This document shows positions 1 through 24,847 of a stretch of DNA of 24,847 nt, piece after piece. The stretch covers positions 1 through 24,847 of IMG/VR virus record IMGVR_UViG_3300030104_001316, one strand, 5' to 3'. This DNA comes from a virus. The position numbers and the translations under genes were made by a program. How positions within the stretch are numbered: position 1 is the stretch's first letter; every line of letters begins with the position of its first letter. The notes under the pieces are model-generated. The model searched no databases. It had not been told where the DNA came from and worked only from the letters and a program-made list of their open reading frames with translations.

Positions 1-9
1 AGTCAAAAA

Positions 10-219
10 ATGCAGAATGAAGACTTAGATTCTATCAGACAATCAATTGTCAAAGCTGAGACTAAAGTGGCTAATGTAGAAAGTATTGTTTTAAAAATGT
101 TAGACAGATGGAATAAATCAGATGATACATCTGCAAGACATAGGGAAGATATTGTAAAAGAATTAAATGACGTAACTGATGATTTGTCATATTTAAAAGG
201 TAGGATTAACGGAAAATGA
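10..219 (+). CDS. Small coiled-coil protein, lysis-region
   Basis: A 69-aa highly charged protein with no cysteine, no signal peptide and no membrane segment. Its heptad-like spacing of hydrophobic residues suggests one long helix or coiled coil. Its stop overlaps the next start as ATGA (216-219), so it is translationally coupled to the membrane-anchored coiled-coil protein after it. Only nine bases precede the ATG in the window, so its ribosome site cannot be fully judged. It may partner the next protein in the lysis cassette or belong to the end of an upstream structural operon. I do not recognise a family. Confidence 0.75.
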   Translation: MQNEDLDSIRQSIVKAETKVANVESIVLKMLDRWNKSDDTSARHREDIVKELNDVTDDLSYLKGRINGK

Positions 220-470
220 ATAAAGTTGATATAGAGAGATGGCGATTGAATGTTGATAGTAGACTTGAAGAATTAACCATTATGAATGCAAAGCAGAGTA
301 GTCAGGTTACTCATATTAAAGAAACTACTGACGAAATTAAAACCTTAGTAAAAGAACAAAATGGTAGAGTTCGTGCTTTAGAATCATCTGTATCTAGGAT
401 ACAAGGTGTAGGCTCTATGTTTGTTGTTGTATTTGGTTCTTTAATAAGTTGGTTATTTAAAGGAGAATAG
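216..470 (+). CDS. XhlA-like coiled-coil protein with C-terminal membrane anchor
   Basis: An 84-aa protein. Residues 1-62 are a charged helix with coiled-coil character. Residues about 65-81 (GVGSMFVVVFGSLISWLF) form one hydrophobic helix, followed by the short tail KGE. This layout, a cytoplasmic coiled coil with a C-terminal transmembrane anchor, matches the XhlA/hemolysin-type proteins that sit beside holins in many phage lysis cassettes. The gene overlaps its predecessor as ATGA, and the endolysin lies three genes downstream. The lysis role is inferred from architecture and position; the sequence has no diagnostic catalytic residue. Confidence 0.72.
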   Translation: MNKVDIERWRLNVDSRLEELTIMNAKQSSQVTHIKETTDEIKTLVKEQNGRVRALESSVSRIQGVGSMFVVVFGSLISWLFKGE

Positions 471-473
471 AAA

Positions 474-620
474 ATGGAATGGGTTCAAGGTAATTGGGAA
501 TATGTAGTTATTGGTCTTTTAGCTATTGATAAAGTAGTAGCTCTTAGTCCATCTAAATGGGATGATCTTGTTTGGACAGCGATTAAAAAATCTATATATA
601 AACTAGCAGGGAAGAAATAG
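474..620 (+). CDS. Small hydrophobic holin-like protein
   Basis: A 48-aa frame read by hand. The start ATG follows AAAGGAG at good spacing. The N-terminal half has a short hydrophobic stretch (YVVIGLLAIDKVVAL, residues 10-24), then SPSKWDD and a basic C-terminus ending KLAGKK. The size, the single hydrophobic stretch, the basic tail and the place between an XhlA-like gene and an endolysin suggest a holin or holin accessory protein. The hydrophobic segment is interrupted by D19 and K20, so it may instead lie at the membrane surface. Function is inferred from context. Confidence 0.65.
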   Translation: MEWVQGNWEYVVIGLLAIDKVVALSPSKWDDLVWTAIKKSIYKLAGKK

Positions 621-621
621 A

Positions 622-774
622 ATGTTAAAAATGTTAATAAAGAAATTAGTTAAGAAGATTGGTATGGTACAGCTTCTTATGATGGTTGGTGATACAGCAG
701 TAAAAGCAACTAAGTCTAAAAAAGATGATAAAGTTTGGGCTGAGGTTAAGGTATTATTGGAGACTTTTTCATAA
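622..774 (+). CDS. Small basic amphipathic protein before endolysin
   Basis: A 50-aa frame read by hand. It begins one base after the previous stop, and its TAA overlaps the endolysin ATG (TAATG, 772-776). Residues 1-24 are alternately basic and hydrophobic (MLKMLIKKLVKKIGMVQLL), typical of a membrane-binding amphipathic helix; the rest is lysine- and aspartate-rich. Coupling on both sides makes it a real gene of the lysis cassette. It could be a second holin-type or membrane-disrupting component, but no family is recognised. Confidence 0.6.
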   Translation: MLKMLIKKLVKKIGMVQLLMMVGDTAVKATKSKKDDKVWAEVKVLLETFS

Positions 775-1166
775 TGCCAAGGTTTAGCACAAAGAGTAAA
801 TCTAAGTTACATACTTGCGATGAAAGATTAATCGGTTTGTTTAACGAGGTAGTTAAGCATTTTGATTGTACAGTAATAGAAGGTCATCGAGGGAAGGAGA
901 GACAGAATGCAGCGTATAACAAAGGCAATAGTAAACTTAAGTTTCCTAATGGTAAACACAATAAAAGCCCTAGCATTGCTGTTGATGTGGCTCCCTATCC
1001 TATTGATTGGAATGACCGCGATAGGTTCCATTATTTTAGTGGATATGTTTTGGGTATTGCTTCGCAAATGGGTTTGAATATTCGTTGGGGCGGAGACTGG
1101 GATCAGGATACACAAACAAAAGATAATAAGTTTGATGATTTAGTACACTTTGAGATAAAGGAATAA
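774..1166 (+). CDS. Endolysin, M15-family peptidase (T5-like L,D-carboxy/endopeptidase)
   Basis: A 130-aa zinc peptidase of the VanY/D-alanyl-D-alanine carboxypeptidase fold. Expected zinc ligands are H62 (in KHNKSPS), D71 (AVDVAP) and H125 (DLVHFE). D122, three residues before H125, fits the catalytic acid, with the same D-x2-H spacing as the T5 L-alanyl-D-glutamate endolysin. GHRGKERQNAAY (37-48) matches the conserved N-terminal part of the family. The length is normal for a single-domain endolysin without a wall-binding domain. There is no signal peptide, so release needs a holin, and candidates lie directly upstream. It cleaves peptidoglycan stem peptides at the end of infection. The start overlaps the previous stop, and its own stop overlaps the next start. 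Confidence 0.9.
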   Translation: MPRFSTKSKSKLHTCDERLIGLFNEVVKHFDCTVIEGHRGKERQNAAYNKGNSKLKFPNGKHNKSPSIAVDVAPYPIDWNDRDRFHYFSGYVLGIASQMGLNIRWGGDWDQDTQTKDNKFDDLVHFEIKE

Positions 1167-3526
1167 TGCCTAAACAGTTTAAAACATATACACGTTTTGA
1201 AGGTGGTTTAAATACTAAAACCAATGCTCGTTCTATTCAAGAAAACGAATTAGCTCAAACTAACAATGTCATTGTAGATGAGTTTGGAGTTATAAAATCT
1301 TGTGGTAAGGTAGTGGACAATACTTCTGATTATACAGCTCCAAATTTAACAGCCTCTCAGCCTGGTTACGGTTTATTTCAATCTACTTTTGATTATGCTT
1401 CTGGAGGAGGAAATTCATCTACTGTAAGAACTTTTTTAGCTAATGCAGATGATGGAACTAACGCAGTAGTTCACGTTTTAGATGCTACAACTTGGGATAC
1501 TAATGATATAAGTTTGGGTGCGGTTACTGGCTCAGAACAAGCAAAAGTTATTTATCACATTGCTGATGGAGATGTTAGAGTTTGCGATACAAATGTAGCC
1601 AATACATCTACAGATATAAAAAAGTATGGTTATGTGTCTGCTCAAAGCAGATGGAAAGATTCTTCTGGTAGCGTTCAGACTCCAGGAGGATATGCTGGAG
1701 TTCTTGGTTGGATAAGTAGTAGCGTCAATTTAGCAAAACCAGATAAAGGTTTGGTTGGAATAACTATTGGAGGAAATGAAGATACAGATGCAGTTTCTAG
1801 TAATGCGACAACATTAATTTCTGATACATCGTCTTTTCCTTCCTCAATGAATACTGATCTTGATTTAGGAACTGGCTCTAGCGTAAATGATTATTGGGGT
1901 GTTAATCGGACTAATGGTCAATTTGCTGCTATTACAGCAAGGTCAAGCGATACAACACTTACAACATCAACTATAAGTGGCTCTGGAACTTGGCTTGGTA
2001 ATAAAGTTTTTGCAATATATCCTCCAGCTGGAAGAGGACTTAATTTAAATATAGTTGCTTCTAGTGGCGGAGCTTGGGCTGCTGGAGATTATGAATTTGG
2101 AATAACTTTTGTATATGAAGGAAATCAAGAGTCTTTAATTTACCAATTAAAAGGTGATGCTGTTACTGTATCTGCTAATCAAAAATTGACTTGCACTATT
2201 TTAGCGACGCAATATAAAGATCAAGGGAGTGGAGCAGTTGAATACGATAGAAGAATAACTGGAGGAAGAGTATATACTAGAATATCTGGTAGTGATGATG
2301 CTTGGGCTTTATTTAGTGATGTGAGTTTTACGCTTGGAGCAAGACCAAGCCTTGAAGGTGGGTATACATATTGGACTGAAGAATACTCAGATGCTCCCTT
2401 TTTATTCTCTTCTTTTGTTAGCAGTTCTTTAAATGTAGATACTTATGAATCTATAAATGGATTTAGTCCAGATTCTGCATTTATAGCTTTGCAGGGTAGT
2501 GAAAAATATCAAACTAGCGTTGTTACTAATAGAAGAGCTTTTATAGGAAATGTAAAATATACAGATGCCGAAGGTAAGCTTGCTAGTAGAGGTGATACAA
2601 TAAGGTATAGCGAAATAAATAAATTTGATACATTTCCCGAATTTAATTTTATAGATATAGGTGTTAATGATGGAGAAGAGTTTATTAAGTTAGAAGCTTT
2701 TGCCGATAGACTTTTTGCGTATAAAGAAAAAACCCTTTATATTATTAATATAGGTGGCGGTTCTGATACTCAATGGTTTTTAGAGTCAGAGCATAAAAAT
2801 ATGGGAGTTGAGTTTCACGCAGCTACTGTAAAAACAGATTTTGGAATAGCTTGGGTTAATAAAAATGGTTTATTTTTTTATGATGGTAGTCAAATTAGAA
2901 ATTTACAAACTAAAATTTTAGAGTCAGAGTGGTCTAGCTTTGTTAACGCTGATACTATGATAGGTTATGAACCCACTCATAAGCATTTAGTTGTTGTTAG
3001 GGATGCAGCAGCTTCTGGAGGTACAAGCGGAGATGCTTATATTTATAGTTTTATTACTAATTCATTTACATTTGCAGAAGATATGGTTGAAAATGCTGTT
3101 AAGTCAAATATAATAACAGATGCTTATAATAAAATGACATTAGGTTCTTCGACTGACGAGTTAGAGTCATACGATGGAGAACCAGATTCTGGAACTACGT
3201 TTGATATTATATTAAAAGATGATGACTTTGGTATGCCTAATACTGTTAAAAAGATTTATGGTGTAACAGTAGAATATGCGAGTAATGCCTCAAACAGTAA
3301 TGGATTAAAGTATTATTATACAGACGATAGTGGAACAAAACAAGCTGTAGCAAACGGAGGAACTTTAGCTAGCACCAGTAATGACCTTGATGTTAATAAA
3401 GTTACTTTTGGTACACCTCTATTAGCGTCCTCATTTCAAGTGCGTTTAGATATGGACGGAGATAGTATACAAAAAATAAACAATGTAGGCGTAGAATACA
3501 GACCTATATATAAAAGAGTTACATAG
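1166..3526 (+). CDS. Large tail structural protein, probably nozzle (tail tubular B-like)
   Basis: A 786-aa protein rich in beta-forming, Gly/Ser/Thr and aromatic residues, with no membrane segment. It opens with FEGGLNTKTNARSIQENE followed by NNVIVDEFGVIKS. A GGLN...(R)...E...NV(I)...G opening like this is typical of podoviral tail nozzle and head-completion proteins such as the T7 gp12-like nozzle or P22 gp10, which are beta-propeller proteins. Around residues 480-540 a segment with TFPEF, DIGVNDGEEF, LFAYKEKTLY and WFLESE resembles propeller blades. It directly follows the endolysin and precedes the ejection-protein series. The exact role (nozzle, stabilisation protein or other tail protein) is inference; structure prediction would settle it. 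Confidence 0.72.
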   Translation: MPKQFKTYTRFEGGLNTKTNARSIQENELAQTNNVIVDEFGVIKSCGKVVDNTSDYTAPNLTASQPGYGLFQSTFDYASGGGNSSTVRTFLANADDGTNAVVHVLDATTWDTNDISLGAVTGSEQAKVIYHIADGDVRVCDTNVANTSTDIKKYGYVSAQSRWKDSSGSVQTPGGYAGVLGWISSSVNLAKPDKGLVGITIGGNEDTDAVSSNATTLISDTSSFPSSMNTDLDLGTGSSVNDYWGVNRTNGQFAAITARSSDTTLTTSTISGSGTWLGNKVFAIYPPAGRGLNLNIVASSGGAWAAGDYEFGITFVYEGNQESLIYQLKGDAVTVSANQKLTCTILATQYKDQGSGAVEYDRRITGGRVYTRISGSDDAWALFSDVSFTLGARPSLEGGYTYWTEEYSDAPFLFSSFVSSSLNVDTYESINGFSPDSAFIALQGSEKYQTSVVTNRRAFIGNVKYTDAEGKLASRGDTIRYSEINKFDTFPEFNFIDIGVNDGEEFIKLEAFADRLFAYKEKTLYIINIGGGSDTQWFLESEHKNMGVEFHAATVKTDFGIAWVNKNGLFFYDGSQIRNLQTKILESEWSSFVNADTMIGYEPTHKHLVVVRDAAASGGTSGDAYIYSFITNSFTFAEDMVENAVKSNIITDAYNKMTLGSSTDELESYDGEPDSGTTFDIILKDDDFGMPNTVKKIYGVTVEYASNASNSNGLKYYYTDDSGTKQAVANGGTLASTSNDLDVNKVTFGTPLLASSFQVRLDMDGDSIQKINNVGVEYRPIYKRVT

Positions 3527-3717
3527 TGTCAATTGATAGAGAAAAAAGATTTTTATACAACTCAAAAGGTGTAGATGCAAAACTACAAATAGGATATCCA
3601 TCTAAAGCTTCTGGAAACGATGGAGAAGAAAGAGTTGTTAAGACACCAGATGGCAAGCTTAGGCTTTATAGAAAAGAGCTTGGTGCTTGGTATTATTTAG
3701 AATTTACAAGGAGTTAA
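3526..3717 (+). CDS. Small virion-region protein, GTG start
   Basis: A 63-aa protein. The GTG start overlaps the previous stop (TAGTG, 3524-3528), indicating translational coupling to the tail protein. It is mixed alpha/beta in look and has a motif, VKTPDGKLRLYRKELGAWYYLEF (split as VKTPDGKLRLY and GAWYYLEF), that resembles short beta-hairpin modules. No cysteine, signal or membrane segment is seen. Its position between the tail protein and the ejection series suggests a minor virion component or assembly factor. No family is recognised. Confidence 0.72.
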   Translation: MSIDREKRFLYNSKGVDAKLQIGYPSKASGNDGEERVVKTPDGKLRLYRKELGAWYYLEFTRS

Positions 3718-3718
3718 T

Positions 3719-4474
3719 ATGACTTTAGCAGAAATAATGGCAGGATTAGGAGCTAGTCAAGCAGTTGGTGGAGCGAGAACTGGTGCTTTACTTACTCAAA
3801 CTGCTGAAGGTGAGCGTAGAGATTTGCGTGATGCTCGAAAAAGATTAGAGGAACAGCAAAAAGAACGTGATAGAAAAGCTAAGAGGCGTGACAAAAGACG
3901 TGGATTTGGTAGGCTTATTGGTGGAGGTATAGGATTTTTATTAGGAGGTGCTCCAGGTGCTGCTCTAGGTAGTGCAATTGGTCAAGGTGGAGCTGCTGCA
4001 ACTCAAAGAGGTGGTTATAAGTTAGATGATGTTAGCGCTGGATTAGGTCAAGGTATGTTTTTTAAAGGTGGTAGGGAAGATATCTCTACTGCAGAAAGAG
4101 ATATAAATAGATATCTTGATGACGCTAATACAGGATTTATTACTAATATAGCAACTAGTGCTGTATCTGATTATTTAACTGCTGGTCAACTAGGTAAAGC
4201 ATTCCCAGGAATAAGAGGTGGAGGTTTTAAGGCTATTGGAGAGAAAGGTCTTGGGTTTGATAGTTTTATGGAAATGCTAAGATTTGATCCAGAGGATACT
4301 GGATTACCATTTACTAAAGGAGGATTTAACCCGAAATCTATACTTAAAGTAACTGGTAGCGATTCAGATCCTTTTACTAAGTCTGGAGGATTTATGAGTT
4401 TATTAGACCAGCAATCTATGGCTAGTAATAGGAATATTTTTGACAACTATATATCATCTATTAGAGGAGGTTAG
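3719..4474 (+). CDS. Glycine-rich internal virion (ejection) protein candidate
   Basis: A 251-aa protein starting behind AAGGAG. It has a highly charged helix (ERRDLRDARKRLEEQQKERD, residues about 31-50) and a basic patch (RKAKRRDKRRG). A glycine-zipper hydrophobic segment follows (about 66-90: IGGGIGFLLGGAPGAALGSA). The C-terminal half is loosely ordered and glycine-rich. A coiled coil next to a GxxxG membrane-inserting segment is common in phage proteins that are ejected with the DNA and enter the cell envelope. The gene opens a run of four co-directional genes of this type. Function is inferred from composition and place. Confidence 0.65.
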   Translation: MTLAEIMAGLGASQAVGGARTGALLTQTAEGERRDLRDARKRLEEQQKERDRKAKRRDKRRGFGRLIGGGIGFLLGGAPGAALGSAIGQGGAAATQRGGYKLDDVSAGLGQGMFFKGGREDISTAERDINRYLDDANTGFITNIATSAVSDYLTAGQLGKAFPGIRGGGFKAIGEKGLGFDSFMEMLRFDPEDTGLPFTKGGFNPKSILKVTGSDSDPFTKSGGFMSLLDQQSMASNRNIFDNYISSIRGG

Positions 4475-4477
4475 TAA

Positions 4478-5086
4478 ATGTCATTTGAAGAATTATTAAA
4501 ACAGGCTGGGTTGCAAGATTACTCTCAGTATTTTGAACAAGACCCAACAGATATAGCGTCAGCCTTAGGATTGACTGGTAAACAAGCTACTCAATTTGGG
4601 CAGTTCTTTCAACCTTTTGGTCAAGAACAGTTAATGGCAGCTCAAGAAGAAATTGGAGAAAGAGCAGCTACTAGAACTGGGTTTTTAGAAGGTAACTACC
4701 AATCTGGTTTGCAAGGTTTAGGTCAGCAATTAGGTCAAGCAACTAGACAAATAGGTCAAGCTGCTGGTCAAGCTGGATTTTCTGGAGCTGGTGCTACTGC
4801 AAAACAAATAGCTGAAAGTAGAAAAGTTGCTGGTCAGTCATTACAAGATATAATGCAAAGAAGACAAGAAGGTTTATACGGAATAGAACAGCAAAGAGGT
4901 ACTGAGATGGCTGGATTAACTGGAATGCTACAAAATTATTTACAGAATGTATTTAGAAGAGGTGAGCGTTTATATGGATTAGACCCAACTGGTGGCGGCA
5001 CAATGAGTCCTGGAACAAGTGGATATGCAGGAACCTCTGGAGTAGGAAGCGAAGGTATAGCTGGTCAAACAGGTCAAAATATTTAA
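4478..5086 (+). CDS. Gln/Gly-rich internal virion protein (T7 gp14/P22 gp7-like role)
   Basis: A 202-aa protein starting behind a strong AGAGGAGG site. Residues about 77-105 are a Gly/Gln/Ala run with repeating GQ units (LGQQLGQATRQIGQAAGQAG), followed by long polar helices and a Gly/Ser/Thr-rich tail. At DNA level the run shows repeated GGTCAAGC-type words (4711-4790). Small, glutamine/alanine-rich helical proteins like this are the first member of podoviral ejection-protein sets. The two larger candidates follow directly. Assignment rests on composition, size order and neighbourhood rather than a diagnostic motif. Confidence 0.65.
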   Translation: MSFEELLKQAGLQDYSQYFEQDPTDIASALGLTGKQATQFGQFFQPFGQEQLMAAQEEIGERAATRTGFLEGNYQSGLQGLGQQLGQATRQIGQAAGQAGFSGAGATAKQIAESRKVAGQSLQDIMQRRQEGLYGIEQQRGTEMAGLTGMLQNYLQNVFRRGERLYGLDPTGGGTMSPGTSGYAGTSGVGSEGIAGQTGQNI

Positions 5087-5095
5087 GGAAAAATT

Positions 5096-6991
5096 ATGGC
5101 AAATGGACTTAATTACGAATCACCATTAAATAGGTTATTGAGTGTTACTCTACCTCAGTTTTTAAATAGAGAACTTGATAGAAAACAGAGAAAAGAAGAA
5201 GCAGAAGCTAATCGAGAGTTTAGACAACAACAATTTGATTCATTAAACGAATACAGAGATGAGCAAAACGAATTTAGAGATAAACAATTCGAAGCTAATC
5301 AGGCTTTTCGAGATGAGCAATTACAAAGAGAAGACGAAAGAGATCTTTTTTCAGATATTACAAGATCAACCACACTAGATAAAAAAACTAATATGCTTAG
5401 GGTGTTAGGTGAAATGGATCTTTCTCCTTCTGCTAAGAAAAGATATGATATAATGCTATCTGACCATACCGCAGATTCTAATAATCCTATTAGGAGTGTA
5501 GCTGGGTTTAGAAATGTGCCAGGGATTCAAGAAGCTTGGGAAACTTCTGGTCTTGCAAATAAAGTAAATCTTACAAATTTAGATAAACGCAATTTCTTTA
5601 AAGACTTTATGTCAGAAAGAAATATATTTACACAGCAAAGATCACTAGAGGTTGCTGGATTTATGAATGGAGCAGAGCTATCTAGAAAAAATCTTACAGA
5701 TATTAATAAGCGAATATTTGAAGAAAGAAATGCGTTGCTTTTAGTAGATGAAAATATGAGCGAAAAGGATCTAAGAGATAACTTAAAAACTTTGTATTCT
5801 GCACAAAAAAGAGAACAACAGAGGCTTGATAAATTTAGCAATGAAGCTTTTAGTGCACTTACAGAAGCTGGAGTAATGCCAGAGATTATACCAGCAGATG
5901 ACCAAACTCTAGGGGACGAGGGTTTAATTGTTACTCCTAAAACTAATTTCTTTGATTTTACTGGAGGAAGTATTCTTCCAACATATCAGCAAGTAAAAGA
6001 CGACCCAACTTACATAGGCTCTTTTACGTTTCCTGATGGAAGTACTGGAATAATAGATGCCTTTAGAACTATTGAGCTTGGTGTTACTTCTCCTAATGAT
6101 TTTGACCCTAATAAAAATTTCGAGCAAGAAGAGCAAGAGGCAGATACTACTGAAGAAAGCGTAACAGCTACTGCTGAATTACCTTCAGTAGCTAGTATAC
6201 CACAAGGAGACTCCGTTAACGCTGTTTCTAGATTAGCAGGTGTTGAAATGGCTGAAGATTATGGAATAAAAGATTTACCTGGAAAGATAGGAGATATTAT
6301 TAGAGGTGCTCCAGGAGTACAAAGACAATTGGGTACTGAAGCAGGTGGATTGCTTTCTATGGGAGGAGCAACAAAAGATCAGATTAAAGCTGTAAGGAAT
6401 GCAGAAGTAAATCTTCAAAGAATAAATGATGATCTTGTAAAACTACCTGGTAGGACTGGATTAACCAAGGATTACCAGTTTGGATATCCTGAATTTTTTA
6501 ATAAGTTTAAGTCTGAGGATGAATATTTAGAGGCTAATAATTCTAAGAATAAAGAGTTCCAATCTTACCTAATTAATGTAAGCCAAGCTCTTGAGCAGCC
6601 AAACCTAACCGATAGAGTTAGAGGTAGGTTGAGTAAAACTTTAGAAAAGTTTACTTCAATGGTGGATAAAGCAGTAGTTAAAGCAGAGAGAGCAAGTGGT
6701 TCTCCGACTGATAAGCTTACTTCTGTATATAATAAGGAAACTATAGCTTTAGTTAATGCTATTAAGACTGGGAAAATACCATCTGAAGAGTCGGTAGAGG
6801 TAGTAGAAGAAAGTGGGTTAGAATCTGAACTTAAGCAGGCATTTGAAAATTTAGACCCTGAAGAAAAACAAGCTTATAATAATGATTTTGAAGTCTATCT
6901 TACGAGCTATGCTAATCGCATAAGAAATATGGTAACTTATGGTAAGATGGATCAAGCTGAGGGAGCTTCAATACTTCAAGAACTTCAATAA
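5096..6991 (+). CDS. Middle-size internal virion/ejection protein with N-terminal coiled coil
   Basis: A 631-aa protein with AAGGA upstream. Residues about 24-80 form a long charged coiled coil with repeated EFRD/NEFRDKQF/AFRDEQ units. The remainder is mostly helical and has no cysteine-rich, nucleotide-binding or catalytic motif that I can see. An acidic low-complexity stretch (NFEQEEQEADTTEES) lies near residue 345, and the C-terminus is acidic. It lies between the small Gln-rich protein and the 1194-aa protein, in the order small, medium, large seen for T7 gp14-gp15-gp16. Alternatively it may be a tail or scaffold component. The role is inferred. Confidence 0.65.
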   Translation: MANGLNYESPLNRLLSVTLPQFLNRELDRKQRKEEAEANREFRQQQFDSLNEYRDEQNEFRDKQFEANQAFRDEQLQREDERDLFSDITRSTTLDKKTNMLRVLGEMDLSPSAKKRYDIMLSDHTADSNNPIRSVAGFRNVPGIQEAWETSGLANKVNLTNLDKRNFFKDFMSERNIFTQQRSLEVAGFMNGAELSRKNLTDINKRIFEERNALLLVDENMSEKDLRDNLKTLYSAQKREQQRLDKFSNEAFSALTEAGVMPEIIPADDQTLGDEGLIVTPKTNFFDFTGGSILPTYQQVKDDPTYIGSFTFPDGSTGIIDAFRTIELGVTSPNDFDPNKNFEQEEQEADTTEESVTATAELPSVASIPQGDSVNAVSRLAGVEMAEDYGIKDLPGKIGDIIRGAPGVQRQLGTEAGGLLSMGGATKDQIKAVRNAEVNLQRINDDLVKLPGRTGLTKDYQFGYPEFFNKFKSEDEYLEANNSKNKEFQSYLINVSQALEQPNLTDRVRGRLSKTLEKFTSMVDKAVVKAERASGSPTDKLTSVYNKETIALVNAIKTGKIPSEESVEVVEESGLESELKQAFENLDPEEKQAYNNDFEVYLTSYANRIRNMVTYGKMDQAEGASILQELQ

Positions 6992-7001
6992 GAGAGAGTA
7001 A

Positions 7002-10000
7002 ATGAACGGACAGAAAAAATATAGTATAGATGAAATAGATAAAATGTATGGGTATGATCAAAATATATCTACATACGATACTACTCAACCAATTCAACAA
7101 ACTTACGACAGACAAGAATCAATAAAAATAAGAGAAAAACAAATTATGGATTTCTTGCCTGACTTTGTAAAAGATGCCTACAATAAATCTATAACAGGTT
7201 TAAGTGACCAGTTACTTAGTGGAGAAAAAAGATTTGATTTAGGTAGATACGACCCTAGTGTACTAGAAGACTTAGGTAGTACAATTACCAGCTTTTTTAT
7301 GCCTGCAGACCTTCTTACTTTTATAGGAAGTTCTACTGCCACACTTGGTGTTGGTGGTTTTGCTGCTAAAGCTGGAGCTAAAACAGCTCTTAATAGGGCA
7401 ATAAAGCTAGGTTCTAGAAAATTAATTCAAAGTGGTGTAAAAAAAGATTTAGCAGAAAGCGTTGTAAATAGAGGAGCTAAAAAATTAGTTGAACAATCCT
7501 TAACTCAAGGCGGTGCTTTTGCTGGATATACTGGTGTAAGTACATTTTTAAGAGAAAAGATAGAGGGTGGTGATGTTGATTACTCAGATATTTTAACTAA
7601 GTCAGCTAAAGCTGGATTAGCCGCAGGAATTGGTGGAGCAGCTTTCGGAAGAGCACTTGGTAGAAAAGGTTCTTTAGGTATGGCTTATGCACAAGAAGGA
7701 ATAGCCTTTGGAACTGCAGAACCTCTTCTTGAGGGTGAAATACCAGAGCCAATGGACTATGTTAACTCATTAGGATTTGCATTAGGATTAACTGGAGGTA
7801 GAGCTGCAGCTGTAAAAGCAAACAAATATGTTAAATCATTTCTTAAAAAAGAAAAAATAGATGAGTCAACTGTTAATAGTAATTTAACTCTTGAAGATAT
7901 AAATGCTCATCAGCAAGTCGCTAAGGAGTTTGCTGGAGTTAGATGGGAAAATGAGGGAAGAGGTGGCAAGAGATGGAATAGAATTGCAGATGGAGATGGA
8001 GCTTTTTCACAAGTTAGAGTAGTTGGGAGAAGTATATCTGGAAAAGGTAAAGCTAAAAAAGATGTTTTTAAAATAATAGATGATGTAACTAAGAAACAAA
8101 AAACAGTAGATAGAGATACATTTTTTAAATCATATAAAGAAAGCAATATATCTAGACTAAGAACTGAAGCTCAAGTTAATGAATTAGGTGCCTTGCTTGG
8201 ATATACTGGAGATGCTTACGTTAAGTCTATAACTAGAAATATTGATAAAAATGTAAGTAACATATCTGATAGAATGTTAAATGACATTCATCAAAGAATG
8301 TTTAAAAATTATAATGTAAATCATTATAGAAAACAGATAGCTGAGTTCTCATCTAGTATACCAAAAAAAGATTTATTCTCTCATATATTTGGAGAAAAAA
8401 TTGCTTCTGAAATAAAGTCTGCGCATAAAGCATTTCCAGACCCAAAGGCTAGAGGTATAATTTATTCTATGAAAGAAATAGATGACGGCATTATATTGTT
8501 TCAAGAAAAATCATATCAAGATGTTAAGTGGTTAACAGATAAATATTCTAAGTTTTCTGAATCTAGAAAGAATAGGATATGGGATGAGATCAATGGCAAA
8601 GCTGAGGTAACTAGTCAAAATAAAGAGATAGTTAATTATTGGAAAAATATGTACAAAGAAAGGCTTAAGTATGCTGAGAATTCTGGTATTGAACCAGCAG
8701 GATTTATAGATGATTTTGCTCCTCATTATGCAAAAGCTGGAGTTATAGATGAAATTTTCGAATCTATAATAGATATAGAAAAAGCTTCTGGATTTTCTTT
8801 TGCTGAAAATACTGTAAATGCAGCTGAAAGCAATAGGATAGGTAATATCATTAAAGATAGAATTATAAATAATCAAAACAGAAGACAATTTGCTGTAGCT
8901 ATTGATGATATAATTAGACAGTATAAGAAAAAAGGAATTGTTAAGGATTATACTGACGCTTTTTTAATGCTTAGAAATGATATAAGACCTACTAAAGTAA
9001 ATAGGCATGGAAGTATAGAGAATAAAAGAGAGTTTGATTTTCCAGAAGAGTTACTAGAGAGAGACCTTGTAAAGGTTACTGCTGTATATGATTTAAATTT
9101 ACCAAGGAGAGCTGAGACCGCTAAGGTTTGGGGAAAAAATAATGAGGCTGTAGATAAAATAATTTCTACCATTAAAGACCCTAGGCAAGCAAATAGAATA
9201 AGAACATTAGTAGATAGAATGACTGGTGTTAGTGAATTTCAACCAAATAATAGCCTAGGTAGAAACTATAAAAAATTTGCTGACGCAGTTATGGGATTTG
9301 AAACTACAACTAAGATTGCTGGTGGTAGCGCAACTTTAGCAAACGTATTTCAAGGTATGTATTCTATATTGCCTGCGGTTGGATATTGGAATAGCACAAA
9401 GGGATTAGCTTCATTACTAAACAAAGAGTTTAGAGATTCCTTACCAACTATGCATAAAGAAGTTATATCTGAAATACTTGGAGAGGCTACATCAACTTCA
9501 TTTTTTAGAAAAATGGCAGAGAAATCAGCAAAGTGGTCTGGATTTACTTTTATAAATAAATTTAATAATTTATGGGCATCCTCTACTGCTTATCATGCGA
9601 TACAAGATTTTACTAAAATTATAGATACAAATCCAAATAGCATAACTGGTAGAAGAGCAAAAGCTAGAATGAAAAATTTATTTGAAATAGATTATAAATC
9701 TGGAACTGGTTTAAGTGAGGATAAATTAGCTTTAGCAGTATCTAAATTTGCAAAGAAAACGCAGCTTCATGTTGATTTGCTAAACGAACCAATAGCATTT
9801 TCCAATCCAAAGCTTAGACCATTTATAATGTTTAAGCGATTTGCTTTTAAACAGCCAGCATTGCTAACAAAAAATATTAAAGATGAATTATTTTTAAGAG
9901 ATGAAAAGGGAAAATATATAGGTAGCCCTATGATCTTATTTAGAGTTGCTACTGGAGGAATGGTTGCAGCTTCTGCATATCAATACGCAAAAGGAAATTT

Positions 10001-10586
10001 AACTGCACTGTTGTCAGGTAAAAAATATGAGCCAAAAGAAGATGAGGGTATGAAAAATTTTATAGAAAATATGGCATCTGTTGGTTCTTTTGGTATGTTA
10101 ACAGATTTTATAGCAGCAGAAAATTTATCTAGACAAATAGCATTTACCATTTCACCTCCTTTTGTTGGTGATATAGATAGAGCTATAGATTCGTTTTCAG
10201 AGTTAACCAGAAGTGTAGATACATTTGGTTTTAATTCTATTAGTGTTAGGAGGGCAGCTTATAAAGCGTCTCCGATACTAGGAACTAAAGCAAAACATTT
10301 ATCAAGAAGGTTTATTGCTACAGAAGGTCAAAAGAGGAGCGCTCAGTCTTCAGCTAAGGGAAGAAGGAGAAAAGAGGTTCATGAATTATTGATAGCTGGA
10401 AAAAGTAGCTTGGCTATTAAAAAAGTTAAAGCTTGGAACTCAGCTAACCCAACCAATCCTCTTACTTTTGATGATATAAGTTATAAAAGTATTTATTTAT
10501 CTGTTACTAAAAAGAACATGAGAGTAAAAACAGAAGAGATGACACCAGCTCAATATAGAGCTTATCAAGAATACATGAGGGGTTAA
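7002..10586 (+). CDS. Very large internal virion/ejection protein (T7 gp16-like role)
   Basis: A 1194-aa protein, the largest in the window. Residues about 90-125 hold a hydrophobic, glycine-rich stretch (FMPADLLTFIGSSTATLGVG), and glycine-rich segments near 190-280 could insert into membrane. The middle is long, helical and lysine-rich. A further hydrophobic zone near 1000 (FRVATGGMVAASAYQYAKG) follows the motif MFKRFAFKQPALL. I see no lytic-transglycosylase or zinc-peptidase motif, unlike some gp16 proteins. The size, helical make-up and last place in the ejection series support a protein that helps deliver DNA through the envelope. The start follows GAGAG ten bases after the previous stop. 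Confidence 0.68.
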   Translation: MNGQKKYSIDEIDKMYGYDQNISTYDTTQPIQQTYDRQESIKIREKQIMDFLPDFVKDAYNKSITGLSDQLLSGEKRFDLGRYDPSVLEDLGSTITSFFMPADLLTFIGSSTATLGVGGFAAKAGAKTALNRAIKLGSRKLIQSGVKKDLAESVVNRGAKKLVEQSLTQGGAFAGYTGVSTFLREKIEGGDVDYSDILTKSAKAGLAAGIGGAAFGRALGRKGSLGMAYAQEGIAFGTAEPLLEGEIPEPMDYVNSLGFALGLTGGRAAAVKANKYVKSFLKKEKIDESTVNSNLTLEDINAHQQVAKEFAGVRWENEGRGGKRWNRIADGDGAFSQVRVVGRSISGKGKAKKDVFKIIDDVTKKQKTVDRDTFFKSYKESNISRLRTEAQVNELGALLGYTGDAYVKSITRNIDKNVSNISDRMLNDIHQRMFKNYNVNHYRKQIAEFSSSIPKKDLFSHIFGEKIASEIKSAHKAFPDPKARGIIYSMKEIDDGIILFQEKSYQDVKWLTDKYSKFSESRKNRIWDEINGKAEVTSQNKEIVNYWKNMYKERLKYAENSGIEPAGFIDDFAPHYAKAGVIDEIFESIIDIEKASGFSFAENTVNAAESNRIGNIIKDRIINNQNRRQFAVAIDDIIRQYKKKGIVKDYTDAFLMLRNDIRPTKVNRHGSIENKREFDFPEELLERDLVKVTAVYDLNLPRRAETAKVWGKNNEAVDKIISTIKDPRQANRIRTLVDRMTGVSEFQPNNSLGRNYKKFADAVMGFETTTKIAGGSATLANVFQGMYSILPAVGYWNSTKGLASLLNKEFRDSLPTMHKEVISEILGEATSTSFFRKMAEKSAKWSGFTFINKFNNLWASSTAYHAIQDFTKIIDTNPNSITGRRAKARMKNLFEIDYKSGTGLSEDKLALAVSKFAKKTQLHVDLLNEPIAFSNPKLRPFIMFKRFAFKQPALLTKNIKDELFLRDEKGKYIGSPMILFRVATGGMVAASAYQYAKGNLTALLSGKKYEPKEDEGMKNFIENMASVGSFGMLTDFIAAENLSRQIAFTISPPFVGDIDRAIDSFSELTRSVDTFGFNSISVRRAAYKASPILGTKAKHLSRRFIATEGQKRSAQSSAKGRRRKEVHELLIAGKSSLAIKKVKAWNSANPTNPLTFDDISYKSIYLSVTKKNMRVKTEEMTPAQYRAYQEYMRG

Positions 10587-10587
10587 T

Positions 10588-10767
10588 ATGGCTAAAACAA
10601 TAAAAGGTGTTAGTTTAACTGCACTAAATAAAAGACAGCAAACAGCTATGACTAAACATTCAAAGCATCATACTGCTAAACATATAAAGTCAATGGTTGC
10701 ATCTATGAAAAAGGGTAAAACTTTTACTCAGTCTCATAAGATAGCTATGAAGAAGGTAGGGAAATAG
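10588..10767 (+). CDS. Very basic 59-aa protein
   Basis: Hand-translated 59-aa frame, one base after the previous stop and with GAGGGG upstream. It holds fourteen lysines and one arginine and no Asp or Glu, plus six histidines. The motif MKKGKTFTQSHKIAMKKVGK forms the C-terminus. It is the first of four adjacent small basic proteins at the end of the late block. Such composition fits nucleic-acid or capsid-interior binding. No named family is claimed. Confidence 0.72.
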   Translation: MAKTIKGVSLTALNKRQQTAMTKHSKHHTAKHIKSMVASMKKGKTFTQSHKIAMKKVGK

Positions 10768-10768
10768 A

Positions 10769-11062
10769 ATGGCTGATACAAAAAAAGACACAAGATTAAA
10801 AAGAGTTGGTGTTTCTGGGTATAATAAACCCAAGAGAACTCCAAACCATCCTACAAAAAGTCATGTGGTAGTTGCTAAAGAAGGAAATAAAATAAAGACC
10901 ATTAGATTTGGTCAGCAAGGAGTTAAGACTGCTGGTAAGGCTAAAGCGGGTGAGTCTAAAAAACAAAAGAACAGACGAAAATCTTTTAGAGCTAGGCACG
11001 CAAAAAACATTGCAAAGGGAAAAATGTTTGCGGCTTGGTGGGCAAATAAGGAGAAATGGTAA
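10769..11062 (+). CDS. Basic 97-aa phage protein (RARHAKNIAKGKM motif)
   Basis: A 97-aa strongly basic protein. Conserved-looking blocks are GVSGYNKPKRTPNHPTKSH (13-32 region) and, at the C-terminus, SFRARHAKNIAKGKMFAAWW ending KEKW. I recall very similar C-terminal blocks (KARHAKNIAKGKMSAAYWANK) in proteins of many marine phages and some large viruses, where they are usually unassigned. It sits among other small basic late genes. A packaged DNA-binding or head-associated role is plausible from position and charge, but the molecular function is unknown to me. Confidence 0.8.
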   Translation: MADTKKDTRLKRVGVSGYNKPKRTPNHPTKSHVVVAKEGNKIKTIRFGQQGVKTAGKAKAGESKKQKNRRKSFRARHAKNIAKGKMFAAWWANKEKW

Positions 11063-11202
11063 TGGCTAAACAAAAAAAAGTAAGCTGGATGTATGGTGGC
11101 AAAAAATATAGTGGAACCTATATTAGAGAAACTAAAGAAGCTATATTTGCTAGAACTACAAATGGTAAAATTAAAAAAATTATAAAGAAGAAGAAGAAGT
11201 AG
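11062..11202 (+). CDS. Small basic protein with polylysine tail
   Basis: Hand-translated 46-aa frame. The ATG overlaps the previous stop (TAATG) and follows AAGGAG. It begins MAKQKKVSWMYGGKKYSG and ends in five lysines. The middle (GTYIRETKEAIFARTTNGKI) could form a small beta sheet. It belongs to the cluster of tiny basic proteins at the end of the late block. Function unknown. Confidence 0.65.
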   Translation: MAKQKKVSWMYGGKKYSGTYIRETKEAIFARTTNGKIKKIIKKKKK

Positions 11203-11204
11203 TA

Positions 11205-11318
11205 GTGCCTAACAAGAAAGCTAAGAACAGAAAAAGAAATCGCTTAAAACTAGCGATACAGAATAAGCGTAGAAAAAGAGAATTGAAAAAATTACAAAAG
11301 GAAAAGAGCAATGAATGA
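11205..11318 (+). CDS. Tiny Arg/Lys-rich protein, GTG start
   Basis: A 37-aa frame with GTG start directly after the previous stop and an AAGAAG purine run just upstream. Seventeen of 37 residues are Lys or Arg (NRKRNRLKLAIQNKRRKREL). Its end overlaps the next gene's start by eight bases, a coupling pattern seen all over this genome. Composition is like an RNA- or DNA-binding basic peptide. The GTG start and short length make it less certain than its neighbours. Confidence 0.5.
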   Translation: MPNKKAKNRKRNRLKLAIQNKRRKRELKKLQKEKSNE

Positions 11319-11877
11319 AGAAATGATGGCACTAATAGAATCTATAGCGAAAACTGGAGGAGAAGGACTTTTAGGTTTCAGTACGAGTCCTAACGTTTTT
11401 CAAGATATGGCAACTTTAGCTAAATTACCTAAACAGATTAAAGATAGAGCTAGTGGGAAAAAAACATATCGGGAATTTTTACTTGAAGAAAATACAGGTA
11501 ATGGCAAAACTTTTGCCGAGTCAATAGGATTAATGCCTTCAAGAATGAGTTTAGAAGAATTAATGCAAGAGTTTACGGAACAATATAAAAAATCTCCACG
11601 CTTACAAGAAAAACCAGAAGCTGCTAAATCTATAGATGATATCATAAAACAAGCTGATATGGCTGAGTTTTTATCTGAAGCTATGGCAGAGAATACTAAT
11701 GTAGATGTTAGTCAAATGCCTATGAAAAAAGATCGTCTTAAATATTCTTCTGATACGATTATAGATTTCTTAAATAGCTTAAGTAGTGGGTATAGAGAAC
11801 CTAGTTTTGAAGAAAGAGTGAGAACATTTCCAGGAAGATTGCAAGATTTAACTAAAGATAAACCGTCTGATTCTTAA
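11311..11877 (+). CDS. Hypothetical 188-aa protein ending the late block
   Basis: A 188-aa mostly helical, mildly acidic protein with AAGGAAAAG upstream of the ATG. No cysteine, no membrane segment and no catalytic motif are seen. MSLEELMQEFTEQYKKSPRL and a later DDIIKQADMAEFLSEAMAE look amphipathic. It is the last gene on the plus strand before the convergent block. It may be a virion-associated or assembly protein, but nothing in the sequence proves this. Confidence 0.72.
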   Translation: MNEEMMALIESIAKTGGEGLLGFSTSPNVFQDMATLAKLPKQIKDRASGKKTYREFLLEENTGNGKTFAESIGLMPSRMSLEELMQEFTEQYKKSPRLQEKPEAAKSIDDIIKQADMAEFLSEAMAENTNVDVSQMPMKKDRLKYSSDTIIDFLNSLSSGYREPSFEERVRTFPGRLQDLTKDKPSDS

Positions 11878-11883
11878 GAAAGA

Positions 11884-11916
11884 GAGGGGCATAGTAAGGA
11901 TAAAACCACACCCCTC
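11884..11916. terminator. Possible inverted repeat in the convergent gap
   Basis: GAGGGG (11884-11889) pairs with CCCCTC (11911-11916) around a 21-base loop, in the 60-base gap between the plus-strand late block and the minus-strand early block. A terminator is expected here. There is no clean T tract on either side and the loop is long, so this is a weak candidate. Confidence 0.28.
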
Positions 11917-11937
11917 ATGATGAGCATAGGAGTAAAT

Positions 11938-12114
11938 CTACTGTCTATTTAAAAATTTTGATTTTTTCTCTCTCTCCCTCCTGAGTTGGGAGGGCTTAGT
12001 ATAAAACCTTCGCTCTTCCAGCTCTTCTAATAATCCAGACTCTCTAACTTTCTTCTTAAACTCTGAAATCATTTTAGCTATAGGTTTATTCTTAGCAGCT
12101 TTTACTATAATCAT
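11938..12114 (-). CDS. rpsU: Ribosomal protein bS21, phage-encoded
   Basis: Hand-translated 58-aa basic protein. It begins MIIVKAAKNKPIAKM and contains EFKKKVRESGLLEELEER followed by RFYTKPSQLRREREKK. This matches bacterial S21 in order: the N-terminal beta strand, the (R/K)FK+...(K/S)G(V/L)L helix, and the diagnostic (R/E)FY-x-KPS-x2-+R block. Length is at the short end of cellular S21. A GGAGAG site lies ahead of the ATG, and it overlaps the zincin gene by 23 bases as the last gene of the early block. S21 sits near the anti-Shine-Dalgarno of the 30S subunit, so a phage copy could shift initiation toward phage mRNA; that effect is inference. Phage-encoded S21 is known from virome surveys. 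Confidence 0.92.
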   Translation of the reverse strand: MIIVKAAKNKPIAKMISEFKKKVRESGLLEELEERRFYTKPSQLRREREKKSKFLNRQ

Positions 12115-12502
12115 TGTACAAATCTCTCCATTTCTTTTTCATTTCTCTATCTGCAAAATTATTTGCTCTAATCTCCCACTTATTATCTAAGTACGGATCG
12201 TTACCACAATTTACTGCTACGACAGATGCTTGGTTATATCTAGTTCTAAACTTATCAATGCCATACTTATAGGCATCCATAACATGTTTTGCTTCGTGAA
12301 TTGTTGTTTCAATAAAATCGTAAGCACTTAGCTTTGGATTAAGAACAACTGTATCTTCATCTGGTAAGTAGTAGCCATTACAATTAATAGTATCATCTGT
12401 TGATATTGTAGGCTGTAGGTCATAACATCCTAAAACCCACTTAGCTACCTTTCTTCTAGTCGAGTAATCCGTTTTCAAAACTAACCTTCTTTCTTGTTTC
12501 AT
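12092..12502 (-). CDS. Zincin-like metalloprotease domain (HEAKH)
   Basis: A 136-aa protein with TTIHEAKHVMDAY (H69, E70, H73), a full HExxH zinc motif, and WEIRANNFADRE about 37 residues later. E110 is the likely third ligand. The HExxH...E.xAN.FA layout recalls ImmA/IrrE-type (M78) peptidases. No signal peptide is seen, so it should act in the cytoplasm. It overlaps the helicase end by 47 bases. The ATG at 12502 has a weak ribosome site, while an in-frame TTG at 12478 lies six bases after AGAAGG and may be the true start. Possible targets are a host repressor, a host regulator or a phage protein; none is shown by sequence. Confidence 0.78.
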   Translation of the reverse strand: MKQERRLVLKTDYSTRRKVAKWVLGCYDLQPTISTDDTINCNGYYLPDEDTVVLNPKLSAYDFIETTIHEAKHVMDAYKYGIDKFRTRYNQASVVAVNCGNDPYLDNKWEIRANNFADREMKKKWRDLYNDYSKSC

Positions 12503-13805
12503 GGTCTTGAGCTTCTAATATATCATTGAATAACTTACAACTATCTCCAGAGTATCCCATCTCTACACTTCCTGGAGTTCCATATCTATTCTTTGATACT
12601 ATTAACATCATTTCATTTTGACCCCATACCCTACCATCTGAATCTGCTTGACCAAATCTAGTAACATAAGGGTAATGAGTGAACACCACCATTTCAGCAT
12701 CTTGTTCTAAAGAACCAGACTCTGCTAAGTCTGATAATCTTGGAGTTGAATCTATTCTATGTTCAATGTTTCTGTTCAATTGAGATACTAATATTACACA
12801 CATATCGTGTGATTTAGCAAGCCATTTATACTTCATAGTTGTTTCTCTTATCTTATGTCTTACGTCTCTTGTATCATTAGAAGAATATTCTATTAAACCT
12901 ATGTGGTCATCTATAATCACATCTGGTTTTATTCTTTTTACTTCTTCAAATGTAGACTGTAAATCACGAACAGAATCATACATGAATAGCTTATCTTTAT
13001 ACGTTTCTCTTATATAGTCTATTACAGACCTAACCTCTACCTTAGAGGTAGTGGCTCCATGTCTTAGATTTCTATACGATAGACTGTCAGATTCCATAGC
13101 TATAAACTTCTTCATCATCTCCGTATTGGGCATCTCTCTGTTTAACATCATAACCCTCTTACCACTAAGTACTAACTCTCTAGCAACATTAGCTGCTACA
13201 GTAGTCTTTCCATTCGCTGGTCTGCCTGCTATAATAGTAATCTCTCCACGAGTCATGCCATATATAACACTATCTAGTTTAGATATTCCAGTTTTTATAA
13301 TACCTCTACTCTTAAATATAGAATCATCTGTATCTTCAAGTAATGTATCTAAATCAAACTCATGTTTAGATGGCTTTGTGTTTATTATATTTCCAGTATC
13401 TGTATTGATCCGCTCTATTATATCGTCAAACTCTACAGAGTCATCGTTGGCTTTACTTATAAGCCTATGAGAATTATCAACAATATTTCTACGAAGATAA
13501 TATTCATATAGTTTTTTTGCTAGATACTCTGCATTTGCTGTAGTGACTCCATCTGTACCTATTCTAGCTATCTCATAAGTATAAGTCCTATCAGGATAAT
13601 TACGCTTAGGAAAGTTAGTTGATACAGATACGAGGTCTACAGGTTCACCTTTTTCATCTAATTTACATATTGTTTTCCAAATATCTTTATTAAAATCATT
13701 ATAGAATACATTATTGTCTGGTATCCACCTCCTTAATGACTCTATGTATTCTGGTTCATTTATGATACAATATAATAGAGCTTCTTCTGTGTCTTTATTG
13801 TGCAT
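12456..13805 (-). CDS. dnaB: Replicative DNA helicase, DnaB family
   Basis: A 449-aa hexameric helicase. Residues 1-100 match the DnaB N-terminal domain (EEALLYCIINEPEY and DIWKTICKLDEKGEPVDLVS). The RecA-like domain has Walker A GRPANGKTT (194-202), Walker B VIIDD (296-300) and VILVSQLNR (337-345). It also has DLAESGSLEQDAEMVVF (359-375), typical of the DnaB C-terminal motifs. Length is close to cellular DnaB. The ATG immediately follows the stop of the previous gene with GAGG as ribosome site. It unwinds the phage fork. No primase or polymerase is seen in the window, so these are either host-supplied or lie outside. Confidence 0.95.
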   Translation of the reverse strand: MHNKDTEEALLYCIINEPEYIESLRRWIPDNNVFYNDFNKDIWKTICKLDEKGEPVDLVSVSTNFPKRNYPDRTYTYEIARIGTDGVTTANAEYLAKKLYEYYLRRNIVDNSHRLISKANDDSVEFDDIIERINTDTGNIINTKPSKHEFDLDTLLEDTDDSIFKSRGIIKTGISKLDSVIYGMTRGEITIIAGRPANGKTTVAANVARELVLSGKRVMMLNREMPNTEMMKKFIAMESDSLSYRNLRHGATTSKVEVRSVIDYIRETYKDKLFMYDSVRDLQSTFEEVKRIKPDVIIDDHIGLIEYSSNDTRDVRHKIRETTMKYKWLAKSHDMCVILVSQLNRNIEHRIDSTPRLSDLAESGSLEQDAEMVVFTHYPYVTRFGQADSDGRVWGQNEMMLIVSKNRYGTPGSVEMGYSGDSCKLFNDILEAQDHETRKKVSFENGLLD

Positions 13806-14195
13806 TTAAGCCTCATCAATTCTTGGTGGTAGTCTATCTAAAGATTTAAACTCATAATCTTGTCTTGATTTTTTATTAACACTAGAGTTAAATACCATAG
13901 ATGCTAGATAAGGAAGTCCCTTACCAGAGATAGCATACTTTTTTTCTATATAATTATTCATAGATATCACTGCCATCTCGTCATCGCAATCATTAACTGA
14001 AGTTAGGAATCCTAATATCTCTCTATCAGATAATGGTTTTGTTCTTACGCTATTTATTTTCCAGATTATGTGGTCTAAAAGCTTTCCATATTCTACGCTA
14101 TGTGAAAGTCTCATTGACTTAATTTGTTTTTCTAGGTTCTTACCCTTATATACAGAGCCACAAGTAGGACATCTGTCTTTCTTAGATACAGGCAT
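13806..14195 (-). CDS. Small helical protein with CxxC, next to helicase
   Basis: A 129-aa protein taken from the ATG at 14195, which overlaps the previous stop (TGATG) and follows GGGAG at five bases. An upstream TTG at 14210 would add five residues and is less likely. The N-terminus has one CPTCG pair followed by a charged helix; the C-terminal part (DREILGFLTSVNDC, YLASMVFNSSV) is helical. It abuts dnaB, as helicase loaders or initiator accessory proteins often do. I see no Walker motif, so a DnaC-type ATPase is excluded. A loader of another type is possible but unproven. Confidence 0.75.
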   Translation of the reverse strand: MPVSKKDRCPTCGSVYKGKNLEKQIKSMRLSHSVEYGKLLDHIIWKINSVRTKPLSDREILGFLTSVNDCDDEMAVISMNNYIEKKYAISGKGLPYLASMVFNSSVNKKSRQDYEFKSLDRLPPRIDEA

Positions 14196-14629
14196 CAACA
14201 CTCCCTGCAATTTAAATATTCTAATGGAATGTTTTTATAGGTATCTACATCTAAATAATCTAATATTACATTTGCTCTGTCTTTAAATATTTGAAAAGGT
14301 TTCTTACAATTCTCACATCTATAAGGAAGTGAAGATATCTTTCCGTAGGAACCTCTCACCGATCTTACTATATTACCTTTTATTTTTAAAGATATCCTAT
14401 CTTTAATTAATGAATCAAAATCAAACCATTCATCGTCAAAGTAATTAAGCATTGTACTTATATTAGCATAAGACTTATCTGAAAAATAAGTCTGAGAACT
14501 TGTATCTATCCTTGCGTCTGACTTATCTGTCTTGCTACCTAATATTAATAATCCTTTTCTAACTCTATCTCTTGTCGATGCATTTCTCAAATCATTCTTT
14601 ATTTTTAATTCTGTTGAAGTGCTCACCAC
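14195..14629 (-). CDS. Zinc-ribbon protein, paralogue of next upstream gene
   Basis: I place the start at GTG 14629, five bases after AAAGGAG, giving 144 aa; an ATG at 14677 without a ribosome site would give 160 aa. The C-terminal half carries MLNYFDDEWFDFDS, then YRCENCKKPF and a final NIPLEYLNCREC. The four cysteines (C121, C124, C157, C160 in the longer numbering) form one zinc site that closes at the last residue. The same layout occurs in the gene immediately upstream (14652-15068), so the two are tandem paralogues. Function is unknown; position among replication genes suggests DNA or protein binding. Confidence 0.75.
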   Translation of the reverse strand: MVSTSTELKIKNDLRNASTRDRVRKGLLILGSKTDKSDARIDTSSQTYFSDKSYANISTMLNYFDDEWFDFDSLIKDRISLKIKGNIVRSVRGSYGKISSLPYRCENCKKPFQIFKDRANVILDYLDVDTYKNIPLEYLNCREC

Positions 14630-14651
14630 ACCAACTCCTTTCTTTATTGTT

Positions 14652-15068
14652 TTAACATTCTGGACAGGTCTCTTCATTTAATGGAATATTTTTAAATAAA
14701 TCCTGCTCTAAATAATAGTGACCTCCTTCTTTGGATACCTTGTAATTAACCCAGCCTCTCTCACAGAGGTTGCATCTTACAGGCTCATAAGAAACTTTGT
14801 TTTTCTCTCTCGTTCTTCCTTGGTTTTGCCTCTTATCTGAGTCTAAATCAAACCACTCCTCATCAAAATAATGAATCATAGTTTCTAAGACAGCATAGTC
14901 TTTTCTTCTATGCTCGTTATGAGCCTTAGAATTTTTAGTTCTACCTATGTCTGAACTAGGAGAAGCTTTTCCCTCTCTAACCAATCTTCGTATTTCTGGA
15001 TTACGTAAACCTCCCCTCGGTCTTCCTTCACTATCTGTATGTCCACTTCCTCGCTGGGTTTTAGCCAT
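14652..15068 (-). CDS. Zinc-ribbon protein, tandem paralogue
   Basis: A 138-aa protein with a strong AAGAGGA site seven bases ahead of the ATG. Shared blocks with the downstream neighbour are MIHYFDEEWFDLDS (64-77), VRCNLCERGW (97-106) and LFKNIPLNEETCPEC at the extreme C-terminus, giving zinc ligands C99, C102, C135 and C138. The N-terminal 60 residues are basic and low in hydrophobics, and lack an obvious match in the paralogue. Residues 1-41 are encoded in a 124-base overlap with the resolvase-like gene in another frame. Unknown function. Confidence 0.77.
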   Translation of the reverse strand: MAKTQRGSGHTDSEGRPRGGLRNPEIRRLVREGKASPSSDIGRTKNSKAHNEHRRKDYAVLETMIHYFDEEWFDLDSDKRQNQGRTREKNKVSYEPVRCNLCERGWVNYKVSKEGGHYYLEQDLFKNIPLNEETCPEC

Positions 15069-15256
15069 TTTGCTATCCTCTTTCTTACTTTACACTGTGC
15101 TTTGTGTTTATTAATTAATAGGTCGACCTCTTCATGCTCTCCCAAAGATCGACCATCAGAACCCCACGCTCTTTGCGCTTTTAAATCTTTTTCTTTTGCC
15201 ATGCCAACACATTCTCTTTCGAATCTGTTTCCTTTTTGCTTACTTCTATTCGGCAT
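14945..15256 (-). CDS. Holliday-junction-resolvase-like PD-(D/E)XK nuclease
   Basis: A 103-aa protein with KQKGNRFERE (E13) at the N-terminus, then RAWGSDGRS, EEVDLLI (D45) and AQCKVRK (K56). Spacing and order fit the small Hjc/RecU-like endonuclease fold: E, then D, then x-K. The residue normally Glu or Gln before the lysine pair is Gln here (Q54), as I recall in several phage members. It could resolve branched intermediates from recombination or trim them before packaging. The start overlaps the previous stop by eleven bases with only a weak ribosome site, so coupling is likely. Confidence 0.78.
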   Translation of the reverse strand: MPNRSKQKGNRFERECVGMAKEKDLKAQRAWGSDGRSLGEHEEVDLLINKHKAQCKVRKRIAKWLKPSEEVDIQIVKEDRGEVYVIQKYEDWLEREKLLLVQT

Positions 15257-15551
15257 CTAGTGACATCCCACAGCTACAATTACATTTAGCTTTTTTCATT
15301 AAGTTTTTCCTTATAAATATTTGATACTCTGGAGGTTGAGCATTATATCTCTTGCTGCAATCTTCACATAAGACATAATGACTGACACCTCCAACTACAG
15401 GAAGTAAGTCCTCCGTATCATAGTTTTTAATTTCAGTTGGAGTAAGACAAGAAAGTACTGCGTACCAATATTCACTATCGACTTTGCTGCACAGAGAACA
15501 ACTACTCGGTAGTTTTATCTTCTTGAACTTCTTTACTTCGCTTGCTTTCAT
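15246..15551 (-). CDS. Zinc-finger protein with CxxC pairs
   Basis: A 101-aa protein. PSSCSLCSK (about 16-24) and LCEDCSKRY (about 61-70) form one four-cysteine zinc site, similar in spacing to HNH-endonuclease zinc knuckles. A short cysteine-rich tail KCNCSCGM (about 89-96) adds further ligands. I do not see the H-N-H catalytic triad, so nuclease activity is not claimed. It overlaps the upstream coiled-coil gene by 50 bases and the downstream resolvase-like gene by eleven. An AGAGGA site lies nine bases ahead of the ATG. Confidence 0.75.
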   Translation of the reverse strand: MKASEVKKFKKIKLPSSCSLCSKVDSEYWYAVLSCLTPTEIKNYDTEDLLPVVGGVSHYVLCEDCSKRYNAQPPEYQIFIRKNLMKKAKCNCSCGMSLDAE

Positions 15552-15744
15552 CTTTCATTTCCTCTGCTTTTTTCTCTATATATTTTGCTAACTTTTCTGT
15601 ATCTTTTTTCATATCTAAGTAATTCTCTATAACAATACGCATTGAATCTACATTACTGCCTATAGAATTAACAAGCTTAAAAAGAGTACCCATGTCTCTA
15701 TACAACTCTTTGTTTGTAGGTTTTTTTCTTTTCGATCTTAACAT
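15502..15744 (-). CDS. Small charged coiled-coil protein
   Basis: An 80-aa protein with a GGAG ribosome site eight bases ahead of the ATG. It has a basic N-terminus (LRSKRKKPTNK), a central amphipathic helix and a highly charged C-terminal half rich in Lys and Glu, consistent with a coiled coil. No cysteines. It may be a structural partner of the adjacent zinc proteins. Function unknown. Confidence 0.75.
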   Translation of the reverse strand: MLRSKRKKPTNKELYRDMGTLFKLVNSIGSNVDSMRIVIENYLDMKKDTEKLAKYIEKKAEEMKDESKRSKEVQEDKTTE

Positions 15745-15878
15745 CTATTATCTCCATTTAAATTTACGGCAAGTGGGTGCCAACCAATCGTATCAATTTC
15801 AATATTTACCCTATAAGTAAACCACCACATATCAAAAAGACCTTTCAATCTTAATTTGATATCTAAAAAGATACTCAC
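15738..15878 (-). CDS. Possible 46-aa protein inside the gap, GTG start
   Basis: An unbroken frame of 46 codons from GTG 15878 whose stop overlaps the next gene's start (ATGTTAA, 15744-15738). The product has alternating hydrophobic and polar residues (VSIFLDIKLRLKG, then FDMWWFTYRVNIEIDTIGWH), is rich in Trp, and looks like a small beta protein. No good Shine-Dalgarno precedes the GTG; an internal ATG at residue 17 has AAAGG ten bases ahead. The same bases form nested inverted repeats, so the segment could instead be a structured RNA. Coding and RNA explanations compete. Confidence 0.42.
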   Translation of the reverse strand: MSIFLDIKLRLKGLFDMWWFTYRVNIEIDTIGWHPLAVNLNGDNRC

Positions 15879-15883
15879 TTGCC
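15768..15883. repeat. Nested inverted repeats in the 15.8-kb gap
   Basis: Outer arms GGCAAGTG (15768-15775) and CACTTGCC (15876-15883) are perfect over eight bases. Two further outer-stem pairs follow after one G:T or mismatch position. Inner arms ATATCAAA (15829-15836) and TTTGATAT (15855-15862) enclose an 18-base loop. In the minus-strand transcript they could fold as stem in stem just ahead of the gene at 15744. The outer arm contains the GTG of the possible small gene. Confidence 0.55.
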
Positions 15884-15890
15884 AAATCTT

Positions 15891-16112
15891 TTATTCTAAA
15901 TTATATCCATTTAGCTTAGTAGATTCTCTATGTTTAGAATAGATTTTTCTAAGCTTAAAAATTAAATGCTTATCATCTCTAGGGGACAGGTCATATATAG
16001 GAGTCTTAGGTTTAACCTCTCTTTTGACCTCCACACAGGCATCAATACCATCCTTCTCACCCATAAGCTCACACATTTTCTCCATTATCTCGTTCCAAAT
16101 TTCTACCTTCAT
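15891..16112 (-). CDS. Hypothetical 73-aa protein
   Basis: A 73-aa protein with an acidic N-terminal helix (NEIMEKMCELMGEKDG) and a basic C-terminal half (FKLRKIYSKHRESTK). GAGAAG precedes the ATG. It overlaps the upstream 65-aa gene by 44 bases. There is no membrane segment or zinc motif. Function unknown; it is part of the small-gene cluster between SSB and the helicase. Confidence 0.7.
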   Translation of the reverse strand: MKVEIWNEIMEKMCELMGEKDGIDACVEVKREVKPKTPIYDLSPRDDKHLIFKLRKIYSKHRESTKLNGYNLE

Positions 16113-16266
16113 CTTCTCTTTTATCCTTTCTAGTTACCACTAATCCTCTTTGCTCTGCCTTCTTCCATATAAACTTTACAAAATCATCTACGTCTTCCTG
16201 GTCTGCATCAGAACCCATTGTTATTACTAGGGATTCTAGCTCATCTACCATTTTAAATTTCATCAT
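16069..16266 (-). CDS. Hypothetical 65-aa acidic protein
   Basis: A 65-aa protein with GGAGAG ahead of a double ATG (16266 and 16263), so the exact start is uncertain by one codon. It has an acidic, helical body (SDADQEDVDDFVKFIWKKAE) and a charged tail. It overlaps the stop of the upstream 44-aa zinc protein by 14 bases. No family recognised. Confidence 0.7.
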   Translation of the reverse strand: MMKFKMVDELESLVITMGSDADQEDVDDFVKFIWKKAEQRGLVVTRKDKREDEGRNLERDNGENV

Positions 16267-16387
16267 AGCTCTCCGTAATTATTTTTAATAAATCATCCCA
16301 AAACATATCTTCTCTTCTTTTGCACGCGTTACATAAATTATCATTTAATAAATCAAAATCCTTTAGACAATCTCTGCACATCTTCAT
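16253..16387 (-). CDS. Mini zinc-finger protein, 44 aa
   Basis: Hand-translated from an ATG with TAGGAG at seven bases. The protein starts MKMCRDCLKDFDLLNDN, then LCNACKRRED and an acidic helical tail. Two CxxC pairs (C4/C7 and C19/C22), twelve residues apart, form a compact zinc finger similar to other tiny phage zinc-ribbon proteins in this block. It overlaps the next gene by 14 bases. Likely a protein- or nucleic-acid-binding adaptor; function unknown. Confidence 0.75.
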   Translation of the reverse strand: MKMCRDCLKDFDLLNDNLCNACKRREDMFWDDLLKIITESYDEI

Positions 16388-16406
16388 AATAAACTCCTAA
16401 AAATTT

Positions 16407-16448
16407 AGAGGGTACGATAAATAAACCAATGAAAAAACCGTACCCTCT
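16407..16448. repeat. 10-bp perfect hairpin between SSB and zinc-finger genes
   Basis: AGAGGGTACG (16407-16416) pairs perfectly with CGTACCCTCT (16439-16448) around a 22-base AT-rich loop. It lies in the 75-base gap after the SSB-like gene on the minus strand. There, the stem is followed by AAATTTTTAGGAG, which is a short T run and then the next gene's ribosome site. This could be a leaky terminator, an mRNA-end stabiliser or a processing site that lowers expression after SSB. It may also be a protein-binding palindrome. Confidence 0.65.
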
Positions 16449-16462
16449 GACTGATCAATAAA

Positions 16463-17035
16463 CTAGAAAGGAAGTTCTTCTTCTTTTCTTTCTGCTCCCT
16501 CCCAAATAAATATAGACTGAGCTTTAGCAGATACTTTTTCTTCGCCTTGTTTATTAGTCCAAGACTCGTGGACTACATCTATAATAACAGGCATACCAGA
16601 TATATCACTTTCGTTTATATTTGGTAGAAAAAATTTACCTTCGTTATCTGCCTCTGTCTTAATCTGGAATGAATCTAATAGTTCTAAGTATGATTTATTA
16701 GAACGACTATTTTCTTCTAGACCAGCGTGGTCTGCGTTGGAAGGGTCTGGTTTTTTAAATCTAAAAAAACCTTTTGACTTTAGTTTTCTACCAGAGAACA
16801 AACCTTTGTCTACTTCCTTACCATCGCTCTCAACTGATTCACCTTTATTATCTTCACTTACCTCAAACATTATATCGTATACGTCAGCTAAGAACTGATT
16901 CCTTACCTTAACTTCTCTTTTACTCAACTCTAGTGCATTAGCCTTATACTTTCCCTCTGGAATCAGCATAGGTATATCTTGTGATGGATCGTAATATGCT
17001 TCGTCACTAGCCATTATATTATCTACGTCAGACAT
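16463..17035 (-). CDS. Single-stranded DNA-binding protein-like (OB fold, acidic tip)
   Basis: A 190-aa protein with AAGGAG seven bases ahead of the ATG. IPEGKYKANALELSKREVKV followed by DVYDIMFEVSED, and later GMPVIIDVVHESWTNKQGEE, look like OB-fold strands of phage SSB-like proteins. The C-terminus ends EEELPF, the acidic tip with terminal Phe by which SSBs recruit partners (compare DDDIPF in E. coli SSB). It overlaps the annealing-protein gene by eight bases and follows the exonuclease, forming a recombination set. It should coat ssDNA at forks and recombination ends. Assignment rests on the tip, strand pattern and context. Confidence 0.8.
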   Translation of the reverse strand: MSDVDNIMASDEAYYDPSQDIPMLIPEGKYKANALELSKREVKVRNQFLADVYDIMFEVSEDNKGESVESDGKEVDKGLFSGRKLKSKGFFRFKKPDPSNADHAGLEENSRSNKSYLELLDSFQIKTEADNEGKFFLPNINESDISGMPVIIDVVHESWTNKQGEEKVSAKAQSIFIWEGAERKEEELPF

Positions 17036-17603
17036 TATCTGTCTCCTTATCTTTTTCTTTTGATATCAACTGCTCTAAAGCTTGGACTGTCTTTTCCAAG
17101 TTTGACTTATTGACCTTACCACTCTCTAGTGCATTCTTAACTTTACTTAGGTGTGGTTCTCCCACTTTTTTTGCTATAGCTTCTAAGTACTTTATTTCAT
17201 CTGATGATATAGAAGTATCTGGCAAGTCTTCACCTGCAAATATATATAGACCTAAACCATGTAGAGCTATTGCTTTAGCTAGACATCTTTGTATTGATGT
17301 ATTAACTTCAAAAGCATTAGGCTTCTTTATTGTTTGATTTCTATTATCTAATACAGGGTGTACTTGTTCTCTAGTTATATCATTAACTGTAACAGATACC
17401 TTTACAAAGCAACCAGCTTCTGTCTCCATGTATGGTTGCCTAATCCCATTAACCTCCCAATCGTGTGTCTCCCAGGTAGCATCTGGAGCAACTCTAAGTA
17501 GCTCCCTAACTGCCCATGCCCAACTAAGATAGGTAAACATACCTTTCTTTTCTGACTTAGCAGAGACATCTATATTATCTAGCTTTTCAAAAACGCTATT
17601 CAT
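17028..17603 (-). CDS. Single-strand annealing protein, DUF1071 (Sak3-like)
   Basis: A 191-aa protein. TYLSWAWAVRELLRVAPDAT (24-43), the central CFVKVSVTV, HPVLDNRNQTIKKP and QRCLAKAIALHGLGLYIFAGEDL (105-127) are the blocks I associate with DUF1071, a group placed with Rad52-like phage annealases. The C-terminal 60 residues are helical and lysine-rich. It sits between a RecB/Cas4-like nuclease and an SSB-like gene, the classical exonuclease-annealase-SSB arrangement. It should pair complementary ssDNA during repair or replication-linked recombination. Family assignment is by motif recall. Confidence 0.87.
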   Translation of the reverse strand: MNSVFEKLDNIDVSAKSEKKGMFTYLSWAWAVRELLRVAPDATWETHDWEVNGIRQPYMETEAGCFVKVSVTVNDITREQVHPVLDNRNQTIKKPNAFEVNTSIQRCLAKAIALHGLGLYIFAGEDLPDTSISSDEIKYLEAIAKKVGEPHLSKVKNALESGKVNKSNLEKTVQALEQLISKEKDKETDNV

Positions 17604-17607
17604 TCTA

Positions 17608-18492
17608 TTACTCGCTTCCTATTTCAAAAGATACATGAGGACAAAACTCTCTGACAGGACAAAATCTTTGACATTTTATCCCACCCCAAGTTTCTACGTC
17701 GCTACATTTACTCGGAGTCTTTTTGCTCTCAAGTGACTCAAGTAGTGCATCTCTTTTTGTTGTAAAAAATTCTAATAAATGATCGTTGTGTATATACGGA
17801 ACCTCTACTAAATATATATTCTTATCTACTCCTCTATCTCTAGCAGCCATAAGACCTCCATCTCGAACTGTCATCTGAACATACATCTTCTCTACATTTT
17901 TTCCTGTAGATTCTAATAGATACCTATACATATTTATTTGCCAACCCCAATCCTCTAGGTCTGCTTTCTCTGGATTCCTCCACCACCTCTTTACTTTTTT
18001 AGGAGTTCCTGCCTTGCCCCATCTACCACTCCTTTTATAGACTGCTCCACTAGGGTCATCATCTAAATAAAAATCTAGACCAAGAACCTTAGCTGCTTTG
18101 AAAGAGCCAGTATTTTTATAATCTATTAATGTTTCTGTAGACTCTTGATATAAATCTACAATTCCTGTTATATCTATTCCTTCTAGCTGAATCTCTGCAT
18201 CTTCTTCGCTAGCATTATCTTCTAATCTTTTATGATGTAGTGTACCAGCTAGAGCAAATGCTTGAGCCTGAGGGTCTAAATAATAATCTTCTGTTCTCTC
18301 TAGATAAGCTTGACAGGTTCCATTAATTAACTCGGTAACACTAGGCTTTCTGTCTGGATCTCTGACCTTAGACATCTCTTTGAGAGCAGTATAATATACA
18401 CCCATTCTCTCTAAGTCTAGCTTGTCATTATCTAAAGCATCTTCAAAAGTAATTGTCTCGCCATCTGGATATTTAAAACCAATTCCTGGCAT
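17608..18492 (-). CDS. PD-(D/E)XK exonuclease, RecB/Cas4-like with Fe-S cysteines
   Basis: A 294-aa nuclease with GAGGAG seven bases ahead of the ATG. Motifs in order: GTLHHKRLE (H86 or H87), ITGIVDLY (D113), LIDYKNTGS (D124 and K126, the D-x-K core) and WGWQINMYRYLLE (Q185, Y189, motif III). The C-terminus has KCQRFCPVREFCP; C274, C278 and C284, together with C60, are the expected 4Fe-4S ligands of Cas4/AddB-type nucleases. It should resect DNA ends for the annealing protein encoded five bases downstream. There is no CRISPR gene nearby, so a Cas4 adaptation role is not indicated. Confidence 0.9.
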   Translation of the reverse strand: MPGIGFKYPDGETITFEDALDNDKLDLERMGVYYTALKEMSKVRDPDRKPSVTELINGTCQAYLERTEDYYLDPQAQAFALAGTLHHKRLEDNASEEDAEIQLEGIDITGIVDLYQESTETLIDYKNTGSFKAAKVLGLDFYLDDDPSGAVYKRSGRWGKAGTPKKVKRWWRNPEKADLEDWGWQINMYRYLLESTGKNVEKMYVQMTVRDGGLMAARDRGVDKNIYLVEVPYIHNDHLLEFFTTKRDALLESLESKKTPSKCSDVETWGGIKCQRFCPVREFCPHVSFEIGSE

Positions 18493-18529
18493 TATAAGAC
18501 TCCTCTCATTCTATTATTTTTAACATATA

Positions 18530-18559
18530 ATATTAATACTTACTAGGGTACCTAAGCAA
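18530..18559 (-). promoter_or_regulatory. Possible sigma70-like promoter for the recombination genes
   Basis: On the minus strand TTGCTT (18559-18554) lies 18 bases before TAATAT (18535-18530), about 37 bases ahead of the exonuclease start. It falls in one of the few non-coding gaps of the early block, where a new promoter would make sense. The boxes are imperfect and the sequence is AT-rich, so chance matches are likely. Confidence 0.25.
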
Positions 18560-18581
18560 GAAAATAATTTTCTGCTTGCTT
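18554..18581. repeat. Imperfect hairpin in the 18.5-kb gap
   Basis: AAGCAAG (18554-18560) pairs with CTTGCTT (18575-18581). Inner AAAA and TTTT can extend the stem with a three-base bulge. It lies in the 147-base gap between the 54-aa zinc-finger gene and the exonuclease gene. Only the plus-strand reading has T-rich sequence after it, so it is not a clear terminator for the minus block. The rest of the gap holds an alternating TA run (18629-18639) and nothing coding that I can see. Confidence 0.4.
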
Positions 18582-18639
18582 TTCGTTTGATTAGCGATTA
18601 TATTGTAAGTATCTTTGTTGGTTGGGCTATATATATATA

Positions 18640-18804
18640 CTACTTTTTACTTTCTCTAGTTCTATCTAGTTGTTTGTTAAATTCATCAGCAGTTGTAGGC
18701 TCACCTTTTAAATTATGGAGATAACATTTTGAACAATAAGGAACGTTATCCTCAATAACTACAGCGACCTTATCGCAATCTATACAATGATTAGGCATAG
18801 GCAT
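18640..18804 (-). CDS. Mini zinc-finger protein, 54 aa
   Basis: Hand-translated frame whose ATG overlaps the previous stop (TAATG) and follows GAGGTAGAG. The product begins MPMPNHCIDCDKVAVV, then VPYCSKCYLHNLKG and a charged tail ending ESKK. C7/C10 and C24/C27 make one zinc-ribbon. A second ATG at 18798 is also possible. It ends the amidoligase-side gene run before the 147-base gap. Function unknown. Confidence 0.78.
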   Translation of the reverse strand: MPMPNHCIDCDKVAVVIEDNVPYCSKCYLHNLKGEPTTADEFNKQLDRTRESKK

Positions 18805-19019
18805 TACTCTACCTCTACAGCATCATTAGTATGTCTAACTCTATCCCACAGTATCTCATACACTTTGTCAGTCTTAGGGTCTCTCCATCTCTCACAACCA
18901 CCATCTCCATAATCTTCTCCATCAATAAACTCCCAAGAACTTTCTCCACAATCAGAGAATCCCATCTCGTCTAGATCGATTCCCTCTTTCTTTTTCCATT
19001 TTCTTTTATCAATTAACAT
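18804..19019 (-). CDS. Hypothetical 71-aa acidic protein
   Basis: A 71-aa protein with a basic start (DKRKWKKKEG), then an Asp/Glu/Gly-rich middle (GESSWEFIDGEDYGDGGCE) and KVYEILWDRVRH. It has only two cysteines, so no zinc site of its own is evident. Three bases separate it from the upstream 238-aa gene, and its stop overlaps the 54-aa zinc-finger start. No family recognised. Confidence 0.7.
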   Translation of the reverse strand: MLIDKRKWKKKEGIDLDEMGFSDCGESSWEFIDGEDYGDGGCERWRDPKTDKVYEILWDRVRHTNDAVEVE

Positions 19020-19021
19020 CT

Positions 19022-19738
19022 TTACCTTTCCTCTCTGATAATTTTATAATTATTATCTGAATTAAAAACAGACATAATAGATATTCTAAAAGACGCTATC
19101 TCATCTGGAGTTCCATACAAGGTTCCATCTTCTCCCTCTAGCAACTTGTAAGTATGAACACTATATATCTTTCTATCACCGATTGTTTTATCAACAGAAA
19201 TACCTATATCATATCCATCTAGACAATCCCAATATATATCATCTGTCTCTAACTCTCCAGACCAACTTTCTACAGTAGCTTTTAGGTAGTCAATCAACTC
19301 ACTTTTATTATATCTGTAATCGTGAGGACTAAGTTTCTGTACTTTTCTGATATTATTTAACATATCCCTTCTCTCTATCTGCTTCTTCTTAAACTTAGAA
19401 TAATTTTTAGAATATATTATACAAAAAGTATCCTTATCCCAATCTATATTATAATCCTCTCTCAAGTCTTTTAATTGACAGCCATAATCATTATTATATC
19501 CTTCTATTATAGAGGTTGGTATTAACTGTAAAACAGCTTGTAATACGTCGTCTAAATTCTTATCGACACTACTATCTCCATTCTCCATATTAGAGAGTAA
19601 CTCATCAGCTAAATCTAATTTCTCAGCTATATTATTTCTCTCGTTGTTATACATCCACTCTATAAACTTATCTGCTCTTATGTAATAAGTTTTCTTCTTA
19701 CTCTCAGTCTCTACATTTCCGTGGTATACATTTCCCAT
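19022..19738 (-). CDS. Hypothetical 238-aa protein of the amidoligase gene run
   Basis: A 238-aa protein starting behind GGAGG, with its ATG overlapping the previous stop (TAATG). It is a mix of helices (KFIEWMYNNERNNIAEKLDL) and a tyrosine-rich, probably beta C-terminal half (DIYWDCLDGYDIGISVDKT). No catalytic motif, signal or membrane segment is visible. Tight coupling to the 128-aa gene and closeness to the amidoligase suggest a shared process. Function unknown. Confidence 0.75.
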   Translation of the reverse strand: MGNVYHGNVETESKKKTYYIRADKFIEWMYNNERNNIAEKLDLADELLSNMENGDSSVDKNLDDVLQAVLQLIPTSIIEGYNNDYGCQLKDLREDYNIDWDKDTFCIIYSKNYSKFKKKQIERRDMLNNIRKVQKLSPHDYRYNKSELIDYLKATVESWSGELETDDIYWDCLDGYDIGISVDKTIGDRKIYSVHTYKLLEGEDGTLYGTPDEIASFRISIMSVFNSDNNYKIIREER

Positions 19739-20124
19739 TATTCTTCCTCCATTACTATTGTTTTAAATTGCCTATCTACCTCTGGCTCTTTATTCTCTAT
19801 ACCTATCATTCTCTCTATAAACACAAGCTCTATATCATCAGTCTTATCCTTGAATACCTCTTTAGCTTTTTCATATACATCTGTCAATTCCAAGCCAGAG
19901 TAAACAGATTCTATCTTCTCTGTATCGATCTCAGATGTGTAAAGCTCGTACCATATATCTGTCTCTGGAACATTGAGCTGCATTTCTATTTCTCTATCCA
20001 TATTATCTATGAATATTATCCTATGTCTAAAGTTATTATACTTTATATTTACTTTCTTTATCTCGCTGATGCCATACATATCAAGTATCTTATGTATAGC
20101 AGAGTTCATATTCTTTGTGTCCAT
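19738..20124 (-). CDS. Hypothetical 128-aa acidic protein downstream of amidoligase
   Basis: A 128-aa acidic protein with AGGAGAG ahead of its ATG, eight bases after the amidoligase stop. Pattern: an N-terminal helix, then strands (VNIKYNNFRHRIIFID and EIEMQLNVPETDIWYELY), then an acidic C-terminus ending EEE. No cysteine and no recognised motif. It could be a small substrate, carrier or regulator of the amidoligase module, which is only a guess from adjacency. Confidence 0.72.
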   Translation of the reverse strand: MDTKNMNSAIHKILDMYGISEIKKVNIKYNNFRHRIIFIDNMDREIEMQLNVPETDIWYELYTSEIDTEKIESVYSGLELTDVYEKAKEVFKDKTDDIELVFIERMIGIENKEPEVDRQFKTIVMEEE

Positions 20125-20132
20125 ATTCTCTC

Positions 20133-21437
20133 CTATATGTTTATTCCTATTTCTGTATATTCTCCAACTATTTCAGGGTTATAGAATTTTAATATTCTTT
20201 TCACTATGTAGGCTCTTAAGTCTGTGTCTACTTCTAATAGGTGGAAGAATTCATCTACAGCTAATGGAGTCATTGAAGTTTTAGATTTCTCTATATATTG
20301 ACTTAGTGCATAGGTCTTTTTGTAATCGTTGAAGGTAGTTATATTACCTCTGTCTAGTCTAGCTAGTTTTATTCCTGCTTCAACTATTCTCTGACATATC
20401 TCTATCCAATTTATAATCTTATCTGCATCTAGTGTTCCAGAGTGATGTCTAAACTCTATAGAGCCATGTATTATCCTAGAGTGCATATTGACTCCACAAT
20501 ATCTAGAATCATTATACTTCTCGTAAGAGGGGTAAGTATCGAACGCTTGATACCAAGTGTCTATGAAATCTTGGTCATCACAAATATCCATTATGTGTCC
20601 CATAGTCATTGGTATTCTTTTACACCATCTACTATTTCTCCTAGAGTCTGGTAGCATCTTATATATTATCTGTTCACTTAGCTTTGAGACTGCTAATATA
20701 TATTTAATCTCTCTCCACTTTAAGTCTCTAGCGTCTATGTGTATATGCATACCACAACTTCTATTGACTGACCACCCTATTCGTTTTAAATCTGTAGTGA
20801 TATTATCAATAGATTGGTATAGCTCATCTCCAGATAAACCACCTCTAGTTATAAATTCTCTGCCAACACCATCTCCAGAATCTATACTTCCATCATGAAC
20901 TACTCTCCAGTTGTTCCTAAACTCCCAGTTACTTTCGTAGTAGCCGTATTCCATAGCTTCATAGTCATCATTCACAGCTTCTAGTTCTAAGCCTACTGCT
21001 CTGCTAAACTTATTTCTATTAAAGCATTTAGACTCGTGTAAGTCTACATTACCATAACTATCTAAGTCTACATCTTCTCCCTCTCCAGGATAGCAATCCT
21101 CACAGTAGTATTCTTGGTGTGTCTCAGACCATATAGCGTAGTCTCTATTGACAGTATTATCACAACTCTCACAATATGTGAATATCTCGTTATAACAATC
21201 ATCACAATATGTCTCTCCATTGGTAGTGTATACGTCATCAATGGGGTAATCATCGCAACAAGACTGGCATTCGTAATGTCTCTCGCTGTAGCAATCTTCA
21301 CAATAATCTTCTCCATGAAAGCCACAAAGACGCTCACTCTCAGAGATGATTCCTCGACAACCTTCACACCTTATATTCTCTTCTTCTCTAGTTTGATTTT
21401 TCTCTTGATATGTATCATTATTATTATCTGTAGGCAT
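20133..21437 (-). CDS. Amidoligase (COOH-NH2 ligase) with three N-terminal zinc modules
   Basis: A 434-aa protein, start behind AGGAG. Residues 24-115 carry six CxxC pairs (C24/27, 46/49, 57/60, 78/81, 89/92, 112/115), three LIM-like zinc modules with the repeating end YCEDCY. From about 147 the catalytic domain matches Amidoligase_2: GLELEAV (149-155), HDGSI (181-185), GREFITRGGLSGDEL (192-206), SCGMHIHIDARDL (227-239) and SIEFRHHSGTLDADKI (326-341). These are the acidic, His and Arg residues of a glutamine-synthetase-like ATP-binding ligase. The family makes amide or peptide bonds between a carboxyl group and an amine. An amidotransferase of class II lies two genes upstream. The substrate is unknown; zinc modules may select a protein or nucleic acid. 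Confidence 0.9.
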   Translation of the reverse strand: MPTDNNNDTYQEKNQTREEENIRCEGCRGIISESERLCGFHGEDYCEDCYSERHYECQSCCDDYPIDDVYTTNGETYCDDCYNEIFTYCESCDNTVNRDYAIWSETHQEYYCEDCYPGEGEDVDLDSYGNVDLHESKCFNRNKFSRAVGLELEAVNDDYEAMEYGYYESNWEFRNNWRVVHDGSIDSGDGVGREFITRGGLSGDELYQSIDNITTDLKRIGWSVNRSCGMHIHIDARDLKWREIKYILAVSKLSEQIIYKMLPDSRRNSRWCKRIPMTMGHIMDICDDQDFIDTWYQAFDTYPSYEKYNDSRYCGVNMHSRIIHGSIEFRHHSGTLDADKIINWIEICQRIVEAGIKLARLDRGNITTFNDYKKTYALSQYIEKSKTSMTPLAVDEFFHLLEVDTDLRAYIVKRILKFYNPEIVGEYTEIGINI

Positions 21438-21445
21438 ATATACTC

Positions 21446-21772
21446 CTATGATATAGCATAATGACTAGCAGAGATTAAGATAAACACAGAGTGTGATATC
21501 TCTCTTAACCAACCAATACGTTTTAGTGTACGATACATATTCTCTGGAGATAGGTCATCTACGATCTCGCCATTGACCTCAGAGATTCTATCTGCTAAGT
21601 GAGACATATACTCCTCGATATTCTCAGATTCTACGAATGGATTTTTCTTAGCTCTATTATAGAGCATCTCCATTACATATCTCTTAGACTTTATCTTTAT
21701 AGGAGAATCTATCCCTACAATAACAGCCATTCTCTTTTTCTTTTTATATCCACTTTTTGTAAGCAGAGCCAT
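21446..21772 (-). CDS. Hypothetical 108-aa protein between amidotransferase and amidoligase
   Basis: A 108-aa protein with GGAGG ahead of the ATG; its start lies inside the 3' end of the amidotransferase gene (29-base overlap). Basic start (KSGYKKKKRMAVIVGIDSP), then a helical body (EMLYNRAKKNPF, YMSHLADRISE) and LKRIGWLREISHSVFI. The placement makes it a likely co-translated part of the amidotransferase-amidoligase run. No zinc, ATP or catalytic motif; no family recognised. Confidence 0.72.
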   Translation of the reverse strand: MALLTKSGYKKKKRMAVIVGIDSPIKIKSKRYVMEMLYNRAKKNPFVESENIEEYMSHLADRISEVNGEIVDDLSPENMYRTLKRIGWLREISHSVFILISASHYAIS

Positions 21773-22853
21773 AAGAACCTCCCTCTATCTGAAGTTGCTC
21801 ATCTATCTTTACGTCTCCGTGGCAACTCTCGCAGTAATAGTAATCACCCTCTCGCCTTGCTATGTCTGCATAGTCTCCACAGATACAACAGTCTAAGCCT
21901 ACATCTTTAATCTTACTATCTAGATTAGTTCTATCTACTTCACAATCTAGACAAGAGTAGTCTTCTCCATATTTGATTAAGTCTATATACTCTGTCTTTT
22001 TATTACAATATATACAAATAGGTCTCTCAGAATAATCTACAAACTCTGTACTATTAAAATAGTCGTAAGAATTGTAGCCATAGTAATTCTTGAGAGGAGT
22101 ATAGTTGTACTCTAATGTATTAGACTCTATCTTCTCTAACTTAGCGTTGGTGCCTGTATCAGAGAACTTATTTACATCATATATATAATGTGTATCTATC
22201 GTAACATCATATATATAAGCCTTGACTCCATATTTAGATAGAGCCTTCTTGAGATGTTCTTTTGTAGAGGCGTAGAATAATACCTTAGCTTTTTTCCAAT
22301 AGGCAACTGCTAAGTCTCTACCTCCCTCATGTAATAGATTAAGTTCAGTCTTAGAATTTTTTATCCAAGACAGTGCATAATCTCCATATATCTCATCTAG
22401 AGCTTTCTGTAAACTCTCGTTATCATTTATAAAATGAAACAAGTATTGAGAGTCTACCTCATATAACTCTTTATGCTTTTCGTCTATGTCCTCGTGATTG
22501 TATATCATACCATTATGAGCACCAATCGTATTACCCACTACAAATGGGTGAGCATTACGAGCTGTAATGGCTCCCTCTGTAGCGTGTCTCGTATGGAGCA
22601 TACATATACTAGTATCATATCTATATTCATTAGATATCTTGTTATACTCTGGTGAGTCTACAAATACATCAGAACTCTGTAGAGTCTTGTATATGATAGG
22701 CTCATCTTTTTCTGAGATAACTGATACTCCCGTAGAGTGCTTGCCTCTATCGGCAATACCTCTTAGTAGAGACTTAGATATCTTACGAACTTTTCTCATC
22801 TGGTGCCTGTTTTGCTCGTACGGCTTTTTGGCGAAACCAGCTAGTCCACACAT
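21744..22853 (-). CDS. Class II glutamine amidotransferase with C-terminal zinc ribbons
   Basis: A 369-aa protein, start behind AAAGGAG. It begins MCGLAGF, placing the catalytic Cys at residue 2, as in Ntn amidotransferases of the GlmS/PurF/AsnB type. ADRGKHSTG (35-42), HTRHATEGA (87-95), NAHPF, AHNGMIYN (112-119), EVDSQ (132-136) and GDYALSW (157-163) are all intact. After residue 230 no synthetase or sugar-isomerase domain follows; instead come a tyrosine-rich linker and two zinc ribbons (C280/283 with C301/304, and C322-C325 with C341/344). It should release ammonia from glutamine for an acceptor enzyme. The amidoligase two genes downstream is the natural candidate, which is inference. Confidence 0.9.
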   Translation of the reverse strand: MCGLAGFAKKPYEQNRHQMRKVRKISKSLLRGIADRGKHSTGVSVISEKDEPIIYKTLQSSDVFVDSPEYNKISNEYRYDTSICMLHTRHATEGAITARNAHPFVVGNTIGAHNGMIYNHEDIDEKHKELYEVDSQYLFHFINDNESLQKALDEIYGDYALSWIKNSKTELNLLHEGGRDLAVAYWKKAKVLFYASTKEHLKKALSKYGVKAYIYDVTIDTHYIYDVNKFSDTGTNAKLEKIESNTLEYNYTPLKNYYGYNSYDYFNSTEFVDYSERPICIYCNKKTEYIDLIKYGEDYSCLDCEVDRTNLDSKIKDVGLDCCICGDYADIARREGDYYYCESCHGDVKIDEQLQIEGGSYGSAYKKWI

Positions 22854-22901
22854 AGAATCTCCTTTCTATCGTTGTTAAAGTATTACTACATATAAACATC
22901 T

Positions 22902-23318
22902 CTATATCCAGTAATACTCTAGGTTATCACGTTCTCTCCAACCATACTGTGAGTAGAACTCTTTGTCTTTTCTCAGTAGATTGCTTCTGTGAGAAGCATG
23001 AAATCTCTCGTTACCTAACCAATGTGGCATCTCTACATCTTCTGAGACTCCTATCATTTCCATAGTATTATTATAACCTCTCAGAATCCACTCCTCGATC
23101 ATCTTGTTCTTGTAGAGAAGTAAGGCTTCCTCGTAGCCACGCCACATAGTCACGGCAGGGTGATTTAGCCACCCTCTATAGCTTCTACCTGTCTTTGTAG
23201 GTACTCCAGATAGAGCGTTAAATATTTGTAGAGCTTCGACTCTCTGTTTACCTAGTCTCTTATAATCTAAGACTTGAGCAGAGAGAGTAAAATCCTCGTA
23301 GGGTAAAAATGTCTGCAT
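22902..23318 (-). CDS. MSMEG_6728-like / pyrimidine-dimer DNA glycosylase-like protein
   Basis: A 138-aa protein with the signature of a family seen in phages and bacteria: MQTFLPYEDFTLSAQVLD, then YKRLGKQRVEALQI (19-32), NHPAVTMWRGYEEALLLY (52-69), and at the end ERFHASHRSNLLRKDKEFY followed by GW (126-127). The HASHRSNLLRKD...FY...W part resembles the C-terminus of T4 endonuclease V (DenV, HEASIAISQARLDE...WYKYYGK). T4 DenV itself incises DNA at UV dimers. Whether this branch has glycosylase activity is not shown. It is close-packed with the next membrane-protein gene (stop and start adjoin). Confidence 0.85.
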   Translation of the reverse strand: MQTFLPYEDFTLSAQVLDYKRLGKQRVEALQIFNALSGVPTKTGRSYRGWLNHPAVTMWRGYEEALLLYKNKMIEEWILRGYNNTMEMIGVSEDVEMPHWLGNERFHASHRSNLLRKDKEFYSQYGWRERDNLEYYWI

Positions 23319-23474
23319 CTATCTATTAAAAATGTTGTCTTTAATCCACCACTTCATAGACTTATAGACATATAGAGCCATAGTGCCTAGAAACGCACCA
23401 AATATATATATAGCGTGTAGAAGTCCATGACTCTCTCCACATAGTCCTAGTAGATGTTTTAATGCTTCTATCAT
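23319..23474 (-). CDS. Small single-span membrane protein, 51 aa
   Basis: Hand-translated frame with AAAGGA ahead of the ATG, which overlaps the previous stop as ATGA. Residues about 17-37 (GLLHAIYIFGAFLGTMALYVY) form one transmembrane helix, followed by KSMKWWIKDN, so the C-terminal side is likely cytoplasmic by the positive-inside rule. Ends directly before the glycosylase-like start. Role unknown; an early membrane protein such as an exclusion factor is possible but unsupported. Confidence 0.72.
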   Translation of the reverse strand: MIEALKHLLGLCGESHGLLHAIYIFGAFLGTMALYVYKSMKWWIKDNIFNR

Positions 23475-23638
23475 GTTGTTTTCCTTTCGTTAAATATTTT
23501 CTCTGAATGTTTATAATCTCTGTATAAAACTTTAGTCTCTGATTCAAACCAACAAGAGGTACATAATATATAGCCAGAGGTTAGTCTATACCAATTGTTT
23601 GGCTCTACTATCGTAGAACATTTTGAGCATCTATGCAT
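23471..23638 (-). CDS. Mini zinc-finger protein, 55 aa
   Basis: Hand-translated frame with GGAGAG ahead of the ATG. It begins MHRCSKCSTIVEPNNWYRL, then YILCTSCWFES and a basic tail. C4/C7 and C26/C29 form one zinc ribbon. The pattern (short strand, CxxC, turn, strand, LCxxC) closely resembles the ribbons at the C-terminus of the amidotransferase. It overlaps the membrane-protein start by four bases. Function unknown. Confidence 0.77.
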   Translation of the reverse strand: MHRCSKCSTIVEPNNWYRLTSGYILCTSCWFESETKVLYRDYKHSEKIFNERKTT

Positions 23639-23639
23639 T

Positions 23640-23774
23640 TTATACTCTCCTTATATTAATTATGTCAAACTCTGGGAACTCCCATTCAAGTCTGTCGTAC
23701 AATTCTTCTTCCGAGACAGCTGCGATTCCCTGGCACCAACTTGTCTCTCCATCTGTAAATTCTACTACCCACAT
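23640..23774 (-). CDS. Hypothetical 44-aa protein
   Basis: Hand-translated frame with AAAGGAG ahead of the ATG at five to six bases. Product MWVVEFTDGETSWCQGIAAV followed by an acidic helix (SEEELYDRLEWEFPEFD). It looks like a small strand-helix domain. It begins one base after the previous stop and ends one base before the zinc-finger ATG. Function unknown, but spacing and ribosome site make it a solid small gene. Confidence 0.7.
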   Translation of the reverse strand: MWVVEFTDGETSWCQGIAAVSEEELYDRLEWEFPEFDIINIRRV

Positions 23775-23775
23775 A

Positions 23776-23934
23776 CTATCTCCTTTTGTTTATCTCTGAG
23801 TAAAATATTGCTCTCACTCTCTTAAGTGTATATTTGCTAGCATCTCTCTCGTTTAGTTTGAATCTACGCATCATCCACTCTCTCGCTTGTTCTCTCGTAG
23901 AGGGTGGAATTGGTATATTATAGATTTTACGCAT
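23776..23934 (-). CDS. Small basic protein, 52 aa
   Basis: Hand-translated frame encoding MRKIYNIPIPPSTREQARE, then a basic helix (WMMRRFKLNERDASKYTLKR) and a basic end. No Shine-Dalgarno is evident before the ATG. Instead TATAAT lies seven bases upstream on the same strand, so transcription could begin close to the start. It is followed at one base by the 44-aa gene. May bind nucleic acid; unknown. Confidence 0.62.
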   Translation of the reverse strand: MRKIYNIPIPPSTREQAREWMMRRFKLNERDASKYTLKRVRAIFYSEINKRR

Positions 23935-23981
23935 ATAAATTATACTTTAATTTAAGGAATATTTTATATAGACGCAATAGG

Positions 23982-24017
23982 CTTGTGGAGAGATATATAT
24001 TCTCTAGCATCCACAAG
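23982..24017. terminator. Stem-loop over the stop codon of the 63-aa gene
   Basis: CTTGTGGA (23982-23989) pairs with TCCACAAG (24010-24017), and an inner GAGA/TCTC pair continues the stem across a small bulge. On the minus strand the stem begins in the last codons of the 63-aa gene and is followed by CCTATTGCG, which lacks a T tract. It may stabilise or end the upstream message rather than act as a classical intrinsic terminator. Confidence 0.4.
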
Positions 24018-24195
24018 AGTTATTGCAACAATTATTCTCTCTAAGTAGCTTTATCTCTGATCTGATCTCTCTACGGAACTTATCCTTAGCCTCGCTTAGT
24101 GTCACTCCATAATATCTACGTCTAAATAGAGTATCAAACTCTGTGATTCTCCACGATAGCTCTATGCTACCATCTTTTTTAAACTCTCTAGTCAT
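24004..24195 (-). CDS. Small basic protein with cysteine-rich tail, 63 aa
   Basis: A 63-aa protein behind AGGAG. SWRITEFDTLFRRRYYGVTLSE suggests a strand-turn-helix with a YYG turn like integrase-type SAM-binding or AP2-like mini domains, then a basic helix (AKDKFRREIRSEIKLLREN). The last eight residues NCCNNSCGC hold four cysteines, which could bind a metal with a partner. The hairpin at 23982-24017 overlaps its stop. Function unknown. Confidence 0.68.
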   Translation of the reverse strand: MTREFKKDGSIELSWRITEFDTLFRRRYYGVTLSEAKDKFRREIRSEIKLLRENNCCNNSCGC

Positions 24196-24213
24196 GATTG
24201 TCTCCTGTTTGGT

Positions 24214-24309
24214 TTATAGATTAATTACTATTACTAGAGCTAAAACGCTCTCTATTAGGATTATAAAAATCGCTAATTCTTTCCAGTCTACTTTCATCTT
24301 GTCTACCAT
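24214..24309 (-). CDS. Tiny membrane peptide, 27-31 aa
   Basis: Read from ATG 24309 (31 aa) or the in-frame ATG 24297 (27 aa, better spaced from GGA). The product has WKELAIFIILIESVLALVIVI, one clear transmembrane segment, and no soluble domain. It overlaps the stop of the 157-aa gene by seven bases if the first ATG is used. Small size lowers certainty, but the hydrophobic segment is uninterrupted. Confidence 0.52.
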   Translation of the reverse strand: MVDKMKVDWKELAIFIILIESVLALVIVINL

Positions 24310-24776
24310 GTCCTTTCGTCTCTGTGTATTGGTCGTAGAATCTTCGGGTCGTGTTTCTTAACTTCCTTGATTCTCTCATTATTTGTAATTCTATATCTCT
24401 TTTGCCTAGCTTGTATTCTCTCTCTATCTACTAATGTCTCGGTTAATAATTTGTAGGCTGATGGGAATCCCTCGTGTAATATCTTTCTATCTCTGTCATA
24501 TATCGAGATAGCTTCGCCTTGCTCGTAGTGAAATTCTCTATAATCCATAAATAACTCTATCAAATCCTTTAGAGTCTTTCTTGAAATCTCTCTATCTCTT
24601 GGCGTGTAGAGAACCCACTTACTAGATACTTTCGCAATCTCGTATCTGGCTACGACTATATTCTCTTTTACTCTCTTACTCTCTAGACTCTCTAGCTTAG
24701 ATTGTAGAGATTTAATCTCTCCCTCTAGCTTGGATTTCTCTAGAAAGTATTGACTCTCTCTGTCGTTATCGTTCAT
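24303..24776 (-). CDS. Hypothetical 157-aa protein with N-terminal coiled coil
   Basis: A 157-aa protein with AAAGGA ahead of the ATG. Residues about 10-36 (FLEKSKLEGEIKSLQSKLES) form a coiled coil. The middle shows strand-like VVARYEIAKVSSKWVLYTP, and the C-terminus is basic, with many Arg. No catalytic motif is seen. It is the first protein gene after the tRNA in the early block. Unknown function. Confidence 0.75.
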   Translation of the reverse strand: MNDNDRESQYFLEKSKLEGEIKSLQSKLESLESKRVKENIVVARYEIAKVSSKWVLYTPRDREISRKTLKDLIELFMDYREFHYEQGEAISIYDRDRKILHEGFPSAYKLLTETLVDRERIQARQKRYRITNNERIKEVKKHDPKILRPIHRDERTW

Positions 24777-24813
24777 AGACTGTCCTTTGGTTAGTGTGTT
24801 TATATGTGTATAG
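24777..24813. other. Short spacer between tRNA and first early gene
   Basis: This 37-base spacer holds the AAAGGA ribosome site of the 157-aa gene and nothing else I can identify. It is too short for a separate promoter beyond the tRNA transcript, so the tRNA and the gene may share one transcript. Confidence 0.4.
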
Positions 24814-24847
24814 AGGAAGGGGCAGGAATCGAACCTGCCTTTATTCC
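24814..24847 (-). tRNA. tRNA gene, 3' part only (cut by window end)
   Basis: On the minus strand the T arm is clear: stem GCAGG, loop TTCGATT, stem CCTGC (24838-24822). The 3' acceptor strand CCCTTCC and a T discriminator base follow, ending at 24814. CCA is not encoded (CTA follows). The anticodon lies beyond the window, so the amino acid is not known. The matching 5' acceptor should read GGAAGGG in the flanking sequence. Confidence 0.85.

Follow-up and report, generated by a model that had tools for sequence, protein, structure and literature searches.

What does a 58 amino acid frame at the end of a viral gene block encode, and is the protein its only product? The window, i.e. the whole stretch of DNA analyzed, is a 24,847-base virus record and is a linear fragment. 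The frame encodes a ribosomal protein of the bS21 family. In addition its 3′ half displays a 63-nt element that is conserved at the nucleotide level, and related contigs retain this element where the S21 gene is broken. Positions of the features discussed are listed in Table 1.

Table 1. Positions of the bS21 gene, the embedded element and the neighboring features in the window
Feature	Position	Strand	Basis or remark
bS21 gene, 58 aa	11938..12114	minus	open frame and profile matches
Constrained nucleotide element, 63 nt, S21 codons 31–51 of 58	11962..12024	minus	codon invariance, relatives without S21, alignment A6
P1 helix, 5′ arm GAGCTGGAAGAGC	12012..12024	minus	
P1 helix, 3′ arm GCCCTCCCAACTC	11983..11995	minus	
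P2 hairpin, 5′ arm CCCTCC	11989..11994	minus	holds the anti-SD core CCUCC
P2 hairpin, 3′ arm GGAGGG	11976..11981	minus	SD-like
Invariant purine strip AGGAGGGAGAGAGA	11969..11982	minus	unchanged whether coding or non-coding
Zincin-like HExxH protein, 136 aa, overlapping the S21 start	12092..12502	minus	DUF6782 match
DnaB-like replicative helicase	12456..13805	minus	yardstick gene and tree gene
Terminator-like hairpin, operon end	11884..11916	minus	GAGGGGTGTGGT / ACTATGCCCCTC, then TCTTTCTT

The bS21 gene and its gene block

A sequence-only reading of this DNA had proposed that the 58 aa frame is a phage-encoded ribosomal protein S21. The frame is found exactly where that reading placed it, on the minus strand, which was left unstated; stops interrupt the plus strand across the same positions. 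The motifs it named are present, SGLLEELEER at residues 26–35 and RFYTKPS at residues 36–42. The profile search it had proposed as a check gives 38.3 bits with PF01165 (cut-off 27, E-value = 1.1e-9). TIGR00030 gives 34.1 bits, which is above its cut-off of 28.95, and phrog_21469, annotated as ribosomal protein S21, matches with an E-value of 4.8e-10. Comparison with PDB sequences shows 37 distinct sequences at E ≤ 1, and the top one is a bS21 chain (E-value = 2.6e-6). The profile and PDB matches are thus not due to chance. Residues K5, N9, F19, K20, R35, F37, Y38, K40, P41 and R45 are invariant in four phage sequences, E. coli and the PDB 8rd8 fragment, and this core set, common to phage S21 and cellular bS21, places the protein in the bS21 family. 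The predicted model displays helices at positions 12–26, 28–37 and 41–57 (mean pLDDT 75.5, pTM 0.41); the top three Foldseek matches are small-subunit ribosomal entries and are weak, the lowest E-value being 0.33. The frame at 11938–12114 encodes a bS21 protein, and the claim of a phage-encoded S21 stands on three profile libraries and on PDB chains. This gene is an ordinary member of its kind, and phage bS21 genes are already well known.

The S21 protein has no match at E 0.01 among the phage collection records, and a 786-aa plus-strand protein and the exonuclease have none at E 1e-5 in the same collection. Thus no close isolate of this phage group is found there. The bacterial S21 genes nearest to the phage S21 are 28%–46% identical, in a scan that is biased towards E. 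coli-like S21. A first genome scan for S21 relatives gave none and a second gave distant S21 genes only, thus no host is named.

S21 is the final gene of a minus-strand block and faces convergent plus-strand genes. The same block has matches to DnaB, a Sak-like annealing protein, an exonuclease and a RusA-like resolvase, from which we infer that it is probably an early block. The zincin reported next to S21 is present: the 136-aa HExxH protein shares 23 nt with the S21 gene and matches DUF6782, a putative metallopeptidase family, at 31.2 bits (cut-off 27). S21 and the zincin are found together downstream of DnaB in 20 loci of viral contigs, including one (L008) whose contig holds just the end of DnaB. 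The 83 loci that have S21 of other types show no zincin match, thus the link between zincin and S21 is not a general one. As a speculation, the zincin might remove host bS21, which would fit a speculation made in the accessible text of PMC9976891.

With respect to translation signals, GGAG, GAGG or AGGA is present within 18 nt upstream of 33 of the 47 putative starts (one start was placed one base off and is scored as a miss); in the controls the figure is 18% for random positions in sense orientation and 97 of 532 for internal ATGs. Most genes therefore have an SD-like core upstream, and the wording that nearly all of them have strong GGAG sites was overstated.

The fold of the terminator-like hairpin at the operon end was computed on the identical L002 sequence. 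In related loci (L003, L007, L013, L016, L018, L026 and others) a hairpin of the GGGGUGUAG / CUGCACCCC type keeps this shape while its letters vary. Elsewhere in the window, four small, very basic frames (59, 97, ~47 and ~37 aa) occur in series at 10588–11319 on the plus strand, near the end of the plus-strand block. An Amidoligase_2 protein (PF12224, 83.8 bits) is at 20133–22853 on the minus strand with a glutamine amidotransferase-like protein nearby (phrog_4736, E-value = 2.8e-36); these are possibly a peptide- or wall-modifying pair. Positions 22902–23318, also minus, display a match to pyrimidine dimer DNA glycosylase (PF03013, 84 bits), a light-damage repair enzyme.

Codon invariance and loci without S21

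The sequence-only reading was right about the phage bS21, the SD-rich genome and the zincin, but it overlooked the unusual part of this locus, the constrained nucleotide element. The codon test compares the window with 13 relatives; L002, L004, L008, L009, L011, L014, L015 and other mostly near-identical loci were omitted beforehand. In these 14 genomes, 14 of the 28 conserved degenerate codons of S21 are invariant vs 16 of 210 in DnaB. The five other yardstick genes show 8%–18% invariant codons: RusA 9/50, Sak 12/93, the exonuclease 21/149, a 190-aa gene 4/53 and a 134-aa gene 2/24. The zincin aligned badly and gave no usable columns, thus it does not serve as a yardstick. The 10-codon window with the highest invariance is S21 codons 41–50 (8/10), and the highest outside S21 is 2/7. 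Codons 41–50 are identical across the 14 distinct S21 genes save for the third positions of codons 43 and 44, and the six-codon run 45–50 has by far the strongest invariance in S21. Rare codons are chosen here despite the usage of the phage: CCC accounts for 11 of 213 Pro codons and TCC for 13 of 596 Ser codons.

A scan with the zincin alignment gives 26 loci on 25 contigs. S21 and the element are both present in 20 of these, the element without S21 in four, and neither in two. The four loci that have the element without S21 (L313, L317, L327 and L328) are on four contigs from four samples. In these, the first 30 S21 codons are gone, the zincin reads into the remnant, and the S21 frame is broken by stops; the non-coding element is followed by a strong terminator-like hairpin. 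PF01165 has no match up to E 10 across the four contigs, the records of which may be incomplete. The two loci with neither (L326 and L329) have the zincin followed by other small genes, the first of which displays CxxC pairs. A separate record, IMGVR_UViG_3300030708_000851 (80,282 bases; L018/L025 and L026), has two differing copies of the DnaB-zincin-S21-element arrangement, and is therefore a chimeric assembly or else two phage genomes joined together.

A DnaB scan covered the best 80 of 144 loci. In the phylogenetic tree of DnaB, L328 and L346 are one contig, L355 ends at a contig edge, and the label of L347 as having neither feature is wrong, as L347 and L018 denote one contig region. The four S21-less contigs form one clade (100/99) inside the group that has S21 and the element (90/92). 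Therefore the element persisted after the loss of S21. The sister group on the tree has a divergent S21 and the element is absent. In this sister clade (L348–L354, L356 and L358) S21 is downstream of DnaB and has an N-terminal extension that includes AKPI or PKPI; neither the element nor a zincin match was found in these loci. The 63-nt sequence is thus retained by relatives without S21 and is under strong selection at the nucleotide level, a conclusion we hold with high confidence.

Two predicted, mutually exclusive helices and a purine strip

The comparison of secondary structures uses 15 chosen rows out of 24 element-bearing stretches. In alignment A6, P1 pairs columns 1–13 with columns 30–42, and 80.2% of cells are paired over 14 distinct forms vs 22%–44% in slid versions of the helix. 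Changes on both sides occur in four pairs, and the covariation score is 0.174 vs 0.102 for shuffled alignments, with none of 500 shuffles reaching it. P1 is mismatched at column pairs 8–35 and 11–32 in all 11 coding forms. These sites are second codon positions of E33/S42 and E34/P41 and are fixed by the protein. In all three distinct S21-less forms the same columns turn into A-U and G-C pairs, which is expected of a helix freed from coding duty. In the window itself just 10 of the 13 pairs form.

P1 and P2 share nucleotides and are mutually exclusive. For P2, 97.6% of the cells in 14 distinct sequences pair; it shows no covariation and is the structure selected by RNAalifold; in the window its stability is slightly greater than that of P1 (−10.7 vs −9.7 kcal/mol). 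The S21-less forms do not have the CCUCC core (they have CCCUUC or CCCCUC), and P2 is weaker in them, being weak in two of the three. Loss of the core may reflect mere release from coding. P2 was at first read as the sole conserved structure, and this was changed, as the S21-less loci weaken P2 and make P1 perfect. The fold of the whole S21 gene is not unusual (z = −0.55) and that of a 56-nt piece is mildly so (z = −1.81).

The strip AGGAGGGAGAGAGA is identical at 14 of 14 positions in all eight pairs compared, where fourfold sites of DnaB are 47%–64% identical. Its AGAGAGA half is accounted for by neither P1 nor P2. AGGAGG occurs nine times in sense orientation in the window, eight times without an annotated start, thus an SD-like match alone means little.

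Several other readings of these sequences were rejected. The strip is not a start site for a downstream gene, as a start codon is absent at usable spacing. P2 is not an intrinsic terminator: the sequence after it is AGAGAGAGAAAAAA (minus strand) or CTTAGTATAA (plus strand) and not the T-run that follows a terminator GC hairpin, and the one terminator-like site in the scan is elsewhere. As a mimic of 16S rRNA in the same sense, the element aligns to E. coli 16S no better than shuffles do (233 to 277 of 300 are equal), and in the pairing sense 27 of 300 shuffles at best equal the alignment. Elsewhere in IMG/VR, among the matches listed (80 of 101 stretches), the pattern AARCCCTCCN6AGGAGGG is found mostly in what appear by eye to be short terminators. 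A relaxed-pattern match, L333, is within an unrelated long frame and is due to chance.

A second S21 family (the L053 family, best 80 of 84 loci scanned) is 39% identical to the window S21 and is similar in sequence to the Bacteroidota-phage type. At the same codon positions, its 25 distinct genes have CCC in 23, TCC in 23 and AGG for the second Arg in 24. Of 40 distinct genes in the family, 23 hold at least five of the six P2 pairs. In 26 Arg-Arg genes 80% of pairs are formed vs at most 72% in 1000 synonymous draws, a comparison that ignores kinship and in which the draws contain the tested codons themselves. L108 has Gly replacing Arg and still forms a perfect stem. In L057–L102 and others, the very rare CGA (15 of 1101 Arg codons) precedes AGG at the P2 site, and the resulting stem always has a C-A mismatch. 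The P2 hairpin is absent from six phage reference S21 genes (seven were fetched; L302 was read at an earlier motif and dropped) and from E. coli rpsU, and none of 80 rpsU genes checked has a CCCTCC-GGAGGG hairpin.

Possible function and comparison with known systems

In the 3′ half of the S21 gene two messages overlap, the bS21 protein and the 63-nt element. The element probably works as RNA, in which a long P1 leaves the SD-like strip free or P2 hides part of the strip. P2 could also imitate the SD/anti-SD duplex that lies next to bS21 on the 30S subunit, with bS21 or a 30S subunit that lacks bS21 binding there; this is a tentative step, drawn by analogy. From the binding of bS21 to OLE RNA, the SD/anti-SD control found in Flavobacterium and the mimicry by P2, it is proposed that free bS21, or the 30S platform without bS21, would bind the mRNA at the element. 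Such binding would set S21 output or message lifetime, P1 would be the alternative state that frees the strip, and, as in a published case from another phage, the phage S21 would then take the place of host bS21 in 30S subunits. Our best guess is that the element may sense bS21 or 30S subunits and thereby regulate the mRNA that carries it. The chain as a whole (bS21 gene, selected element, RNA folds, and regulation by SD/anti-SD mimicry) is given a probability of roughly 0.4.

Could the element be nothing more than part of an ordinary phage bS21 gene, with the codon pattern due to constraint on the protein, biased codon usage, close relatedness or chance? Many phages have bS21 genes (PMC6375957, PMC9723584), the amino acids of the stretch show complete conservation across the main group, and within S21 alone the invariant codons inside and outside of codons 41–50 differ just moderately. 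Against this, DnaB at equal divergence holds its conserved degenerate codons invariant at only 16 of 210, the codons retained in S21 include rare ones, and four contigs retain the sequence without the protein, which largely refutes this quite improbable explanation. An overlapping frame or a programmed frameshift, with the SD-like strip upstream of an A-run, has in its favor that the +1 frame is open over codons 41–50 in all 18 coding loci checked. It is rejected as highly improbable because that frame is not conserved in start, end or residues: it has no shared start, its ends vary, and its amino acids change where S21 is silent (third positions of codons 43 and 44). The A-run after the strip is also not constant.

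Two further explanations accept the selection and place the function elsewhere. The element may be a DNA site, i.e. an imperfect inverted repeat that is bound by protein for replication, termination or regulation. Inverted repeats that bind proteins also yield compensatory changes, the element is located at a convergent junction in the window, and a model match on the opposite strand (18–19 bits) reflects its palindromic nature. However, the conserved strip is on one side of P1 and has no counterpart opposite, pair 1–42 is G-U in 4 of 14 distinct sequences, and the element is inside a gene block directly ahead of a terminator-like hairpin; a DNA site is a minority possibility that deserves some weight. 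The element may instead stabilize the mRNA or form the start of a 3′-end small RNA, where the strip binds the 30S subunit via the anti-SD and blocks exonucleases in the manner of STAB-SD. AGGAGG at 11982–11977 has no annotated start 2–15 nt after it, a terminator-like hairpin is within ~100 nt downstream, and the predicted duplex with the E. coli 16S tail is −11.4 kcal/mol. A strong SD without a start stabilizes some Bacillus mRNAs (PMC3997798, accessible text). This explanation would require a 5′–3′ exonuclease in the host, the remaining AGGAGG copies in the window are unremarkable, and the covariation of P1 is left unexplained. It is a minority possibility of similar weight to the DNA site.

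Under the RNA-regulation reading, the phage S21 gene would also serve as a regulatory RNA. In one lineage this RNA would have outlived the protein, its remnant addressing the anti-SD platform. This fuller account is doubtful, though possible. If true, the S21 remnant is a free-standing structured RNA at the ribosome site that the lost protein would occupy, and it would be a clear case of a coding-embedded RNA function surviving protein loss. The reason that phages have bS21, and its effect on translation in infected cells, are still open questions in the field. A bS21-responsive or 30S-binding RNA inside the gene would be a compact, testable module, as synonymous recoding uncouples RNA and protein, and the relatives without S21 supply the RNA alone. 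To our knowledge, and from the literature searched, this embedded element that outlives its protein is undescribed. No RNA element inside a phage rpsU was found in that literature, the scope of which leaves subscription papers mostly outside.

The comparisons below refer to the accessible portions of the papers cited. The bS21 of phage HTVC008M is incorporated into E. coli ribosomes and strongly reduces in vitro translation (PMC6375957), and replacement of host bS21 in ribosomes by phage bS21 has been proposed (Mizuno 2019, PMC6375957). For other phages it has been hypothesized in print that bS21 directs initiation towards phage messages (PMC6375957, PMC9723584), and preferential translation of phage transcripts has been proposed for the bS21 of Bacteroidota phages (Chen 2022, PMC9723584). 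The window S21 is similar to the bS21 of HTVC008M and of uncultivated viruses in its bS21 profile match (PMC6375957). Unlike the phages described there, the relatives found here are contigs of mostly <39 kb, with S21 after DnaB and the zincin and with the embedded element. The S21 of pelagiphage Mosig does not have the element found in the window S21.

A likeness to Bacteroidota-phage bS21 (PMC9723584) is seen in the sequence-similar L053 family, where rare codons that form a related hairpin occupy the same position. The differences are several. An aromatic residue at position 54, which marks anti-SD-sequestering bS21, is not conserved here: the residue is F in 2 of 14 distinct genes (the window S21 and its near twin) and R in 12. 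Most genes here use SD sites, unlike those of Bacteroidota phages, and S21 is beside replication genes and not structural genes (PMC9723584).

In Flavobacterium, a feedback on rpsU links SD/anti-SD pairing and bS21 (PMC9976891). The signal there lies ahead of the start as an extended SD (below −13 kcal/mol), whereas here the element occupies part of the 3′ half of the coding sequence. Leader-type autogenous elements of ribosomal proteins are in the 5′ UTR; here again the position differs, at codons 31–51 of 58. The similarity to STAB-SD of Bacillus is an SD-like sequence with no start codon, but STAB-SD is in 5′ leaders of mRNAs and the element is near the 3′ end of the operon with a conserved helix adjoining it (PMC3997798).

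The OLE RNA has a hairpin that imitates the SD/anti-SD duplex and is bound by bS21 (PMC12054373). Three OLE mutants in which the SD/anti-SD letters were changed and pairing was kept still bound bS21 (PMC12054373). The element has no match in Rfam, and OLE is detected neither in the window region nor in three of the S21-less loci. The element displays similarities to OLE P6 in having a hairpin with a CCUCC anti-SD-like arm and an SD-like arm, and in having mutually exclusive folds (PMC12054373). Unlike OLE P6, it is 63 nt long and is located inside the bS21 gene, and is a candidate bS21-binding mimic.

What the first reader, a model, noticed from the sequence alone, without database searches (positions are those of the whole stretch)
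20133..22853. Amidoligase plus class II amidotransferase module, both fused to zinc ribbons
Seen: a complete Ntn amidotransferase (Cys2, HTRHA, AHNG motifs) without any synthetase domain, and two genes downstream a complete amidoligase; the first has two C-terminal zinc ribbons, the second three N-terminal zinc modules. Known: amidoligases join carboxyl and amine groups with ATP, and class II amidotransferases release ammonia from glutamine. Inference: together they may amidate or ligate a substrate brought in by the zinc parts, such as a host protein, a small metabolite or a modified base. I recall amidoligases linked with such amidotransferases in published comparative-genomics work, but the double zinc fusion and the three unknown genes around it look worth study.
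Basis: partly seen in the sequence, partly recalled or inferred. Interest (0 to 1): 0.88.

Follow-up and report, generated by a model that had tools for sequence, protein, structure and literature searches.

The report
Phage amidoligase cassette with hidden partner
An uncultured phage carries a glutamine-splitting enzyme and an amide-bond-forming enzyme, both with zinc-binding arms, and a small unnamed protein always encoded between them; that small protein turns out to belong to a family that travels with amide-forming enzymes in many phages, so it is probably a missing working part of them.

Summary
On the minus strand lie a class II glutamine amidotransferase with two C-terminal zinc ribbons, a 108-aa gene, and an Amidoligase_2 enzyme with three N-terminal zinc modules. 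Catalytic residues are invariant in all non-redundant relatives (64 amidotransferases, 61 amidoligases).

The pairing is known (phiEco32/LUZ24-type phage cassettes). This is a distinct subtype: [second amidoligase]-amidotransferase-108aa-amidoligase, zinc-armed enzymes, no ATP-grasp, no PF14395 ligase.

It sits between the two enzymes in 53 of 54 loci found by searching for it alone (the 54th is cut by a contig end). By profile comparison it is a distant homologue of an unannotated ~80-aa protein encoded directly downstream of stand-alone phage amidoligases, often followed by a gamma-glutamylcyclotransferase. That cyclotransferase also occurs in 34 of 39 records with this cassette; this window stops before reaching it. 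The 238-aa gene is not part of the module; the 128-aa gene is scattered.

Best reading: a multi-subunit amide-ligation complex that modifies a host component, the zinc arms and small subunit providing docking and targeting. Chemistry and target remain inferred. New variant of a known kind.

The parts
21744..22853 (-). Class II (Ntn) glutamine amidotransferase, 369 aa; glutaminase domain about residues 1-230, no synthetase domain
   Evidence: PF13522 7.5e-13; PHROG 4736 2.8e-36; E. coli GlmS glutaminase 1xff 2.6e-15 by profile; Cys2, Arg89, Asn114, Gly115, Asp134 invariant in 64/64
21822..22016 (-). Two C-terminal zinc ribbons of the amidotransferase (CxxC at residues 280/301 and 322/341)
   Evidence: at least two C-terminal CxxC in 62/62 amidotransferases of this cassette
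21446..21772 (-). S108: 108-aa small subunit; overlaps the end of the amidotransferase gene, 8 nt before the amidoligase; beta-alpha-alpha-alpha-beta plus a C-terminal hydrophobic helix and short conserved tail
   Evidence: 54 loci by its own search, 53 complete cassettes and one cut by a contig end; homologous to ~80-aa partners of stand-alone amidoligases; model pLDDT 75.8; no convincing Pfam/PHROG/PDB match
20133..21437 (-). Amidoligase_2 enzyme, 434 aa, glutamine-synthetase/YbdK fold; catalytic domain about residues 145-362 (20352-21005)
   Evidence: PF12224 2.3e-23; model pLDDT 85; best folds YbdK and glutamine synthetase; ExE, DGS, HxH, DxRY, ExR residues invariant in 61/61
21093..21368 (-). 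Three N-terminal zinc modules of the amidoligase (residues 24-49, 57-81, 89-115), LIM-like
   Evidence: positions; LIM proteins in sequence-profile search (best 8e-4) and fold search (LMO2, LMO4, FHL)
22902..23318 (-). Pyr_excise/MSMEG_6728-family protein, conserved upstream neighbour of the cassette (not clearly part of the function)
   Evidence: PF03013 9.3e-24, NCBIfam MSMEG_6728_fam 2e-44; next to the cassette in phages with and without the second amidoligase; 1 of 50 other amidoligase records

Best explanation
The three genes encode one phage enzyme complex. The amidotransferase splits glutamine. The glutamine-synthetase-fold amidoligase uses ATP to activate a carboxyl group and makes an amide bond, either with the released ammonia or with a gamma-glutamyl/amine partner. 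S108 is a non-catalytic subunit of the amidoligase, and the LIM-like and ribbon zinc arms hold the two enzymes together and dock a large target, most likely a host protein or cell-wall peptide changed during infection. A gamma-glutamylcyclotransferase, encoded about 6 kb upstream on the other strand in relatives, trims or reverses gamma-glutamyl products. SHOWN here: the domains, intact active sites, fixed gene order, homology of S108 to other amidoligase partners, and gene association with the cyclotransferase. INFERRED: physical complex, ammonia transfer, gamma-glutamyl chemistry, docking role of the zinc arms, host target.
For: Fixed order with short overlaps in 64 non-redundant loci. Active sites invariant in both enzymes and in the second amidoligase. 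Searches starting from the small protein alone land next to an amidoligase: 53/54 S108 loci, the other cut by a contig end; 6/6 loci for the ~80-aa relatives, all amidoligase-partner-cyclotransferase. Profile match of S108 to ~80-aa partners: score 44.6, best of 60 column shuffles 16.2. GGACT cyclotransferase in 34/39 S108 records and 29/36 stand-alone amidoligase records, usually 0-612 nt behind the stand-alone amidoligase, against 210 of 50,697 deposited phages by tblastn. The cassette diverges faster than replication genes (39-46% against 67-86% identity between window and L004). Between window and sister phage the amidoligase N-terminal tail and zinc arm hold 19 amino-acid but 2 synonymous changes, against 10 and 8 in the rest (p about 0.03), as for a target-binding part.
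Against: No biochemistry was found for any member. Part of the order conservation could be synteny within one group of related phages. A class II glutaminase without a synthetase domain could hydrolyse gamma-glutamyl amides (EgtC-like) instead of feeding ammonia. The selection signal rests on one pair of phages and could be a recombination tract. The cyclotransferase is not in this window, which ends before its expected place, and its baseline rate is a lower bound from BLAST.
Confidence: 0.55

Rival explanations
1. Gamma-glutamyl attach-and-remove pair, as in ergothioneine synthesis (EgtA/EgtC): the amidoligase joins glutamate through its gamma-carboxyl to an amine, and the amidotransferase-fold protein hydrolyses that bond later instead of supplying ammonia.
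For: Amidoligase fold is nearest to YbdK, a glutamate-cysteine-ligase-type enzyme; the amidotransferase also matches EgtC, TIGR03442, at 8.8e-6; a gamma-glutamylcyclotransferase accompanies the system.
Against: Closest relatives of the glutaminase domain are GlmS and PurF, ammonia donors. A cyclotransferase already present would make a second gamma-glutamyl remover redundant.
Confidence: 0.22
2. The cassette works as the published phiEco32/LUZ24-type 'peptidoglycan modification' system: the enzymes alter cell-wall peptides and block superinfection.
For: Same three enzyme families (amidoligase, amidotransferase, cyclotransferase) and two ligases; that role is proposed for such phages (PMC5498523; PMC10580990).
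Against: The two other defining enzymes are missing: PF14395 ligase in 0 of 41 records and ATP-grasp in 0 S108 loci. The role itself is a proposal without experiments in the papers read.
Confidence: 0.2
3. A nitrogen-metabolism or small-molecule pathway: the enzymes make or break amide-bonded amino-acid derivatives to support the host during infection.
For: Such a role was suggested for a chronic Planctomycetes phage with amidotransferase, amidoligase and cyclotransferase (PMC10945688).
Against: Zinc docking arms on both enzymes and their faster divergence fit a macromolecular partner better than a free metabolite.
Confidence: 0.15

Closest known systems
phiEco32 / LUZ24 / RIO-1-type phage amidoligase cassette (Iyer et al. 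2009 as cited; PMC5498523, PMC3890496)
   Same: Amidoligase_2, class II amidotransferase and gamma-glutamylcyclotransferase in one phage; two ligases; probably the same kind of chemistry
   Different: No PF14395 ligase (0/41), no ATP-grasp (0 S108 loci); zinc arms on the amidoligase, absent from all 11 named-phage amidoligases checked; S108 present; second ligase is a diverged Amidoligase_2 copy
Stand-alone phage amidoligase + ~80-aa gene + GGACT (e.g. Bacillus phage 035JT001 gp41/42/45)
   Same: Amidoligase_2, homologous small partner, cyclotransferase
   Different: No amidotransferase, no zinc arms, partner lies after and not before the ligase and lacks the hydrophobic C-terminal helix and tail. 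Porphyromonas phage018a carries the pair, but no GGACT was found in its record
GlmS/PurF glutaminase domains
   Same: Cys2 nucleophile and all tested class II glutaminase residues
   Different: No synthase domain; ends in two zinc ribbons
YbdK / glutamate-cysteine ligases / glutamine synthetase
   Same: Fold and the ExE, HxH, ExR active-site pattern
   Different: N-terminal LIM-like arm; sequence identity 10-13% to solved members
LIM domains (LMO2, LMO4, FHL)
   Same: Paired C2-C2 modules; best zinc-arm matches in profile and fold searches
   Different: 7-residue spacer between CxxC pairs and Cys in place of His; no LIM Pfam match at 0.1, so LIM-like only
Pup-PafA pupylation (from memory)
   Same: Glutamine-synthetase-fold ligase with a small partner protein
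   Different: No Pup-like GGE/GGQ end; relatives of S108 lack a conserved acceptor residue

Membership tests
Class II glutamine amidotransferase | N-terminal Cys nucleophile after Met | tested here: met
   Cys2 in 64/64
Class II glutamine amidotransferase | Arg of HTRxAT, Asn-Gly of HNG, Asp of the VDS motif | tested here: met
   invariant 64/64; Pfam above cut-off
Class II glutamine amidotransferase | Glutamine hydrolysis | not testable with these tools
   needs assay
Amidoligase_2 (glutamine-synthetase superfamily) | Profile match above curated cut-off | tested here: met
   83.8 bits against 22
Amidoligase_2 (glutamine-synthetase superfamily) | Glutamine-synthetase/YbdK fold and intact active-site residues | tested here: met
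   1r8g/1tt4 about 6e-5, GS 7e-3; 61/61
phiEco32/LUZ24-type cassette | Amidoligase_2 plus class II amidotransferase in one phage | tested here: met
phiEco32/LUZ24-type cassette | PF14395 COOH-NH2 ligase | tested here: not met
   0/41 S108 records; 3/3 control phages
phiEco32/LUZ24-type cassette | ATP-grasp ligase | tested here: not met
   0 S108 loci; found in 8 named-phage loci; loci reach only 8-10 kb each side
phiEco32/LUZ24-type cassette | Gamma-glutamylcyclotransferase (GGACT) | tested here: inconclusive
   not in this truncated record, but in the near-identical sister contig (L010 284-628) and 34/39 S108 records
Small amidoligase-partner family (named here) | Profile homology to ~80-aa partners | tested here: met
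   hhalign prob 94.8, score 44.6 against shuffle maximum 16.2
Small amidoligase-partner family (named here) | Encoded next to an amidoligase | tested here: met
LIM domain | C-x2-C-x16-23-H-x2-C-x2-C-x2-C-x16-21-C-x2-C/H/D pattern (from memory) | tested here: not met
   Cys replaces His and spacers are 7 residues; resembles LIM in fold only
Pup-like tag | Short disordered protein ending GGE/GGQ (from memory) | tested here: not met
   predicted folded; tail ends mostly [GA][IV][AST] or GV/GG

The most novel reading that the evidence does not exclude
S108 and its ~80-aa relatives are the protein substrate or carrier of phage amidoligases: a phage-encoded protein tag or carrier, charged by a glutamine-synthetase-fold ligase, fed by glutamine, and cleared by a gamma-glutamylcyclotransferase. 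In the S108 branch the conserved C-terminal tail would be the charged end.
Probability: 0.1. Interest if true: 0.9.

Novelty: new variant of a known kind. Interest (0 to 1): 0.58.

Why it matters
Phage amidoligases have been noted since 2009, but in the papers read here their substrate and accessory parts remain unknown. Showing that diverse phage amidoligases share a small, unannotated partner and a gamma-glutamylcyclotransferase gives a concrete three-part system to test, including in named phages (Bacillus phage 035JT001 gp41/gp42/gp45; Porphyromonas phage018a for the ligase-partner pair). The zinc-armed, amidotransferase-coupled form adds what looks like a target-recognition part, which could help capture the substrate. 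If the partner is essential, assays of the ligase alone would be expected to fail.

Tried and rejected
S108 as a known family: no Pfam, PHROG, NCBIfam or PDB match worth keeping; PDB fold hits all have E above 1. Best BFVD fold hit TM 0.60, E 2.3e-3, an 86-aa protein without a name in the tables, not followed.

S108 fused into the longer amidoligases of sister loci without it: not found.

Conserved S108 tail as proof of a charged C-terminus: weakened, because in the 'NIGV' branch the last codons contain the ribosome-binding site of the amidoligase gene (ATAGGAG); in the 'AIA/AIS' branch the tail is conserved with synonymous variation. The ~80-aa relatives lack the tail and show no universal Lys, Cys, Asp or Glu, so the carrier idea is kept only as the novel case.

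128- and 238-aa genes as module parts: rejected.

Pyr_excise as a module part, which would hint at base modification: it follows this phage lineage, not amidoligases (1/50 other records).

S108 in bacterial genomes: none confirmed. A genome scan with one clade of partners gave only a doubtful hit in Plebeiobacterium with no amidoligase nearby.

Small genes beside the amidotransferases of phiEco32/LUZ24-type phages as further partners: no convincing match; Arthrobacter phage Ottawa gp67 looks similar by eye but scores only E 0.39.

A transfer RNA at the window's right end: ARAGORN finds none.

Not available: complex modelling, phage hosts, full text of Iyer et al. 2009.

Full report
WHAT IS THERE. 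The window is one linear virus record. On its minus strand are, in order of transcription, a Pyr_excise-family gene (23318..22902), the amidotransferase (22853..21744), a 108-aa gene (21772..21446, called S108 here) and the amidoligase (21437..20133). S108 overlaps the amidotransferase gene and ends 8 nt before the amidoligase, so the three are probably translated together. Domain matches are above curated cut-offs. The amidotransferase is closest to GlmS and PurF glutaminase domains, has no synthetase domain and ends in two zinc ribbons. The amidoligase has three N-terminal zinc modules; its predicted structure (pLDDT 85) matches YbdK and glutamine synthetase in the catalytic part and LIM proteins (LMO2, LMO4, FHL) in the zinc part.

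IS IT A UNIT? A search of viral contigs with S108 alone gave 54 loci: 53 read amidotransferase-S108-amidoligase, and the 54th is cut at a contig end. After removing duplicates across three searches there are 64 such loci; 48 also have a second amidoligase, mostly about 450-680 aa, before the amidotransferase. The second copy and the main copy form one clade in the tree, with the main copy monophyletic (support 0.94), so the pair probably arose by duplication inside this lineage. In phages with the second copy the Pyr_excise gene is found just upstream of it in many loci; in the window's branch the same gene sits directly before the amidotransferase, so the window's branch most likely lost the second ligase or never gained it. 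PF12224 finds no second copy elsewhere in the records of that branch, apart from one 80-kb record with two whole cassettes; these records may be fragments. All tested active-site residues are invariant: 64 amidotransferases, 61 main and 45 second amidoligases. The zinc arms go with S108: 62 of 62 amidotransferases with S108 have at least two C-terminal CxxC, against 3 of 26 in loci lacking S108. Some of the order conservation is synteny inside related phages: a PD-(D/E)XK gene is shared by most of them.

WHAT IS S108? It has no convincing match in Pfam, PHROGs or the PDB, is not found in 50,697 deposited phages by tblastn and was not confirmed in 84,980 bacterial and archaeal genomes by the pattern scan. 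The lead came from weak profile hits: the best-scoring ORFs near stand-alone amidoligases were ~80-aa genes directly behind the ligase. An alignment of those genes against S108 gives an hhalign probability of 94.8 and score 44.6; sixty column-shuffled versions reached at most 16.2. The alignment was assembled partly after seeing those hits, so the later tests matter more. An iterated profile over 7,677 ORFs in 88 loci lacking S108 gave 22 hits, 21 of them beside or just behind an amidoligase and one behind an amidoligase-amidotransferase pair. A fresh contig scan with a subset of partners gave six loci, all amidoligase-partner-cyclotransferase, one of them new. Named phages with the partner include seven Porphyromonas phages, Bacillus phage 035JT001 and Geobacillus phage GR1. 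S108 differs from these relatives by a C-terminal hydrophobic helix and short tail.

THE THIRD ENZYME. Gamma-glutamylcyclotransferase (PF06094) is found in 34 of 39 records with S108 and in 29 of 36 stand-alone amidoligase records. By tblastn only 210 of 50,697 deposited phages have one, and the listed ones are largely phages of known amidoligase groups; this is a lower bound because distant members are missed. Behind stand-alone ligases it mostly follows at 0-27 nt or at about 224-272 nt, the latter leaving room for the small partner. In S108 phages it lies 4.3-7.8 kb upstream on the opposite strand. The window ends 2.0 kb upstream of its amidotransferase, so it cannot be seen here, but the near-identical sister contig has it (L010 284-628).

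HOW IT PROBABLY WORKS. Established knowledge of the families says that class II glutaminases release ammonia from glutamine, glutamine-synthetase-fold amidoligases activate a carboxyl group with ATP and join it to an amine, and GGACT enzymes cut gamma-glutamyl amides to 5-oxoproline. Put together, the likely job is ATP-driven amide formation on a host component with nitrogen or gamma-glutamyl groups from glutamine. S108-type partners accompany the ligase even where there is no amidotransferase, so S108 is best read as a ligase subunit. The zinc arms are candidates for docking and targeting. Two observations fit a target that evolves: the cassette is 39-46% identical between the window and L004 while DnaB, the PD-(D/E)XK gene and Pyr_excise are 67-86%; and between the window and its sister phage (amidotransferase 99.7%, S108 100% identical in DNA) the amidoligase tail and zinc arm differ by 19 residues with 2 synonymous changes, against 10 and 8 in the rest. 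The latter is one comparison and may be recombination.

KNOWN OR NEW? The amidoligase-amidotransferase-cyclotransferase association in phages is known and has been proposed to modify cell walls (PMC5498523, PMC10580990). Papers also report stand-alone amidoligases beside the cyclotransferase in prophages (PMC11318856, PMC11253131). New here, as far as the tools and open papers show: the small partner family and its link across stand-alone and coupled amidoligases; the zinc-armed subtype with a second Amidoligase_2 copy and without ATP-grasp (0 S108 loci) or PF14395 (0/41). Iyer et al. 2009 could not be read, so a mention of the small gene there cannot be excluded.

VERDICT. Observation confirmed, interpretation partly supported, new variant of a known kind. 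The most useful result is the S108/partner family, which turns an orphan gene into a testable subunit.

Noticed in passing
window 22902-23318 (-): Pyr_excise/MSMEG_6728-family gene directly before the cassette; 52-100% identical across S108 phages and much better conserved than the cassette, but found in only 1 of 50 other amidoligase records.
   Followed up: partly
L011 and L015 (same 80,282-base record, G002): One virus record carries two complete amidotransferase-S108-amidoligase cassettes and two cyclotransferases; it may be a joined assembly of two related phages.
   Followed up: no
window 7002-10586 (+): 1194-aa protein, weak match to a phage virion structural protein family (PHROG 684), without any tblastn match in 50,697 deposited phages: the phage lineage appears to be uncultured.
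   Followed up: partly
window 14195-14677 and 14652-15068 (-): Two adjacent, overlapping genes encode paralogous 160- and 138-aa proteins (about 30% identical) ending in CxxC motifs; also present in relatives L003-L005.
   Followed up: no
S108-amidoligase junction, e.g. L045 8270-8300: In the 'NIGV' branch the ribosome-binding site of the amidoligase gene (ATAGGAG) lies inside the last codons of S108, which constrains its last residues.
   Followed up: yes
window 19022-20133 (-): The 128- and 238-aa genes behind the amidoligase are poorly conserved; together with the amidoligase they make up a stretch where the sister phage differs most.
   Followed up: partly
L103 1674-9173: A viral contig with a row of four amidoligase genes, an amidotransferase and a fifth amidoligase: an expanded array not examined further.
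   Followed up: no
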